A stretch of DNA of 64,000 bases from Desulfobulbaceae bacterium BRH_c16a (GTDB taxonomy: Bacteria > Desulfobacterota > Desulfobulbia > Desulfobulbales > Desulfocapsaceae), in NCBI GenBank assembly GCA_000961725.1, contig LADS01000039.1, positions 1 through 64,000 on the forward strand. The letters run 5' to 3'. This document shows, in pieces, positions 1 through 64,000 of this stretch. The notes beneath the pieces are model-generated. The model searched no databases, was not told where the DNA came from, and worked only from the letters and a program-made list of their open reading frames with translations. Position 1 is the stretch's first letter, and each line of letters starts with the position of its first letter. The translations under genes and the position numbers were made by a program.

Positions 1-595
1 CAGCCTCTTGTTCCTGCTGACGCAACACCGCACCCAAGCGCTGAATGTTACGTGCCACCACCGCCATGGCGATGTAGCGTTTAAATCCACGAAGACCGTG
101 ATCGGGACATTTATCTAGGCCGTGAACTTCAAGGGCGTTGATCGCCGATTCCACTGCCGAGTGTTGTTTGCGCAGCTTGACAAACTCAAGATCGTTTTCG
201 CGATCTTTGTCAGCTTGAGAAAGCCTACCCTTTTTTGGCAGCACCACACATTCAAGACGCGGTTTCAGTACTTCCTGGTTTGCTGGGCTATAAAAACCTT
301 TGTCCATGCTGACCGCACGTAACGTGGGGAACTTCTGCTTGGTTTCGCCCACCATGGCAAATGCTACCCGGTCATCGGTGCTCTTTACCATCACTCGGTG
401 ATGCAGAATGAAGCGATCCTGGTCTTCCATAATACACACCCGCAGTCCCAACTCCACCGGAACACCGGCCTTCCCTTTGCTGATCCATTCGGTATGCGGT
501 TGGAACAGGGAAAACACCTTCTCATCGTGAGGAATACGTTCGCCCTGGAGCACCCGCCGGTCAATCTGGTCGATCTGCCGACGGGCATGTTGTCG
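1..595 (-). pseudogene. ISNCY-type transposase, C-terminal part, truncated
   Basis: Read on the minus strand, this stretch encodes the second half of a DDE transposase of the ISNCY type. Recognisable blocks in order are HTEWISKGKAGVPVELGLR, MDKGFYSPANQEVL, KHSAVESAINALEVHGLD and a terminal HGLRGFKRYIAMAVVARN. The frame is open from the window edge up to position 595, where a TGA at 596-598 closes it upstream, so the N-terminal half and any start codon in this frame are missing. The C-terminus runs off the left edge. A neighbouring frame (ending SQAKTRPLDDN) abuts the break, which suggests a frameshift or deletion near 590-640. It is most likely an inactive insertion-sequence relic beside the hip locus. 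Confidence 0.85.
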
Positions 596-947
596 TCAAG
601 GGGTCGGGTCTTTGCTTGACTCATCTCATATGTTAAAATGGCCTTGGCGGCAGATATTCCAAAGTTCAGATATCTATATCTCAAGAAATGAGAAATGGGG
701 ACAGATTTATATACGGAAGTCAACATAACCATATTGCATTTTGACAGCAATCAGTGTCACATATCTATATTGAGAGCGTCCATCTATCTACTACTATAGT
801 CGGGACATCAAAATGGTTATTAAAATTGTTATACATTTGGCTTTAACATAATCGTTTAACCTTACCAGAAATTTTCGTGGAACATAAACTGTCTCTCCGG
901 TTCCGCCACTTTTGGGGTTCTGAATGGCGAGGTTTCTCTCTTGTAAT
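596..947. other. Non-coding stretch between transposase relic and hipA
   Basis: About 350 bases without a convincing gene. The part near 600-720 may hold the decayed 5' end of the transposase. On the minus strand a short reading frame begins inside the 3' end of hipA (ATG at 1000 or 979) and runs to 794; it could be a small unknown protein or chance, and nothing in it was recognised. The sequence is AT-rich compared with the rest of the window. No terminator or clear inverted repeat marking an IS end was seen. Confidence 0.4.
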
Positions 948-2249
948 TCACATAATTGGTCGGTAAGACTCTTCCTCATCAACACGATTGTCAAGATCAT
1001 TTATCAACTCTTGCAGGTGAGCATGATTTTTTTTTATCACTTCATGAATGTTCGCATAGATTTTTGATTCACCATATTGCTTTTCGTGGGCCGACAGCAC
1101 ATGTTCATATTTTTCCCTAACGGCCCGGGCAGATCCTTCAATAATTTCATATACCTTTTCCGGGCGCATTTTTACATCCCGGCTAAACTGCGTAAAAGAG
1201 GCCTCATTGACGCGATCGTGCCTGTAGGTCTTGCCTATGGCCATGGCTAGTTTGCGATCCAGACCGGGGTAAACCTGCGTTGATACCAGATCATAAAAGG
1301 GTGCAAGCTTAATTATATTTCCATGGATAACAGAAAAATTTTTACCGTGGGCGTCGTTGTTGCCTATTAAAAAATTGAACGCCATGACAGCAGTCAATCG
1401 TTCTTTCACCCTGGTTATATCAGCATACAAATGCTCTTCTGCCAATTCTCTGCATTCTGCAAAGCCGGGCCCGCCCGTCTCCTGATATTTCCGGTTGAAT
1501 GGCAATCCCATTGCCTGACAAAAATCTTCCTGATGCACTCTTATTACTGCGTCACCAGTACGCTGTCGATCAAAACGTTCGACAAGGAACAGCTCGTGGC
1601 CTTCAAAATTATACAGTTGCGATTTGGGGACGGGTAGCCCGATATGGTGAGCTAGCTCCATACAGAAGGATTCGTTTCTCTGGATGTCAGGGAAATAAAG
1701 GCTGGCTGGCTTTATTATGTGGGTGGTCGGCGACCCCGAATTCTCGGGAAGAAAAAAACTGTCGTCTTCAAAATATACCGGTAATTTATCCTGGGCACCG
1801 GCAATGGACAAACGGGCGTTGGCCATTTCCGGGAACAATTTATGTTTGTCCGGATCCGCTTTAATCATGTCCAGAGCAACTTTTAAGTCAGCATCGATGC
1901 AGCTATATCTACCTGGTTCACAATGACTGTTGTCACCTTCAGGGACTATGGAAAGCGCACCGGCGCAATCTCCTCCAAAATGTTCTAAGAATGAAAAAGT
2001 GTCTTTCTTGTCAAATCGGTGATTGAAAGCCAGGATGGTTCTTGTTTCACTTTCCGGGAAGAGATTTTCAAAAAAGGCTGTGCTCAGCCCGGGAGGAAAT
2101 CTTTTTTGACCGCAAGGTAATGATAACGATATTGGTTTTCCTTTCGTCACAATCCACTGAGAAGCATACTCAAACGATATTTTGCCTTGTGGGTGTCTGG
2201 ATATTGTACCAACTACCTCCTGATCCCAATAAACGGTTAAATTGCTCAT
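948..2249 (-). CDS. hipA: HipA-type serine/threonine kinase toxin
   Basis: 433 residues, full length for the family. HipA kinases phosphorylate a translation target (glutamyl-tRNA synthetase in E. coli) and cause growth arrest or persistence. Visible hallmarks are the N-terminal couple_hipA region, the activation segment RLSIAGAQDK (Ser148 sits where E. coli HipA Ser150 is autophosphorylated), the TTHIIKP block, the catalytic loop GNNDAHGKN (Asp299) and the metal-binding FYDLVS (Asp320). All key residues are present, so the kinase should be active. Its ATG overlaps the hipB stop by four bases, so the antitoxin is translated first from one transcript. The locus lies between a transposase relic and an ATPase fragment, consistent with horizontal gain. 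Confidence 0.93.
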   Translation of the reverse strand: MSNLTVYWDQEVVGTISRHPQGKISFEYASQWIVTKGKPISLSLPCGQKRFPPGLSTAFFENLFPESETRTILAFNHRFDKKDTFSFLEHFGGDCAGALSIVPEGDNSHCEPGRYSCIDADLKVALDMIKADPDKHKLFPEMANARLSIAGAQDKLPVYFEDDSFFLPENSGSPTTHIIKPASLYFPDIQRNESFCMELAHHIGLPVPKSQLYNFEGHELFLVERFDRQRTGDAVIRVHQEDFCQAMGLPFNRKYQETGGPGFAECRELAEEHLYADITRVKERLTAVMAFNFLIGNNDAHGKNFSVIHGNIIKLAPFYDLVSTQVYPGLDRKLAMAIGKTYRHDRVNEASFTQFSRDVKMRPEKVYEIIEGSARAVREKYEHVLSAHEKQYGESKIYANIHEVIKKNHAHLQELINDLDNRVDEEESYRPIM

Positions 2250-2488
2250 TTCTCGACATCCCCATCAGTCAAATAAACCCTGAGTCCCACGGCTCTTATC
2301 AAATCAAGAACCTTATCGAGGCGGGCAGTAGATTTACCTCGTTCGACGTTGCTGATAAATTTCACGCTCGTCCCTGTAATATCAGCGAGGTCTTTTTGAG
2401 TCATTTTTTTCTTTTTCCGCTTCTCCTCGATAGCGGAGCCTATGTATTTCGGTAATTGAACAAGATACGGATATTCTATATTTGACAT
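2246..2488 (-). CDS. hipB: HipB-type antitoxin, XRE-family repressor
   Basis: 80 residues from the chosen start (MSNIEYPYL). This start has a strong ribosome site, GGAGGT, nine bases upstream (complement of 2498-2503); a longer reading frame reaches 2539 but would run over that site. A helix-turn-helix of the XRE/Cro type lies at roughly residues 17-70 (KKKMTQKDLADITGTSVKFI, then NVERGK). HipB proteins bind HipA and repress their own promoter. Its stop overlaps the hipA start (ATGA). A perfect palindrome and a near copy just upstream are the likely operators. Confidence 0.9.
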   Translation of the reverse strand: MSNIEYPYLVQLPKYIGSAIEEKRKKKKMTQKDLADITGTSVKFISNVERGKSTARLDKVLDLIRAVGLRVYLTDGDVEK

Positions 2489-2542
2489 AGCAAAACGACC
2501 TCCTGATTTGACCGTACAGTTAAATTTCAAGAGAGTCAACCG

Positions 2543-2597
2543 ATATTAACCGATCGGTTAATATATGGAAAGCCAGGCACTTTTTAACCAATCGGTT
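2543..2597. promoter_or_regulatory. Probable HipB operator pair upstream of hipBA
   Basis: Positions 2543-2564 form a perfect 22-base palindrome with arms ATATTAACCGA/TCGGTTAATAT. A second partial copy, AACCAATCGGTT, lies at 2586-2597 and differs from the palindrome core AACCGATCGGTT by one base. The centres are 38 bases apart. An extra half site AACCGAT begins at 2538. Twin palindromes between a hip promoter and hipB are the usual autoregulatory arrangement; binding by this HipB is inferred. Confidence 0.65.
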
Positions 2598-2717
2598 CAT
2601 GTTCGATCAAATCTGACATTCAATATAATGATCACCCACCATGCATGATAAGGAGGTGTCGGTCCATCCAGTTTGTTTGGAATGGACCAATGTCATAGTA
2701 GTTTTTCGGCTGGAGCG

Positions 2718-2981
2718 ACGATAAACGAACTCTGCCACTTCCGTGATAAGGACAAGGTCAAAATAGATGTAGTTCTGGAATCCGGCGGCCGTGTGGCCGG
2801 CGTTGAAGTGAAGGCCGCTGCGACGGTAACGAGTGATGATTTCAAAGGTCTGCGTAAACTTCAGGATGCCGTTAAGGAAAGGTTCGCCGCCGGTGTGGTG
2901 TTATATGACGGTGGGTCAGTTGTGCCATTTGGGAGCAATCTGTATGCCGTCCCCATATCCTGTCTTTGGCAGACGAACTGA
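2718..2981 (+). pseudogene. DUF4143 domain fragment of an AAA ATPase (remnant)
   Basis: About 87 codons match the very end of the widespread predicted ATPases that carry a C-terminal DUF4143 domain. The blocks FRDKDKVKIDVVLE, VAGVEVKAA, DDFKGLRKL and the closing NLYAVPISCLW are diagnostic. DUF4143 has a PD-(D/E)XK-type nuclease fold; the IDVVLE aspartate and the VEVKA Glu-x-Lys remain. Everything N-terminal, including the whole AAA ATPase domain, is absent, and the frame opens only at 2673. It is a gene remnant, not a working protein, and marks the right side of the accessory patch with hipBA. Confidence 0.75.
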
Positions 2982-3083
2982 TGTCTTGCAGCGAAGACTT
3001 CCTTGAGCGAAAAACAGCTGGCGGAATCTTACTGGCGTCAGGAACAGTTCTGTCTGGGGAAAGGAATCCGACTTGCAATTATT

Positions 3084-3152
3084 AGTACCTTAGAAATTCA
3101 TTTCTTGTTTTTCAGGAATGAATTTCGTGAAGGTACTCATACCCCTTGAAGG
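3084..3152 (+). repeat. Palindromic intergenic element, copy 1
   Basis: The outer arms are AGTACCTT (3084-3091) and AAGGTACT (3130-3137). Inside is a perfect 10-base stem, GAAATTCATT (3093-3102) with AATGAATTTC (3117-3126). A C-rich block CATACCCC follows, with a small CCTTGAAGG palindrome after it. Three further copies occur at 19.1, 36.1 and 55.5 kb. It lies between the DUF4143 fragment and the acyl-CoA dehydrogenase gene. The family is not one I recognise. Confidence 0.8.
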
Positions 3153-3214
3153 ATGTAATCAGGAAACACCTTCGCCAGCGGGAAGTCGTCATGGCACCTC
3201 CGGATACCTGCAAC

Positions 3215-4984
3215 TCATGAATTCATCTCGTACTGATCCTTGAGCGGAGCAACGTATGTCTCCCACACATACCCACACCTCTTTTGATCGACGACCGGCC
3301 GTTTGACCATGCGCTTGCAGATTTTTTGCTGGATAAAGGTGGTCGAGCCTTTGGTGTAGAGCTGCAGGGCGAACCTCGAAAAATCGCGGATCATTACCTC
3401 GAAGATCCGGTCGATCAGGTTGTCGTCGATGTTCAGAAGTTCGGCATTCTCCAGAATCAGCTGACCGTAGACCACCAGGGTGAAAAGTTCGCCGAGATTC
3501 AGCAGAAAATCGAAATCCTTGATCTGCTCCTTGCCCGGCTTACCTAAGACCAGCATCATTTTCAGCAGACGGATCTGCTTTTTAAAGACATTCACGTTGG
3601 GCAGATTTACCGACCGGTACACCTTGCGATAATCGTGAAAGCGGGTTTTCCCGAGCCCTTTGGTTGCTCCCTGCCTGAAGAGGAAGTCGTCGTTTACAGC
3701 CGATGTCATCCGGGGAGTTTCGCCGTAGTGGCCCGGTTTGAAGAAATAGTTGGCCATGAATTTGATGATCAGCGCCATATTGACATGGACCGTTCCCTCG
3801 AGTTTCGGCAAGGCCCTGATGTCTCTCGCGGCCATCTCGAAGTACATATCCTTTTCAAAACCCTTGGCGGCGATCACATCCCACAGCGCATTGATCACCT
3901 CTTCGCCCTGGGTGGTCACCTTCATTTTCACCATGGGGGTGAAAAGCAGATAGCGGCGGTCGTCCGGTCCTGCCGCGCGCATGTAATCCACCGCCCTGAG
4001 AGCAAAGAGCTTCATCGCCGCGAGCCTGGCATAGGCATCGGTGAACAATTGCCGGACATGGACAAAATCGGTGACACAGTGGTCAAACAGGTGGCGGTGC
4101 GAAGCGTGGTTAATCGCCTCATACAAGGCGTGGGTGCAGATGCCGATGGAGGCCCAGCCGAGGTTGAACTTGCCGACGTTGACGGTATTGAGGGCCATGT
4201 CCCAGGCATCTCGACCCTTGGCGAGGATGTCATCCTCTTGTATCGGATAATCGTTCAGACGGTATTCGGCGACGTAGTTCTGAGAATTGATAACGTTTTT
4301 GACCAGTTCGTACTTTTCGTGCCGGGAGTTCACCACAAAAAAGACATAGTCGCCCGAATCCGCCAACTTGCCGAAGGTGGTGACCAAGGCCGCCTCGTTG
4401 GCGTTGCCGATATAGTATTTGCCGCCACGGGCTAGATAGCTGCCATCGCTCTGGCGGACCAGATCCATGTCGCTGGCGTAGATGTCGGCCCCGTGTTCTT
4501 TTTCCGACAGGCCGAAAGCGAATATTTCACCGTTGGCGAGCAGTTCGGCGGTTTGCTTTTTTACCTTCTCATTGTCGCTCATCCAGATCGGACCAAGACC
4601 GAGAATCGTCACCTGCCAGGTATACCAGTAGCTGAGGCCATAGAAACCGAGAACCTCATTGATGGCACAGTTCCGGCCGGTATCCCACCGGCATTCTCCG
4701 GCACCATATCCCTGATGAGTAAGAAACGTTGCGAAAAGTTTTTCCTTTTTCGAGAATTCGAGAAAATCCGCATACCACACCCGCTCGTGATCGTCTTCCT
4801 TGAGCTTGGTTTTTCCCTTTTGTTCAAAAAATTCAATGGTCTTTCGCACCAGCCGGCGGGATGGGCCGTCAAGGTCGGAAAAGTTTGCCGTCTTCGGATT
4901 GAGGAGCAGTTTTCCGGTTGCCTCAACAGTGTTCTCTTGCCTTCCTTTATTGTTTTGACTTGAACTGCTGTTAAAGAAAATCAT
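3215..4984 (-). CDS. Acyl-CoA dehydrogenase family protein
   Basis: 589 residues from ATG 4984, which has GGAGG nine bases upstream; the ATG at 4999 lies inside that ribosome site and is unlikely. FAD-dependent acyl-CoA dehydrogenases oxidise acyl-CoA to trans-2-enoyl-CoA and pass electrons to ETF. The N-terminal and middle domains include FGLSEKEHGADIYASD, in the place of the family's LTEP-type substrate loop. The C-terminal half carries KLEGTVHVN, whose Glu fits the catalytic base of the EGT motif. It is longer than the usual 380-400 residues because of a C-terminal extension, as in the large ACAD subfamilies. No ETF genes are adjacent. The TetR gene lies just upstream on the same strand, and a palindrome in the promoter matches one at tetR. 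Confidence 0.85.
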   Translation of the reverse strand: MIFFNSSSSQNNKGRQENTVEATGKLLLNPKTANFSDLDGPSRRLVRKTIEFFEQKGKTKLKEDDHERVWYADFLEFSKKEKLFATFLTHQGYGAGECRWDTGRNCAINEVLGFYGLSYWYTWQVTILGLGPIWMSDNEKVKKQTAELLANGEIFAFGLSEKEHGADIYASDMDLVRQSDGSYLARGGKYYIGNANEAALVTTFGKLADSGDYVFFVVNSRHEKYELVKNVINSQNYVAEYRLNDYPIQEDDILAKGRDAWDMALNTVNVGKFNLGWASIGICTHALYEAINHASHRHLFDHCVTDFVHVRQLFTDAYARLAAMKLFALRAVDYMRAAGPDDRRYLLFTPMVKMKVTTQGEEVINALWDVIAAKGFEKDMYFEMAARDIRALPKLEGTVHVNMALIIKFMANYFFKPGHYGETPRMTSAVNDDFLFRQGATKGLGKTRFHDYRKVYRSVNLPNVNVFKKQIRLLKMMLVLGKPGKEQIKDFDFLLNLGELFTLVVYGQLILENAELLNIDDNLIDRIFEVMIRDFSRFALQLYTKGSTTFIQQKICKRMVKRPVVDQKRCGYVWETYVAPLKDQYEMNS

Positions 4985-5018
4985 GATTCCCTCCTCCAAT
5001 GACTGGTTTTAAATTGAT

Positions 5019-5034
5019 GTTAACATATGTTAAC
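5019..5034. promoter_or_regulatory. Probable TetR operator at the acyl-CoA dehydrogenase promoter
   Basis: A perfect 16-base palindrome, GTTAAC-ATAT-GTTAAC, lies 35 bases before the acyl-CoA dehydrogenase start. The same GTTAAC-N4-GTTAAC layout occurs at the TetR gene start (5669-5684), so both sites probably bind that regulator. Confidence 0.6.
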
Positions 5035-5077
5035 GCAGTATGCGCAAGGCAGGTCGGCGTCTGCCGACCTCTGCCGA

Positions 5078-5686
5078 TTAACAGGTCAATCCACGCGTCA
5101 GCCCGTTCAGGAGCCGCCGATACATCCGGTCGTATTTAGCCTTCATCTCCTGCGGCGTATCGCTTGCCTTCTTTGAGACATAGAAACCGAAGAAACCATT
5201 GCAGGTAGCGAGCAGCAGGGTGGCGACTTCCTCCGGATCATCCTGCTTCAGGCTGCCTTCAAGCATGCAGTCCCTGACCCGGTCGACCATAAACACCTTA
5301 CTGACAGTGGCATCTTTTACGAGAGCCCCTTTCACCTTATGCTCAACCGTGTGATCCATGGTCAGAAAAAGGATCTCGTAGTATTTCTTCTGCTCGGTGG
5401 CAAAAGCAAAAAACCTCTCTGCCGCCAGGTTCAGGCGATCGAGCGCCGTCTTTCCGACCAGGGCCGACTGCAGATAGGAATCGAACGTCCGAAAACCTTC
5501 CCGCAGGACCTGATGATGCAGAGCCTCTTTGTTTTCATAATGACGATAGATCGCCGTCGGCGAGATTCCCGCTTTTACGGCGACTTTGCGCATGCTCATG
5601 CCTTGATAGCCTTCCAGAAGGTAAATATCGCAGGCTGCAGACAAGATGATTTCTTTTGTTTCGTTCATGTTAACAGACGTTAACAT
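5078..5686 (-). CDS. TetR-family transcriptional regulator
   Basis: 202 residues from the first ATG, or 196 from ATG 5668 (MNETKE). Neither has a clear ribosome site, and most TetR proteins begin close to the helix-turn-helix, which favours 5668. The HTH spans roughly residues 25-52 and includes MSMRKVAVKAGISPTAIYRH followed by YENKEAL. The C-terminal half is the ligand-binding and dimer part and lacks a family-specific signature I can name. It sits upstream of an acyl-CoA dehydrogenase on the same strand; such pairs (FadR/PsrA-like logic) often sense acyl-CoAs. A 28-base palindrome covers its own start region, suggesting autoregulation by blocking transcription start. Confidence 0.85.
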   Translation of the reverse strand: MLTSVNMNETKEIILSAACDIYLLEGYQGMSMRKVAVKAGISPTAIYRHYENKEALHHQVLREGFRTFDSYLQSALVGKTALDRLNLAAERFFAFATEQKKYYEILFLTMDHTVEHKVKGALVKDATVSKVFMVDRVRDCMLEGSLKQDDPEEVATLLLATCNGFFGFYVSKKASDTPQEMKAKYDRMYRRLLNGLTRGLTC

Positions 5687-5690
5687 GAAC
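5663..5690. promoter_or_regulatory. Palindromic operator over the tetR start
   Basis: Twelve-base arms, GTTCATGTTAAC and GTTAACATGAAC, flank the four bases AGAC. The core GTTAAC-N4-GTTAAC is shared with the site at 5019-5034. Because it overlaps both candidate start codons, part of the symmetry could be coincidental. Confidence 0.55.
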
Positions 5691-5829
5691 GGTATTGTTG
5701 TTCAAGATTTTCCTGCCGTCATCACCGGTTTTCCAATCCGCCGAGGACTTGCCACTGGAAGAACAAATGGTTAGGGTTGTTGCAGCGTCGTGATGTGTAA
5801 TAGAAAAATACTCATAAGAGGAGAGACAA

Positions 5830-6366
5830 ATGAAAAAGTTGAACCTGAAATCAATACTTGCCGTCATCTGCGGAATGGCAATTATCGCGGCGGCCGGCTC
5901 CAGCATCGGCCAGGATAAAGCCGGAGCCGAAGCGACACTTCAAGGAACGGACGGCCGTGAACACGGCACTGTCAATTTCACCGAGGGTCCTCACGGACTG
6001 CTCCTGAAAGCCGACTTGAAAGACCTGCCGCCAGGGACACATGCTTTTCATCTTCATGCCACGGGAGTGTGCAGTCCGGATTTCAAGGCAGCCGGCGGAC
6101 ATTACAATCCAACCGGCAAGAAACACGGGTTTATGAGTGCCGATGGACCGCATGCAGGCGATATGCCGAATATTCATGTGCCGGAATCGGGAAAGCTGCA
6201 GTTTGAACTGTTCCTGCCGGATATTACCGTCAGCGAAGGCTCGGCCGCGCTTTTAGATGCAGACGGCACGGCTGTGTTGCTTCATAAAGATCCGGACGAT
6301 TATAAGACCGATCCCGCCGGAGCAGCCGGCGACCGCATCGCCTGCGGTGTTGTCAAGGCGAAATAA
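5830..6366 (+). CDS. sodC: Periplasmic Cu/Zn superoxide dismutase
   Basis: 178 residues with an N-terminal signal sequence (hydrophobic residues 8-24, likely cleavage near Gly27). SodC converts superoxide to hydrogen peroxide and oxygen in the periplasm. All metal ligands are visible: copper His74, His76 and His152, bridging His91, and zinc His99, His108 and Asp111. Cys81 and Cys171 are placed to form the conserved disulfide. The start has AGGAGAG seven bases upstream. The gene stands alone between the divergent tetR and the convergent ArgA-like gene. In an organism with bat genes it fits defence against transient oxygen. Confidence 0.93.
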   Translation: MKKLNLKSILAVICGMAIIAAAGSSIGQDKAGAEATLQGTDGREHGTVNFTEGPHGLLLKADLKDLPPGTHAFHLHATGVCSPDFKAAGGHYNPTGKKHGFMSADGPHAGDMPNIHVPESGKLQFELFLPDITVSEGSAALLDADGTAVLLHKDPDDYKTDPAGAAGDRIACGVVKAK

Positions 6367-6376
6367 GGAGACGATC

Positions 6377-7426
6377 TCACTGCTCGTCGGATTGCTCTTC
6401 TCCGACTGCTTTAAAAAACATGGTGACCCCAGGACTCTCATTCTGTCGCCCGAGGTATTCGCTCCGACTCTCTTCGACAAAACCCAACTGCCTGAAAAGA
6501 GCCTGGAGCCTCGGGTTCGAGGTCAGCGAAATGAATCGGCTGTAGCCCTGGGCCAGCATGGTGCCGATAAATGAATTGACGGTATACACCCCCACCCGCT
6601 GGTTGCGAAAGCGGGTGGAGATTGCGAGCGCGCCGAGTTCCACCGTCTGCTCATCGATCACTTTCTGCTCAACGCAGCCAACCACGATGCCGTCAATGGC
6701 AGTGACAAAAAAATGATGCCGATTCCGGCTCAGATACTGCTTGCTCCGCGGCTTGAGAAAGCCTGCACGCTTGTAGCTGGTCAGGATACGAAAGACGATG
6801 GCGACATCTTCGTCGGTTTTGACCTGCCGGAACTCTTCCGTGAAGTTGTTGGCGATCATCGTCCCCGTCCCTTCCACGGTAAAGAGTTCATGCTTGATGG
6901 TATTCTTGCCCGCCGGCAGGATATGCACCCGCTCGCAGTCCCCCGCTTCGATCTTTTCGCAGATCCGGTTCATGGTATCCTTGAAATTGACATTGGCGAT
7001 GAGGTCGCCAAAATCGGCAAGGGACTCCCGCACACGCCCTGTTGTCAAGGCGTTCATTTTGTTCCCCCACCGGTCGATGAGAGAGCGGCGCTCGAGAAAA
7101 ATGAGCTTGTGCATGCCGTCCGGATGGTCGAGGACCGCCGCATAAAAATCGACTTCCGGAGCAATTCTGACAAGATGCGTCGCCGGCAGCTTCTTTTCAA
7201 GTTCTTTCAACAGCTTCTGGTTGGCAAAACGGTTGGGCAGATTATGAAACAGGCTGGTGGAAATGTCTTTCCTGACAAGAAATTTTATATCGTCGACAAT
7301 CTCATTGAAATGATCGCGCAGGATTCCTTCCCGACAGGCGATACATACCCTTCGACCTGCCAGATTTTTCGCGTATTCGTGGAGATAGAGTTGCGGCATA
7401 GTCAGTATGCTGAGCGGTCGGCTCAT
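6377..7426 (-). CDS. ArgA-like N-acetyltransferase with degenerate amino-acid-kinase region
   Basis: 349 residues from ATG 7426 (a TTG two codons earlier is less likely). The C-terminal ~150 residues are a GNAT acetyltransferase: VELGALAISTRFRNQRVG matches the acetyl-CoA-binding R/Q-x-x-G-x-G/A region. Before it, CERVHILPAGKNTIKHELFT and VEGTGTMI mirror the end of the amino-acid-kinase domain in N-acetylglutamate synthases (ArgA), where the motif is RVHL..ELFT..GIGTMI. The first ~190 residues lack a recognisable kinase nucleotide-binding signature. A role in acetylglutamate synthesis for arginine is plausible but not shown; a different acyl acceptor is possible. No arg genes are adjacent. Confidence 0.7.
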   Translation of the reverse strand: MSRPLSILTMPQLYLHEYAKNLAGRRVCIACREGILRDHFNEIVDDIKFLVRKDISTSLFHNLPNRFANQKLLKELEKKLPATHLVRIAPEVDFYAAVLDHPDGMHKLIFLERRSLIDRWGNKMNALTTGRVRESLADFGDLIANVNFKDTMNRICEKIEAGDCERVHILPAGKNTIKHELFTVEGTGTMIANNFTEEFRQVKTDEDVAIVFRILTSYKRAGFLKPRSKQYLSRNRHHFFVTAIDGIVVGCVEQKVIDEQTVELGALAISTRFRNQRVGVYTVNSFIGTMLAQGYSRFISLTSNPRLQALFRQLGFVEESRSEYLGRQNESPGVTMFFKAVGEEQSDEQ

Positions 7427-7450
7427 TTTCAATTAAAAGATCACATTGGC

Positions 7451-7466
7451 TACCTTTCGCAAGGTA
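7451..7466. promoter_or_regulatory. Small palindrome in the argA-like/moxR divergent region
   Basis: TACCTT-TCGC-AAGGTA is a six-base inverted repeat with a four-base spacer, 25 bases upstream of the ArgA-like start and 168 upstream of moxR. It may be an operator for either divergent promoter. It shares its hexamers with the arms of the repeat family, but the surrounding sequence does not match. Confidence 0.35.
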
Positions 7467-7633
7467 TATTCTTTCCTCCACCACACTTACAGCATTTGCC
7501 GATTTTTGCAACATTACGACTTTGTAATGTTCATGAAAGCCTGCGGCAATGTTCCATGACTATAATCGCACCTGATCGATGAAACCCAATTTTTTCCAGG
7601 TGGCAAGTAAACCTATTCTGTAGAGGAACATCC

Positions 7634-8674
7634 ATGTTAGACAACTCTCCGCAGCTTCACCGGTCGGCGTCTTCGGCGGCCGACACGTATTCTTCGATCC
7701 AGAGAATCAACGAGGCGGTCGATCAAAGTTCCGGCTGGATCTCTCCGCTGAAGTATGAACTCGGCAAAGTGATAGTCGGCCAGGAACACCTGATCGAACG
7801 GCTGCTGATCGGTTTACTGTCGGGCGGCCACATCCTGCTCGAGGGTCTGCCGGGTCTCGCCAAGACACTTGCGGTGAAAACCCTGGCCAAGGCCATTCAG
7901 ACCGATTTCCGGAGAATCCAGTTCACCCCGGACATGCTGCCCGCCGATATCATCGGCACCGAGATCTACAATCCGCAGCAGACCACCTTCGAGGTGAAAC
8001 AGGGCCCTATCTTCTCCTCTTTAATTCTGGCCGACGAGATCAACCGGGCGCCGGCCAAGGTGCAGTCTGCCCTGCTTGAAGCCATGCAGGAAAAACAGGT
8101 CACCATCGGCGACCAGAGCTTTCAACTGCCCGAACTCTTCCTGGTCCTGGCAACCCAGAATCCGATCGAGCAGGAAGGGACCTATCCGCTGCCCGAAGCC
8201 CAGGTCGACCGGTTCATGCTCAAGGTGGTGATCGGCTATCCCAGCAGGGCTGAAGAGCGGAAAATCCTCGATAATTTCGAACGGACCGACGCCGAAATCG
8301 AAGTCGCTCCCGTTACCAGGGCAAGCGATATCCTCGCCGCACGAAAGGTCGTCAACAGCATCTACATGGACGGCAAGATTAAGGACTATATTGTTTCTTT
8401 GGTCTACGCCACCCGCGAGCCGGAGAGTTATCAGCTTCAATTGAAAGAATATATCGAGACCGGGGTATCGCCCAGGGCGACCATCAATCTGAAAGTTGCC
8501 GCCCGCTGCCTCGCCTATCTTGCCGGCAGAGGCTATGTGACCCCGGATGATGTGAAGGCGGCGGCAATCGATGTCATGCGCCACCGCCTGCGGGTCAGTT
8601 ACGAGGCTGAAGCAGAAGGTATCGGCAGCGAAGATATCATCAGGAAAATCCTCGATACCGTAGCCGTCCCTTGA
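7634..8674 (+). CDS. moxR: MoxR-family AAA+ ATPase
   Basis: 346 residues, start supported by AGAGGAA. MoxR ATPases are chaperone-like AAA+ proteins working with VWA proteins encoded beside them. Walker A is GLPGLAKT (residues 71-78), Walker B is SLILADEINRAP (129-140), sensor 1 is VLATQNPIEQEGTYPLPEAQ and the arginine-finger region follows as VDRFML. The C-terminal lid domain ends with VMRHRLRVSYEAEAEG. It is the first gene of the Bat operon, followed closely by a DUF58 protein, the classic moxR-DUF58-VWA order. Confidence 0.93.
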   Translation: MLDNSPQLHRSASSAADTYSSIQRINEAVDQSSGWISPLKYELGKVIVGQEHLIERLLIGLLSGGHILLEGLPGLAKTLAVKTLAKAIQTDFRRIQFTPDMLPADIIGTEIYNPQQTTFEVKQGPIFSSLILADEINRAPAKVQSALLEAMQEKQVTIGDQSFQLPELFLVLATQNPIEQEGTYPLPEAQVDRFMLKVVIGYPSRAEERKILDNFERTDAEIEVAPVTRASDILAARKVVNSIYMDGKIKDYIVSLVYATREPESYQLQLKEYIETGVSPRATINLKVAARCLAYLAGRGYVTPDDVKAAAIDVMRHRLRVSYEAEAEGIGSEDIIRKILDTVAVP

Positions 8675-8685
8675 GTGGGAGCGCA

Positions 8686-9603
8686 ATGACCATGGACGTC
8701 CAGCTTACCCGAGAGATCTTAAAAAAAGTCCGCCAGATCGAGGTGCGGACCAACCGGCTGGTCAACGACAGCCTGGCCGGCAGTTACCAGTCCGTCTTCA
8801 AAGGCCGCGGCATGAACTTCGACGAAGTCCGCGAATACGTGCCCGGCGACGACATCCGGTCCATCGACTGGAATGTCACCGCCCGGACCGGGATCCCCCA
8901 TATCAAAAAATTCACCGAGGAACGGGAGTTGACCATCATGCTGATGATCGATATCAGCGGCTCGGGCGACTTCGGTTCGGCTACCGGCTCCAAACGCGAG
9001 CTGATGGCCGAAGTGGGTTCGGTGCTCGCTTTTTCGGCGGTGCGCAATAACGACAAGGTCGGGCTGGTGCTGTTCACCGATTTCGTCGAACTCTACATCC
9101 CACCGAAAAAAGGGCGCGGCCATATCCTCAGAATCATCCGCGAGATTCTCTATTTCCAGCCGCAGGGCCGGAAAACCGATCTGAAGGTACCGCTTGATTT
9201 CACCAATCGGGTCATCAAGAGGAAATGCGTAGCCTTTCTTATTTCCGACTTCTGCCTGGCCGGAACCTTTGACGCCACCCTCGGCGAGCTTCGGCCAAAG
9301 CTGCAGATCAGCAACCGGCGGCACGACCTGATTGCCGTGATCGTTTCGGATCCACGGGAATTCGAGCTGCCCGACGTGGGGTGGCTGACTTTGGAGGATG
9401 CCGAAAGCGGCGAGCAGGTCGAGCTGAATACCGCCGATGCCGCAGTCAGAAAAGAGTATCGCGAGATGGCAGGCAAACGGCAAAAAACGCTGCAGAAAGC
9501 TCTTCGCGGCGCGGGCATCGACCTGCTCGATCTCTTGACCGATACCCCGTATCTCCCGGCTCTGCTCGGCTTTTTCAGTGCGCGAAAGGGGCGGACGGCA
9601 TGA
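8686..9603 (+). CDS. DUF58 domain protein (VWA-like), Bat operon
   Basis: 305 residues from ATG 8686, which has GGGAG six bases upstream; the TTG at 8671 overlaps the moxR stop and is less likely. The DUF58 signature GRGMNFDEVREYVPGDDIRS followed by IDWNVTARTG is present near residues 45-75. The DISGSGDF segment after it is a VWA-type metal-ion site (DxSxS). DUF58 proteins are encoded next to MoxR and are thought to be its partner or client. The stop overlaps the next start in ATGA. Confidence 0.9.
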   Translation: MTMDVQLTREILKKVRQIEVRTNRLVNDSLAGSYQSVFKGRGMNFDEVREYVPGDDIRSIDWNVTARTGIPHIKKFTEERELTIMLMIDISGSGDFGSATGSKRELMAEVGSVLAFSAVRNNDKVGLVLFTDFVELYIPPKKGRGHILRIIREILYFQPQGRKTDLKVPLDFTNRVIKRKCVAFLISDFCLAGTFDATLGELRPKLQISNRRHDLIAVIVSDPREFELPDVGWLTLEDAESGEQVELNTADAAVRKEYREMAGKRQKTLQKALRGAGIDLLDLLTDTPYLPALLGFFSARKGRTA

Positions 9604-10262
9604 CAAGACCATCGAGAATGCTCCCGCTCCTGCTGCTGTCCGCACCCCGGCTTGCCTTTGCCGGCGATCGGGCCGACCAGCCGTTAACCCTGATGGAACC
9701 GCGGCAACCCGCAGACCAGTCCGGTAATCAGCAAACATTACAACAATCCGAAGAGTTACACGATATTCACGGACCGATAGACCTCCCGGCGCACCCGCCC
9801 TACCTGGCCATTGGCGGCGGCATCCTGGCCCTTCTCCTCCTTCTTGCCGCGATCTTCTGGTGGCGGAAAAAACGCGGCAAGAAGGTTGTGCCGGCTCCTT
9901 TCCCCTGGGAGACGGCTTTGTCCGAACTTGCCGCGGCAAAACCGCTGCAAACCGCCGGCCAGGGACTGCTCTACATGGAAAAGGCCAGCCAGGTCCTGCG
10001 CCGTTATATCGAGTCGCGGTTTACCATCCGCTCGACCCGCCAGACGACACGGGAGTTTCTTTCCGGCTTGAGCAGGGCCGAAAACAACTCCTCCCTTGAA
10101 GAATACCGGCCGGAATTGCAGACCTGTCTCGAGCAGGCCGACATGGCAAAATTTGCCCATCGGGTTCCCGATCCGGGCAATATGGCACAGATGGAACAGG
10201 CGGTTATCGATTTCGTCAGAAAGACCCAGCCACCACCAACTTCAGCCGGAGGCAGGTCATGA
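9600..10262 (+). CDS. DUF4381-like membrane protein of the Bat operon
   Basis: 220 residues from the ATG that overlaps the DUF58 stop. It has an N-terminal signal-like segment (residues 6-21), a periplasmic stretch, one transmembrane helix (about residues 63-81, ending in WWRKKRGKK) and a cytoplasmic C-terminal domain. Position, length and layout match the DUF4381 proteins commonly found between DUF58 and BatA genes. The function is unknown; it probably links the complex to the membrane. Its stop overlaps the batA start. Confidence 0.7.
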   Translation: MTRPSRMLPLLLLSAPRLAFAGDRADQPLTLMEPRQPADQSGNQQTLQQSEELHDIHGPIDLPAHPPYLAIGGGILALLLLLAAIFWWRKKRGKKVVPAPFPWETALSELAAAKPLQTAGQGLLYMEKASQVLRRYIESRFTIRSTRQTTREFLSGLSRAENNSSLEEYRPELQTCLEQADMAKFAHRVPDPGNMAQMEQAVIDFVRKTQPPPTSAGGRS

Positions 10263-11245
10263 GATTTCTTCATCCTGAAATGCTTCTGCTGCTTGCCCTG
10301 CTGCCCCTGCTCGCCTTCCTCCACGGGCGAAGAGGCGCCGCACCGGCACTCCTCTTCTCCTCTACTTCCCTTGCTGCGTCGCTGGCCGGGGCTAGAAAAG
10401 TACGGCCGGGAAACCTTCGCCTCCTGCCGCGCCTGGCTGTTCTTGCCCTCCTGATTCTTGCCCTGGCCGGCCCGCAGCAGGGCAGCAGTACTACCGAAAT
10501 CGAAGCCAGCGGCATCGATATTCTCCTGGCCGTCGACGTCTCCGGTTCAATGGAAGCAATGGACTTCACCCTGGGCGGAAAGTCGGTCAACCGGCTCGAG
10601 GTGGTCAAAAAAGTGGTTGATGAATTTATCGAGCAACGGCCCAACGACCGGATCGGCCTGCTCGCCTTCGGCGGCCGTCCCTATCTGGTCAGCCCCCTTA
10701 CCCTGGACCACGACTGGTTACGAAAGAGATTGGAATCGCTGGAAATAGGCATGGTTGAAGACGGCACGGCCATAGGCTCGGCGATAGGCAGCGGCACCAA
10801 CCGGCTGCGCGATCAGAAGGCTAAATCGCGCATCCTTATCCTGCTCACCGACGGCATCAACAATGCCGGCAGTGTTCCGCCTCTCATTGCCGCGGAAGCG
10901 GCCGAGACGATGAATATCAAGGTCTACACCATCGGTGCCGGCACCAGAGGCGAGGCGCCCCTGCCGGTTACCGATAATTTCGGACATCGCCGACTCATCC
11001 GGGCGAAAGTCGACATCGACGAGGAGACCTTGAAAGGCGTGGCCGAAATGACCGGAGCGGTCTATTTCCGGGCCACCGATACCGCATCGCTTGCAAAAAT
11101 CTACGAGGAAATCAATACAATGGAGACAACCACCCGGACCATTAAAAAATTCGAACATTACCGGGATTTATTCCCCCTGTTGATCTTTGCCGCCTTGATT
11201 CTCCTGGGCCTGGATATCTTTCAGACGCGGAAAAAACTGCCTTAA
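10259..11245 (+). CDS. batA: BatA-like VWA membrane protein
   Basis: 328 residues. Two N-terminal membrane segments (about 7-22 and 57-72) are followed by a von Willebrand A domain with an intact metal-ion-dependent adhesion site: DVSGSM at 93-98, a later threonine, and LLTDG. A C-terminal transmembrane helix lies near 305-322. Bat proteins (Bacteroides aerotolerance) are linked to oxygen and envelope stress tolerance; the biochemical role is unresolved. It overlaps the preceding gene by ATGA and is followed by batB after 15 bases. Confidence 0.9.
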   Translation: MRFLHPEMLLLLALLPLLAFLHGRRGAAPALLFSSTSLAASLAGARKVRPGNLRLLPRLAVLALLILALAGPQQGSSTTEIEASGIDILLAVDVSGSMEAMDFTLGGKSVNRLEVVKKVVDEFIEQRPNDRIGLLAFGGRPYLVSPLTLDHDWLRKRLESLEIGMVEDGTAIGSAIGSGTNRLRDQKAKSRILILLTDGINNAGSVPPLIAAEAAETMNIKVYTIGAGTRGEAPLPVTDNFGHRRLIRAKVDIDEETLKGVAEMTGAVYFRATDTASLAKIYEEINTMETTTRTIKKFEHYRDLFPLLIFAALILLGLDIFQTRKKLP

Positions 11246-11260
11246 CACTTATAGGAACCC

Positions 11261-13156
11261 ATGAATTTCGCCCAACCACTCTGGTTAATCGTCGGACTTT
11301 TCAGCTGCATCGGGCTGGTCCTGTTTTTCCGTTACATGAAGATGAAACGGCTGGCAGCTCTAGAAAACTTTGTCGCCCACCAGCTTATCGGCCGCTTGAC
11401 CCGGAACATCTCAACCAACAGACGGCGCAATAAAAACCTGTTGATTCTGCTTGCGGTCTTTTTATGTTTCGCGGCTTTAGCCCGCCCGCAATATGGTTTC
11501 CATTGGGTGGATGTGAAGCGCAAGGGCATCGATCTGCTCTTTGCCCTGGACACCTCGAAAAGCATGCTTGCCGAAGATATCAAACCGAATCGTCTGAAAA
11601 GGGCTCATCTGGCGATCCTTGATTTCGTCCGCCAGCTCGATGGCGACCGGGTCGGTCTGCTGCCGTTTGCCGGCTCTTCCTACCTGATGTGTCCGCTGAC
11701 CCTCGATTATGACGCCTTCGAGCAATCGCTTGCGGCGGTGAGTACCGATATAATACCGCACGGCGGCACCAATATCGCAACCGTCATCGACAACGCGCTG
11801 GAAGTCCTCAACAACACGGCAAATCACAAAATTCTCATCATTGTAACCGACGGCGAGAACCTTCAGGGCGATGCGGTGAAAGCTGCCGAAACAGCGGCAG
11901 CAAAAGGTTTGACCATCTATACCGTCGGTGTCGGCACCAGCCGGGGCGAGCTGATTCCCCTTGCAGGCAGCGGCGGCCAGGGCTTTGTCAAAGACCGGTC
12001 GGGCAATTTCGTCACCTCGAGACTCGATGAGACAACCCTCACCGCCATTGCCGAAAAAAGCGGCGGTTTATATGCTCCCCTGGGAGCAGCGGGGGAAGGC
12101 CTGGAGACAATCTACCAACAAAAACTCGCCCTTATCCCCAAGGAAGAACTGGCGGAACGGAGACACAAAATCCCGATTGAAAGATTCGAGTGGCCGCTCG
12201 CCCTGGCAGCCGTCATGCTGATGGTGGAAATGCTTGTCGGAGAACGTAAGGGATCGAAATCACTGTCGCTCGGCCAGGCAATTCGCCGCCGGATGAAACG
12301 GAAAGGTCAGGTTGTCGTCCTTCTTTTGCTCTGCATTCCTTTCAGCACCAGAAGCTATGGCGCAGACCGGCGGGACGCCTATTCCCGCGGGGATTACCTC
12401 GAAGCCTCCGAATACTACGGCAAACTGCTGGAAAAATCCCCGGACGACCCGCAACTGCAGTATAATTTCGGAACTGCCGCCTACAAGAACAATATGTTCG
12501 ACAACGCCATCGAGGCCTTCACCCGGGCGCTGGAAAGCGACAATGTCGAACTGCAGAAAAAGGCGTACTATAACCGGGGGAACAGTTATTATCAAAAAGG
12601 TGCGGAACTTCGCCAGGCCGAGCCGCAGACCGCGGCAGGCCAGTGGCAGCAGGCTCTGACCTCGATGCAGTCGGTGCTTGAACTCGACCCGCTTGATGCC
12701 GATGCCACCCATAACCGGGAAATCATCAAAAAACAGCTGGCTCAACTGGAAGAAGAATTGAAACAGCAGAAGCAGCAAACCGCCGACAGCGACCAAGAGC
12801 AAAACCGGCAGCAAAAAGAACAGGATGGGGAGCAGCAGCCGGAACAATCGGATTCCCCGCAAGCCGGAAATGAACGGGGCGAGCAGCAGCCTGATGAAAA
12901 ACAGCCGGAACAACCCACCGGCGACGGCGTGAAGAAGGACGAGCAAAAAGACGAACCAAGCGCCGCGGCATCGGGTTCGGAACAACCTGAAGAATCGCCG
13001 GAGGAACAGGCCGCAAAGGATGCCGATCGTCGGCAACTCGGCAAAATGACCAGGGAAGAAGCGGAGCGGATGCTTAATGCTCTGAGGCAGGAGGAAGGTG
13101 AACTGAATTTTGTCCCATCCAATCGTGATATCAATGAACCGAAAGAGGACTGGTGA
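11261..13156 (+). CDS. BatB-BatC fusion: VWA domain plus TPR region
   Basis: 631 residues, roughly twice a plain BatB. Residues 1-325 form a BatB: two N-terminal membrane helices, a VWA domain with DTSKSM (97-102) and IVTDGEN, and a membrane helix near 308-325. A further hydrophobic segment near 350 then leads into TPR repeats (about 375-480; SRGDYLEASEYYGKLLEKSP and QLQYNFGTAAYKN), which form the BatC part. The tail (about 495-600) is very rich in Gln, Glu and Pro and probably disordered. In many species batB and batC are separate genes. Frame and codon use stay continuous across the join. Confidence 0.88.
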   Translation: MNFAQPLWLIVGLFSCIGLVLFFRYMKMKRLAALENFVAHQLIGRLTRNISTNRRRNKNLLILLAVFLCFAALARPQYGFHWVDVKRKGIDLLFALDTSKSMLAEDIKPNRLKRAHLAILDFVRQLDGDRVGLLPFAGSSYLMCPLTLDYDAFEQSLAAVSTDIIPHGGTNIATVIDNALEVLNNTANHKILIIVTDGENLQGDAVKAAETAAAKGLTIYTVGVGTSRGELIPLAGSGGQGFVKDRSGNFVTSRLDETTLTAIAEKSGGLYAPLGAAGEGLETIYQQKLALIPKEELAERRHKIPIERFEWPLALAAVMLMVEMLVGERKGSKSLSLGQAIRRRMKRKGQVVVLLLLCIPFSTRSYGADRRDAYSRGDYLEASEYYGKLLEKSPDDPQLQYNFGTAAYKNNMFDNAIEAFTRALESDNVELQKKAYYNRGNSYYQKGAELRQAEPQTAAGQWQQALTSMQSVLELDPLDADATHNREIIKKQLAQLEEELKQQKQQTADSDQEQNRQQKEQDGEQQPEQSDSPQAGNERGEQQPDEKQPEQPTGDGVKKDEQKDEPSAAASGSEQPEESPEEQAAKDADRRQLGKMTREEAERMLNALRQEEGELNFVPSNRDINEPKEDW

Positions 13157-14982
13157 TGCGACTCCATTTGGGTATTTTATATCTCCTGATCGGCCTGGTG
13201 ATATTTTCCTGCGGCAGTCTTGCGGCTGCCGCCGATATAACGGTCGAAGCGTCTCTCAGCCATCTCGCCTTCCCCGTTGACCAAGGCGCAATGCTGAACA
13301 TATCAGTGGAGGGTTCGACGGATATCTCGGCAATCGAGTTGCCGGAAATAGAAGGGATACACTTTACCGGCCGAGGCAAGTCCAGACAGCTCATGATCAG
13401 CGGCAGTATATCCTCCTCGGTTACCCTTAACTACCTGATCCAGGCGGAGCAGCCCGGAATATATACCATTCCTCCCATTAGAGTGACGGCCGGAGGAAAA
13501 AGTGCCGCCACCAAACCGATGAGCTTTGAGGTTACCGCCGCAACTGCAGGGCCAGGCGGCACCGCCGTATCGCCGGGCGGATCTCAGGCCGCCGGGGATG
13601 TCGCTTTCATCCACGTCTCCGAGACTCGCGAGCACTTCCCCGGGGAAATTGTGCCGGTGACCATCAAAGCCTATTTCAGGCAGGAATACCGCACCGATAT
13701 CAATTCGCTGGTGACGCTGGAGGGCGACGGCGTGGTCATGCCGCAACTGCGGGAAAAACCGACCCAGACCCAGGAGGTCGTAAACGGTGCGAGATACAAT
13801 GTACTCACCTGGCAAACACACCTCTCAGGCATTAAGGAAGGCAGTCATCCTCTCACCTTTTCGCTCGAGGCATCCCTGCTTATCCCCCAGAAAAGATCAT
13901 CCCGGTCCCTCTTCGGGGGAGGCGGACTCTTCGACGAATCGATGATGAACGATCCGTTCTTCGACAGTTTTTTTGGCGGCCATCAGCGAAAACCCATTAC
14001 CGTGACCAGCCCTCAGGTCGTCTTCCATGTCGTGCCGCTGCCCACCGAAAACCAGCCGTCCGATTTTTCCGGGGCCATCGGCGATTTTGATTTGAAGGTG
14101 GGCGCCGATCGCCAGGAGATTGAGATCGGCGAACCGCTGACGCTGACCATGACGATTTCCGGCAGCGGAAATTTCGACCGGGTCGAGGCTCCGGTTTTTC
14201 CCGAAAGCCCCGACTGGAAAACCTATAGTCCCACTTCGACATTTGCCGGTCACGGAAACGGCGACACCAAGAATTTCGAGCAGGCAATCGTTGCCAGAAA
14301 CCAGACGGTAAAAGAAATTCCCGCCCTCTCCTTCAGCTATTTCGACCCTGCTAAAAAAAGCTATATCACCAAGACCAGCAGTCCTCTTCCGGTCAGTGTC
14401 AGGGCAAGCACCGCACCGGCTCCGGCCCCGGCCCAGCCGGCGCAAAACATGGCCGAGCCCCGGCAACCGCAGGTTGCAAGTGAGAAGGCGACAGGGCTGG
14501 AGGGTTTAGTCCCCATTCACCTGGAGACAGGACAATTCCAGCCGCGAATCATTGCTCTCTGGCAAAAAAGCTGGTTTATCTGGGCCTGTGGGGTCTGCAT
14601 AACAGCGCTCATCGCCGTCCAGCTCGAAAGAGTCCGGCAGCTAAAGCGCGAAAAATATCCTGAAAGAGAACATCGGAGAAATTCCAAACGTAGACTCAGC
14701 GACGACCTGCAGAAAATCGAACAGGCAAAGGCAGCCGGAGACGGCTTTACCTTCCTGGCCCTCTGTCGAACCGCCATTCAGCACCAGCTCGGCCTGCACT
14801 GGAATATGACGCCGACCGCCATCAGCCTGACCGATCTCAGCTCCCGTCTGCAGCCGGAATCGCCTCTCATCGAGATCTTCAGGACTGCCGATGAAGCGGC
14901 ATATGGCGGAGCGAGCCCCTCCGGAGATAAGATGCGCGACTATCTGGAAAAACTGCAAGAGGCATTGGAGAATCTGTCATGA
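13156..14982 (+). CDS. batD: BatD-like oxygen-tolerance protein
   Basis: 608 residues from ATG 13156; a GTG at 13153 is the alternative. It has an N-terminal signal peptide (residues 5-25), a long periplasmic beta-rich region typical of BatD with the repeated HLAFPVDQGAMLNISVEGS-type module, and a transmembrane helix near residues 475-490 followed by a basic cytoplasmic segment. A short Gly/Phe/Asp-rich loop (GGGLFDESMMNDPFFDSFFG) sits mid-protein. BatD is a standard member of Bat operons. The start overlaps the batB/C stop and the stop overlaps the batE start, indicating translational coupling. Confidence 0.87.
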   Translation: MRLHLGILYLLIGLVIFSCGSLAAAADITVEASLSHLAFPVDQGAMLNISVEGSTDISAIELPEIEGIHFTGRGKSRQLMISGSISSSVTLNYLIQAEQPGIYTIPPIRVTAGGKSAATKPMSFEVTAATAGPGGTAVSPGGSQAAGDVAFIHVSETREHFPGEIVPVTIKAYFRQEYRTDINSLVTLEGDGVVMPQLREKPTQTQEVVNGARYNVLTWQTHLSGIKEGSHPLTFSLEASLLIPQKRSSRSLFGGGGLFDESMMNDPFFDSFFGGHQRKPITVTSPQVVFHVVPLPTENQPSDFSGAIGDFDLKVGADRQEIEIGEPLTLTMTISGSGNFDRVEAPVFPESPDWKTYSPTSTFAGHGNGDTKNFEQAIVARNQTVKEIPALSFSYFDPAKKSYITKTSSPLPVSVRASTAPAPAPAQPAQNMAEPRQPQVASEKATGLEGLVPIHLETGQFQPRIIALWQKSWFIWACGVCITALIAVQLERVRQLKREKYPEREHRRNSKRRLSDDLQKIEQAKAAGDGFTFLALCRTAIQHQLGLHWNMTPTAISLTDLSSRLQPESPLIEIFRTADEAAYGGASPSGDKMRDYLEKLQEALENLS

Positions 14983-15725
14983 ACCTGCCCCGGCTTCTTC
15001 ACCTCTTTATTGTGAGCATCTTCTGTATCACTCCTGTTATCTCCTTTGCAGGCGAAAGCGAGAACCAACTCCTGCAACAGGGAAATGAGGCGTACAGCCG
15101 AAAAGCTTACGACCAGGCCATTGCCCGCTACGAGGAGTTGACAGACAGAGCGGGCTTCTCGGCCTCGGTGCTTTTCAACCTGGCCAACAGCTATGCCCAG
15201 ACCGGCAAAATCGGCCTGGCGGTATTGAATTATGAACGTGCCCTTCGCCTTGACCCGGGCGATTCCGACATCTCCGGCAACCTAGAACTGGTCAGAAAAG
15301 AAAGCGGGCTCTTTGCCGGCGAATTTTCAGGCGCCGAGCGTTTTTTCAGGATCCTGGAGCTCAATCGGTGGACGCAGCTTATTCTCCTCGGCTTGATCCT
15401 GTTCACACTTTTTCGGCTGGTTGGGTTAAGGTATCGATTCTCCGGTAAAGTCGGAGGGGTAATAGCCTCGGCCTGCCTCCTGCTGCTCTGCCTTGGTGTG
15501 GCCGGCACTGTGTACCGCTCCCGGCATTTCAATCCCGCAGTAGTGATTGCCCCGGATGCGCGGATGCTCATCTCACCGTTTGCCTCGGCGGCGTCCATCG
15601 GCGCGATTCAGGAAGGCCGCCTGGTGTTCCCGGAAAAAGAGCACGGCGATTTCGCCTATGTCACCGATGAAACCAGACGTAAAGGCTGGATTCCCCGGAA
15701 CTCCATCGTCCCGGTGATCGACTGA
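14979..15725 (+). CDS. batE: BatE-like TPR/SH3 protein
   Basis: 248 residues. It has a signal peptide (residues 5-23), TPR repeats at about 30-95 (EAYSRKAYDQAIARYEELTD), two transmembrane helices (about 130-145 and 160-178) and a C-terminal SH3-like domain ending in KGWIPRNSIVPVID. This is the usual BatE layout. It closes the operon; its ATG overlaps the batD stop. No clear terminator follows, and the convergent mnmH gene ends only 20 bases away. Confidence 0.82.
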   Translation: MNLPRLLHLFIVSIFCITPVISFAGESENQLLQQGNEAYSRKAYDQAIARYEELTDRAGFSASVLFNLANSYAQTGKIGLAVLNYERALRLDPGDSDISGNLELVRKESGLFAGEFSGAERFFRILELNRWTQLILLGLILFTLFRLVGLRYRFSGKVGGVIASACLLLLCLGVAGTVYRSRHFNPAVVIAPDARMLISPFASAASIGAIQEGRLVFPEKEHGDFAYVTDETRRKGWIPRNSIVPVID

Positions 15726-15745
15726 AAATTGTGCACCCTTCCGGA

Positions 15746-16798
15746 TCAGTTCCTCTGCTCCAGCAGCACGCGGCGAAACTCCGTCAGTGCCGCTGCCGCC
15801 TCGGAAAGATTTTCAGCTGAAATTTCAAGAGCATATTGGTACTCACGCATGGATTTCTCATAGCGTTTGTCGTAATAGTCAAGGAGCAGAATGCGGACGA
15901 GTTCAGTAAGTTCGCCGTTTCTGAGCAGGCGACACATCTTCTCGACCCGGCTCAACCCCATATTCTGCTTGAGCGATTTGAGAATGTTCTCAATATTTAC
16001 CAGCATCCGGTCGTCCGTCACCGGATAATCCTCGATAATTCTCTTGATCCTTGTCTCAAGACTGCAATGGATGTTCACCAGAACCGCCTCTTTCATTGCC
16101 ATGGCCAGCGGCCTGGGAATAAAGACCCTGCCAATTTTGCGACTCTCTCCCTCGATGAAATAGGGCTCTTCCCCCAGTCTTGGGATCATTTGCGCGAGGT
16201 TGCTCTCAAAGGTGCACTGGTTGCTTGGCTCCCGGTCGAGTCCGCCAAACAGGGAACTGCGGTGTCTCGCCAACTCCTCTAGGTCTATTGCCGGGTTGAG
16301 CAGCTGCAGGAGTCTGGTCTTGCCGCTGCCGGTAAGACCGTGGATCACAATCAGCCGCGGCTGAAAATTTTCCAGGCGAAAGAGGACATCATGGCGATAT
16401 TTTTTGTAGCCTCCTTCAAGTTGGAAGGCGGCAAAGCCCGCCTGGACCAGAAGGTTGACCACCGACAGCGAGCGCATCCCTCCCCGGGCACAGCAGACGG
16501 CAAGCGTTTTCCCCCGATACAGCGAGAAAGAGGCGAGCAGGCCGGAAATTTTCCGTTCAGCATACGCAAAACCACGGTCAACGGCCTGTTCATGGCCTCC
16601 ATGACGGTAGATTGTGCCGATAACACTGCGCTCGTCCTCATCGAACAGCGGAATATTGGCGGCCCCGGGCAACGATCCGGCAAGAAATTCCGCAGCCGAA
16701 CGGACATCGATGATCTGATGGCCTGCCGCCACGGCTTCAACGAAGTCGAGAGTCCGGGAGGGTTTGGCGAGGATTGCCGAGGGATCGATATTTTCCAT
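15746..16798 (-). CDS. mnmH: tRNA 2-selenouridine synthase
   Basis: 350 residues. MnmH (SelU/YbbB) replaces the sulfur of 2-thiouridine at the wobble position of some tRNAs with selenium from selenophosphate, through a geranylated intermediate. An N-terminal rhodanese domain holds the catalytic cysteine region CCARGGMRS (102-110), and a P-loop GLTGSGKT (154-161) follows. Length and motif order match the family. It lies 15 bases after rsmE on the same strand, probably cotranscribed. Its presence implies the cell makes selenophosphate (SelD), not encoded here. Confidence 0.92.
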   Translation of the reverse strand: MENIDPSAILAKPSRTLDFVEAVAAGHQIIDVRSAAEFLAGSLPGAANIPLFDEDERSVIGTIYRHGGHEQAVDRGFAYAERKISGLLASFSLYRGKTLAVCCARGGMRSLSVVNLLVQAGFAAFQLEGGYKKYRHDVLFRLENFQPRLIVIHGLTGSGKTRLLQLLNPAIDLEELARHRSSLFGGLDREPSNQCTFESNLAQMIPRLGEEPYFIEGESRKIGRVFIPRPLAMAMKEAVLVNIHCSLETRIKRIIEDYPVTDDRMLVNIENILKSLKQNMGLSRVEKMCRLLRNGELTELVRILLLDYYDKRYEKSMREYQYALEISAENLSEAAAALTEFRRVLLEQRN

Positions 16799-16813
16799 AA
16801 TGTTTTCTTGTCC

Positions 16814-17554
16814 TTACAGATTACCGGCGAGAAACTGGACTATCGAAACGGCAGTCACGGTGGCGGTCTCGGCCCGCAGGATTCTCTCCCCAAGACTCAC
16901 CGTCCGCCAGCCGGACTCACGGGCAAGGTCAACCTCCTGCCGTGAAAAGCCACCCTCCGGCCCGAGAATCAGGGCAACCGACCGGGCGTTGCCGATGGCC
17001 GGAATATTGTCCAGGTGCAGCTCCTTTTCCTCTTCCCAGAAAAGAAGGCGCAGCATGTCCTCGCTGTTTGATTCGCCGTTTTGCAAGAGAGCATCATAAC
17101 CGATCGGCGCGTCCAGCTGCATCGACTGGAGCCGCATACACTGCTTGCAGGCCGCAAGACCGATACGCTGCCACCGTTCATGTTTTTTCCGGCTCTGGGC
17201 GGGATCGAGTTTTCCCTGACATCTGGAACTGTGAAAAGGAGTGAAGCGGGTCACCCCCAGTTCCGTGCATTTCTGCACCACGGTGTCCATCTTCTCGCCC
17301 TTCAGAATACCCTGGCCTACCCAGACGGTTTTGCCGGGCTCCGCCGCTGTCGCGACAATTCCCTCAATGCGCAGCGCGACCCGCCGTCCAATTTCACCGA
17401 TAACGGCGCGGTACACCGTTCCCTGCCCGTCGAGCAGTTCGACACCGGTTCCGGCCGACAGCCGCAGGACCTTGGAAATATGATGGGATTCTTCTTCGGA
17501 AAGAAATACGTCGTCCCCTTTTCGGGTCGTTGGATCAAAATAAAACCGTCGCAT
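16814..17554 (-). CDS. rsmE: 16S rRNA m3U1498 methyltransferase
   Basis: 246 residues, usual length. RsmE methylates N3 of U1498 in 16S rRNA using SAM and has an N-terminal PUA-like domain and a C-terminal knotted SPOUT domain. Visible signatures are ESHHISKVLRL near residue 23, KGEKMDTVVQKCTELGV near 86, and LILGPEGGFS plus LGERILRAETA in the SAM-binding knot. All are characteristic. It precedes mnmH on the same strand. Confidence 0.95.
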   Translation of the reverse strand: MRRFYFDPTTRKGDDVFLSEEESHHISKVLRLSAGTGVELLDGQGTVYRAVIGEIGRRVALRIEGIVATAAEPGKTVWVGQGILKGEKMDTVVQKCTELGVTRFTPFHSSRCQGKLDPAQSRKKHERWQRIGLAACKQCMRLQSMQLDAPIGYDALLQNGESNSEDMLRLLFWEEEKELHLDNIPAIGNARSVALILGPEGGFSRQEVDLARESGWRTVSLGERILRAETATVTAVSIVQFLAGNL

Positions 17555-17717
17555 CTGATATTTTTAACACCATTTTGTAATGAAAAAACCTTGAAAATCG
17601 CGGTTACAGCCATTTTACCTTCTTTCAAATTGACAACTTGCCCTGCATTCCTTAAGTATGAAAGGAGTGAGCGATTTATTCAGGTAGAAATAATCATAGC
17701 CCTTCCAGGACTGAAAA

Positions 17718-18095
17718 ATGCCACAAGAAAAACGAGAACAGGAACGGTTCACCCTTAACCTCCATGCCAGGATATCCTATCGGCACACCGAAGATAAGTC
17801 ACCTGTCATTGAAACGGTCGCAGCGAATATCGCCGCCGGCGGGGCCTTCCTGAAAACTGCCCACCCTTTCCCTATGGCGGCAAAAATATCGGTCGAGTTC
17901 TTTCTTTCTGTCGACGATTTAAAGAAGCTGAGATTCATCCTCTCTCTGGAAAGCCTGAAACAGGTGACCGGCCGAAACATCTGGGTCAGGGCAAGCGGCA
18001 TTGTCATCCGCCGGGAGGCGGACGGAATCGGCATCATCTTCGACACCGATTACCAGCTTACCCCTATACATCCGTCGCAGGTAGCGAATAGTTGA
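17718..18095 (+). CDS. PilZ domain protein (c-di-GMP effector)
   Basis: 125 residues, a single PilZ domain. PilZ domains bind cyclic di-GMP through RxxxR and (D/N)x(S/A)xxG motifs. Here REQER (R6 to R10) and NIAAGG (37-42) fit both, with Ala replacing the more common Ser. A possible nucleotide source, a GGDEF protein, is encoded at 41.2 kb, but nothing ties the two directly. The 3' end overlaps the convergent prmA gene by 32 bases. The output process is unknown. Confidence 0.82.
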   Translation: MPQEKREQERFTLNLHARISYRHTEDKSPVIETVAANIAAGGAFLKTAHPFPMAAKISVEFFLSVDDLKKLRFILSLESLKQVTGRNIWVRASGIVIRREADGIGIIFDTDYQLTPIHPSQVANS

Positions 18096-18978
18096 ACCGA
18101 AGAGCCGCCCACTCCTTGCACTGGGCCCGCTCAACCAGGGTGAATCCTCGGCCGGTGAAAACCACGGAGATGTTTTCAACCTGTTCGCCCGCCAGAATCC
18201 CGGAAAGGATCAAGCTGCCTCCCGTAGCAGTCACCCTGGTCAGATCGTCCGCCATCGCTATCAGCACGTCGTGGACAATATTGGCAACAACAACTTCATA
18301 TTGCTCCCTTAAAGAAGAAATTGGTGCAAGGCTCACTTCCATCCGGCCCTGAAGTCCGTTTCTGCCGACGTTCTCGGTTGCAGCCGCCACCGCCTCAGGA
18401 TCATTGTCTATGCCCAGAACCTTTTCCGCACCGAAGAGGACGGCCGCCATGCCGAGAATTCCCGTTCCGGTTCCCACATCGAGCAGTCGCTGTCCGGCCT
18501 TGCCGGTCAGGGTTTTCTGCAAAAACTCGAGCGACAGAGATGTGGTGGCATGATGGCCGGTACCGAAAGCCATGCCGGGATCCATGGTAATGACCATTTC
18601 TCCGGAAACCGGCTGATATTTTTCCCAGGTCGGGGCAATAATCAGACCGGGGACGATCTCAAAGGGTTTGAAGTGTTGTTTCCAGCTTGTCCCCCAGTCC
18701 TCTTCAGCGATCATCGTCCAGGTGACGGCAGGCACCGGCACTGCAAAGACATTTGCCAGTTCGGTAAGATAGGACGATATCTGGGCGATTATGGACAGGA
18801 CCTCCTCCTCGTCGGGATTGGCCTGCTGCACATATCCGGTCACGACGCCGTAATTCGCCTCGTCTTGCGCCCCGGTCTCAACCCCCGCCTCGATGACCCC
18901 GATGAGATAGTCACCGATCGGCTCCACCAGTACAGGGTCCGTGGCGATAGTAATTTTCAGCCATTTGTTCTCTGCCAT
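18064..18978 (-). CDS. prmA: Ribosomal protein L11 methyltransferase
   Basis: 304 residues from ATG 18978 (MAENKW), which follows GAGGAAGA; the ATG at 18996 would place that site inside the gene. PrmA trimethylates L11 with SAM. Motifs are DPGMAFGTGHHATT, the SAM-binding LLDVGTGTGILGMAA, GIDNDPEAV and the catalytic VVANIVHDVL in the place of NIL. The N-terminal substrate-recognition domain is present. It stands alone, convergent with the PilZ gene. Confidence 0.9.
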   Translation of the reverse strand: MAENKWLKITIATDPVLVEPIGDYLIGVIEAGVETGAQDEANYGVVTGYVQQANPDEEEVLSIIAQISSYLTELANVFAVPVPAVTWTMIAEEDWGTSWKQHFKPFEIVPGLIIAPTWEKYQPVSGEMVITMDPGMAFGTGHHATTSLSLEFLQKTLTGKAGQRLLDVGTGTGILGMAAVLFGAEKVLGIDNDPEAVAAATENVGRNGLQGRMEVSLAPISSLREQYEVVVANIVHDVLIAMADDLTRVTATGGSLILSGILAGEQVENISVVFTGRGFTLVERAQCKEWAALRFNYSLPATDV

Positions 18979-19109
18979 CTTCTTCCTCTTCTCCATATGC
19001 TCTCTCCGGGTCCTTCAAGGCCCGAAGGACAGCCGTTTTTCATATGACAAACAATCATGATCACGTTACTATGTCTAAAGTGGGCTAGAGCCCGCAACCG
19101 AAGGGTTAT

Positions 19110-19190
19110 GATCCCCTCCCACAACAGAGGGGATAAGTACCTTCACGAAATTCATTTCTAAAAAGCAAGAAATTGAATTTCTAAGGTACT
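19110..19190 (-). repeat. Palindromic intergenic element, copy 2
   Basis: Minus orientation relative to copy 1. The arms are AGTACCTT (19136-19143) and AAGGTACT (19183-19190), with an inner GAAATTC/GAATTTC stem. The flanking hairpin ATCCCCTC/GAGGGGAT spans 19111-19134. Two further small hairpins, GGGCT-AG-AGCCC (19082-19093) and AACC-GAAG-GGTT (19096-19107), precede it. It lies between prmA and letA, 50 bases before the letA start. Confidence 0.8.
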
Positions 19191-19240
19191 AAAAAGTCGT
19201 TCGTTTCCCTGTTCCCTGTCCTGCCGCCGAGGGTGGTTTC

Positions 19241-20569
19241 TTGCATTCCCAAAGAGATTCTCATACTTCTTTCACCGCCTGCTCCGATTGCGACCTGCTT
19301 GTGTCCTTCACCGAAGTGAAGGCGGGTTATTCCGTTCTCTGCCCCCGTTGCGGCAAGAAAATACACAAGAAAACCAAAGACTCAATCGCCAAAACGCTGG
19401 CTCTCAGCGTTACCGGATTGCTCCTGTACCTGCCGGCAATCACCCTGCCCCTCATGACCTTCAAGTCATTTGGGTTCAGCGATAGCGCTAATATACTCGA
19501 ATCGATCTTAAACTTTTACCGAAATGATTATTATCTGGTCGCCGTGATGGTGCTGCTCTCTGCCGTCGTCTTTCCGCTGGTTCTTCTTTCCGGCATCTTC
19601 TTCATCAGCCAGCAGCTCTACCGGAAGCGGTATTCTCCCTCTCTCGCAAAGATTTTCAGGATCTACGAACATCTTGAAGAATGGGCGATGGTCGAGGTCT
19701 ACCTGCTGGGGATCATGATCACTGTCATTAAAATGAACGGTACCTCCGACATCCAATACCACCCGGGCATTTTCTGCTTTACCGCACTGGTACTGATCAC
19801 CCTGACTCTTTCCACGATTATCGACAGAGACCTTTTCTGGAAAACCATAGAAAACTCCGCAGCAGAAAACAAGAAACTGTCTTTTGCCGACAATGATGCC
19901 GGGACTGCCCCGATTTCCGCAGCAGCAAGGGGCCTGATCCTCTGCCGCATCTGTCACCTGCTCTCACCGTCAACGCTTGCCGGCAAAGGATGCCCGCGGT
20001 GCGGGGAGCGGCTTCATGTGCGAAAACCAATGAGCTTTTCCAGCACCTGGGCGCTGATTATCACCTCGGTGATCTTTCTCGCTCCGGCCAATCTCCTGCC
20101 GATTATGCGAGTCGATTTTCTCGGCATCCCCGATCGTTCCACTATTTTGGACGGCATTATTTATTTTTTCCACAACGGGTCCTATTTGATCGGTCTGATC
20201 ATTTTTGCCGCATCGATCCTGGTGCCGGTCTTTAAAATTGTCGGTCTTGCCATCCTGCTCTCGACCAGACGGCCGTGCAAGGAGCATTTTCTCAAACAAA
20301 AAACCCGCATGTACCGGTTTATAGCCTTCGTCGGCAGATGGTCGATGCTTGACATTTTTGTCATCTCCCTGCTCTCCGTTCTCGTCGATTTTGGTTTTTT
20401 CACTTCCATTCATGCCGCACCGGCTGCCACATATTTCTGTATTGTCGTGGCCTCGACCATGTTTGCCGCCATAACCTTCGACCCGCGGATCATGTGGGAT
20501 ATCTGCGGCCCCTGTGACACCGCCATTGCTGACCCGGAACCCCCAACTTCTTTTGAGAAGACGTCATGA
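19241..20569 (+). CDS. letA: LetA/PqiA-like inner-membrane lipid transport protein
   Basis: 442 residues with a TTG start preceded by GAGGG; no in-frame ATG occurs until about residue 72. It has two PqiA modules, each opening with a four-cysteine zinc ribbon: C14-x2-C17...C34-x2-C37 and C235-x2-C238...C251-x2-C254. Each is followed by several transmembrane helices (first set about 52-195, second about 263-425). LetA couples lipid movement in the inner membrane to the MCE tunnel LetB. The stop overlaps the MCE gene start by ATGA. The pairing with a seven-MCE protein favours LetA over PqiA. Confidence 0.88.
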   Translation: MHSQRDSHTSFTACSDCDLLVSFTEVKAGYSVLCPRCGKKIHKKTKDSIAKTLALSVTGLLLYLPAITLPLMTFKSFGFSDSANILESILNFYRNDYYLVAVMVLLSAVVFPLVLLSGIFFISQQLYRKRYSPSLAKIFRIYEHLEEWAMVEVYLLGIMITVIKMNGTSDIQYHPGIFCFTALVLITLTLSTIIDRDLFWKTIENSAAENKKLSFADNDAGTAPISAAARGLILCRICHLLSPSTLAGKGCPRCGERLHVRKPMSFSSTWALIITSVIFLAPANLLPIMRVDFLGIPDRSTILDGIIYFFHNGSYLIGLIIFAASILVPVFKIVGLAILLSTRRPCKEHFLKQKTRMYRFIAFVGRWSMLDIFVISLLSVLVDFGFFTSIHAAPAATYFCIVVASTMFAAITFDPRIMWDICGPCDTAIADPEPPTSFEKTS

Positions 20570-23289
20570 CCAACACCGCTGTAATTAGAATAATACGTGG
20601 TATTTCGCCAATATGGACCCTTCCACTCATTGCGCTGGGTATTTGTGCCTGGCTGGTGTATTCCGCCTATACCAATGCCGGGGTCGAAATATCCATCTCT
20701 TTCAGAGATGCTTCGGGCATAGTTCCCGAAAAAACTCAGGTCATGGCCAGAGGGATACCGATCGGCATAGTGAAAGAACTTCACCCCGACCTCAATAATA
20801 ATCAAGTTAAGGTCATTGTGAAAATTGCCCGTGAGGCGGCACCGTATCTGGTCGAGGACACCCTGTTCTGGATAGTGCGTCCTGAACTGTCGGCAAGCTC
20901 CGTCCAGGGACTCGAAACGATACTTTCCGGTAGCTACATCGGTATCCAGACCGGCACCTCGACCAAATCCCGCGACGAATTCGAAGGACTCTCCACCGCT
21001 CCTCCCGTTTCCGCTGATACCCCCGGACTGCATTTACAGATCCGTGCGGATACGCTCGGATCTATTCAGGTAGGTACCGGAATATACTATCGAAACATTG
21101 AGATAGGCAAGGTCCAGAAATTCCAGCTCGTCTCCGATAACAGTGTGCTGATCGATGTATTCATCGAAGTACATTTCAGCCATCTGGTCAGGGAAGGCAG
21201 CCGTTTCTCCAATGCCAGCGGCATTCAGATCGGCGGCAAACTGCCGAACCTGAAAATCAAGGTCGAGTCCCTGGCGGCGCTCCTCAGGGGTGGAATCCTG
21301 CTCCATACCCCGGAACAGCTGCAGGACAGCCCGCCGGTCAAGAACAGTCACACGTTTTCTTTATATCCGGATTTCGAATCGGCCAATTACGGCCTGCCTA
21401 TGACCCTGACGCTCGCCTCGAGTGAGGACATTGTCGAGGGGTCGACCAAGATCATGTACCGTGGCCTGGAAGCTGGTTTTGTCAAAGAAATCAAAATAAA
21501 CGACGACGAGCAGCGGACAGTGACGGCCAGCATCCTCCTCGACCCGAGGGCAGAACTGATCCTCCGTGAAAACACCCGGTTCTGGATGGTAAAACCGCAG
21601 ATCTCGCCGTCGGGGATCAACAACCTTCGTCTCCTGCTTTCCGGAGCCCACATTACCTTTCAACCAGGCGACGGTGATTTCAGGAACCATTTCGATATCC
21701 TGCCCGAACCGCCGCCGCAGACTCCGCTGCGAGCCGGCCGGGCTTTCGTCCTTACCACCGGCACTCCCATCGACATCTCGGCCGGATCTCCGGTGTTTTA
21801 TAAAAACATCCAGGTGGGCGAGGTTATAGACGTCGATATCGACACATCGGGCGAAACTCTCCGCACGACGACCTATATCTACGAAAAATATCTGGGATTT
21901 CTCAGTACCAGGAGTGTGTTCTGGGTGCATTCCGGGATTGAAGTGAATGCCAGCCTGGGCGAGGGACTGGCGGTATCGACCGGTCCGCTGGCCGGCATGC
22001 TCCAGGGTGGGATAAGTTTTACCACTCCGGATAAACTGAATAAACAGAAGAATTATCCGCCGGAAGAAGGTTTCGGTTTCCGGCTCCACAACAGCTATAA
22101 GGATGCCGTTGCTGCCGTACCGGCCCTCCAGCCTGCCGGAATTCGTTTTCTCGTCGCCGCAGGCGATGCCCATTCCCTCTCCATAGGTTCGCCCATCCTC
22201 CATAAAAACATCAAAATCGGCGAAATAGAAGGTTTTCGACTGAGCGAAGACCAACAGTCGGTGCTGATCGAGTGTCTGGTGACGGATGAGCACAAAAAGC
22301 TCGTTCATCAAAAAACAAGATTTTACAATCTCAGTGGGATCAAGGTTTCCGGGGGTTTGAACGGCCTTGACGTCCAGACCGGCTCACTCCAGTCAATGGT
22401 CTCCGGAGGCATCGGCTGCATCAATCCCGGGCAGGGAGCTCCACCGGCCAAAGCCGAACCTTTCCTTTTGCATGCCGACCTGGCGGCCGCCATGCATGCC
22501 GACGAAGTTCTTTTGACGCTGTTGCTTACCGAGACCGATGGACTGAAGGCAGGTTCCCTTATCCGTTACAAAGGAATCGAAATCGGCAGGATTATGAGCA
22601 TGGCTTTTACCGACAATATGCAGACTATCAATGCCGATGCCCGGGTCGACAGAAATGCGGCATCTCTCTTTCGCATCGACACCAGGATCTGGGTGGAGAA
22701 GGCGGAAGTCGATCTTTCCGGGGTACGGAATGTCGAAACCATGGTGTTCGGCTCCTATCTGAATGTTTTGCCCGGAGAGGGTGCGCCTGCCCGAATTTTT
22801 GCCGTTTTGCCCAAACCGCCGCGAACGGAGATCGCCAGTCGCGACGGCCTTGGGATCGTGCTGGAAACAAAACATCTCGGTTCCCTGAGCGTAGGTTCCC
22901 CCGTCTACTACCGGCAGCTCGAGGTAGGGCAGGTCACCGGCTACGAGCTCTCGCCGACCTTCCAGAAAGTCCATGTGTTCATCAATATTGCCAACCCCTA
23001 CAAGGCTATTATCCGGAAGAACACCCGTTTCTGGAACGTCAGCGGGGCAAAGATTGCAGGCGGTATATTTTCCGGGCTCACTGTTTCCACGGAATCCCTT
23101 GCGGCTTTCATGCGCGGGGGTGTCGCCCTCGCCACCCCGGACAAGGAAGAAACCGGACCGGCTGTGCCTGCCGGTCAGCATTTTCCCCTTTTTGAAGGTC
23201 CCGAAAAAGAGTGGCTGGACTGGAATCCCGATATCGTGCTGCTGGAACAGGAACACTCCCGTCAAAGCATCAACGGAAAGAAGAGATAA
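20566..23289 (+). CDS. letB: LetB-like MCE tunnel protein, seven MCE domains
   Basis: 907 residues. One N-terminal transmembrane helix (about 17-36) precedes seven MCE domains, recognisable by their repeated openings such as VGTGIYYRNIEIGKV, EGSTKIMYRGLEAGFV, AGSPVFYKNIQVGEV, IGSPILHKNIKIGEI, AGSLIRYKGIEIGRI and VGSPVYYRQLEVGQV, starting near residues 45, 155, 280, 400, 520, 645 and 765. E. coli LetB also has seven MCE domains stacked into a tunnel between inner and outer membranes; PqiB has three. It probably carries phospholipids across the periplasm with the upstream LetA. Confidence 0.9.
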   Translation: MTNTAVIRIIRGISPIWTLPLIALGICAWLVYSAYTNAGVEISISFRDASGIVPEKTQVMARGIPIGIVKELHPDLNNNQVKVIVKIAREAAPYLVEDTLFWIVRPELSASSVQGLETILSGSYIGIQTGTSTKSRDEFEGLSTAPPVSADTPGLHLQIRADTLGSIQVGTGIYYRNIEIGKVQKFQLVSDNSVLIDVFIEVHFSHLVREGSRFSNASGIQIGGKLPNLKIKVESLAALLRGGILLHTPEQLQDSPPVKNSHTFSLYPDFESANYGLPMTLTLASSEDIVEGSTKIMYRGLEAGFVKEIKINDDEQRTVTASILLDPRAELILRENTRFWMVKPQISPSGINNLRLLLSGAHITFQPGDGDFRNHFDILPEPPPQTPLRAGRAFVLTTGTPIDISAGSPVFYKNIQVGEVIDVDIDTSGETLRTTTYIYEKYLGFLSTRSVFWVHSGIEVNASLGEGLAVSTGPLAGMLQGGISFTTPDKLNKQKNYPPEEGFGFRLHNSYKDAVAAVPALQPAGIRFLVAAGDAHSLSIGSPILHKNIKIGEIEGFRLSEDQQSVLIECLVTDEHKKLVHQKTRFYNLSGIKVSGGLNGLDVQTGSLQSMVSGGIGCINPGQGAPPAKAEPFLLHADLAAAMHADEVLLTLLLTETDGLKAGSLIRYKGIEIGRIMSMAFTDNMQTINADARVDRNAASLFRIDTRIWVEKAEVDLSGVRNVETMVFGSYLNVLPGEGAPARIFAVLPKPPRTEIASRDGLGIVLETKHLGSLSVGSPVYYRQLEVGQVTGYELSPTFQKVHVFINIANPYKAIIRKNTRFWNVSGAKIAGGIFSGLTVSTESLAAFMRGGVALATPDKEETGPAVPAGQHFPLFEGPEKEWLDWNPDIVLLEQEHSRQSINGKKR

Positions 23290-23317
23290 TCTCTCCCGCA
23301 AAACAGGAATCGGGCGT

Positions 23318-23335
23318 AACCGGCGAACGCCGGTT
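23318..23335 (+). terminator. Strong hairpin after letB, possible terminator
   Basis: AACCGGCG-AA-CGCCGGTT is a perfect inverted repeat 29 bases after the letB stop. No U-run follows directly, but a second small hairpin ACCG-TT-CGGT plus TTT comes ten bases later. Termination is likely but weakly supported. Confidence 0.4.
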
Positions 23336-23431
23336 GCCGGACCGTTCGGTTTTATGGTAAAGAACATGCTGTTCTGAACACAAAGCTCGCCCTTCTCATG
23401 CTGCAACAGACCTATTATCCAAGGAGAGATC

Positions 23432-24775
23432 ATGATGAAAAAAATCGTCCTGCGAGATGATGAGATGCCCACCCAATGGTATAATGTCGTTCCGGATCTG
23501 CCAAACGGCGTGCTTCCGCCCCTTGACCCGGAAACCAAACAGCCGATGGGTCCGGAAAAACTGGCTGCCGTTTTCCCCATGGGACTGCTCGAACAGGAAA
23601 TGTCCACCGAGCGGTTCATCGATATTCCCGAAGAAGTTCTGGAGATCCTGAAAATCTGGCGTCCCTCGCCCCTGGTCAGGGCAACCACCCTGGAAAAGGT
23701 TCTGGGTACCAAGGCCAAGATTTTTTTCAAAAACGAGGCGGTCTCTCCGGTTGGCTCGCATAAGGCCAACAGCGCCGTACCCCAGGCCTACTACAATAAG
23801 CGCGAAGGCGTCAAACGACTGACCACCGAAACAGGGGCCGGACAATGGGGCTGTGCTCTTTCACTTGCGACCAGCAAATTCGACCTGGAATGCAAGGTAT
23901 ATATGGTCAGGGTGTCGTTCGACCAGAAGCCGTACCGCAAGTCGATCATGCAGACCTTCGGCGCCAATGTCGTGGCCAGCCCCAGCATGGAGACCAGAAC
24001 CGGCCGGGCCATTCTCGAAAAAATGCCCGAGACTCACGGTTCACTGGGAATTGCCATCTCCGAAGCGCTGGAAGATGCCTCCTCGCGCGAAGACACCAAA
24101 TACGCTCTCGGATCCGTCCTCAATCATGTCATCCTCCATCAATCGATTATCGGTCTCGAGGCCAAAAAACAGATGGAGATCGCCGGGGAATATCCCGACG
24201 TCATCGTCGGCTGCTGCGGCGGCGGCTCGAATTTCGCAGGTCTTGCGTCACCCTATATCCCCGATTACCTGAACGGCAGGAAAATCCGCTTCGTCGGCAC
24301 TGAGCCGGCGTCCTGCCCGACTCTTACGGCCGGCAGGCTGGCCTACGATTTCGGCGATGTTGCCGGAACCACCCCGCTGCTCTATATGTACACCCTGGGA
24401 CACGATTTCATCCCGCCGGGCATTCATGCAGGCGGTCTGCGCTATCACGGAATGTCGCCGATCGTCTCGGCCATGGTCCGGGAAAAAATCGTCGAACCCG
24501 TCCAACTGCATCAGCTCGAATGTTTTGAGGCCGGTGTGCTCTTTGCAAAAGCGGAAGGCATCATCCCCGCGCCGGAGACCTGCCACGCAATTCGCGGCGC
24601 CATTATCGAAGCAATGAGAAACCCGGAAGAACCGAAAACCATCCTGTTCAACTTCTCCGGCCATGGTCTGATCGATATGGCTTCCTACGACAGGTACTTC
24701 GCCGGCCAGCTCCACGATTACGCCTATCCGGCCGAGGCAATAGCTCAATCGATGGCCAACCTGCCGAAAATCTGA
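23432..24775 (+). CDS. TrpB2-type tryptophan synthase beta-like protein
   Basis: 447 residues, start supported by AAGGAGAG. It belongs to the TrpB2 class, longer than the usual ~400-residue TrpB1 by an N-terminal extension. PLP-dependent TrpB joins indole with serine to make tryptophan. The PLP lysine is K111 in GSHKANSA, and the phosphate-binding loop is GCCGGGSNF near residue 247. No trpA or other trp gene is adjacent; TrpB2 proteins often stand alone and are proposed to use free indole or phosphoserine. Confidence 0.88.
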
Positions 24776-24812
24776 ACCCTGTTGAGAGAGATTTGCAGAG
24801 GTTCAAAAAAGA

Positions 24813-24844
24813 AGGCCCATCAACCCGATATGGGTGATGGGCCT
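24813..24844 (-). terminator. Terminator of the omptin gene (minus strand)
   Basis: AGGCCCATC (24813-24821) pairs with GATGGGCCT (24836-24844), and an inner ACCC/GGGT extends the stem. Read on the minus strand the hairpin is followed by TTCTTTTTT, an intrinsic terminator for the gene ending at 24895. It might also stop trpB2 transcripts. Confidence 0.75.
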
Positions 24845-24894
24845 GGTAGAGCAGCGCGACGGCAATTTCCGGCAATTGCCTATACGGGCAAAAC

Positions 24895-25896
24895 TTAGAA
24901 CGTATACCGTAGCGAGACAGAGAAGAGGGAATATGTCAGATCCATTCCAGCGCCGTCGACAATAAAATAGGCAACCCCTTCATCCAGGAACTGCCATTCC
25001 GCATCGCCCTGGGTTGTATCGTATTTCTGGTAGCTGTATGCCATCAGCACGGAGAGATTCCTGTTGATGAGATAGTTGCCGGAGATATCGAAGGCGAACA
25101 TATCGCCATCTTCGATATCATCATAGGTAACCAGGTTGCGCAGATAGTGATTATCGGTGGCCTCACCCTGGACAATTGGTGAATAAATCATCCGGCCGGC
25201 GAGTTCAAATTTGGTAAAATAGGCGGCAAATCCCATCCCGAAGTACAATGAATCATAGGTCTGTTCATAGCCGATCCCCAGCAGGCCGTCGGGAAACGAT
25301 CCGGCGGTGTCCCGAAAGCCATTGACGGAATAAACATAGTCGCCGCCATAGGACTCCCAGCCGAAATTATCCCGTTTGTAGCCGACAATAGCACTAAAGG
25401 CCGCACTGTCCGTGCGGAAGAAGGCGAAATCGGCGTTGAGATCGATGATACTCGCCTCGGTAACATCGGTATCGTCATGGGTTGACCAGTCCGTCCAGTC
25501 GAGGCCGGGAACCTGCCAGTCATAATCGTCCATCGTCCCATCCCCGTCAAAAGCCTTAAACCAGCCGTCGAAATTGACAGTCAGCCAGTTCTGCACCTTC
25601 ATCTGCGCGTCGATGCCGATCATGAATAAGTTATCGATTTTCCAGGTCAACTCGCTGGCTTTATGATTGCCGACAGAAGGCCAGTATACAATTTCCGTGG
25701 CTTCACCGGTAAGATAACCGACGCCGACCCCCAGGGAAAACTTTATCGGTGAAGATGTTTCGGGCATTGCCACCTCTACGCTTTGAGCCGGAGCCACGGC
25801 AACAGGGCCGGCAGCCACTGCCTGGGTCGCACCAAACAGTATCACGGATGCAGCGCACAAGATTGAGGTTTGATAGATCGATCGTTGAGATTTCAT
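24895..25896 (-). CDS. Omptin-family outer membrane protease
   Basis: 333 residues from ATG 25896, with GGAGG four bases upstream; an ATG at 25920 is upstream of that site. A signal peptide (about residues 5-28) is followed by a long linker and a ten-strand beta-barrel ending in the outer-membrane signature SLRYTF. Alignment by eye to E. coli OmpT is clear: DDYDW matches VDQDW (catalytic Asp83/Asp85), DWTDWSTHDDTD matches TWTDESRHPDTQ, GSFPDGLLGIGYEQ matches GSFPNGERAIGYKQ, and TDNHY matches NDEHY (Asp210/His212). The catalytic residues are kept, so it should cleave extracellular or surface peptides, classically between basic residues. Omptins are best known from gammaproteobacterial pathogens. 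Confidence 0.85.
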   Translation of the reverse strand: MKSQRSIYQTSILCAASVILFGATQAVAAGPVAVAPAQSVEVAMPETSSPIKFSLGVGVGYLTGEATEIVYWPSVGNHKASELTWKIDNLFMIGIDAQMKVQNWLTVNFDGWFKAFDGDGTMDDYDWQVPGLDWTDWSTHDDTDVTEASIIDLNADFAFFRTDSAAFSAIVGYKRDNFGWESYGGDYVYSVNGFRDTAGSFPDGLLGIGYEQTYDSLYFGMGFAAYFTKFELAGRMIYSPIVQGEATDNHYLRNLVTYDDIEDGDMFAFDISGNYLINRNLSVLMAYSYQKYDTTQGDAEWQFLDEGVAYFIVDGAGMDLTYSLFSVSLRYTF

Positions 25897-26181
25897 ATTC
25901 CTCCTGTCTGTACTGATCATAGGTTTCTATAGGCCGGAACTTTGCCGACGGTTGACCGGAAAACACTGAGGTGAATAACCCCTCATAAAAATATCTAAAG
26001 AATTGAATGACATCAAAGGGCAAATGTCAATCACAAAGATGAAAAAACAACCAAGCGACACCATTGCCGGCGCTCAGGAAGATGAAGATAAGCCTGCACG
26101 CCCCCGTTTCCTTGCAAATCGACGAGGTAATTATTACATTTTCCGCAATCCGATAACTCATTCAGGAGGATAAACGGTATT

Positions 26182-26724
26182 ATGCGCATCCCCAAACCCC
26201 ACCATCTCATCTACGGCACGCTTGTCGATTATCTCACAGGAGAACACCTGACCGATACCGACGATGAGCGAATTCGCCAGAAGCTCTCGAAAATGATGGT
26301 GGCAGAAAAATCCTATCCGAGGGAATCGCTGGTAACGAGACAAAAGATTGAAACCCTTTTCTCCAGGAATTTCGTCACCTCTCTGATCGAACTGACCGTG
26401 TTCTTTGATAAAAGACCATTCATGATCATCCGTTACGGCCCCGGCTCCCTTGTCAGCCGGGAGAGGGCAGCCATTGCCGCCGCGCGAGTTCTCCATCCTC
26501 GTCATTGTATTCCTCTGGCAGTAGTCACAAACGGTGAAGATGCCGAACTTTTAAACACTAGAACTGGAAAGATTCTCGGATATGGGTTAGATTCGATTCC
26601 AGACTATACTGCCGCTCAAAAGCTGCTGGAACAGCTCGAGTTCCTCCCGCCGCTGGAAGGCCTGCGAAGAGAACGGGAATTACGCATCCTTAACGCCTTC
26701 GATATTGAACGCTGCTGCTTCTAA
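26182..26724 (+). CDS. Solo HsdR N-terminal-domain protein, active site apparently degenerate
   Basis: 180 residues. The sequence matches the type I restriction HsdR N-terminal domain (HSDR_N_2 type) through PRESLVTRQKIETL, the IELTVFF strand, and PLAVVTNGEDAELLNTRTGK near the end. In active PD-(D/E)XK nucleases the strand after the aspartate carries Glu-x-Lys; here it reads FMIIRYGPGS, without the acidic residue or lysine. Nuclease activity is therefore doubtful. No hsdM, hsdS or helicase part is nearby. A strong AGGAGG lies 12 bases before the ATG, farther than usual. Its role is unknown; it may bind nucleic acid. Confidence 0.75.
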   Translation: MRIPKPHHLIYGTLVDYLTGEHLTDTDDERIRQKLSKMMVAEKSYPRESLVTRQKIETLFSRNFVTSLIELTVFFDKRPFMIIRYGPGSLVSRERAAIAAARVLHPRHCIPLAVVTNGEDAELLNTRTGKILGYGLDSIPDYTAAQKLLEQLEFLPPLEGLRRERELRILNAFDIERCCF

Positions 26725-26829
26725 GGCACTCAATACTATCCATCAGGAGTCAGGGACAATCAGGGTTTGTCTCTACTTCATAACACCATAATATTTTTAT
26801 CAGACGACGCCTCATTAAAGGAAATTGCA

Positions 26830-28179
26830 ATGTCAGCCACACAGAAAAACTGGACCAAATCAAGCTGGAAAAATTTTACCGCCCTGCAACAACCAAACTG
26901 GCCCGATCAACATGCCGTGGAAAAGGTCCTTACAGATCTTTCAACCCTGCCCCCCCTTGTTTTTGCCGGCGAGATCCGCTCCCTCAAACAGATGCTGGCC
27001 AAGGCGGTAACCGGGGATGCCTTCCTGCTTCAGGGTGGCGACTGTTCCGAAAATTTTTCCCAGGTTACCGCCCCGAATATCCGCGAGACCTTGAAGATCC
27101 TGTTGCAGATGGCCGTCGTTCTTACCTATGCCGGCGGCAAACCGGTCATCAAGATGGGCAGGATCGCCGGACAATTCGCCAAACCCCGTTCGGCCGATCT
27201 GGAAACCATCGACGGCGTCGAGTTGCCTTCCTACCGAGGCGATATGGTAAACAAGGCGGAATTTACCCTGCAATCCCGTACGCCGAATCCCAAATACATG
27301 CTCAAAGGCTACAACATGGCAGCCTCGACCCTGAATCTTCTGCGGGCCTTTACCCGCGGCGGATTCGGTTCCCTGCAGAGGGTTCAGGCCTGGAACCAGG
27401 AGTTTGTCGCCCAATCCCCGATGGGCCGGTCCTATGACCGGATGGCCAAGCAGATCAGTCAGGCCATCAGATTTATGGAAACCATCGGCATCTCCTCCGA
27501 GACTCCGCAGATCAATCAGACCCAACTCTTTACCTCCCATGAAGCCCTGCTTCTCCAGTATGAGGAGGCTCTTACCCGCATGGATTCGATTACCGGCGAC
27601 TGGTACGACTGTTCCGCCCATATGGTGTGGATCGGCGAGCGAACCCGGCAGGTCGACGGGGCCCATGTCGAATTCCTTCGCGGCGTCCATAACCCGATCG
27701 GCGTGAAAATCGGCCCATCATACGATCTTGACGATGTCAAGAGATTGATACAGGTGCTTAACCCTGGCAACGAACCCGGCCGTCTCACCCTGATCACCAG
27801 GTTCGGCCTGAAGAACATTGAAAAGGCCCTGTCGCCGCTGCTGCGGGAATGTAAAAAAGAAGGCTTCAATATCGTCTGGAGCTGCGATCCGATGCACGCC
27901 AATACCTATACCGCAAAGTCCGGCCACAAGACGCGCAATTTCAACGATATTCTCTCGGAGATCACCTGCTTTTTCGAGACTCACTGGTCGGAAGGGACCA
28001 TCCCCGGCGGCGTGCACTTCGAAATGACCGGTAATAATGTCACAGAATGTACCGGCGGCGCCCATAATATTGTCGACGAGGAGCTGGCCAGCAATTACCT
28101 GACCAGCTGTGACCCCCGGCTCAATGCCGAACAGAGCCTGGAAGTGGCCTTCCAGATCGCCGATATGATTCGTAGCTGA
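26830..28179 (+). CDS. Class II 3-deoxy-7-phosphoheptulonate synthase
   Basis: 449 residues from ATG 26830 (MSATQKNW), preceded by AAAGGAAA; a longer frame reaches a TTG at 26767. It is the plant/Mycobacterium-type (class II) DAHP synthase that joins phosphoenolpyruvate and erythrose 4-phosphate, the first step to aromatic amino acids. Signatures include FLLQGGDCSENF, RIAGQFAKPRS, WIGERTRQVDGAHVEF, NPIGVKIGP, SCDPMHANT and PGGVHFEMTG. It is not in an aro operon; trpB2 lies 2 kb upstream. Confidence 0.95.
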   Translation: MSATQKNWTKSSWKNFTALQQPNWPDQHAVEKVLTDLSTLPPLVFAGEIRSLKQMLAKAVTGDAFLLQGGDCSENFSQVTAPNIRETLKILLQMAVVLTYAGGKPVIKMGRIAGQFAKPRSADLETIDGVELPSYRGDMVNKAEFTLQSRTPNPKYMLKGYNMAASTLNLLRAFTRGGFGSLQRVQAWNQEFVAQSPMGRSYDRMAKQISQAIRFMETIGISSETPQINQTQLFTSHEALLLQYEEALTRMDSITGDWYDCSAHMVWIGERTRQVDGAHVEFLRGVHNPIGVKIGPSYDLDDVKRLIQVLNPGNEPGRLTLITRFGLKNIEKALSPLLRECKKEGFNIVWSCDPMHANTYTAKSGHKTRNFNDILSEITCFFETHWSEGTIPGGVHFEMTGNNVTECTGGAHNIVDEELASNYLTSCDPRLNAEQSLEVAFQIADMIRS

Positions 28180-28391
28180 ATCTCCGGATCCCCCTCCCCT
28201 TCAAGAGGCAGAGGCTCCGAAAAAATCGGTGCCCTGCCTTTTCTGCCAAGATTACATTTCCGCAATAATTCTTGACGCCTTTTTGTTCCCGCTTACATTC
28301 TCCTACAATATTAAATTGTTTTTTTGTTCGAAGAAAGAACAGCCGGTTCTTTCTTTGCCACTCACTAACAGCCCAATAAGGAGAATATTTT

Positions 28392-29864
28392 ATGAAGACA
28401 AAAAAAGTGCCCGTTTCCATTCTTGGCATGCTCACCTTCCTGGTGTTTGGGCTATGCCTGACTGTTCCTGAGAGTTTTGCCGCATCGGAAACAAATGGTG
28501 ATATCGCCATCCTCGACAGGTCGTCCAAAGCTTTCGTCAACGTGGTGAAAAAGGCAAAACCCGCAGTCGTGCACATTACGGTCGAAAAAACGACACAAGG
28601 TGGGGATCCCGGCGGTCAAATCCCTGAAGAACTGTTCAATCATCCGTTTTTCGAACAATTTTTCGGTCCGCAGTTCCGTCAGCAGTTGCCAAGAGGGCGC
28701 GAATTCAAACAGCGCGGACAGGGCTCCGGTTTCATCATCAGCAAGGATGGTGTTATTCTGACCAATAATCATGTGGTTGAAGGTGCCGATACCATTAAAG
28801 TCATTCTCTCGGACAATCGCGAGTTTGAAGCAAAAGTCATCGGAACCGATCCCCAGACCGATGTCGCCCTGGTGAAAATCGAAGATCCCAAGAATCTCCC
28901 GGTGCTGCCGCTTGGCGATTCGAGCAATCTCGAAGTAGGTGAGTGGGTGATCGCCATCGGCAACCCCTTCGGCCTCAGCCAGACAGTCACCGTCGGTGTG
29001 GTTAGCGCAACCGGCCGATCAAGTGTCGGAATCAGCGAATACGAGGACTTCATCCAGACCGATGCCGCCATCAATCCCGGCAACAGCGGTGGTCCGCTGA
29101 TCAATGGTCGCGGAGAGGTGGTCGGAATCAATACTGCGCTCTTTTCCCGAACCGGTGGATACATGGGTATCGGCTTTGCCATCCCTATCGATATGGTGAA
29201 ATCGATCGAAGAGCAGCTGCAGCAGAAAGGCAAGGTGGTCCGAGGATGGCTGGGAGTCGTCATTCAGAATGTCGACAAGAATCTGGCTGAATCCTTCGGC
29301 CTGAAGAAGGCTGGCGGCATCCTGGTCAGTGAAGTCCAGGAAAATTCTCCGGCAAGTGCGGCAGGTCTCAGGCAGGGCGATATCATTCTGCGGCTGAACG
29401 ATACCCCACTCACAGATGTTTCCGACCTGCGTAACCGGGTGGCCATGATTGAACCGGGCAGTACCGCCTTGCTCCATGTCATCCGCGAGGGACGGGAGAG
29501 GAAAATCCAGGTCACTGTCGGCGAGCAGCCCTCAGGTTTCAGCACCTCGGAGGAGAAACCAACAGAGGATATAAACAACCTTGACAAGTTCGGCATGACC
29601 CTGCAGGAGCTGACCCCCGAATTGGCGGAAAAGTTCGATTACCGGCCGAACAGCGGGCTGATCGTCAGCGATGTGCGACCCGGCAGTGCGGCCGATGCCG
29701 CAACGCTTAAACCGGGGTATCTGGTGGAAGAGATCGACAAGGTGCAGGTTCGCAATATGAGCGACCTGAAAAAAGCGCTCGCCCAGGCAAAGAATCCCAA
29801 CAAGATACTTCTGCGGGTCCGTTTCGGTGAATACTCAACCTATGTGGTTCTCGAAGCGAAATAA
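28392..29864 (+). CDS. degP: Periplasmic serine protease Do (DegP/HtrA)
   Basis: 490 residues with AAGGAGAA before the ATG. A signal peptide (about 8-30) is followed by a trypsin-like protease domain with the complete triad His127 (LTNNHVVEGA), Asp157 (DPQTDVALVKI) and Ser232 (NPGNSGGPL). Two PDZ domains follow, at roughly 285-375 and 395-480. DegP-type proteins degrade or refold damaged envelope proteins and form cage oligomers. It stands alone with its own 210-base upstream region. Confidence 0.93.
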   Translation: MKTKKVPVSILGMLTFLVFGLCLTVPESFAASETNGDIAILDRSSKAFVNVVKKAKPAVVHITVEKTTQGGDPGGQIPEELFNHPFFEQFFGPQFRQQLPRGREFKQRGQGSGFIISKDGVILTNNHVVEGADTIKVILSDNREFEAKVIGTDPQTDVALVKIEDPKNLPVLPLGDSSNLEVGEWVIAIGNPFGLSQTVTVGVVSATGRSSVGISEYEDFIQTDAAINPGNSGGPLINGRGEVVGINTALFSRTGGYMGIGFAIPIDMVKSIEEQLQQKGKVVRGWLGVVIQNVDKNLAESFGLKKAGGILVSEVQENSPASAAGLRQGDIILRLNDTPLTDVSDLRNRVAMIEPGSTALLHVIREGRERKIQVTVGEQPSGFSTSEEKPTEDINNLDKFGMTLQELTPELAEKFDYRPNSGLIVSDVRPGSAADAATLKPGYLVEEIDKVQVRNMSDLKKALAQAKNPNKILLRVRFGEYSTYVVLEAK

Positions 29865-29889
29865 CCAGAGATAAGAGAACGCATCCTCC

Positions 29890-31197
29890 TCAATCGACAA
29901 CGACTGGCGGGGATGCGGCCCGGTCTTCCCGGTGTCCGGGATTGCTGCCAATCTCCCGCCTGCGGGCCATGGCAATACGTTCGAAGATTCTCATGATTAC
30001 CGGGAGCTTGTGAAAATCGGCGGTGGATATCCTGCGCAGCACCACATCGGTTTGGGCTACGACGGTTGCGGTACGTCGCTTTTCACCGCCGAAATAGGCC
30101 ATCTCACCGAAAACCGTTCCAGCCTCCATGGTCGACAGCCACTCCCCTTTGCCGTCGACCGTGGTCGCCGTCCCGCTGTCGAGATAGTAGATCCCGTCGG
30201 GAATACTGTCTATCCTGATGATTGTTTCGCCTTTTTTCCGCCACTCCAGCTTGAAGTACTTTTCCCATTCGATATCGACGACCAGGGCGTGGTAGAATTC
30301 CTGATTCATTGCCCGTAAAAGCTGTTTGGACAGATGAAACAAACGATCGCCGAGAGAGTCCCGCGTTTTCTCCAGGAGTTTCATACCGCACCCGTTGAAA
30401 TCCTCTGCCGGGCTCGGTGTCTCGCGGATGTATTCGAGAATTCGCTCGATGCCCTGGTCTTCCCTGCCGGTAATCTCTCGAAAAAAGCTCTGGGCCTCGA
30501 GCAGTTCCTCCCTTACCCGCGGAAAATCCGGCTCGATTCCCACTTGCTGATTGCCGGTGAAGAATTCCATCGCCTGATTTTTCATCCGGATAAATTGCAG
30601 CAGCTGTGCTTCGTCCACTGTTGCCGGACAATGGTGGATGCCCGGTTTATACAGGGTGAAGATATTCATCGGATGCTGCACGCTGGTCAAACTGACCTTG
30701 GCGATATTCACCAGATACCGGTCGAATCCCTCCTGATATCTGGCGATTTCCCGATCCATGAGAAGATGTGTGCCAAAATACCCGCACAGTTCTTCAAGCC
30801 GGTTGGCCACCGAAAAACTTGATCCGAATTTGGCCATTCTTTTCCCGAGCTTAGCCTCGGTGATGCCTCCCAGTAAAAGCCCCATGCGGGTTGACACCAG
30901 GGTGCCGTCGGCAATGGCCTCAGCCAACCGGAGTGTTGCAGACAGAGCCCGGGTGCAGACCCCGGATTTATTCTCTCCGGGACGTTTATCGAAAATCACC
31001 AGGCAGCCATCTCCGGCCGAAGGTTCGATCTCCAGGGGAGCGTACTCCTCCCGGTCAAGCAGATCGTGGATTCCGTCATGATAGGAGATCAGGAAATCTT
31101 TGATCTCATCCGGCTCCATCCCCAGTGATTTCCGGGAATACTGAACCATATCGGTGATGAGAATTACAACTTCCCGCTCCGCTTCATTCTTCTGCAT
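29890..31197 (-). CDS. Class III nucleotide cyclase fused to a cNMP-binding domain
   Basis: 435 residues. The N-terminal ~190 residues resemble a class III adenylate/guanylate cyclase catalytic domain, with both metal-binding aspartates: ILITDMVQYS (Asp16) and PSAGDGCLVIF (Asp63). A linker of about 130 helical residues leads to a C-terminal cyclic-nucleotide-binding domain (about 320-415; GETIIRIDSIPDGIYYLDSG, then GTVFGEMAYFGGEKRRTATV, the phosphate-binding cassette). There is no DNA-binding or membrane segment, so this is a soluble protein that may make and sense its own nucleotide. The base specificity cannot be read by eye. It lies 24 bases after a tiny His-rich gene and probably shares a transcript with radA. 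Confidence 0.78.
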   Translation of the reverse strand: MQKNEAEREVVILITDMVQYSRKSLGMEPDEIKDFLISYHDGIHDLLDREEYAPLEIEPSAGDGCLVIFDKRPGENKSGVCTRALSATLRLAEAIADGTLVSTRMGLLLGGITEAKLGKRMAKFGSSFSVANRLEELCGYFGTHLLMDREIARYQEGFDRYLVNIAKVSLTSVQHPMNIFTLYKPGIHHCPATVDEAQLLQFIRMKNQAMEFFTGNQQVGIEPDFPRVREELLEAQSFFREITGREDQGIERILEYIRETPSPAEDFNGCGMKLLEKTRDSLGDRLFHLSKQLLRAMNQEFYHALVVDIEWEKYFKLEWRKKGETIIRIDSIPDGIYYLDSGTATTVDGKGEWLSTMEAGTVFGEMAYFGGEKRRTATVVAQTDVVLRRISTADFHKLPVIMRIFERIAMARRREIGSNPGHREDRAASPPVVVD

Positions 31198-31221
31198 CGT
31201 ATCGGAATCAGATTGGCACTA

Positions 31222-31347
31222 TCAGTTCATCATACCGATGAAGGTGATGACGGCAATAACGGCAACAAAAAAAACCGCAATCTTGACATTGACGCTATTA
31301 TCTTCGTGATGATGATCGTGTGCGTGATCGTTATGGGCATCGGACAT
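31222..31347 (-). CDS. Tiny His-rich single-pass membrane protein
   Basis: 41 residues. The ATG at 31347 has a strong GAGGAGGA ribosome site six bases upstream. The first 16 residues are packed with His and Asp (DAHNDHAHDHHHED); then a transmembrane helix (about 20-38) runs to a Met-Met-Asn end. The layout suggests a metal-binding cytoplasmic or periplasmic tail on a membrane anchor. It is 42 bases after radA and 24 before the cyclase gene, all on the minus strand. I do not know a named family; homologues in related genomes would confirm it. Confidence 0.6.
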   Translation of the reverse strand: MSDAHNDHAHDHHHEDNSVNVKIAVFFVAVIAVITFIGMMN

Positions 31348-31389
31348 CGTTCTTCCTCCTCATTGCAATTTTTAACGGGAAAATAAACA

Positions 31390-32754
31390 TCAAGAAAACA
31401 CAACTTCAAGCAGTTCCTGCAGATTGGCCGCGCCAACGAGCTCTATTCCCGGCGACCAGGTAATTCGCTCCTTATTGCTGCGGGGCAGCACAAACCGGGA
31501 AAAGCCCAACCGTTGCGCCTCGCGAATTCTAATATCGACATGACCGATGGCCCGAACTTCTCCGGCCAGTCCCACTTCCCCGCATACCACTGTGGTGGAA
31601 GAAATCGGCTTTTCGAGAAGACTTGAGGCAAGCGCACAGACCATTCCCAGGTCAAGGGCCGGTTCATCGATTCGCATCCCCCCGGCAATATTCAGGAAGA
31701 TATCATGTCCGTACATGTCCAGACCACCCTTTTTCTCAAGCACGGCACAGAGCAGCGACAGCCGCTGCTGGTCGGCGCCGATGGCCGTCCGGCGAGCCGT
31801 GCCCAGGTTGGTCGGACTGACCAGGGCCTGAACCTCGACCAGAATCGGCCGGGTTCCCTCGACGCTCGGCAACACCACCGAGCCCGGCTCATTCAAGGGG
31901 CGTTCGGCAAGAAAGATTTCCGACGGGTTGCTGACCTGCACCAGCCCTTCTTCCTTCATTTCGAAGACCCCGATCTCATTGGTCGAACCGAACCGGTTTT
32001 TCACCGTTCGCAGGATTCGAAAGGCATGGCTTCGGTCTCCCTCGAAATAGAGCACCGTATCGACCATATGTTCCAGCACCTTCGGCCCGGCAATCGCCCC
32101 GTCTTTCGTCACATGACCGACGAGTATGACTGGAATGTTCTCTTTTTTGGCCATGCCGAGCAGACGATACGCCGATTCCCGCACCTGGGTGACGGATCCG
32201 GGCGAAGAGGCCACTTCGTCGCACACGAGAGTCTGAATGGAATCCACCGCCAGAAGGCTCGGCCGCATGGCACAGGTCATGGCGATGATCTGCTCGACCC
32301 TGTTTTCGGTGGCAAGAAATTCTTCAGGATGGATGGCGTTCAGGCGTCTTGCCCGCATCTTGATCTGCCTCGCCGATTCCTCCCCGGAAACATAGAGAAC
32401 TTTCCTGTTGCCAGCCGCTATCGCCGCAAGAAGATGGAGGAGCAGCGTCGACTTGCCGATCCCCGGTTCACCGCCGATGAGCACGACCGAACCCGGGACG
32501 ATTCCTCCGCCAAGAACCCTGTCCAATTCGCCAATCCCCGTGCCGATCCTTTCCTCGTCACCATCCGGAGCCATAAAAAGAGGGAAAGGCTGCGAAGAGG
32601 AGGAGAGAGCGGGCTGACGGAGATCGATCACCTCCTCGATCAGGCTTTCCCAGGCGCCGCATTCAGGACAACGGCCCAGCCACTTGCCGCTCTGGTAGCT
32701 GCATTGCTGGCAAACGTAGACAGGTCGTCGCTGTTTCTTACTCGGGGTATTCAT
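31390..32754 (-). CDS. radA: DNA repair protein RadA/Sms
   Basis: 454 residues, full length. RadA is a RecA-like branch-migration helicase in recombinational repair. The N-terminal C4 zinc finger is C15-x2-C18...C29-x2-C32. Walker A is GGEPGIGKST (94-103), the RadA-specific KNRFG motif is at 252-256, and the C-terminal Lon-like domain follows (GGMRIDEPALDLGMVCALAS). It starts the minus-strand cluster radA, tiny His-rich gene, cyclase. Confidence 0.96.
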   Translation of the reverse strand: MNTPSKKQRRPVYVCQQCSYQSGKWLGRCPECGAWESLIEEVIDLRQPALSSSSQPFPLFMAPDGDEERIGTGIGELDRVLGGGIVPGSVVLIGGEPGIGKSTLLLHLLAAIAAGNRKVLYVSGEESARQIKMRARRLNAIHPEEFLATENRVEQIIAMTCAMRPSLLAVDSIQTLVCDEVASSPGSVTQVRESAYRLLGMAKKENIPVILVGHVTKDGAIAGPKVLEHMVDTVLYFEGDRSHAFRILRTVKNRFGSTNEIGVFEMKEEGLVQVSNPSEIFLAERPLNEPGSVVLPSVEGTRPILVEVQALVSPTNLGTARRTAIGADQQRLSLLCAVLEKKGGLDMYGHDIFLNIAGGMRIDEPALDLGMVCALASSLLEKPISSTTVVCGEVGLAGEVRAIGHVDIRIREAQRLGFSRFVLPRSNKERITWSPGIELVGAANLQELLEVVFS

Positions 32755-32851
32755 AATCTTTCATACTAAAAAGAGCTCCATCGCTGCAGAGTCTTTACAC
32801 CCCCGCAAAACGGTCTATACTGTGATTCGTCCCGGCTCATATACTGCCTAG

Positions 32852-33736
32852 GTGGCAGCATACCGCGAAAGGACACCTTTGTCACAGAACATTCCCGTTA
32901 TACCAGCAAATCCGATGCAAAAGCAACCGAATGTAAAGATGTCGCCAAAACCCGAATGGATTCCCATAAGCCGCTCCATGATATTGCTGCTGAGCCGAAA
33001 ACGTTTATTCGGTTTGAGTTTTATTCTTATTCTGATCACCATCGGCCTGACCTGGCTGGGATTTCTTGTCACCGTCGATTTCGTTGACGGTCTGACAGGC
33101 GACTTCTGGGAAAACGCTCCGGCCGCCGGTACCATCTGGGGCTGGTTCAAGTATCACGGCTGGCTTATTGCGAAATGGATGTTTCTCATTGTATCTCGAA
33201 TCGTATCTTTTTATTTCGCCTTTCTCCTCGCCTATACCCTGTCAACGCCCGGCTATGCTTTTCTCAGCGCCACTGCGGAAAAAATTCATGCCGGAGAAGA
33301 TTTTGATCCGGATGCCGCTTTCACCCTCGGCGGTATCGCCCGTGATATTTTTGAAGGGATAAAAATTGCCCTGTTCGGGATAGTTGTGACCCTCGCCGCT
33401 CTCGTTGTCAATTTTATCCCCGGCATAGGTCAGGTTGCGGTGATTCTGCTCTACAGCTATTATTCGGCTCTGATGTTCATCGATTATCCCGCCTCCCGTC
33501 GCCGCTGGTCGCTGGGGAGAAAAATCGACTGGCTGCGGACCCATGGCAGTTCCGCTTTACGAATCGGGTTCCTGCCGGCTTTGGTCAGCATGATTCCGCT
33601 GGTCAACATCTTTGCCATCGCCCTGCTTTTTCCCGTTCTCACCGTCCACGCCACCTTGAATTTTTCAGCTATCGAGCTGGCCAAAAAACTACCGTCAGGC
33701 CCGCAACAGGAGAGTATCCATGGCAAAAGAGATTGA
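32852..33736 (+). CDS. EI24/CysZ-like integral membrane protein
   Basis: 294 residues from a GTG at 32852; ATG 32915 or 32939 would shorten it by 21 or 29 residues and are equally possible, since no start has a clear ribosome site. Four to six transmembrane helices occur (about 52-72, 108-130, 170-195, 195-215, 240-262). The family EI24 includes CysZ sulfate importers; this protein cannot be assigned a substrate. Its 3' end overlaps the CYTH gene by 17 bases, so the two are translationally linked. It is divergent from radA. Confidence 0.65.
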   Translation: MAAYRERTPLSQNIPVIPANPMQKQPNVKMSPKPEWIPISRSMILLLSRKRLFGLSFILILITIGLTWLGFLVTVDFVDGLTGDFWENAPAAGTIWGWFKYHGWLIAKWMFLIVSRIVSFYFAFLLAYTLSTPGYAFLSATAEKIHAGEDFDPDAAFTLGGIARDIFEGIKIALFGIVVTLAALVVNFIPGIGQVAVILLYSYYSALMFIDYPASRRRWSLGRKIDWLRTHGSSALRIGFLPALVSMIPLVNIFAIALLFPVLTVHATLNFSAIELAKKLPSGPQQESIHGKRD

Positions 33737-34208
33737 GAAAAAGTTTTTGATCGCCAATAACAGCTGGCGCGGACTTGGCGAAGGTATTTTCTATTGCCAG
33801 GGCTACCTGAACTCGGAAAAAGGCCGGACGGTCCGCATAAGAACCTTCGGCGACAGGGGTGTCCTGACTATAAAAGGACCGGACGAAGGTGGGGTAAAGC
33901 TTGAATATGAATACGATATCCCTATCGGCGATGCCAGGGAAATGTTAGAACGGCTGTGCCATAGACCATTGATAGAAAAGGTCCGGCACCGCATCCTTTT
34001 TGCCGGTTTCACTTGGGAAATCGATGAGTTCAAAGGAGAAAACACCGGTCTTCTCATGGCCGAGATCGAACTCGATTTTGTCGGACAGGAGTTTGAAAAA
34101 CCTCCATGGATCGGCAGGGAAGTTACTGGCGATGCTAGATATTACAACGCCAATCTGGTACATAATCCCTATTCGAACTGGCGGGAGCAAGAAAATACAA
34201 CCGGATAA
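33720..34208 (+). CDS. CYTH domain phosphohydrolase
   Basis: 162 residues. CYTH proteins are metal-dependent triphosphate hydrolases; bacterial single-domain members are mostly inorganic triphosphatases. The family signature ExExK is present as EIEKK (Glu4, Glu6, Lys8), and the tunnel residues RIRTFGDRGVLTIKGP and LEYEYDIP follow in order. AEIELDF near residue 115 is the late acidic strand. It overlaps the upstream EI24 gene, a pairing that may indicate a shared membrane or phosphate function. Confidence 0.85.
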   Translation: MAKEIEKKFLIANNSWRGLGEGIFYCQGYLNSEKGRTVRIRTFGDRGVLTIKGPDEGGVKLEYEYDIPIGDAREMLERLCHRPLIEKVRHRILFAGFTWEIDEFKGENTGLLMAEIELDFVGQEFEKPPWIGREVTGDARYYNANLVHNPYSNWREQENTTG

Positions 34209-34282
34209 AAAGTTCATTATGAATAAAAATTGTTAATTCTGTTTTACTATTTTGCTCTAAAGTTCTAGTATGTGCTGGGTGT

Positions 34283-34299
34283 CCGCAAGGCGGTTTTTT
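34283..34299 (+). terminator. Weak terminator-like hairpin after the CYTH gene
   Basis: CCGC-AAG-GCGG followed by six T residues lies 74 bases after the CYTH stop and 96 before dppA. The stem is only four base pairs, so it may be a weak terminator or part of the dppA leader. The rest of the 186-base gap shows no recognised motif. Confidence 0.35.
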
Positions 34300-34394
34300 C
34301 AGCTGTGGATCAAGATCTTACCCTTACGTTAACGAGGTATAGGCGCAGGACTGGAGAAAGCCTGCAATTTCAATTATAACAGGAGATCAACACG

Positions 34395-35996
34395 ATGAGA
34401 AAAACGAAGAATCTGATTGCTGCGTTCTGTGGAGCTACATTGATGATGGCTTCGATGAATGCCGGTGCCGCCTCAAAGACCCTGGTGTTCTGCTCGGAAG
34501 GAAGTCCGGAGGGATTTAATCCTGCATTCTATACGGCGGGAACAACTTTCGATGCCTCTTCCCGTCAGCTTTTCGACAAACTCGCCATGTTTAAAAGAGG
34601 CACCACCGAGGTTGGGCCCGGACTGGCCGAGAAGTGGGATATTTCCGAAGATGGCCTGGAATACACTTTTCATCTTCGTAAAGGGGTAAAATTCCATACC
34701 ACCAAGGATTTCACGCCGACCCGCGATTTCAATGCCGATGACATCGTTTTCACCTTCATGCGTCAGTTCGACAAGGAACACCCCTACCATAAAGTCGGCG
34801 GTGCCAGTTATGAGTATTTCAACAGCATGTCCATGCCGGACCTGCTGAAAGAGGTCGTAAAAGTAGATGATTACACAGTAAAATTCGTCCTCAAGCGTCC
34901 GGAAGCACCGATGATCGCCAATCTCGCCATGGATTTTGCCTCTGTCCATTCCGCCGAATACGCCGACAACATGATGAAGGCCGGTACTCCGGAAAAAGTC
35001 GATTTCGAGCCGGTCGGCACCGGACCGTTCCAGCTTGTTGCGTACCAGAAAGATGCAGTCATCCGCTATCAGGCCAACCCAAACTACTGGGCCGGCAAAG
35101 CCCCGATCGACAATCTGGTCTTCGCCATCACCCCCGATGCCTCCGTCCGCTACCAGAAGCTGAAGGCCGGGGAATGTCACGTAACATTTAATCCGAATCC
35201 GGCCGACCTCGCGGCAATGGAAAAGGATCCCGATATCAATCTCCTGCAAAAGGAAGGCCTGAACATTGGATTCCTGGCGTACAACACCCAGATGGCCCCC
35301 TTCGACAATCCTAAGGTCCGCAAGGCGTTGAACATGGCGATCAACAAGGAAGCTATCCTCGAAGCAGTATATCAGGGCTCCGGCAAGATAGCCAAGAACC
35401 CGATTCCGCCGACAATCTGGTCTTATAATGAAGCCATCGTCGACGATCCCTATGATCCGGCGGCAGCGAAAAAGGCCCTTGACGAGGCCGGGGTTAAAGA
35501 TCTGAAACTGAAGGTCTGGGCGATGCCGGTGCAACGGCCCTACAACCCGAATGCCAAACGGATGGCCGAGATGATTCAGGCAGATTTCGCTCAGGTGGGC
35601 GTTGCCGTGGAAATAGTCTCTTATGAGTGGGCGGAGTATCTCAAACGTTCGAAAGAAACAACTCGTGACGGCGCTGTTCTCCTCGGCTGGACCGGAGACA
35701 ACGGTGATCCGGACAACTTCCTCGCCGTCCTCCTCGGCTGCGACGGCGTCGGCGGAGCAAACCGCGCCCAGTGGTGCTACCAGCCTTTTGAGGATCTGAT
35801 CCAGAAAGCTAAAGTCGTCGCCGACCCTGCCGAACGGACCCGGCTTTATGGAGAGGCCCAGGTCATTTTCAAAGACCAGGCTCCCTGGGCGACCATAGCG
35901 CATTCCATGGTCTTCCAGCCGGTGCGCAAGGAAGTGGTCGATTTCCGCATCGATCCCTTCGGCGGCAACATCTTTTACGGTGTTGACCTGAAATAG
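34395..35996 (+). CDS. dppA: Peptide ABC transporter substrate-binding protein
   Basis: 533 residues, with ACAGGAGA before the ATG. It has a signal peptide (about 5-26, ending AGA) and the SBP_bac_5 fold of DppA/OppA proteins: TFDASSRQLFDKLAMFKRGT, LAEKWDISEDGLEYTFHLRK, DDIVFTFMRQ and GTGPFQLVAYQKD. No lipobox is seen, so it is probably soluble in the periplasm. It delivers di- or oligopeptides to the permeases encoded downstream; haem or delta-aminolevulinate binding is possible for DppA types. An efficient terminator directly after the gene should make it more abundant than the other subunits. Confidence 0.9.
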   Translation: MRKTKNLIAAFCGATLMMASMNAGAASKTLVFCSEGSPEGFNPAFYTAGTTFDASSRQLFDKLAMFKRGTTEVGPGLAEKWDISEDGLEYTFHLRKGVKFHTTKDFTPTRDFNADDIVFTFMRQFDKEHPYHKVGGASYEYFNSMSMPDLLKEVVKVDDYTVKFVLKRPEAPMIANLAMDFASVHSAEYADNMMKAGTPEKVDFEPVGTGPFQLVAYQKDAVIRYQANPNYWAGKAPIDNLVFAITPDASVRYQKLKAGECHVTFNPNPADLAAMEKDPDINLLQKEGLNIGFLAYNTQMAPFDNPKVRKALNMAINKEAILEAVYQGSGKIAKNPIPPTIWSYNEAIVDDPYDPAAAKKALDEAGVKDLKLKVWAMPVQRPYNPNAKRMAEMIQADFAQVGVAVEIVSYEWAEYLKRSKETTRDGAVLLGWTGDNGDPDNFLAVLLGCDGVGGANRAQWCYQPFEDLIQKAKVVADPAERTRLYGEAQVIFKDQAPWATIAHSMVFQPVRKEVVDFRIDPFGGNIFYGVDLK

Positions 35997-36010
35997 GCAA
36001 CAGACTTACA

Positions 36011-36044
36011 GGCCGGGCAGAATTTTCTGCCCGGCCTTTTTTTT
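36011..36044 (+). terminator. Strong intrinsic terminator after dppA
   Basis: GGCCGGGCAGAA (36011-36022) pairs perfectly with TTCTGCCCGGCC (36025-36036), followed by eight T residues. It sits 14 bases after the dppA stop and probably stops most transcripts, leaving read-through for dppBCDF. The last T adjoins repeat copy 3. Confidence 0.9.
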
Positions 36045-36128
36045 AGTACCTTAGAAATTTTTGTTTTTCACCCCTTGAGGGGGTGCTGAAAAGAATAATT
36101 TCGTGAAGGTACTTATCCCCTTCAGGGG
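36045..36128 (+). repeat. Palindromic intergenic element, copy 3
   Basis: AGTACCTT (36045-36052) and AAGGTACT (36106-36113) form the outer arms, with inner GAAATT/AATTTC. The loop contains its own hairpin, TTTTCA-CCCC to GGGG-TGCTGAAAA. A flanking CCCCT-TC-AGGGG hairpin lies at 36117-36128. The element starts directly after the dppA terminator and ends 29 bases before dppB, so it is transcribed as part of the dpp mRNA if there is read-through. Confidence 0.8.
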
Positions 36129-36157
36129 AGTGAGCGTTCATTTTGTGAGACCCATAC

Positions 36158-37168
36158 ATGTTTGTATATTTTCTTAAAAAACTGCTGGTCGTTCTGCCGA
36201 CCTTCTTCGGCGTGACGCTGGTCGCCTTTGTCTTTATCCGCACCCTGCCCGGCGACCCGGTGATGCTCATGGCCGGGGAACGCGGCATCAGCGACGTACG
36301 CCATGCCGAATTGATGGCCCAATACGGCTTTGACAAACCGATCATCGTCCAATACGGCCTGTATCTCAAACAGCTCGCCGGCGGTGATTTCGGCACCTCG
36401 ATCATCACCAAGCAGCCGGTTCTGAAGGAATTCGCCACACTTTTTCCGGCAACCGTCGAACTCTCCCTGTGCGCGATTTTCATTGCCGTCTTCTTCGGCC
36501 TGCCGGCGGGCATGATCGCCGCCACCAAGCGAGGGTCCTTTTTCGACCACACGGTGATGACCGGGGCGCTGACCGGCTATTCGATGCCCATTTTCTGGTG
36601 GGGTCTGCTGCTGATCATTTTCTTTTCCGGGATCCTTGGCTGGACACCTGTTTCCGGCCGCATTTCCCTGATGTACTATTTTGAACCCGTCACCGGATTC
36701 ATGCTGGTCGACAGCCTGCTCTCCGGCCAAAAGGGGGCCTTTGCCTCCGCCGTTCCCCATCTGATTCTGCCGGCCATCGTCCTCGGCACCATTCCCCTTG
36801 CGGTGATCGCCCGGCAGACAAGGTCGGCCATGCTCGAAGTACTGAGTGAAGATTATGTGCGGACCGCCCGCGCCAAAGGCCTCGGACCCCAGCGGGTTAT
36901 CGGCCTGCATGCCTTGCGCAACGCCCTTATCCCGGTTATCACCGTCATCGGCCTGCAGGTCGGCGTACTCTTTGCCGGGGCAATTCTGACCGAGACCATT
37001 TTTTCCTGGCCCGGCATCGGCAAGTGGATGGTCGACTCAATTTTTCGCCGGGACTATTCAGCGGTACAGGGCGGATTGCTGCTTATCGCCGCTGTCGTCA
37101 TGCTCGTCAATCTGGCGGTTGATCTGCTCTACGGTCTGATCAACCCGCAAATTCGTCACACGGATTAA
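36158..37168 (+). CDS. dppB: Peptide ABC transporter permease, DppB type
   Basis: 336 residues with six predicted transmembrane helices, the first at about 8-28. The N-terminal LLVVLPTFFGVTLVAFVFIR and the binding-protein-dependent transport EAA loop (EVLSEDYVRTARAKGLGPQR, near residue 230) are typical of DppB. It forms the channel with DppC. No good ribosome site is visible; the repeat element lies just upstream. dppC follows after two bases. Confidence 0.92.
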   Translation: MFVYFLKKLLVVLPTFFGVTLVAFVFIRTLPGDPVMLMAGERGISDVRHAELMAQYGFDKPIIVQYGLYLKQLAGGDFGTSIITKQPVLKEFATLFPATVELSLCAIFIAVFFGLPAGMIAATKRGSFFDHTVMTGALTGYSMPIFWWGLLLIIFFSGILGWTPVSGRISLMYYFEPVTGFMLVDSLLSGQKGAFASAVPHLILPAIVLGTIPLAVIARQTRSAMLEVLSEDYVRTARAKGLGPQRVIGLHALRNALIPVITVIGLQVGVLFAGAILTETIFSWPGIGKWMVDSIFRRDYSAVQGGLLLIAAVVMLVNLAVDLLYGLINPQIRHTD

Positions 37169-37170
37169 TT

Positions 37171-38100
37171 ATGACCGAAATTACCTTACAGGAAGTGCAG
37201 GAAGTTAAAGAAGTTGTCGATGACAGACCAACCGGATACTGCGCGATGCTCTCCGAATTCTGGTCCTATTTCAGTGAAAACCGCGGCGCGGTGATGGGGT
37301 TGATATTTTTTGTCGGAGTCATCCTTGTTGCCGTCTTTGCCGATTTCATAGCCCCCCATGCCCCCAACCAGCAGTACCGCGACGCCCTTCTTCAGCCGCC
37401 CTTCTGGCAGGCCGGAGGGGATACCAGATTTCTCCTTGGCACCGACGCCATAGGCCGGGACATGCTGTCAAGGCTGATCTATGGGTCGCAGTATTCGCTG
37501 TTTATCGGCTGTATCGTGGTATCTTTTTCCCTGGTAGTCGGCGTCATTCTCGGTCTTATGGCCGGTTTTTTCAGGGGCCGGGTGGATACCTTCATCATGC
37601 GCATCATGGATGTGGTTCTCGCCTTTCCCAGCCTGCTTCTCGCTCTGGTCCTCGTCGCCATTCTCGGACCGAGCCTCATCAACGCCATGATCGCTATCGC
37701 CATCGTTCAGCAGCCTCACTATGTCCGATTGACGCGGGCGGCAGTGCTGACCGAGATGACCAAAGACTACGTCACCGCCGCAAGAGTCATCGGCGTGCGC
37801 TCCCTGCGGCTGATGTTTATAACCATCCTGCCCAACTGCATGGCCCCGCTTATCGTTCAGGCCGCGCTCAGTTTCTCGACTGCCATCCTCGATGCCGCCG
37901 CCCTCGGATTTCTCGGCATGGGTGCCCAGCCGCCGACCCCGGAATGGGGCACGATGCTGGCCGAGGCCCGGGAATTCATCCTGCGCGCCTGGTGGGTGGT
38001 CACCTTCCCCGGAGTCGCCATACTCACGACAGTGCTGGCAATCAATCTGATGGGCGACGGGCTGCGCGATGCCCTCGATCCAAAACTCAAACGATCATAA
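37171..38100 (+). CDS. dppC: Peptide ABC transporter permease, DppC type
   Basis: 309 residues with an N-terminal cytoplasmic tail, a first helix near residues 38-58 and five more in the permease domain. GTDAIGRDMLSRLIYGSQYS is the DppC signature, and the EAA loop is MTKDYVTAARVIGVRSLR. It partners DppB. Confidence 0.93.
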   Translation: MTEITLQEVQEVKEVVDDRPTGYCAMLSEFWSYFSENRGAVMGLIFFVGVILVAVFADFIAPHAPNQQYRDALLQPPFWQAGGDTRFLLGTDAIGRDMLSRLIYGSQYSLFIGCIVVSFSLVVGVILGLMAGFFRGRVDTFIMRIMDVVLAFPSLLLALVLVAILGPSLINAMIAIAIVQQPHYVRLTRAAVLTEMTKDYVTAARVIGVRSLRLMFITILPNCMAPLIVQAALSFSTAILDAAALGFLGMGAQPPTPEWGTMLAEAREFILRAWWVVTFPGVAILTTVLAINLMGDGLRDALDPKLKRS

Positions 38101-38107
38101 GTACATC

Positions 38108-39103
38108 ATGTCATTACTCGAAATACAAAATCTCAGCGTGGCCTTTCAGACCGCCGGCGGCATGTTCACCGCCGTCGACCGGGTCTCCCTGACCATAGAG
38201 CCCGGCGAAATAGTTTCCATCGTCGGTGAATCCGGATCCGGCAAATCGGTGGCGATGCTTGCGCTCATGGGCCTTTTGCCCTGGACCGCTACCGTCACCG
38301 CCGATGTCCTCCGCTTTGACAAGCAGGATTTGACGACCATCGGTAAAGCGCAGCTCCGCAAGATCATCGGCTGCCAGATGGCGATGATCTTCCAGGAACC
38401 GATGACCAGCCTCAACCCCTGTTTTACCGTGGGCTTCCAGTTGACCGAAACCTTGAAAATCCACCTCGGCATGAACCGGGCTGAGCAGAAGAGGCGGGCC
38501 ATCGAACTCCTCGATCTGGTCGGCATTCCCGAACCGGAAAAGCGGCTGGCCGCCTTCCCCCATCAACTCTCCGGCGGCATGAACCAGCGGGTGATGATTG
38601 CCATGGCCATTTCCTGCAACCCGAGACTGCTCATCGCCGATGAGCCGACCACCGCGCTCGATGTCACCATCCAGGCCCAGATCCTCGATCTGCTCCTGAA
38701 ACTGCAGAAGGAAAAAGGCATGTCGCTGGTCCTTATCACTCATGATATGGGGGTGGTGGCCGAAACCGCCGAGCGGGTGGTTGTGCAGTATGCCGGTCAG
38801 CAGGTGGAACAACAATCCGTCAAGGGGTTGTTCTCCGATCCCCATCATCCGTATACCCAGGCCCTGCTCGACTCCCTGCCGGAGAGATCGAACTCGCGGA
38901 TTCTGCCTTCCATTGCCGGAATCGTTCCTGGTCAGTTCGATAAACCGCAGGGTTGCCTCTTTTCACCCCGTTGCCGATATGCCACTAGCCTGTGCCGGGA
39001 GAAACAGCCGCTTGCCGGGCCGGTCGAATTCGGCCAGGCTCTGTGCCACTATTATCTCGCGGCAGGACAGCCGACCAATTATCCCGAGGAGGTCCGCGCA
39101 TGA
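38108..39103 (+). CDS. dppD: Peptide ABC transporter ATP-binding protein, DppD type
   Basis: 331 residues from ATG 38108 (MSLLEIQNL). Walker A is GESGSGKS, the signature is LSGGMNQRV, Walker B is [13 protein letters not shown], and the C-terminal oligopeptide-binding extension has the four-cysteine type block [19 protein letters not shown] that can hold an iron-sulfur cluster in DppD/OppD proteins. Its stop overlaps the dppF start by ATGA. Confidence 0.94.
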
Positions 39104-40071
39104 AAGGCGACATTGTTCTTGAAGCCGAAAACATCACCCGCCATTACCAGGTCGAGCGCGGCATGTTTCGAAAACCCGCGATCCTCAGGGCTCTTGACGG
39201 GGCGACCTTTACTCTAGCCAAAAGCCGCACCCTTGCTGTTGTCGGCGAATCCGGCTGCGGCAAGTCGACCCTCGCCCGGCTGGTGACGATGATCGAAAAA
39301 CCGACATCCGGTGAATTGCGCATCGGCGGCATCGATGTGACTCGAGCCGACAAGGCGACCCTGATGGATCTCCATAAAACGGTACAGATCGTCTTTCAGG
39401 ATCCGTACGGCTCCCTCAACCCGCGCCAGAAGATCGGCCATGCCCTCGAAGAACCCCTGCTGGTCAATACCGCAATGGCGAAGAAGGAACGGCGCGAAGC
39501 GGCCCTCGACATCATCAGCCTCGTCGGCCTCCGCCCTGAACACTATGACCGCTACCCGCACATGTTTTCAGGAGGCCAGCGCCAGCGTATCGCAGTGGCC
39601 AGAGCTCTCATGCTCAATCCGCAGATCGTCGTGCTCGATGAACCGGTGTCTGCCCTGGACGTTTCCATTCAGGCCCAGATTCTCAATCTTATCGTTCGCC
39701 TGCAGGAGCAGTTCGAGCTCGCCTATCTCTTTATCAGCCATGATTTGTCGGTTGTCAAACATATCGCCGACGAGGTAATGGTCATGTATCTCGGCAAGCC
39801 GGTGGAGTCGGGGAGCAGGGATAATCTGTTCAGTACGCCGCATCATCCCTATACCCGGGCCCTCCTTTCGGCGACTCCGGTGGCCGATCCATTCAGGGTG
39901 AAGGAGCGCATTGTCCTGCGCGGCGAGCTCCCCTCGCCCATTGCCCCGCCTTCCGGCTGCACCTTCCATCCGAGGTGCCCGTCAATGACCGATATCTGCC
40001 GGCAGAAACCGCCGGAAGTTTGCGAAATAGATGGCTGTATGGTGGCCTGTTATCATCCGAAAACCTACTGA
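39100..40071 (+). CDS. dppF: Peptide ABC transporter ATP-binding protein, DppF type
   Basis: 323 residues from ATG 39100, with GAGGAGG upstream. Walker A is GESGCGKST, the signature is FSGGQRQRI, Walker B is IVVLDEPVSALD. The C-terminal block CTFHPRCPSMTDICRQKPP matches the DppF/OppF extension. It completes the dppABCDF importer. Confidence 0.94.
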   Translation: MKGDIVLEAENITRHYQVERGMFRKPAILRALDGATFTLAKSRTLAVVGESGCGKSTLARLVTMIEKPTSGELRIGGIDVTRADKATLMDLHKTVQIVFQDPYGSLNPRQKIGHALEEPLLVNTAMAKKERREAALDIISLVGLRPEHYDRYPHMFSGGQRQRIAVARALMLNPQIVVLDEPVSALDVSIQAQILNLIVRLQEQFELAYLFISHDLSVVKHIADEVMVMYLGKPVESGSRDNLFSTPHHPYTRALLSATPVADPFRVKERIVLRGELPSPIAPPSGCTFHPRCPSMTDICRQKPPEVCEIDGCMVACYHPKTY

Positions 40072-40083
40072 TGAAAAAGAATC

Positions 40084-41040
40084 ATGAAATACTTTCCTGT
40101 CGATGACGCACACACCATTCCCGCGCTGGGGCTTGGAACCTGGAAATCAGGCAAGGGAGAGGTCGGAGGAGCGGTCGCGGAAGCCCTCAAAATCGGCTAT
40201 CGCCATATCGATTGTGCGCCGATTTACGGCAATGAACAGGAGGTCGGCGGGGTTCTTACTGCCGCGATGCGGACGGGACAGGTAACCAGAGAAGAACTCT
40301 GGATTACATCCAAACTGTGGAACAATGCCCACGCTAAAAAACACGTCCGACCGGCACTGGAAAAAACGTTGCGGGAGCTGCAGCTCGACTATCTCGATCT
40401 CTTCCTCATTCACTGGCCGGTGCACTTTCAGGCCAATATAATGTTTCCCAGACGTCCCGAGGAATTTCTCGCCGAAGATGCGATTCCGATCGGCGAAACC
40501 TGGCAGGCGATGGAGCGGCTGGTCGAAAAGGGCCTGTGCCGGTATATAGGGGTGTGCAATTTCAACCTTCGCCGCTTGAGGGAGTTGAAAAACCAGGCGG
40601 GCATTCAACCCCTGATGAATCAGGTTGAACGCCACCCCTACCTCCAGCAGGTACACCTGGTCGACTATTGTAAAACCGAACAGGTTTTGCTCACAGCCTA
40701 TTCACCGCTTGGTTCGGCCGATCGGTCGGCGTCACTGAAAAAAGCGGACGAGCCCTCCCTGCTTGATCATCCGGTGATCCTGCAAACCGCCGAAAAACAT
40801 CACGCTAAACCGGCCCAGGTTCTTCTCGCCTGGGGACTGGCCGAGGGAACCCTGGTCATTCCCAAATCGGTCAACCCGTCGAGGTTACGGGAAAATTATC
40901 TCGCCGCCGATCTTCTCCTCCACGACTCGGACCTTCGGGCAATACATGCGCTGGAAAGGGCATACCGTTTCGTCGACGGAGCTTTTTTCGGATCTCCCGG
41001 CTCCCCATACAGTGTTGCCGGTCTCTGGGATGAAGAGTAA
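40084..41040 (+). CDS. Aldo/keto reductase
   Basis: 318 residues. The catalytic tetrad is complete: Asp43 and Tyr48 in HIDCAPIYGNE, Lys77 in ITSKLW, and His110 in LIHWPVH. VIPKSVNPSRLREN is the NADPH-binding C-terminal loop. It reduces aldehydes or ketones with NADPH; the substrate cannot be told. It starts 12 bases after dppF, so it may be cotranscribed with the importer. Confidence 0.9.
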   Translation: MKYFPVDDAHTIPALGLGTWKSGKGEVGGAVAEALKIGYRHIDCAPIYGNEQEVGGVLTAAMRTGQVTREELWITSKLWNNAHAKKHVRPALEKTLRELQLDYLDLFLIHWPVHFQANIMFPRRPEEFLAEDAIPIGETWQAMERLVEKGLCRYIGVCNFNLRRLRELKNQAGIQPLMNQVERHPYLQQVHLVDYCKTEQVLLTAYSPLGSADRSASLKKADEPSLLDHPVILQTAEKHHAKPAQVLLAWGLAEGTLVIPKSVNPSRLRENYLAADLLLHDSDLRAIHALERAYRFVDGAFFGSPGSPYSVAGLWDEE

Positions 41041-41226
41041 CCGTTACAGACTGCTCAATTGAAATTCATTTTTGCGTCAGGGATTTCTTGCGCAGTCGGT
41101 TTTTACTGGTTAGTATGTACTCTTATTGATTGCCAGCATCCTGACATTTAAATTTATCCTCCCAGTTTGCAACGGCGGGGGAAAAACTCATGCCTATATT
41201 GTCCTGCAGGTTAACAAGGGGAACTT

Positions 41227-42888
41227 ATGCCGCTCTTTGAACATCTCCCCACCCCTGCCATTCATCTCGACCGGAATGCCCGAATTATAAGGGCAAATAG
41301 CCGGGCTCAATCACTTTTCGGCTGGCGAGCCACACCACCATCGGAGGCTGTCATTTTTACCAGATATCTGGCCTCGGATGATATCCCCGCATTTGCCAGG
41401 TTTTACAAGCATCTCACTGCCGATCGGGAATCGGTGTTTTCCACCACTCTTTATCCGGAAAAGAATCTTCGGGTGCCGGTAACGATTAAAGGCACTGCAA
41501 CTGACGATGGTGAGAGGATTTTTCTCATCAACAGGAATGACTCGTATTCCAGCGGCTGTGGCGGCAAGTGTCTGTACGCTGTAATCCTCGAGGCCGAATA
41601 CCAGGAAAACCCGGGCGGCATTCTCCTGGTGAACGAGAAGATGGAGATGGTTTCGTTCAACAATGAATTTATCAAAATCTGGAATATCCCCCCCGAAATC
41701 CTGCAAGCCCGGGATGAGAAGGCATGCCTGGAAATCATGATGCATAAGCTCGTTGATCCGGATGATTTTCTCAGCCGGGTCAATGAACTGTATAAACACC
41801 CCGAGCAGGTGAGCACCGATCAACTGTATCTCAGGGACGGCCGGATTCTTTATCGACATACCCATCCGATATACAGTTACGGCAGTTACCTGGGCAGGTT
41901 TTGGTATTTTCTCGACATTACCTCTTTAAAGGCAGCACACTATCAGATTGAAAAACAGCAGATCTTTCAGAAAGCGATTCTTGAAAATATTCAGGATGGC
42001 ATCGTTGCCTGCGACGCAGAGGGTACAGTCAGCCTTTTCAACCGGGCGAGCCGTCACCTGTACAGTCAGTCACTCGCCGATCAGAGGCCGGTCAACATCT
42101 TCGAGCTTGAGCATTATCTGCCGGATGACATCCTTACCCCCATCCCACCCAGGGAGACGCCGCTGGCCAAAGCTTTGGCGGGTACCACTTTAAAAAACGA
42201 AGAAGTGGTTATCATCCGCAAACATACCCGGCACACCCTGCGGGTTAACGGTCAGGCAATGTACGACAGTGAAGGAAAAAAGCTTGGGGCGGTAGTCTCC
42301 CTCCACGACATCACCGATTTGAACAGGGTGAAGGAACAATTGCACTTTATGGCTTATCACGATGCTCTGACAGGCCTGCCGAACCGGCGGCTCTTTCACG
42401 ATCTGCTGCTGCATAGCCTGAGGCACGCGCATCGCAACAACGAGCAGGTCGGGGTTCTCGTTCTCGATCTGGATAACTTCAAGGCTGTCAACGACAGTTA
42501 CGGCCATGACACGGGTGACCGAATACTGCAGGAGGTTGCCTACAACCTCCGCCAGATTCTTCGGGGTTCGGATTTACTCTGCCGCTGGGGAGGTGATGAA
42601 TTTGTCATCGCCCTGCTGGAGAGCGGTCTCGCCAATGGTGTTGAAAAGGTAGCTTCAAAACTGTGTGAAAGGGTGCTCGACCATGTCCTGTCAAATGATA
42701 AAGAATGCCGGCTGAGTGTCAGCGTCGGCATCGCCATGTATCCACGCCATGGTACCGAACCCGACCTCTTGATCCGGAACGCGGATATGGCCATGTATCG
42801 GGCCAAACGACTTGGCCGGAACCGTTGCGAAATTTTCCTGCCGGACGACCTCCCCAACCGTCGGAAAGATGATCATGGCAAAAAATGA
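41227..42888 (+). CDS. PAS-sensing diguanylate cyclase (GGDEF)
   Basis: 553 residues, start supported by AAGGGGAA. Up to three PAS-like domains (about 5-65, 130-235 and 247-365) are followed by a GGDEF domain (about 378-540). The active-site GGDEF is intact at 455-459, and an inhibitory site R446-x2-D449 lies five residues before it, so product inhibition is expected. DALTGLPNRRLF and DLDNFKAVND are present. There is no EAL domain or membrane segment; it is probably a cytoplasmic sensor making cyclic di-GMP. Confidence 0.93.
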   Translation: MPLFEHLPTPAIHLDRNARIIRANSRAQSLFGWRATPPSEAVIFTRYLASDDIPAFARFYKHLTADRESVFSTTLYPEKNLRVPVTIKGTATDDGERIFLINRNDSYSSGCGGKCLYAVILEAEYQENPGGILLVNEKMEMVSFNNEFIKIWNIPPEILQARDEKACLEIMMHKLVDPDDFLSRVNELYKHPEQVSTDQLYLRDGRILYRHTHPIYSYGSYLGRFWYFLDITSLKAAHYQIEKQQIFQKAILENIQDGIVACDAEGTVSLFNRASRHLYSQSLADQRPVNIFELEHYLPDDILTPIPPRETPLAKALAGTTLKNEEVVIIRKHTRHTLRVNGQAMYDSEGKKLGAVVSLHDITDLNRVKEQLHFMAYHDALTGLPNRRLFHDLLLHSLRHAHRNNEQVGVLVLDLDNFKAVNDSYGHDTGDRILQEVAYNLRQILRGSDLLCRWGGDEFVIALLESGLANGVEKVASKLCERVLDHVLSNDKECRLSVSVGIAMYPRHGTEPDLLIRNADMAMYRAKRLGRNRCEIFLPDDLPNRRKDDHGKK

Positions 42889-42898
42889 CAGAGAGTAA

Positions 42899-44194
42899 TC
42901 ACATTTTACAGATCTTGGCGACGACAGCCATAGCCTCGTTCAACAATTTTCCCTGATACCGATGGGTGATCCCGGCGGTAAGCATCTCGGCGGTAAGCAG
43001 GATACCCTCACCGGCCAGGACCGCCAGAGCCGCCAGTGCCCATCCGGAAGACCTGATGGAGAGCGCGGAAAAATCGATATTGATAACCTTTGCCTGAGTG
43101 TCGGGAAGGATGATACTCCGTTCCTTGACGACCACGGCGTCCCCGTCAAGAGCCCCGAAAATAGCCCTTCGCCGGGCCACGCCCTCGGCAGCCACGCACA
43201 CTACCACGGAGGGTTTGCCGATTCCGGTATAACCGATCGGCTGACGGTCAAGCACCACTTCGGCAATGCTGTGGCCGCGGAGGACAGTGATCGGATAATC
43301 GTTCTTCTGGGTTACCTGCAACCCGCCGCTCATTCCGGCAAGGCAGAGGATTTCGCCGATGGTATTGATGTATTGTCCTGCCGACCCGAGCAGCAGAACC
43401 TCGCTGCGTTGCCTGACCGGGGCCTCGCCGACGATCTCGACATGAGGGATTTCCGGTGAGGGAGGCGCTCCCGCGGCAAGACGCCGGTAGTGGGCGCCGT
43501 ATTCCTCGCGCTCATTTTCGACAATCGCTCCGCCGTCTCCCCCCTTTTTTGTCATATCCTCTTCCATCTGCGCCAGGGTAATCCTGTTTCGCCTGGTGTA
43601 TCGACCGGGACAGAGACCCCAGATATCGATCAGGGAAAAGCCGGGATAGCGGATGGCTTCAGCAAGACGTTCGGCCAATGCTTTGCCGGTTGCCATGGTT
43701 CGATCGACATAGGGAGCACCGGCCGCCGCGGCAACCCGGCAGATATCGAGCGGAGCCTCCAGTTCACCGAGAAACCCGGAGGCGGTTCGCGCATCGGCGG
43801 GAGTCGTGGCCGAGCACTGCCCGCCGGTCATTCCGTAGTTGAAATTATTGAGGATCAAGAGGGTGATGTCGAGATTGCGCCGGCAGCTGCTGAGGACATG
43901 GGCTCCGCCGATACCCAGACCGCCGTCGCCCATCACGACAATCACTTGCAGCTCAGGTCTCGTCATCTTGATTCCGGTGGCATACGTCAACGCCCGTCCG
44001 TGCAGACCGTGGAAGGCATGGGTATTGAAAAAAGTATCGAAAAGACCCGAACAGCCGATATCGCTGACTATCGCCACCTGTTCGCCTGAGAGGTCCAGCA
44101 TCTGCAGAGTCCGGTCGAGACTGCGAACCACCGCTTCATGGCCACAGCCGGGACAGAATACCGGCGGCCGCTCCCTGTTCAAGAGACTCGTCAT
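42899..44194 (-). CDS. 2-oxoacid:ferredoxin oxidoreductase, fused beta and gamma subunits
   Basis: 431 residues. Residues 1-250 are the thiamine-diphosphate beta subunit: FCPGCGHE, IVSDIGCSG, VVMGDGGLGIGGAH and NNFNYGMTGGQ. Residues about 265-430 are the gamma subunit (VLLLGSAGQYINTIGEILCL), fused in frame. It oxidises a 2-oxoacid with CoA and reduces ferredoxin. The N-terminal CPGC can bind a proximal cluster, but no separate 8Fe ferredoxin (delta) subunit is encoded here. It overlaps the alpha gene stop by ATGA. The substrate may be 2-oxoglutarate or a branched-chain oxoacid. Confidence 0.87.
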   Translation of the reverse strand: MTSLLNRERPPVFCPGCGHEAVVRSLDRTLQMLDLSGEQVAIVSDIGCSGLFDTFFNTHAFHGLHGRALTYATGIKMTRPELQVIVVMGDGGLGIGGAHVLSSCRRNLDITLLILNNFNYGMTGGQCSATTPADARTASGFLGELEAPLDICRVAAAAGAPYVDRTMATGKALAERLAEAIRYPGFSLIDIWGLCPGRYTRRNRITLAQMEEDMTKKGGDGGAIVENEREEYGAHYRRLAAGAPPSPEIPHVEIVGEAPVRQRSEVLLLGSAGQYINTIGEILCLAGMSGGLQVTQKNDYPITVLRGHSIAEVVLDRQPIGYTGIGKPSVVVCVAAEGVARRRAIFGALDGDAVVVKERSIILPDTQAKVINIDFSALSIRSSGWALAALAVLAGEGILLTAEMLTAGITHRYQGKLLNEAMAVVAKICKM

Positions 44195-45318
44195 GACATC
44201 ACCTGCTCGACTATATCTTTCGGGTTTATCAGTTCTCCGTTCATCCGGCCGTAAAACCTCACCGGTACGGTGCCTGCCAGCCGCTCGATTTCCCGCACAT
44301 ACTGGCCAAGATTCATTTCAACGACGAAAACCTGAGCTTTCCCCTTAAGATGTTCCCGGATACATTCCTCCGGAACCGGATAGAGGGTTTTCAGGATCAG
44401 CAAGGAGACCGTGCTGCCCATTTCCCGAAGTTGCCGCACAGCGGTTCGTGCCGCACGCGCCGTCACCCCGTACACGACCACCAGGATGGAGTCATCCGCC
44501 GTCCCGTCATATTCATAGAAGGTAAAATCGCCGACAGCTGCAACAAGCTTGTCCTGCATCCGGAGTATTCCCGCTTCGATTGCGCCTGAATCGGTAGTGA
44601 TATAGCCATCCTCGCCATGGCTGGAAGAGGTCTGGCGTGACAGGCGGCTTCCGCCAGAGGCTGCTATTGGCAGAAAAGGAGGGGTAAACTCGCCCGGCAG
44701 AGGGGCAAAAGGCCTGCCGGAATGATCGTCGGGACAGAGCTTCCTGTCGACCGGTTCGGGGAGGATCAAACCGGCAAAATCGACGCTCTCGCGGGTCATG
44801 CCGATTTCCTTGTTCGAGGCGATAAAAACCGGGCACCGGTACTGCTCTGCCAGGTTGAAGGCATGTACCGTCAGCAGATAACAGTCCCTCACATCAACGG
44901 GGGCAAGCACAATCACCGGCAATCCGCCGCTGTTTCCCCAGCGGAGAAACTGGATATCGCCATCGGCCCCTTTTGTGGCCGAACCGGTCGAGGGCCCGAG
45001 CCGCTGGACATCGACGATAACAAGGGGAATTTCGCCGCCGATGGCAAAAGAAAGCTGTTCGCTGTACAGACTGATCCCCGGCCCCGAGGTGGCAGTCATG
45101 GTCTTTGCGCCGGTCATCGAGGCCCCGAGACAAAAACCAATTGAGGCGATCTCATCCTCACCTTGCATGCACACACCCCCGGCAGGCGGAAGCAGGTGCA
45201 GCATCTGGTGATAAATCGAAGTAGCCGGGGTAATCGGGTATCCGGCAAAAAAACGGCAGCCTGCAGCCAGCGCGCCCCTGGCAATCGCTTCATTTCCTTC
45301 GACAAACATCATCGTCAT
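44191..45318 (-). CDS. 2-oxoacid:ferredoxin oxidoreductase alpha subunit
   Basis: 375 residues, with GAGG before the ATG. It has the pyrimidine-binding domain GNEAIARGALAAGCRFFAGY, PITPATSIYHQM, EDEIASIGFCLGASMTGAKT and TSGPGISLYSE of KorA/VorB-type alpha subunits, and a C-terminal transketolase-C-like domain (DSILVVVYGVTARAARTAVR). It forms the active site with the beta subunit encoded downstream. Confidence 0.9.
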   Translation of the reverse strand: MTMMFVEGNEAIARGALAAGCRFFAGYPITPATSIYHQMLHLLPPAGGVCMQGEDEIASIGFCLGASMTGAKTMTATSGPGISLYSEQLSFAIGGEIPLVIVDVQRLGPSTGSATKGADGDIQFLRWGNSGGLPVIVLAPVDVRDCYLLTVHAFNLAEQYRCPVFIASNKEIGMTRESVDFAGLILPEPVDRKLCPDDHSGRPFAPLPGEFTPPFLPIAASGGSRLSRQTSSSHGEDGYITTDSGAIEAGILRMQDKLVAAVGDFTFYEYDGTADDSILVVVYGVTARAARTAVRQLREMGSTVSLLILKTLYPVPEECIREHLKGKAQVFVVEMNLGQYVREIERLAGTVPVRFYGRMNGELINPKDIVEQVMS

Positions 45319-45364
45319 AGAGTTGCCTCACTCTTTTATCTGATCTTTGAAAGAGAGAAAGCAA

Positions 45365-45396
45365 AAAAGGTATGCCTTGGGCAAGGCATACCTTTT
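45365..45396 (-). terminator. Intrinsic terminator after the LivK-type gene
   Basis: AAAAGGTATGCCTTG and CAAGGCATACCTTTT form a perfect 15-base-pair stem with a GG loop. Read on the minus strand it ends in TTTTTT. It lies between the binding-protein stop (45427) and the alpha-subunit start (45318), separating the two transcripts. Confidence 0.88.
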
Positions 45397-45426
45397 CCTT
45401 TCCTCAGGAGTACCGTTTATCTGGGA

Positions 45427-46605
45427 TCAGGGGTTTTCGATCGCATACGATTCGAATTCGCCATTATCGTTTATCTTGATTATCACGGCACTCTTGGCCG
45501 GGTCGCCGCCTGCGTCCATGTCCAGGGTCCCGGAGACTCCCTCAAAACCTTTTATCGCCGCCAGCCGATCTTTTATGGCGGCCCTGTTTTCAAGAAGATT
45601 CGGCCCGATACCATCCATCCGACCGATAGCTGTCAGCAGGAGGCTCGTGGCGTCATAACCGAGGGCGGCATAACCGATCGGCAGCTGGTTGTATTTTGCC
45701 TGGTATTGCTCGACAAAGATCTGGGTTTTGCCCTTGGCGCCGACAGCCCCGAAATGGGAGCTGAAGTACAGCCCTTTACACTTGTCGCCGCAGTTGGCCA
45801 TCAGATCGGACGATTCCCAGGCATCTCCGCCCAAAATGATTTTATTCCAGCCCCTTGCCCTGGCCTGTTCGACTATGGACGGTATCTCATGGGCATACTG
45901 CGGTAAGAACAGCACATCTGCATCGGAGGCGACGATTCTATCCAGATGGAGCGTCAGATCCTTTTCGCTCGACAGAAAATTTTCAAAGGCGACGACAGAA
46001 CCCGGACCTTGCTTGGCCTCAAAGGCCGCTTTAAAAAATTCCGCCAGACCTTTGGGGTAGGCACTGGAAATATCATAAAGGACTGCGGCCTTGGCTGCTT
46101 TAAATTCCTTGATGGCGAAACTTGCCATCACCTCACCCTGGAAAGGGTCGAGGAAACAGGCACGGAAGACGTAGGGTCTGTCTTGGGTGGTCCGCGGATT
46201 GGTCGATGTAGGAGAGATCATCGGTGTTTTGAATGACTCGCAGATACCTCCGGCCGGAATGGCGTTCGAGCTGGCGTTCGGCCCGACGATTCCGATGACA
46301 TTGCTTCTGGTTATCAAATCGAGGGTCGCGGCGACCGCCTTCTGGGGATTGGACTCGTTGTCGGCATAGACAAACTCGAGTTCATACCGGCTGCCGCCGA
46401 CCTGCAGTCCGCCGGCTGCGTTGATCTGATCCCGGAGAAGTTCCGCACCCTCTCTGGTACTGACTCCCGTTGCCTCTCTGGCGCCCGACAGCGGCAGATT
46501 AAAGCCGATGGTCACCTTCTGCCCGGCGAAAACACTGCAAGGAAGTCCGAAGGAAATGAGCAGCAGGAGCAGTAGTGCGATACGCAATGGGTGGGGGATA
46601 TTCAT
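45427..46605 (-). CDS. LivK-type branched-chain amino acid ABC substrate-binding protein
   Basis: 392 residues from ATG 46605 (MNIPHPLR), which follows GGAGG; ATG 46635 is upstream of that site. It has a signal peptide (about 9-29, SVFAGQ) and the peripla_BP_6 fold: TIGFNLPLSGAREATGVSTR, GIVGPNASSNAIPAG and VYADNESNPQKAVA. It binds amino acids or similar ligands in the periplasm. No permease or ATPase genes are adjacent, so it is an orphan component or works with a transporter elsewhere. It is separated from the oxidoreductase genes by a terminator. Confidence 0.88.
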   Translation of the reverse strand: MNIPHPLRIALLLLLLISFGLPCSVFAGQKVTIGFNLPLSGAREATGVSTREGAELLRDQINAAGGLQVGGSRYELEFVYADNESNPQKAVAATLDLITRSNVIGIVGPNASSNAIPAGGICESFKTPMISPTSTNPRTTQDRPYVFRACFLDPFQGEVMASFAIKEFKAAKAAVLYDISSAYPKGLAEFFKAAFEAKQGPGSVVAFENFLSSEKDLTLHLDRIVASDADVLFLPQYAHEIPSIVEQARARGWNKIILGGDAWESSDLMANCGDKCKGLYFSSHFGAVGAKGKTQIFVEQYQAKYNQLPIGYAALGYDATSLLLTAIGRMDGIGPNLLENRAAIKDRLAAIKGFEGVSGTLDMDAGGDPAKSAVIIKINDNGEFESYAIENP

Positions 46606-46717
46606 GCCGTGCCTCCGTTTCTGGTGTAGGTGCAAAATCTTGTGATTATTACCCGGGATAGTAGCTCATTATCAGCCGCCATGCAAGGCGGTTCCATGGC
46701 CAGACGGCGAGAACAGG

Positions 46718-49495
46718 CTACGCAGCAGCTTTGCTCCTGTCTTCGCCGTCCAGCACGGCTCGAACGGTTCGAGCAAAGTCGATATGCTCGACGGGTTTCA
46801 TTAAGATAGCCTGTACTGCAAGGGATTCCGGATTGTTGTCGCTCAGCCGCCGGTTGTATCCGGTACAGATGATCACCGGAAGGTCCGGCCGATCTGCCCG
46901 AACCTCTGCCGTCAGTCGATCTCCGGTCAGGCCCGGCATGGTCATGTCGGTAATGATCAGGTCGAAATCGGCAGGCCTGGCCTGAAACATGCCTAAAGCA
47001 TCGGCACTGCTGGTCGTCGCCGTCACTCGATAACCGAGCAGGCGCAGCATGTCTCCCAGCACTTCAATCAACGCCTCTTCATCATCCACAAGCAGGATGT
47101 GCTCACTGCCGCCCGGCAACTGAATTACCGGCAATTCTTCACGGGCGGCTTCCATCTCAATCGCCGGCAGGAAAACTTCGAACACAGTGCCACGCCCGGG
47201 ATCACTGCCCAATTCGATAAGCCCTGAATAACTTTGAACAATACCGTGGACCACCGATAACCCCAGGCCGGTCCCCTGACCTTTGGCCTTGGTGGTGAAA
47301 TAGGGATTATAGATTTTGTCGACCAGCTCGGCCGGAATTCCCCTGCCGGTGTCCTGCACGCGCAACTTCAGATAAAGACCCGCCGCGCGGCCGGGGTGAT
47401 GCCGGACATCCTCTTCCGTCAGCTCAACCTGGGAAAGACCGACTGTCAGCACCCCGCCGTCCTCTTCCATGGCCTGCGCCGCATTGGCACAGAGATTCAT
47501 GATTATCTGATGAATCTGGGTAGGGTTGGCCAATACATTTTCAAAATCACCCTGGATCTGCTGCCTTATTTTGATTGTGGTCGGCAGCGAAGAGCGCAGC
47601 ATTTTCAACGATTCCTTAATGAGCGGCCTGATCTGCAGCGGTTTCAGCTCCTGCTCGCCCTGCCGACTGAAGAGGAGAATCTGCTGCACCAGCTCCTTGG
47701 CCCTTTTAGCCGCCTCGAGAATCCCTCCGAGATTGCGCTGCAGGACTTGATTGCCGCCGGAGCGGATAAGCGCCAGTTCGGCATAGCCAAAAACTGCAGA
47801 AAGTATGTTATTGAAATCGTGGGCTATCCCTCCAGCCAAAGTGCCGATGGCCTCCATTTTCTGCAATTGCTGAATTCGCCGTTCGTATTCCTTCCGCTCC
47901 TGCTCTATGCGTTTCTGATCGGTGATATCGGTTGCCATCTGCAGCCTGACCAGCCGTTGATCGACCCACTTAATGGCTCGGTCATGATTGCGAAACCATC
48001 GGTTGACGGCCGGATCGAAATCTTCCAGGCTGCATCCCCCTGTGGGGTCGCCCTGATCGTCAAGCAGCCTGGAATTCGGACAGGCCGGACACGGTCCACT
48101 CTGCCCGCGAAGATCCCGCCAGCAGACTCCGCCGGTGAGATCGCGGCCGAATCTTTTCATCATCTGCTGATTCATGAACAGGATTTCATGGGTTGCCATA
48201 TCTGCGACATAAATAGTGGCATCGATGGATTCCATCACCGTCAGGAAGCGCTCGTGGGATCTTCTCAGTTCCTCCTCGTTCGACTTCAATGCCGAGATGT
48301 CGGTATAGACGGCGACCGCACCGGCCAAAAGCCCATCGATCATGATGGGGGATGCGGCGGCTATGACATTGAGAGACGTATTGTCACGGCGCTGACGAAT
48401 CGTTTCGAAGGGTTCAACTACCCTCCCGCTCAGGATGACCTGGGTCTTCTCCCCTGCTTCGGCGAGACTCCCGCCCTGGGCGACCAGAATATCAAGATGT
48501 CTGCCTTGAGCCTCCTCCGGGCTGAAACCAAACATCCTGACCGCTCCCGGATTCCAGTCGATAACATGGTGGACCTCGTCGAGAGTGACGATGGCATCGG
48601 GGGCATATTCGAGCACCGCCTCGAGAAACTGCCGACGTTTGACGATTTCCCTCTGCGCCTGCTTAAGCGTTGTAACTTCCCGTATATACTCGACCACCAG
48701 AGAGGGTTCGCTCTTTTCATCATAAATGGGAAAAGCGCGGATTTCCCAAACCCGTTCATCTTCCCTGCCGATCACCTCCCGCTCAACGCTCCTGCCGGTA
48801 TTAAAAACCTCGAGAACCGAGCACTTCCGACAGGGATTGGCAAGCTTTCGCAACTGACTGGAACAGGTCGGGCAGCCATTGTCGTTCATGCTCATCCGCC
48901 AGGTGGGATCATTGCTGAAAAGGATATTCAACTCACGATCCACCACAAAGAGGAGTTCGGGCACGGCATCGAGAACATTCTGCAAAAGATTACGCGATGT
49001 CCTCAGGGCCTCGTTGGCTGCCTGTAATTCGGCTGTCCTTCTTTTGACCTCACCTTCCTGAAAATCAAATGCCCGTCGCAGTTCGCGGTTCAGAACCACC
49101 ACCTTTAACTGCGTCTTGATCCGCGCCAGCACCTCGGCAGTGTTGTAGGGCTTGATTATATAATCAACCCCGCCGAGTTCAAGTCCGGTGACCATGTCCT
49201 TGCTGCTCGACAACGCCGTTACAAATATTATCGGGATATTTTCGGTGACAGAACTCGCTTTCAGACGTCGACAGGTTTCGAAACCGTCCATTTCCGGCAT
49301 CATGACATCGAGCAGGATCATATCCGGCTGCTTCCGTTCTGCTGCCTCAATGGCCTGATAACCGTCGGTGGCGACAATTACCTCGTAGTTGTTTACCAGA
49401 AGGATCTGCTGGAGGCACAACAGATTGATCATATTGTCATCGACTACCAGGATGGAATATTTCTCCGCATGCAGTGCTTGTGCAGTTTCGATCAC
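46718..49495 (-). CDS. Hybrid histidine kinase with N- and C-terminal receivers and Cys-rich PAS domains
   Basis: 925 residues from a GTG at 49495, chosen because GGAGG lies seven bases upstream and the first receiver begins just after; an ATG at 49672 would add 59 residues without domain similarity. Order: receiver (phospho-Asp63 in ILLDVMMPEMDG), PAS with C208-x2-C211-x10-C222-x2-C225, PAS (about 285-400), PAS with C458-x10-C469-x2-C472, HisKA (His559 in GGIAHDFNNIL), HATPase (DTGRGIPAE, GTGLGLSVVHG), C-terminal receiver (LIITDMTMPGLTGD). It has no transmembrane helix. The cysteine pattern suggests metal or redox sensing in the PAS domains. Confidence 0.85.
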   Translation of the reverse strand: MIETAQALHAEKYSILVVDDNMINLLCLQQILLVNNYEVIVATDGYQAIEAAERKQPDMILLDVMMPEMDGFETCRRLKASSVTENIPIIFVTALSSSKDMVTGLELGGVDYIIKPYNTAEVLARIKTQLKVVVLNRELRRAFDFQEGEVKRRTAELQAANEALRTSRNLLQNVLDAVPELLFVVDRELNILFSNDPTWRMSMNDNGCPTCSSQLRKLANPCRKCSVLEVFNTGRSVEREVIGREDERVWEIRAFPIYDEKSEPSLVVEYIREVTTLKQAQREIVKRRQFLEAVLEYAPDAIVTLDEVHHVIDWNPGAVRMFGFSPEEAQGRHLDILVAQGGSLAEAGEKTQVILSGRVVEPFETIRQRRDNTSLNVIAAASPIMIDGLLAGAVAVYTDISALKSNEEELRRSHERFLTVMESIDATIYVADMATHEILFMNQQMMKRFGRDLTGGVCWRDLRGQSGPCPACPNSRLLDDQGDPTGGCSLEDFDPAVNRWFRNHDRAIKWVDQRLVRLQMATDITDQKRIEQERKEYERRIQQLQKMEAIGTLAGGIAHDFNNILSAVFGYAELALIRSGGNQVLQRNLGGILEAAKRAKELVQQILLFSRQGEQELKPLQIRPLIKESLKMLRSSLPTTIKIRQQIQGDFENVLANPTQIHQIIMNLCANAAQAMEEDGGVLTVGLSQVELTEEDVRHHPGRAAGLYLKLRVQDTGRGIPAELVDKIYNPYFTTKAKGQGTGLGLSVVHGIVQSYSGLIELGSDPGRGTVFEVFLPAIEMEAAREELPVIQLPGGSEHILLVDDEEALIEVLGDMLRLLGYRVTATTSSADALGMFQARPADFDLIITDMTMPGLTGDRLTAEVRADRPDLPVIICTGYNRRLSDNNPESLAVQAILMKPVEHIDFARTVRAVLDGEDRSKAAA

Positions 49496-49800
49496 ACCCC
49501 TTCCTCCAGATGATATCCCGCTGACGGTTGTAGCTCCATAAGTATCTGTAAAACAGATATCTTCAACACGACCCAATAATGAAATAGCAAAAACCCTATC
49601 CTGTTTCTCTGTGCTCGACAATACTTTTTTACCCGTTCGGAAATAAAGCATATCAGGCACATATATAAACACCCCAGGTCGTCAGCCGCCGACTTCTTCG
49701 ATCACTGCTCGCCTGTTCACCGGAAGATGGTATAATGCAAGCCATTCGAGCCGGGTAAAATAACGGTTACCACATATCAGATAATTTTGAATGCAATCAC

Positions 49801-50571
49801 ATGGAATTAGTGGATACCCATTGCCACCTGGACATCGAGGAGTGCTTCCCCCGATTCAGGGAAGTGCTGCTCAGGGCAAGAGCGGCCAGCGTACATACCT
49901 TGATCTTTCCGGGAGTTGACCAGGCAAGATGGCAACGGCTTATCGGCCTTTGTCGTCAGGAGGAGGGGATCTATGCCGCACCGGGCCTTCATCCTCTATA
50001 TCTTTCCCGGCATCGTCCCGAGCATCTGGAGGAACTGGAGGTATTGGCACGTCGGGGAGGAATCGTTGCAATCGGCGAAATCGGTCTTGATTATTTTGTC
50101 GAATCCATCGACCGGACCGCACAGCAGCTGCTCTTTGAAGAGCAGCTGCGGATAGCTGCGTCGTCTCAACTGCCGATTCTCCTGCATGTCCGCAAGGCCC
50201 ATGACCGGGTCCTTGCCACTCTCAGGAAAAAACGCTTTTCCTGTGGCGGGATCGTCCATGCCTTCAACGGCAGCCTGCAGCAGGCCAGGCAGTTCATTCA
50301 ACTGGGTTTTTGCATCAGCGTTTGCGGAACAATCACGTACAACCGGGCAAGACGTATCCGCGGGATTGCCTCGGAATTGCCACAGGAAGCACTTGTACTG
50401 GAAACCGATGCCCCGGATATCCCTCCGGCAAGCCACAGAGGTGAAAGCAACCTGCCGGAGTTTTTACCCGAGATATTGGACGCCCTGGCGACCTTGCGCG
50501 GGGAACCGCACGAGCTGACGGCAAGTTATACCACCGCCAATGCCAGGCGCGTCCTCGGTCTTGCCGGCTGA
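49801..50571 (+). CDS. tatD: TatD-family metal-dependent hydrolase
   Basis: 256 residues. The metal-binding set is present: His7 and His9 (DTHCHL), GEIGLD, LHVRKAHD, HAFNGS and ETDAPD. TatD proteins are 3'-5' DNA exonucleases or deacylases of D-aminoacyl compounds. It stands alone and converges with the ABC ATPase gene. Confidence 0.92.
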   Translation: MELVDTHCHLDIEECFPRFREVLLRARAASVHTLIFPGVDQARWQRLIGLCRQEEGIYAAPGLHPLYLSRHRPEHLEELEVLARRGGIVAIGEIGLDYFVESIDRTAQQLLFEEQLRIAASSQLPILLHVRKAHDRVLATLRKKRFSCGGIVHAFNGSLQQARQFIQLGFCISVCGTITYNRARRIRGIASELPQEALVLETDAPDIPPASHRGESNLPEFLPEILDALATLRGEPHELTASYTTANARRVLGLAG

Positions 50572-50606
50572 GATCAGTCCGATCCGCCCGGCGAGCCCGC
50601 CGAACT

Positions 50607-51269
50607 TTATATGATCAAGCCGTCTTCAATCACTACGGTCCGCTGTGAAAGCTTTGCATATTCAGGTTCATGCGTGACCATTACCAGCGACATCCCCTCC
50701 TGATGCAAGGCGGCCAGCAACTCCATGATCTGCTCGCCCGTGGTCTTGTCGAGACTGCCGGTCGGTTCATCGGCAAAGAGCACCTTTGACGATTTCACCA
50801 GAGCCCTGGCGATCGCCACACGCTGCTGTTCGCCCCCCGACAGGTTGCCGGGCAATCGATCGGCCTTATCCGCCAGACCGACCCGTTCAAGACAGTGGTA
50901 GGCTTTATCCACCGCCTCCTTCCGCACCGGCTTCACCGAACGCATAAACGACAGCAGACTGTTTTCCAGCACAGTCAGATACGGCAGCAGATGGTGAAAT
51001 TGAAAAATCACCGAAAAATCCGCCTGCCTGAGTCTGTTGAGCCGCTTCTCCGGCATGCGGCGCAAATCGTCGCCGCCAAAGTGCAGCTCTCCGTCGTCCG
51101 GTTGGACGAGCGTGGCCAGAACATGGAGAAGGGTTGTCTTGCCGGAACCGGACCGCCCGACCACAGAAACGAATTCACCTTCCGTAACCGTAAGGGACAC
51201 TCCTTTCAGTACCGGAACTCTTTTGCCTTCTATAGAAAAATTCTTAACAATATTTTTAGCGGTAAGCAT
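50607..51269 (-). CDS. ABC transporter ATP-binding protein (MacB/LolD type)
   Basis: 220 residues; AGGAGGT lies five bases upstream. Walker A is GRSGSGKTT, the signature is LSGGEQQRV, Walker B is [12 protein letters not shown], and the H-loop is MVTHEP. The type pairs with FtsX-like permeases in MacB, LolCDE and related exporters. Here it follows an FtsX-like permease and a DUF2318 gene, the order found in the Campylobacter P19 iron region. Confidence 0.92.
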
Positions 51270-51278
51270 TATGACCTC

Positions 51279-52442
51279 CTACAGGGCAACCAGGGCGGCT
51301 GAGGGTTCGATCGCTGCACCTTTCCAGGAAGGATAGAGGGCGGCACACACGGTCACCAGACCGAAGAACACGCCGACCAGCAGCAGGTGGATGACTGAAA
51401 AAGACGGCGAGATCCCTTCGCCCAGCGCAAGCAGCTCGAGCACCTTGAAACTTGCAAAAAAACCGAAGACATAGCCGATCAACCCGGCGATTACCCCGAT
51501 AATCCCGGCTTCCATGCAGAAAATGGCAAAAACCTGTCCTTTACCGAAGCCGATCGAGCGGAGGATTCCGATATCCTTTTTCCGCTCGTTGACCGCCGAG
51601 AGCATGGAGAGTCCGACCATCGCTCCGGCGGTCACCAGGATGACCAGGCTGACGGCAAGGGCAAGATTTCGAATAAAATGCACCGAGGCCATCCGCTGGT
51701 TGACAATGTGCTGCAGAGCCTTCACATCGGTTCCCGGCAACTCGCTGCGGATCTGGCTGACGATGTCTTCGATCGGACAGCCCGCACAGAGTGCGGAAAC
51801 TTCGGTAAAACTGGTTGCCCCCGGCTTCCCTACGAGATCCTGCAGGGTGGACAGATCCATCAGGATGACAGTATCATCGTCACTGCCGGTTTCATACAGT
51901 GTCCCGGAAACGGTAAATTCCCGGCCCAGCAGAATTGTCTTCTCGCCATTGACCAGGCCGAGACCGGCCGATACCCGGCTGCCGATCAGTACCTCGTCGG
52001 GGCGCTCCGGGAAACGGCCGTCTGCCGCCCAATAGCTTTTAATTCCCCGTTCATCCGGCCAGCGAACACCGACCACGGCAACAGCGGTATTGTTTACTTT
52101 GGCCATGGTCACCAGTTTCGGGGCCACGGCGCTGATGCGGTCCTTGAGGGCGATGGCACGGATTGCCCTGAGAGTTTCCTCTTCCGGCAAGTATTCGATA
52201 TCAACCAGCATCTCACCCATTTGAAATCCGCCGTAACCGATATTGAGCGTTTCCCGCACAGGAGAAATGATGATGTTGGCACCAAAAGCGGTTAGTTTCT
52301 GCTCAAAGTTATGCCCCACCACCAGCGACACCTGATAGAGCGTGACGATCGACATCACGCCGAGGGTAAAGACCAGGAGCAGGAGCAGGGTTTTCGATGG
52401 TTTTCTTCTGATATTTCTGGCAGGGATCGTAAATATATTCAT
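51279..52442 (-). CDS. FtsX-like ABC permease
   Basis: 387 residues. One N-terminal transmembrane helix (about 17-37) is followed by a MacB-type periplasmic core (about 45-255) and three C-terminal helices (about 262-285, 315-335 and 345-370), the FtsX layout. AKVNNTAVAVVGVRWPDER lies in the core. GGAGGT overlapping the DUF2318 stop is its ribosome site. The permease would normally act as a dimer; the Campylobacter locus has two permease genes and here there is one. Confidence 0.88.
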   Translation of the reverse strand: MNIFTIPARNIRRKPSKTLLLLLVFTLGVMSIVTLYQVSLVVGHNFEQKLTAFGANIIISPVRETLNIGYGGFQMGEMLVDIEYLPEEETLRAIRAIALKDRISAVAPKLVTMAKVNNTAVAVVGVRWPDERGIKSYWAADGRFPERPDEVLIGSRVSAGLGLVNGEKTILLGREFTVSGTLYETGSDDDTVILMDLSTLQDLVGKPGATSFTEVSALCAGCPIEDIVSQIRSELPGTDVKALQHIVNQRMASVHFIRNLALAVSLVILVTAGAMVGLSMLSAVNERKKDIGILRSIGFGKGQVFAIFCMEAGIIGVIAGLIGYVFGFFASFKVLELLALGEGISPSFSVIHLLLVGVFFGLVTVCAALYPSWKGAAIEPSAALVAL

Positions 52443-52451
52443 TCCGACCTC

Positions 52452-52907
52452 CTAGAAAAATCGTCCGCCGGGTTTGATATCGCTGACTTTGATGACCAGA
52501 TGCTCACCGACTTCCGCTCTTGCCAGGGGAGCGGGATTGCACCCGCCTTCAACTACATTGACCTGGGTTGAATGAAATTTGCGGCCGCAGTTGGTGCAGA
52601 CCATGAAATCGCCCTCCTGGGTGTATCCTTTCTTTGCAGCGAAACAGACATCACAGGCATCGAACGCCGCTCTCACAACACCGTCGCGGCTCTTGATTAC
52701 AAAAAACTTAATCGTCTTTTCTCCATCCCGATACGAGTAAAAATGAGCTTTGCCGTCACTCACATCACTCAGCGCCAGGCGAATCTCGCCATTACTCCCT
52801 TTGACTTCGGCATACCGGGAGAAGAGCCCGAACGAACTGCCGACCACAGGAAACAATAAGCCGACTGCCACAACTAATGATACTATAAAGAAAAATCCGT
52901 TACGCAT
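52452..52907 (-). CDS. DUF2318 protein, exported or membrane-anchored, with two CxxC motifs
   Basis: 151 residues. An N-terminal hydrophobic segment (about 5-26) is followed by a DUF2318 domain. ACDVC and CTNCGRKF (two CxxC pairs about 17 residues apart) and the GGCNPAPL motif near the end are the hallmarks. DUF2318 proteins occur with Ftr1/P19 and FtsX-ABC genes and are proposed to work in periplasmic iron or copper reduction and transport. It is the first gene of a three-gene operon (DUF2318, FtsX, ATPase). Ftr1 and P19 genes are absent here. Confidence 0.85.
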   Translation of the reverse strand: MRNGFFFIVSLVVAVGLLFPVVGSSFGLFSRYAEVKGSNGEIRLALSDVSDGKAHFYSYRDGEKTIKFFVIKSRDGVVRAAFDACDVCFAAKKGYTQEGDFMVCTNCGRKFHSTQVNVVEGGCNPAPLARAEVGEHLVIKVSDIKPGGRFF

Positions 52908-52945
52908 GGGTAACCTCTTTGATAAAAAATTCTGATGAAATTGGA

Positions 52946-52987
52946 AAATTGTTCACGGTGCGACACTGCATCCGAGAAATTGTTCAC
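52946..52987. promoter_or_regulatory. Phased 11-base direct repeats upstream of the DUF2318 operon
   Basis: AAATTGTTCAC occurs at 52946-52956 and again at 52977-52987, followed by GG and CGG. The copies are 31 bases apart, close to three helical turns, so a regulator bound to both would be on one face of the DNA. They lie 39-80 bases upstream of the DUF2318 start. No known box is matched. Confidence 0.5.
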
Positions 52988-53008
52988 CGGAAATCCGGCC
53001 CCACTCTT

Positions 53009-53395
53009 TTAAATGAGATAGGAACAATTACGGATATACAACGGCGGGAATTGTAACAGGGGAGGCTTGATCGCAACAGTTGCGGTCTTTACAGGAAGAG
53101 GCAGTGGGGAAGAAGCAAAAGAGATGAAAGAGGGAAGGAAAGAATGGTGATCGCTCGCGACAGTTCGTAACACCGCGGCAGCTTCAGGCAATCCGGAATC
53201 GCTGCAACAGAGACTGCCATGCCGACATCCTCTTCCGCTCGACGAAGGGGCGTCGGCAGCCGTTCCGCAACAGTCCTGTACCGTCCGACAACTCGGACAT
53301 CCTGCCGGAGAATCGAAGGTTTCTCCAGAAGAAATGTTAAAGGATGTTAATAAAAACAGCAGAAAAAAGATAATTGATCGATTCATCCATTCCAT
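53009..53395 (-). CDS. Small Cys-rich exported protein, function unknown
   Basis: 128 residues from ATG 53395, or 125 from ATG 53386; no good ribosome site decides. A hydrophobic signal (about residues 6-20, SIIFFLLFLLTSFNI) precedes a Cys-rich stretch with CPSC, DCC, GCRHG and LCC, then a His-containing hydrophobic part and the ending PPLYIRNCSYLI. Endings of the type PPLYxxNCSFLI occur in small proteins near metal-resistance operons, which is only suggestive. It lies upstream of, and in the same direction as, the DUF2318 operon, so a metal-related role is plausible. Confidence 0.5.
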   Translation of the reverse strand: MEWMNRSIIFFLLFLLTSFNISSGETFDSPAGCPSCRTVQDCCGTAADAPSSSGRGCRHGSLCCSDSGLPEAAAVLRTVASDHHSFLPSFISFASSPLPLPVKTATVAIKPPLLQFPPLYIRNCSYLI

Positions 53396-53613
53396 CGAGG
53401 TTAACAAGAAGAGGCTGGAGGCTATAATTTTTTATACCACATTGTGGGGCTACCGATCAAGAAAATAGTTCCAGGAACTTTGCCTCTCGTTTCAGAAACC
53501 GTGATGACTATTCAATTTGCCTTTCCGAAAAGAGCTGTTATAGTTTTTACTCACGACTCCAATTGGCTATGGGCAGTTTCCCTTTACATCCTTCAACCCC
53601 TTCACATAACACT

Positions 53614-54291
53614 ATGTTCAATGCCGAGAAATTACTGGGAAAAGTTTTACATGAAGTAACCGGAACAGGAAAGAAGAAAGGCAAGAGTTCAATGCTCGGC
53701 GGTTTCACCTCGGGTTCCGGCTTGATGACTCTGATCGGGCTTGGGGTAGGCGCTTTTGAAATACTGAAAGACAAACAAAACCAGTCCGCCGCCGGAGGGC
53801 ATCCACAAACACAACAGTATAATCAACCTCCTCCCCCACCCAATTGGGCAGGCACGGCACAACCTCCGCCTCCTCCCCGGCCGCCGCAGATACAAACACC
53901 GGCTGCCATTCCGCCTCAAGCTCCTGCTTTCGAATTAGCCCCGGCACGAAAGGAAGAATTAGCGATCCGCATGATCCAGGTGATGATAGCGGCCGCCCAT
54001 GCCGACGAAAGTCTCGATGCCGAGGAAGAGCAGGCGATTCTTGAACGGGCCGGAAAAGCCGGTCTTTCCCAGGAGGAGAGGATGTTTCTCCTGGACGAAC
54101 TGCATAAACCGAAAACCATCGCCGAACTGACCGCAGGGATCGACGATCCCTCTATTGCCAAAACCATGTATATGCTTGCAGTCAGTGCAATAGCGATAGA
54201 CACCGAGGCGGAACGACTCTGGCTTGACCAACTGGCGGCAGGACTTGGCCTCAGCAAAGCGGTTCAGAGCTTTATCGAAGAACAGGGCTGA
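53614..54291 (+). CDS. DUF533 / TerB-like protein
   Basis: 225 residues from ATG 53614 (MFNAEKLLG), the start that matches typical DUF533 proteins; TTG 53563 and ATG 53569 upstream are alternatives. An N-terminal glycine-rich hydrophobic segment (about 28-50) is followed by a Pro/Gln-rich linker (about 65-105) and an alpha-helical TerB-like domain (about 112-220; MIQVMIAAAHADESLDAEEE). YebE of E. coli is a relative, an inner-membrane protein of the Cpx regulon. Its function is unknown. Confidence 0.75.
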   Translation: MFNAEKLLGKVLHEVTGTGKKKGKSSMLGGFTSGSGLMTLIGLGVGAFEILKDKQNQSAAGGHPQTQQYNQPPPPPNWAGTAQPPPPPRPPQIQTPAAIPPQAPAFELAPARKEELAIRMIQVMIAAAHADESLDAEEEQAILERAGKAGLSQEERMFLLDELHKPKTIAELTAGIDDPSIAKTMYMLAVSAIAIDTEAERLWLDQLAAGLGLSKAVQSFIEEQG

Positions 54292-54411
54292 TTAAGAACG
54301 GGCGCCTCATCGATCAGATCTCAGGGGCTGTTGCTCGAAATGTTCTGGAACAGAGGCTGACGAGTTTATAAGATTTCTTGAGTACCAACCGGTCGTCGGG
54401 CAGGGTCAGGA

Positions 54412-55479
54412 TCACGTGGGTTCGTTCAGCAGGTGGCGGGTGGCTACAGGGTCCTGGCCATAAAGGTGAATGCTTTCTTTCAGTCCGTAACCTTTGATCA
54501 TTTTGATCGCCTTGGGGAGAAAACGATATTTAGGAAATTTCGCTTTGGTATCGAGATCGGCCTGAATCCATTCCCGGGGGAGATCGGGAATTCGCTTGAT
54601 CACAACATCCGGTACGAGGAAGTATACCAAACCGCCGACAATGGCCTCCTCCACCGCCAGCCACTCCTCCACTACATCCTGGATTTCCTGCAAAGATGGG
54701 AATTCCTTCCGGGCGATTACCGCAGCTAAGATCGCTTTTTCGGTATATCCTCGCAGGGCGATGTGCAAGGTTTCCTCAAGCGGAGTCATGAGCACGGTAT
54801 ACGGGTTGGCTGAAACGCTTTTCCATACTGTTTGCCGGTTTCGAAGAAATTGCCAGTTGCCGTTTTTCTCCGAATACTGGAGATGGCTCGAGTAAGAACC
54901 CACTTCATTTATAGGCTGTCGCCCGGAGAAACCAATCTCGATCCTCTTTTCCGATGCACCGCTGAAACGATAACGAGCGACATATTCCCGCGCAAGATCC
55001 TGAACGATTACCGCCTTAATTCCCAGTTCCTCCGTATCGTTCCCAATATTGTCTCTCAAAATGGAAATAGAGCTGTAGGGATTGACCAAACCGGTGCGGT
55101 CCAAAAGATCTTCAATGGTTTCATGGCAGTATTCGGTAAACAATCCTGCAACTTCCTTTCGGCTTTCCGGGACGTAGAGGAGCCTGTAGGAAAGCTCTTC
55201 AAGTTGCCATTGAATTTCCTTGCTGCCCAGATCGTCCCGGATCCGATCCAGCAAATCCGGACGCGAAGTGAGATATTCAAGGCTGGCGTTGTGGTCTGCA
55301 TCGTCTTGATTGCCCGCTTCAAAATCACTCAAAGCGATAAAATCCGTTGAACGTTCGGAAGCATCAAGCGAGGTGAGAAGACTCCGGTATTTGAATTTTG
55401 AAAGATCTTCCGGGAGATTCGTCGATTGTGCTCCCGGTGGAATGAAAAGGAAGAAGATAACGGACAACCGAACTAACAC
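54412..55479 (-). CDS. Secreted protein of unknown function
   Basis: 355 residues if started at GTG 55479 (VLVRLSVIFF), or TTG 55467. Either gives a clean signal peptide ending near GAQS. The open frame continues upstream to 55635, but that part runs through a palindromic repeat and reads unlike protein. The mature part is helix-rich and contains TPLEETLHIALRGYTEKAIL and then EEWLAVEEAIVGGLVYF; the Glu/His pattern could be a metal site, but no known protease signature is complete. It lies downstream of a two-component system on the same strand, separated by the repeat. I do not recognise a family. Confidence 0.55.
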   Translation of the reverse strand: MLVRLSVIFFLFIPPGAQSTNLPEDLSKFKYRSLLTSLDASERSTDFIALSDFEAGNQDDADHNASLEYLTSRPDLLDRIRDDLGSKEIQWQLEELSYRLLYVPESRKEVAGLFTEYCHETIEDLLDRTGLVNPYSSISILRDNIGNDTEELGIKAVIVQDLAREYVARYRFSGASEKRIEIGFSGRQPINEVGSYSSHLQYSEKNGNWQFLRNRQTVWKSVSANPYTVLMTPLEETLHIALRGYTEKAILAAVIARKEFPSLQEIQDVVEEWLAVEEAIVGGLVYFLVPDVVIKRIPDLPREWIQADLDTKAKFPKYRFLPKAIKMIKGYGLKESIHLYGQDPVATRHLLNEPT

Positions 55480-55555
55480 CCCACAAGGGGGTATAAGTAC
55501 CTTTAGACAGATTATTTTCTTGTTTTTTATGAACGAAAATAATCTGTAAGGTACT
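55478..55555 (-). repeat. Palindromic intergenic element, copy 4
   Basis: Minus orientation. The outer arms are AGTACCTT (55496-55503) and AAGGTACT (55548-55555). The inner stem ACAGATTATTTTC (55507-55519) and GAAAATAATCTGT (55535-55547) pairs perfectly over 13 bases but differs in sequence from the other copies. The flanking hairpin ACCCC/GGGGT lies at 55478-55492 and touches the likely GTG start of the secreted-protein gene. A further CCCCC-T-GGGGG palindrome occurs at 55613-55623. Confidence 0.8.
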
Positions 55556-55709
55556 AATAATTTAAGTCTCTCACAACACAGCATCTTGTTTACAATAACT
55601 GGAATTTTATATCCCCCTGGGGGAATGTGATTCAATTTTTAAAACCAGTCATTATATCGGCTCAAGGAGGAAAAACTGAAGAAAGAAGTTCAGTCATATG
55701 AAAAAAAAT

Positions 55710-57080
55710 CTATTTCTCGCGAAATTCCGTGGGGTTCAGGCCATGCTTTCGTAGCAGCGCGTAAAAATCCGCCCGGTATTTGCCCGCCGCTTTCGCAGCC
55801 TGGCTTACATTGCCCTGGTTGAGTTCAAGGAGTTGGGTAAGATACTCTTTTTCAAAGTTGTCCCTGGCGTGACGAAGAGGTTGAATGCTTTCCTCTCCGG
55901 ACATACAGGCGATCAGGTCGGGAGTTATAATCTCACCCTCCGCCATGGCCACGGCATATTCCATCGAGTTTTCCAGTTCTCTGACATTGCCCGGCCAGTC
56001 GTATGCCATCAACTTGCGAAGAGCGTCCGGCGATATGTCCCTGAGATTCTTTTTTGCTTCTTTACTGAACCCGGCGAGAAAATGTCTGGCCAGGGGAAGA
56101 ATATCTTCCTTCCGCCTGCGAAGAGGCGGCAGTACTATAGGGATCACGTGAATGCGGTAATAAAGATCCTCACGAAAGAGCCTGTCGTGCATCAACTTGT
56201 CGAGATTGCTGTTGGACGCTGCAATGATTCGGACATCGACTTTTACCTTGCGGTTGCTTCCGAGCGGATAAAATTCCCGCTCCTCGAGTATGCGGAGAAG
56301 CTTGGCCTGCATCGACAGGGGCAGCTCGGAAAGTTCATCGAAGAAAAAACTTCCTCCATGGGCTCGGGCAAAGAGGCCTTCCCTCCGTCCATCGGCGCCG
56401 GTGAAGGCCCCTTTTTCATAACCGAGCAGCTCACTTTCCAATAAGTTTTCGGGGATTGCGGCACAATTGATCGCGATAAACGGACCGTTTTTTCTTGGGC
56501 TGGCGGCATGAAGGCATCGGGCGATCAGTTCCTTGCCGGTGCCGCTTTCTCCTTCGATATACACGTTGGAATCGGTGACTGCGACCTGGACCACCTTGGC
56601 CAATACCGATTTCATTTCTCTGCTTCTCGCTATGATCCTCGAAAAAAAAGCAGGATGATTGTGCTGCTCGTCAGGTGGATACCTGCCGTTTAGCATACGA
56701 CTTTTTTCCAGGCAGTTTTCGATTTGACGAATCAACTCATCGCCGTCAAACGGTTTGGTCAGATAGTTACAGGCACCGCGTTCCATTGCGTTCACCGCAC
56801 TGCCGATGGTTCCGTACGCCGTAAGAATAATTGCCGGTAGTAACGGCTGGAGGTCCCGTAGTTTTTCCATCAAATCTACGCCATTGTCATCGTTCAGCTT
56901 GTAGTCGATGACCGCCAGATCGATATAGTTTTGTTCGGCCAGGTCTATAGCCTTTCGACTGTCGGAAGCCGACAGCACGCAGTATCCGTTCGCTTTCAGG
57001 CGCATACCTATCACCCGCAGGATGCTGGCATCGTCGTCAATCGCCAATATTGTTTTCGCATTGAAATCGGTTTGTTTCAT
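55710..57080 (-). CDS. NtrC-family sigma-54 response regulator (GlrR-like)
   Basis: 456 residues: receiver (phospho-Asp59, LTAYGT, K109), AAA+ sigma-54 activation domain with Walker A GESGTGKE (177-184), an intact GAFTGA loop (224-229) and RIIAASNSNL, then a Fis-type HTH (about 415-450; GNVSQAAKAAGKYRADFYAL). The intact GAFTGA means it should activate sigma-54 RNA polymerase. It follows the sensor kinase by 90 bases on the same strand. The arrangement resembles GlrK-GlrR (QseE-QseF). Confidence 0.92.
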   Translation of the reverse strand: MKQTDFNAKTILAIDDDASILRVIGMRLKANGYCVLSASDSRKAIDLAEQNYIDLAVIDYKLNDDNGVDLMEKLRDLQPLLPAIILTAYGTIGSAVNAMERGACNYLTKPFDGDELIRQIENCLEKSRMLNGRYPPDEQHNHPAFFSRIIARSREMKSVLAKVVQVAVTDSNVYIEGESGTGKELIARCLHAASPRKNGPFIAINCAAIPENLLESELLGYEKGAFTGADGRREGLFARAHGGSFFFDELSELPLSMQAKLLRILEEREFYPLGSNRKVKVDVRIIAASNSNLDKLMHDRLFREDLYYRIHVIPIVLPPLRRRKEDILPLARHFLAGFSKEAKKNLRDISPDALRKLMAYDWPGNVRELENSMEYAVAMAEGEIITPDLIACMSGEESIQPLRHARDNFEKEYLTQLLELNQGNVSQAAKAAGKYRADFYALLRKHGLNPTEFREK

Positions 57081-57170
57081 TCATGCTCCTCTCCGGCTGG
57101 TTTGGGCTCTACAAGTTCCAGATCACCGCTTTGAGCTGGGCAATTTGCTTCCGGCATCCGCTAATCGCAT

Positions 57171-58625
57171 TTAAGACAATGAAGCAGGCGGCAGGGAAAA
57201 ATAAAATGTACTGCCGCAACCTTTCTTGCTTTCTACCCATATGCTGCCCCCGTGAGCTTTGACAATGTGCCGGGAAATCGCCAGGCCTAAGCCGCTGCCT
57301 CTGATGGTATTTTTTTCATCCTCGATTCTGCGAAATTTATCGAAAATGTCCTGCATGTTATGTGGTTCGATACCGCACCCGCTGTCGGTTACGGAAATGT
57401 GCAGTAATCCACCTGCAGCTGCGGGAACCTGCACATCCAGGGTAATACTCCCTTCGGGATCGGTATATTTCAAGGCGTTGCCGATCAGGTTGTCGAGCAG
57501 TTGGTGCAATTGATCGGGATCGACCAGGACCCGGGGAAGATCGGCTTTCGGCAGAAAGTTCATGGTAACGTTTTTAGCCTGGGCAATAGGGCTGAGCCTG
57601 GACAGGGCGCTCTGGATCAACTCATTCAAATCGGCCTCGACAAACCGGTAGTCCATCATTTTACTTTCCATCCGCGATAAATCGAGGATCCGGTTGACCG
57701 AAAAGATAAGTCGCCTGCATTCATTGCCAACAATTGTCATCAACTGCGACTGGCTCTTCGGATCATGATCGAAGATACCCTTGTTGAGCATCTCCGATGC
57801 TTCCCATATGGCAGTCAAGGGGGTCCGCAGAGTGTGCGACAAATGGCTGATGAAATCCTCTTTCAAACGGTCGAGTTCCTGTAATCTTTCACTCATTGCG
57901 TTGAATTCGCCGGCCAGATTACAGATCTCCCGAGGTGCTCGCAATTCTTCTATTTTCATGTACTTGCCGGCGGCTATGTCTCTCGTTTTCCTTTGAAACA
58001 GGACAATTGGCCGGACAATGCGCCGTGTGGTCAGCAAAGTGACGGTGAGACTCAGGACGATGCAGGCAATGGCGAAAGCAATGGTCACCCAAAGAACCTT
58101 TGTGCTGATCGATTCCGATATGCGGATTTTTTCATCTCTCATCCTGTTGCCGGCTTGGACGATTTGCTTCAGCGAGCTGAGAAGTGTTTGTACCAACTCA
58201 TTGCGCTTGAGCTCGTAGCTCGAAAACGAGACACTCTCACCATGTTTTTTCCAGTCGTCCACTCCATTGAAGTAAGAGTGGCTGAATGTCAGCGCTTTTT
58301 TGAAAAAAGCACTGGATTCATTTTCATAGATCAGAGATTCCAGAAGCGACAACTGTTCGAGAAATTCGTCTTGCCGTCTTGAAAAAAGCAGATAGAAATC
58401 AGAATCTTGAGAAATCCAATGTTTTTTCTCGATACTGACCAGAATCCGCAGCCGGGTTGATAGGGATTCGGCGATGTTGATGACATCGCTATCCACCCCG
58501 GCGGCAATATGGTTGATATGGCTTAAACGATTCAGCTCGAATGCAACGTAGGCCCCAAAGGAAAACACCAGGAACATGATTGCCAGATAACCGCCCATGA
58601 GGCACTGGAAGATCGTCGGTCGCAT
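57171..58625 (-). CDS. Membrane sensor histidine kinase (GlrK-like)
   Basis: 484 residues. Transmembrane helices at about 10-30 and 177-199 bracket a periplasmic helical sensor of ~145 residues. A HAMP domain (200-255) follows, then HisKA with phospho-acceptor His264 (FISHLSHTLRTPLTAIWEAS) and HATPase (DNLIGNALKY, DSGCGIEPHN, GSGLGLAISRH). The layout resembles GlrK/QseE. It is the probable partner of the sigma-54 regulator directly downstream. Confidence 0.92.
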   Translation of the reverse strand: MRPTIFQCLMGGYLAIMFLVFSFGAYVAFELNRLSHINHIAAGVDSDVINIAESLSTRLRILVSIEKKHWISQDSDFYLLFSRRQDEFLEQLSLLESLIYENESSAFFKKALTFSHSYFNGVDDWKKHGESVSFSSYELKRNELVQTLLSSLKQIVQAGNRMRDEKIRISESISTKVLWVTIAFAIACIVLSLTVTLLTTRRIVRPIVLFQRKTRDIAAGKYMKIEELRAPREICNLAGEFNAMSERLQELDRLKEDFISHLSHTLRTPLTAIWEASEMLNKGIFDHDPKSQSQLMTIVGNECRRLIFSVNRILDLSRMESKMMDYRFVEADLNELIQSALSRLSPIAQAKNVTMNFLPKADLPRVLVDPDQLHQLLDNLIGNALKYTDPEGSITLDVQVPAAAGGLLHISVTDSGCGIEPHNMQDIFDKFRRIEDEKNTIRGSGLGLAISRHIVKAHGGSIWVESKKGCGSTFYFSLPPASLS

Positions 58626-58786
58626 GATGAGGATTCTCTTCTGAATGGCTTATGTATTCGGCTGGAAGGTGAGAGCCGGGCACCTATGCCTATCATATAG
58701 TAACCCTCTCAAGGCAAGCTTGTCAAACCCAAGTCCGAAAGCAACAAAGAATCGAGTAGCGCGCAATATCGGCAAAAACAAAAAAA

Positions 58787-58804
58787 GGGCACCCGAAGGT
58801 GCCC
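58787..58804 (-). terminator. Intrinsic terminator of the small exported-protein gene
   Basis: GGGCACC-CGAA-GGTGCCC is a seven-base-pair stem with a tetraloop. On the minus strand it is followed by six T residues, 32 bases after the stop of the gene at 58836-59186. Confidence 0.88.
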
Positions 58805-58835
58805 CCAATCCATTTATTTATCAGTATATCTATTG

Positions 58836-59186
58836 TTATTCGATAATATGGTACTCCTGAACTTCTACGGTCTTCTGACCCGCTTCTTCCATCACGGTGC
58901 CTTTAATCTCGACTTTCATCCCGCTCAGGGTCTTCACTTCCATGCCTTTCTCGTTATCGGCAAGGCGAAAAGTCTCACCTTCTTCATTGACGAATTGATT
59001 GTTCTCATCAATTTTACCGGATAAAGTCTGTTGCTCGCCTGCAGACATTCCCGTTTCCGTCGAGGGCGAAACGGTCTCGGATTTTGTCTTGGTCTCGCCA
59101 GTCCCCGGCGATACTGCCTGGCTCACCCCAAAAGACAAAGTCAATGTAATCAGTAATGCCATCGAATACGTTATAATCTTTTTCAT
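58836..59186 (-). CDS. Small exported protein, possible OB-fold domain
   Basis: 116 residues; GGAGG lies nine bases before the ATG. A signal peptide (about 4-24, SQAVS) is followed by a Ser/Thr/Glu-rich linker and a C-terminal beta-rich domain (about 54-116) reading LSGKIDENNQFVNEEGETFR and KVEIKGTVMEEAGQKTVEVQ, a pattern seen in small OB-fold periplasmic proteins. No named function is recognised. It has its own terminator and no cotranscribed partner; the sensor kinase gene starts downstream on the same strand. Confidence 0.7.
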   Translation of the reverse strand: MKKIITYSMALLITLTLSFGVSQAVSPGTGETKTKSETVSPSTETGMSAGEQQTLSGKIDENNQFVNEEGETFRLADNEKGMEVKTLSGMKVEIKGTVMEEAGQKTVEVQEYHIIE

Positions 59187-59724
59187 CGCGTCAATCCTCC
59201 ATAACCTGTTTATGCTGCATCGGAATATCCGGGCAGCTTTATCTCAACACATTCCACCCAGGTAAGCTTTGAGCCCCGTTGGGAACGGTCAAGCCGAAGA
59301 GTGCTGAAAACCAGCCTCAAACTGTATCAACGATCAGCAAGATATATGCCTGACATGTAATTTTATATTAAAATTTGTTATTTCATCTCATTACATTCAT
59401 ATATAGCTCCTTGGCACACTTTCCTGAATGAAGGAAAAATCCTACGCTCTTTCAGGCAATATTTGGAGCGATACGAGAAACACCCGCGTTACCTCCGCTA
59501 ATTTTGCGTAAATCACCTGAAGGGATTTCCCTGCATCTCAAAAAAAAATTTACACCGCATCGCCCAGTTTCATGAAGGCCAGGCGGGTCAATTAAGTCGG
59601 ACAATCAATGACTCGCTTTTTCAGGCAAGAATGTATTTGCCTGTGAAGCGATCATCAGCTAGACTCGGCAACACGGCGACAGCAGCAATTTCAACAGGCC
59701 TTTTCCCTCCGTAAACCGGATCCA
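59187..59724. other. Long divergent intergenic region
   Basis: About 540 bases between the small exported protein (minus) and the SNF2 helicase (plus). It is AT-rich around 59340-59410. Short hairpins occur (CCGTT-GGG-AACGG at 59277-59289; GCTG-AAAAC-CAGC near 59302-59314), but no gene, riboswitch or tRNA could be supported. It probably holds both divergent promoters. Confidence 0.45.
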
Positions 59725-62700
59725 ATGTATAATTTCCCGAATACTCCCATTCCAATGTTTTTTCCGGTGTCCGAAGGGGCGCTGCTGAGGCCCTGGTTTT
59801 CACTCGACAGGCTCGACCAGGGCCTGCAATTGATACGCGAGCAGAAAATTACCGGTTTTCACTGCATCCGTAACGCAGTGGGAGCACTTGTCGACCAGGA
59901 AGCCCCGATAATGCTCCAGTTCGAAAAGAATGCAACTCTGCACCAAGGATTTACCATCCGCAGTGCCCATTGCAGTCTTTGTCGTCGGAAGCCCGATCAC
60001 CAAAACTGCGCGCATACCGCAGCCCTGGCAATTCTCAGTCTGACCATGTCGAGGGAACAAAATAAGGCGGTCCCGATACCGTTCGGTTTTGCGCAAAGCA
60101 GCTGGTTGAAAATCGGCATGTTTTTATATGAATGGTTGAACCGGATACAGATTACCGTTCGTCGTACTGCGGGCGAGGCGGTTTCTTTATGGGAGATTGC
60201 CCCTGCCGAAGGGCTTGTCCGGATTGGCATTCCAGAGTCCTGGAACGGTCTTGGCCAAATACTGTCTCCGGGAATGAAATCCGAAAAGAAAGAACCGGAC
60301 AGCGGTCTCGCCCTGCTCAACAAGCAACTGCAGGTCTTGACCATGACTGAAGGTGAACGTAATCTTGCTGCGGCCGGAAGCAGCAGCATCGGGTGGCAAA
60401 AGGACAGCTCCTTCTGGATCTGGCTGGTGCGGATGCTTTACGCCTTCCACGGCGACACTCTGCCGGAGTTATGCAGGGATCAGGTCACCTCCAGCTTTTT
60501 CCTGCAGATCGGGACTGCCGGGGAACCCGGATCATTGACTATCATATTGCCGCGGGACAAGACCTGGGAGATGGTCCGAAATATCACTTTACCCTCCAAA
60601 ACCGCCGCCATCCTTCCTCCGGCAAAAGACTGTTTCAAGGTATTTTTCAATGCCGATAACCTGCTTGAGGTCAGCCCATGTGTGCGTCTTGCAGACGGGC
60701 GGATCTTTTCCCGGCAGGATCTGGCCGGGGATCGGTTCTCCAGCGCCTACTACCTGAAGGGTGAAGGCTTTCTGCCGACAGTCCGTCTTCCGGCCGAGGG
60801 CACTTTCGGCAATCCGGCAGTGCAGACCGCCATGCCCCTCTTTGGCTTTTTACAAAACGAAAAGACCAGAGACCAGCCGTTCACCGTGGCACAAAACGAT
60901 ATCCCGGCCTTTCTCGACGCCAACCGGCAGCCGTTGCACTTTGCCGATAATATCGTCGACCGGGAACTGCTCGACCTGGAGGTTCGTGAACTTCCCGACC
61001 GATTGTTCATCGACAGCTTCGAAGAACGCGACGACTGGTGTTACCTCTCCTGTCGATACGGCCTCGGCAATACCAGCATCAGTCTCGGCGATATCGTAAG
61101 CGCCAGGGAAAAAAAACTGACCTGTCTTCCCGGCAAGGAGTGGCTGCAGATCGACGGGACCCCGTTGTCCTGGCTTTACGAGCTGGCAGAAGACCGTTTC
61201 TCTGTCGACGGCTCCGGCAGGATCCGTCTCAGCTACCGGGAGATGCTTGCCCTGACAGCGCTCATCCCCGAAATCGACATCACCATCGAGAAAAAATCGA
61301 TCCGCCGGCAGCTGGCCGGTCTGCTCGATCCATCCTGCTGGACCGACGACCTGTCGCTCACCGAGGCCCCGATCCACCTGCGCCCCTATCAGCGCAACGG
61401 CCTTGCCTGGCTGAACCGCCTGTACCGGCTGGGAATAGGCGGCCTGCTGGCCGACGACATGGGCCTCGGCAAGACCCATCAAGGACTTGCACTGCTCCAG
61501 GGCGCGGCAAAGGCCGGCGGCAAAAAGCCTATGCTGGTTATCTGTCCCGCCTCGGTGGTCCTCAATTGGGCGGAAAAAATCGACACTTTTTACCAGGGCA
61601 TGGACTATGCGGTCTACTATGGGCCGCAGCGGGACTTGAAAACAGTGCAGGAACACAGCCTGATCCTTACCACCTACGGGATCGTCCGACAGGACCTGGA
61701 CCAGCTTCGGCTGTGCCCCTTCGACATCATCCTCCTCGACGAGATCCAGCATCTGAAAAACCGCACGACCGCCATCCATCATGCTGTTGCCGCCCTGGAA
61801 GGCCGGGTCAAGATCGGGCTGACCGGAACCCCGGTGGAAAACTCCCTGCAGGACCTCAGGTCCATCTTCGACATCTGTCTGCCCGGTCTGCTCGGCAGCG
61901 AGCGTCAATTTGATCGGCTCTATGTCCAGCCGATAACCGAAGGCGGCAGCAAGGAGGTCCGCGACCGGCTCGGCCGCCTGATCCATCCCTTTATCCTCAG
62001 AAGAAGCAGAAGCCAGGTGCTGACCGAACTTCCGGCGATAATCGAAGACGACAGGATCTGCGAGTTGAGCGACGACCAGGTCGGCCTCTATCGCGAGGTG
62101 ATCGGCGAAAGGGAGAAGGAGCTGGAGGAACTGGCGGAGGGCACGGGGACGATCCCGTATATGAACATCCTCGCCGTCATCACCCGGCTCAAGCAGATCT
62201 GCTGTCACCCGTGTCTGGTTAAGGGATGCGACGACCCGGAAGAATATGCCGGCGGCAAGTGGGATCTCTTTGTCGAGCTGGTCTCGGAGCTGCTCGCCGC
62301 AGAGATAAAATTTGTCGTTTTCAGCCAGTACACCGGGATGCTGGATCTGATCGAAAACTATCTGAAAAAAGCCCGGATACCTTTTGCCAATCTGAAGGGA
62401 AACATGCCGGTCGCCAAGCGGCAGAAGATGATCGACCGGTTCAACACCGATCCCGACTGCCGGGTCTTCTGCGCCAGTTTACTTGCAGGCGGAGTCGGCA
62501 TCGATCTGACCGCCGCCGGCGCAGTCATCCACTACGACCGCTGGTGGAACCCGGCACGGGAAGAGCAAGCCACCGCCCGGGTCCACCGGATGGGACAGAA
62601 AAACGTGGTCCAGGTCTTCCGGCTGATCACCAAGGGAACGCTGGAAGAAAAAATCCATCAACTGATAACAAAAAAACGCGAACTGGCAACCTCACTGATC

Positions 62701-62769
62701 CAGGAAGACGAAGCCGGGATCATTAAACAGCTTGACCGTCGCCAACTGGCCGAACTCCTGCGCCTGTAA
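59725..62769 (+). CDS. SNF2-family helicase with N-terminal SWIM-type zinc finger
   Basis: 1014 residues. Residues about 79-97 form a SWIM-like finger (C-S-L-C...C-A-H). The middle ~400 residues are unassigned. The SNF2 ATPase core begins near 550: LRPYQRNGLAWLNRL, Walker A DDMGLGKT, LTTYGIVRQD, Walker B LLDEIQHLKN and GLTGTPVENSL. The second lobe has VVFSQYTGMLDLIE, LLAGGVGIDLTAAGAVIHYD and ARVHRMGQ. Bacterial SWIM-SNF2 (RapA/HepA-like) proteins remodel nucleic acid-protein complexes or RNA polymerase; the exact role is unknown. No defence genes adjoin it. Confidence 0.9.
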   Translation: MYNFPNTPIPMFFPVSEGALLRPWFSLDRLDQGLQLIREQKITGFHCIRNAVGALVDQEAPIMLQFEKNATLHQGFTIRSAHCSLCRRKPDHQNCAHTAALAILSLTMSREQNKAVPIPFGFAQSSWLKIGMFLYEWLNRIQITVRRTAGEAVSLWEIAPAEGLVRIGIPESWNGLGQILSPGMKSEKKEPDSGLALLNKQLQVLTMTEGERNLAAAGSSSIGWQKDSSFWIWLVRMLYAFHGDTLPELCRDQVTSSFFLQIGTAGEPGSLTIILPRDKTWEMVRNITLPSKTAAILPPAKDCFKVFFNADNLLEVSPCVRLADGRIFSRQDLAGDRFSSAYYLKGEGFLPTVRLPAEGTFGNPAVQTAMPLFGFLQNEKTRDQPFTVAQNDIPAFLDANRQPLHFADNIVDRELLDLEVRELPDRLFIDSFEERDDWCYLSCRYGLGNTSISLGDIVSAREKKLTCLPGKEWLQIDGTPLSWLYELAEDRFSVDGSGRIRLSYREMLALTALIPEIDITIEKKSIRRQLAGLLDPSCWTDDLSLTEAPIHLRPYQRNGLAWLNRLYRLGIGGLLADDMGLGKTHQGLALLQGAAKAGGKKPMLVICPASVVLNWAEKIDTFYQGMDYAVYYGPQRDLKTVQEHSLILTTYGIVRQDLDQLRLCPFDIILLDEIQHLKNRTTAIHHAVAALEGRVKIGLTGTPVENSLQDLRSIFDICLPGLLGSERQFDRLYVQPITEGGSKEVRDRLGRLIHPFILRRSRSQVLTELPAIIEDDRICELSDDQVGLYREVIGEREKELEELAEGTGTIPYMNILAVITRLKQICCHPCLVKGCDDPEEYAGGKWDLFVELVSELLAAEIKFVVFSQYTGMLDLIENYLKKARIPFANLKGNMPVAKRQKMIDRFNTDPDCRVFCASLLAGGVGIDLTAAGAVIHYDRWWNPAREEQATARVHRMGQKNVVQVFRLITKGTLEEKIHQLITKKRELATSLIQEDEAGIIKQLDRRQLAELLRL

Positions 62770-62858
62770 CCGCCGTGATTATCTTTTTTTCCCATTGCAC
62801 GGCGGCCCCACGTCGTCAACCCAGTAGAGTCTATTTAGTCTGAAACCGGATACAACCT

Positions 62859-62873
62859 GTTACAAGTTGTTAC
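62859..62873. promoter_or_regulatory. GTTAC-N5-GTTAC direct repeat upstream of the Spy-like gene
   Basis: GTTAC at 62859-62863 and 62869-62873 are ten bases apart, one helical turn, about 100 bases before the Spy-like start. OmpR/CpxR-class regulators bind direct repeats of this spacing (E. coli CpxR: GTAAA-N5-GTAAA). The regulator encoded next to the target is a good candidate. Confidence 0.5.
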
Positions 62874-62971
62874 CTCCGCGAAAGGAAGATAAGTCCGGCC
62901 TGTGCTACTTTATGGAAAATAACGGGAGCGCAGCTGCTCCCATCGACATTTTCCCTAAAAGGAGGTAGATC

Positions 62972-63403
62972 ATGAAAGAATCGGCAACCATTATCTTTAC
63001 GTTACTTGTCGGCGGCGGCCTGCTGTTGTTTGGCGGCTGCAGACATGGGCACTATGACGGAGATTCCCATATTGATTTTGTCATTGACTATCTGGACGAG
63101 GTCCTCGATCTTGATCAAGCCCAGCAGGCCCAACTGGTTGGCATCAAGGAAGAAATGAAGGCAAAGGCGGATACCCTGCAGGCATCAAAAAAAGAGATGC
63201 ACTCGCTGTTCAAGGAGCAACTGGCCGGCGAAATAATAGACACGGAAAGAGTAAAAGCGGCAATTGCCGAGCATCGCCTGCAATTCGATCACCTTATCGA
63301 CCCGGCAGTCGACCATTTGGCCGCATTCCATGCAACTCTGACCCCAGAGCAGCGGCAAAAGCTGATCGCCAAACTGGAGAAAATGGAAAAATGGCATAAT
63401 TGA
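62972..63403 (+). CDS. Spy/CpxP-like periplasmic lipoprotein
   Basis: 143 residues, with AAAGGAGGT before the ATG. The N-terminal hydrophobic segment (8-22) ends in FGGC at residue 23, an approximate lipobox. The rest is helical with LDLDQAQQAQL (45-55) and LTPEQRQKL (123-131), the LTxxQ motifs of Spy/CpxP chaperones and of CnrX-like metal sensors. It probably holds unfolded proteins or senses metals in the periplasm. A His/Asp-rich start (CRHGHYDGDSH) could bind metal. A CpxR-like regulator follows. Confidence 0.78.
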   Translation: MKESATIIFTLLVGGGLLLFGGCRHGHYDGDSHIDFVIDYLDEVLDLDQAQQAQLVGIKEEMKAKADTLQASKKEMHSLFKEQLAGEIIDTERVKAAIAEHRLQFDHLIDPAVDHLAAFHATLTPEQRQKLIAKLEKMEKWHN

Positions 63404-63421
63404 CAAGAAAAGAAGGAGCAC

Positions 63422-63459
63422 GGCACCGGGGTGAAGAGTTGCAACAAGGCCCCGGTGTC
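63422..63459 (+). other. Hairpin between the Spy-like gene and the response regulator
   Basis: CACCGGGG (63424-63431) pairs with CCCCGGTG (63450-63457) around an 18-base loop. No U-run follows, so it is not a classic terminator; it may adjust read-through or stabilise the upstream mRNA. Confidence 0.4.
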
Positions 63460-63504
63460 GTATACTTGGATCATGGCACAACTCCACCGGAGCAAGCAAA
63501 AATC

Positions 63505-64000
63505 ATGAAAACCAAGATCCTGATCATCGATGACGACAGTAAGCTGAACCAATTGCTGGATACCTTTCTCGCCGGGTTCAACATGGCGGTAGGCAGCGCC
63601 ACCCGTCCGTCTGCCGGCTTGAAGCTGCTCAAGGATTTCCAGCCGGACCTGGTGATCCTCGACCTTATGCTGCCGGAGATGGACGGCTTTTCGGTCTGCC
63701 GGGAGATTCGCCGGACTTCGAAGGTGCCGATCATCATGCTGACTGCCCGCGGCGATCTGGCCGATCGTATCGTCGGCCTGGAACTTGGGGCCGACGACTA
63801 TCTGGCCAAGCCCTTTGAACCGCGGGAGCTGGTGGCAAGGATCCAATCGGTGCTGCGCCGCTGCCGCCGGTCGCTGGTCCCGGCCGGAATTTCAGCGGGA
63901 AGGGTGCGGATCGACACGATGACGCGGACCGCCTACCTCGATAATAACGCCATCGATCTGTCCACCAACGAATACAACCTGCTGACGCTTCTCGCCGCGC
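63505..64000 (+). CDS. OmpR/CpxR-type response regulator, cut by the window end
   Basis: The first 165 codons are present. A receiver domain (IIDDDSKLNQ, phospho-acceptor Asp in VILDLMLPEMDGFSV near residue 53, LTAR, lysine in LAKPFEPRELVARI) is followed by the start of a winged-helix DNA-binding domain (LSTNEYNLLTLLAA). It is closest to CpxR/RstA-type regulators. A sensor kinase gene probably follows outside the window. It likely controls the adjacent Spy-like gene. Confidence 0.88.
   Translation, partial: MKTKILIIDDDSKLNQLLDTFLAGFNMAVGSATRPSAGLKLLKDFQPDLVILDLMLPEMDGFSVCREIRRTSKVPIIMLTARGDLADRIVGLELGADDYLAKPFEPRELVARIQSVLRRCRRSLVPAGISAGRVRIDTMTRTAYLDNNAIDLSTNEYNLLTLLAA

Follow-up and report, generated by a model that had tools for sequence, protein, structure and literature searches.

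Four copies of a short structured repeat in the 64,000-nucleotide stretch of DNA analysed here (the window) belong to a dispersed genomic family, which is probably a family of non-autonomous mobile elements that inserts at (W)TTAG and is moved in trans by a hairpin-reading transposase. A common origin and mobility of the four copies had already been proposed in the initial annotation of the window, and both agree with the presence of 99 copies in the genome, with identical 117-bp units elsewhere, and with the same stop codon being hit in more than one lineage.

Each unit is about 75-120 bp long and consists, in order, of TTAG, hairpin 1, TAT, one to three C/G-rich hairpins, and TTAG. Hairpin 1 usually has the outer stem AGTACCTT/AAGGTACT, a variable inner stem, often a 3-base bulge, and a T-rich loop. 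The inner stem was AGAAATTC..GAATTTC with the bulge GTG in type A, and ACAGATTG..CAATCTGT with the bulge CTC or CTA in type C; the bulge was absent in some copies. The right part took three forms, namely a simple hairpin (CCCCCTTGTGGGGTGTTAG), a variant to which a module resembling CTCAAGGGGGTACTGAAAAGAGT is added, and a long form terminating in GCGGGCGTTAGCCCGCTTTAG. The added module can also be inserted into the hairpin 1 loop, as seen in the copy at 36043. Of its 25 occurrences in the 2.42 Mb of this genome that were searched, 23 lay near an element copy, and the other two appear to be pieces of the element. Shorter variants, for example TTAGTACCCCCTTGTGGGGTGTTA, also occur, and this one may have arisen by deletion between two TACC words. 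A different loop insert, GAAGTCTTCGCTTATCTG, was observed at seven loci in other genera (L063, L067, L079, L081, L097, L104, and L109) as a lineage-specific module. The window contained the following features:

3082 to 3159, plus strand: copy 1, whole unit, with a type A stem and a decayed right hairpin (hairpin 1 at 3084-3137)
19075 to 19192, minus strand: copy 2, complete from TTAG to TTAG and belonging to the long four-hairpin subfamily (hairpin 1 at 19136-19190)
36010 to 36037, plus strand: terminator-like stem of a solute-binding-protein gene, neighbouring copy 3 and outside the element
36043 to 36133, plus strand: copy 3, whole unit (hairpin 1 at 36045-36113)
36069 to 36085, plus strand: additional C/G-rich hairpin carried by copy 3 within its hairpin 1 loop
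55473 to 55557, minus strand: copy 4, whole unit, with a type C stem and a simple right hairpin ending in GTGTTAG (hairpin 1 at 55496-55555)

The four copies lie at the positions and in the orientations first reported, and their shared arms were confirmed, as AGTACCTT and AAGGTACT each occurred four times in the window and all eight words were arms of the four copies. No arm pair was present in 100 first-order Markov versions of the window, and a chance origin was rejected on this basis. The boundaries had to be moved: each unit begins two bases earlier than annotated, at TTAG, and extends to a distal TTAG-like end, which for the copy at 19.1 kb lies at 19075 (118 bases, four hairpins). This copy is a diverged member of a subfamily that has three identical 117-bp copies. 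The C-rich/G-rich hairpin reported after the second arm in all four copies is decayed in the 3-kb copy. All copies had been called intergenic, which is a matter of judgement for copy 4, overlapping as it does an open reading frame at 54412-55635 (a mechanical call of 407 aa with a TTG start). The 36-kb copy is located directly 3' of the 12-pair terminator, whose T-tract runs into the TTAG of the copy so that the element begins within the T-tract; the two structures are distinct. When folded as single-stranded DNA, the four copies gave z-scores of -5.1, -6.3, -5.6, and -7.7, and none of 200 shuffles was as stable as the respective copy, whereas the minimal single-hairpin form did not stand out in stability (z -1.55, with 16 of 200 shuffles folding equally well). 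Elsewhere in the window, a gene at 948-2249 on the minus strand encodes a HipA-like kinase (Pfam HipA_C and Couple_hipA), possibly half of a toxin-antitoxin pair.

Pairing in the stems was assessed in alignments of 31 type A and 15 type C copies. Standard pairs occupied 94.9% of the pair cells in type A versus 91.1% after shuffling, and 93.3% versus 91.7% in type C. Cells that had changed on both sides numbered 28 versus 10.3 in type A and 9 versus 3.0 in type C, with none of the 500 shuffles as high in either type. A weaker measure, the number of pairs changed on both sides, gave 5 versus 3.4 for type A, a value reached in 37 of 500 shuffles, and 3 versus 1.4 for type C, reached in 48 of 500, and further pair types were matched by 166 of 500 (type A) and 70 of 500 (type C) shuffles. 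Slid controls matched or exceeded the structure on some measures (type A at +1, 6 pairs; type C at -2, 6 pairs and 10 cells). The outer stem was set by the search pattern in these alignments, and its invariance in the covariation counts is therefore ascertainment. Two single cases of a compensated outer stem were stronger, namely AGTGCC/GGCACT in the same genome and AGTAAGTT/AACTTACT in distant relatives (L391 and L392), in which TTAGTA and TACTTAT were retained. The paired changes would fit selection on the hairpin as well as template-switch correction of palindromes.

A scarcity of further copies in the genome, which the initial annotation had named as a result that would speak against its reading, did not occur. 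A covariance model built from 31 simple copies, searched against the whole 6.5-Mb genome, yielded 113 matches that merged into the 99 copies, including a tandem array of four at C11:36596. The two arms followed by a YATnCCC-type tail, as first described, had 44 exact genome matches versus none for the reversed-pattern control; the left word TTAGTACCTTA had 78 genome matches versus 3 in the control, and the right end CCCCTTGTGGGGTGTTAG, allowing two mismatches at most, had 81 versus 0. Three of the 99 copies showed no difference from another copy over the 280 bases compared, which included the flanks (two cases in C49/C71 and one in C46), and this probably reflects assembly redundancy. The assembly is a 72-contig draft with a contamination of 6% by the tool's figure, and stretches with identical element flanks recurred between C49 and C71, between C43 and C49, and within C46, suggesting redundant contigs.

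Direct evidence showed that the repeat has been dispersed recently as a defined unit, because the copies at C4:50904, C36:25092, and C64:30582 share one 117-bp sequence, bounded by TTAG at either end, in different surroundings, and on each side their identity stops no more than one base from TTAG. The words at the ends were counted in 91 of the 99 copies, leaving out the three duplicates and another five that scored under 35 bits. TTAG was the left word in 75 of 91, GTAG was absent among these left words, and T or A preceded the left word in 77 of 88. At the other end, 64 of the 91 copies were scored and TTAG was recorded in 30, a loose count in which right ends were harder to place and at least four (ACTG) were scored wrongly on an internal hairpin. 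When the left word departed from TTAG, the right word matched it in 0 of 8 copies or, in another count, 1 of 6. Within the tandem arrays L006, L056, and L083, each unit starts in the last TTAG of the preceding one, head-to-tail. For eleven of the 99 copies, the first base lies in the TTAG that contains the TAG stop codon of the gene before them, and six overlap a called gene, with gene contexts taken from simple open reading frame calls of at least 90 aa.

TTAG is well supported as the target word, and insertion at WTTAG was supported by comparison of the flgH stop codon, where the same protein end was retained and TTTTAG was found without an element. The flgH product of this genome has WPF as its last residues, and its TAG stop codon is where the element starts. 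A match was found in 55 of 79 genomes of the taxonomic family, and 30 loci, including the one in this genome, were cut and read as a between-species comparison of filled and empty sites. All 29 relatives aligned to residue 229 or 230 and retained the same protein end. The element was absent from L241 and L259, which read TTTTAG, and from L250 and L256, which read TTCTAG. A whole AGTGCC-type element of another subfamily occupied the same stop in L249 (genome G028, another genus), a degenerate element cut by the contig end was present in L251 (G087), and an apparent 3' remnant was observed in L248 (G011). G028 and G087 belong to the same genus, and therefore at least two separate insertions at the flgH stop are required. 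The other relatives had a different stop codon and spacer, and most contained nothing resembling the element.

Beyond this genome, the family was patchy in Desulfobulbales and recurred more distantly in the phylum. A pattern scan with one genome per species retrieved 70 stretches, mostly from Desulfobulbales (Desulfobulbus, Desulfocapsa, Desulforhopalus, Desulfopila, Desulfoprunum, and bins), while a Desulfurivibrionaceae bin contributed some and another six came from bins carrying the label Gammaproteobacteria. A Chloroflexi match was taken for contamination because its flank was shared with a Desulfobacterales bin (L073 and L077), and a Pseudocolwellia match (L058), which lacks a right hairpin and has TAAG as its left word, may be due to chance. 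Exact matches were detected in 10 of 57 relatives, and covariance-model matches under strict filters in 12 of 395 genomes of a phylum sample, this genome being included in both counts. The 117-bp query had no match in plasmid and phage collections, and the exact pattern had none in viral contigs; carriage on such replicons was rejected at the settings used. Among the literature matches listed, no publication was recognised as describing this repeat, which does not by itself show that it is unpublished.

Orientation was random with respect to genes, as the upstream gene was scored plus for 51 copies and minus for 48, and the downstream gene plus for 54 and minus for 45. The element was on the G-rich strand in 52 of 99 copies, and in 49 of 85 where the skew exceeded 0.02. 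Lagging-strand targeting, considered after a hand count of 18 of 25 on four contigs, failed over all 99 copies. This random orientation argues against a transcribed function and against an IS608-like lagging-strand bias.

The initial annotation had suggested looking for a RAYT (Y1) or other transposase with matching ends, and none turned up in the Y1 loci or in the end searches of this genome. Eight Y1 transposase matches were detected in the genome, and none of the eight loci (2.5-3.4 kb each) contained an arm word, although one had the shorter GTACCTT. The flanks of seven of the eight genes contained other repeats or none, and no element. Two Y1 genes had GGGGACAG-type ends and one a GTAGGGTGCATTCCATGCACC-type repeat; the former resemble inverted repeats described for subclass 2.1/TIRYT genes (PMC6006769). 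The IS200-like tnpA of this genome (L031) had different hairpins, the right one followed by TTGTTTAG, a weak echo of the element. In ten other carrier genomes, no Y1 gene was located near an element among the copies listed; the two were on different contigs, or 40 kb (G034 C47) and 15 kb (G251 C1) apart. Exact and near-exact end searches of this genome revealed no autonomous element with left and right ends enclosing a gene, searches that degenerate parents would escape. Two right ends in inverted orientation, separated by 2.65 kb in C43/C49, enclose a non-transposase gene, which we take from its sequence to encode a chemotaxis receptor, and a left-right pair 1.08 kb apart at C33 proved to be two separate short copies.

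Several observations concern the Y1 genes themselves. Just past the window, at G000:C28:65887-66177 (L034), lies a broken Y1 (RAYT-type) gene with stops, by eye a relative of the open Y1 gene at C39 (L032), and both adjoin GGGGACAG-type sequence. The palindromic repeat GTTCCCATGCGCTGCATGGGAAC, probably a true REP-type family, was found beside another Y1 gene of this genome (downstream in L033) and in the flgH-flgI spacer of a same-genus relative (L245). The Y1 gene at C48:48703 (L038) is flanked on each side by GTAGGGTGCATTCCATGCACC, a palindrome with a GTAG tag, and the two make up an ordinary REP-RAYT pair.

In the proposed mechanism, a transposase acting in trans would read the hairpins and move the unit, which would insert at (W)TTAG with the left TTAG supplied by the target; the right end repeats TTAG, so a second unit could join head to tail with one TTAG in common. 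An HUH/Y1 enzyme from the IS200/IS605-TnpA(REP) superfamily is the weakly favoured candidate for this activity because of the hairpins, the fixed left word, and the absence of inverted repeats, but the lack of strand bias and of linkage to a Y1 gene speak against it, and taken alone this guess is less likely than not. A broader reading is possible and rather doubtful, in which the family would represent a wide Desulfobacterota class of gene-less mobile elements with exchangeable hairpin modules, a novel enzyme would join TTAG to TTAG, and stop codons and terminator T-tracts would serve as harmless landing sites.

A YTAR word is known as the target duplication of IS5/IS427-type elements. TTAG could likewise be a 4-bp target duplication, in which case the family would be a MITE derived from a classical DDE insertion sequence and the hairpins would be incidental palindromes. 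The TTAG at both ends of the identical copies and the random strand, as double-stranded transposition would give, are consistent with this origin. It is nevertheless unlikely, as the two ends do not form inverted repeats (TACCTTA on the left, CACCCCA on the right when read inward), the left word is retained more often than the right (75/91 versus 30/64, right ends being harder to place), the right word does not follow a departing left word, to which later decay could also lead, and no full-length insertion sequence with such ends appeared in the end searches of this genome. A tyrosine, serine, or IS110-type site-specific recombinase might instead integrate a small circle at a TTAG core common to circle and target; the tandem junction ..TTAG-TACC.. 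has the expected look of a circle junction, and inverted repeats are absent and the strand is random, but known elements of these classes are far larger than this unit, and such an enzyme is improbable. That the repeats are immobile transcription terminators or untranslated RNA structures maintained by function is very hard to accept: nearly all copies are intergenic, fold strongly, and in some cases lie directly 3' of stop codons or a terminator, but their orientation is random, most flgH relatives have nothing similar, identical copies occur in unrelated surroundings, and Rfam gave no match in the window at the gathering score and only sub-threshold miRNA and sRNA models in three loci. A known Rfam family was thus rejected for the window at the curated score, and so, from the orientation and the separate terminator beside copy 3, was the possibility raised initially that the four sites were unrelated terminators.

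Under the preferred reading of a mobile family moved in trans, the exact unit ends, target word, and identical recent copies permit a concrete search for the mobilising enzyme. The family also illustrates how very small repeats can invade gene-dense operons when the stop codon itself serves as the target and the protein is left unaltered, and it provides a marker for environmentally important, mostly uncultured sulfur-cycle bacteria.

The label REP/MITE-type, given initially, holds as a resemblance only, as the GTAG/GTGG or CGTC tag at the hairpin foot, a Y1 gene flanked by the element among those read, and clear terminal inverted repeats of about 10 bp or more are absent and the units run head-to-tail. 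The family is REP-like in size and place, and lacks the features by which GTAG-REPs and TIR-bearing MITEs were tested. As described in PMC3733652, PMC6006769, and PMC8266576, REP, REPIN, and BIME sequences with TnpA(REP) (RAYT) are likewise small, intergenic, and high in copy number, with a conserved bulge in the hairpin, a conserved tetranucleotide beside it, and movement thought to occur in trans, whereas REPs have GTAG/CGTC and the present element has TTAG at both ends. The element further differs from REPs in its multi-hairpin units of 75-120 bp and in its arrays, the few read (L006, L056, and L083) being head-to-tail, while REP dimers are mainly head-to-head or tail-to-tail. Unlike GTAG-REPs, no RAYT gene flanked by the element was found, a feature that CGTC REPs do not need (PMC3733652). 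Similar to IS200/IS605 ends and their gene-less derivatives, the element is inserted 3' of a fixed short word in the left flank, has subterminal hairpins near both ends and a similar word at the right end, and lacks inverted repeats and a long duplication; unlike them, it shows no strand bias (52/99 on the G-rich strand), and its hairpin 1 starts inside TTAG. DDE MITEs are comparable in being gene-less, intergenic, and present in many copies with the same short word on both sides, but the element has no clear terminal inverted repeats and no parent was found in the end searches. BOX-type repeats of pneumococcus are built of modules, and although they differ from this element in sequence, ends, and phylum, both are modular structured intergenic repeats without a gene of their own.
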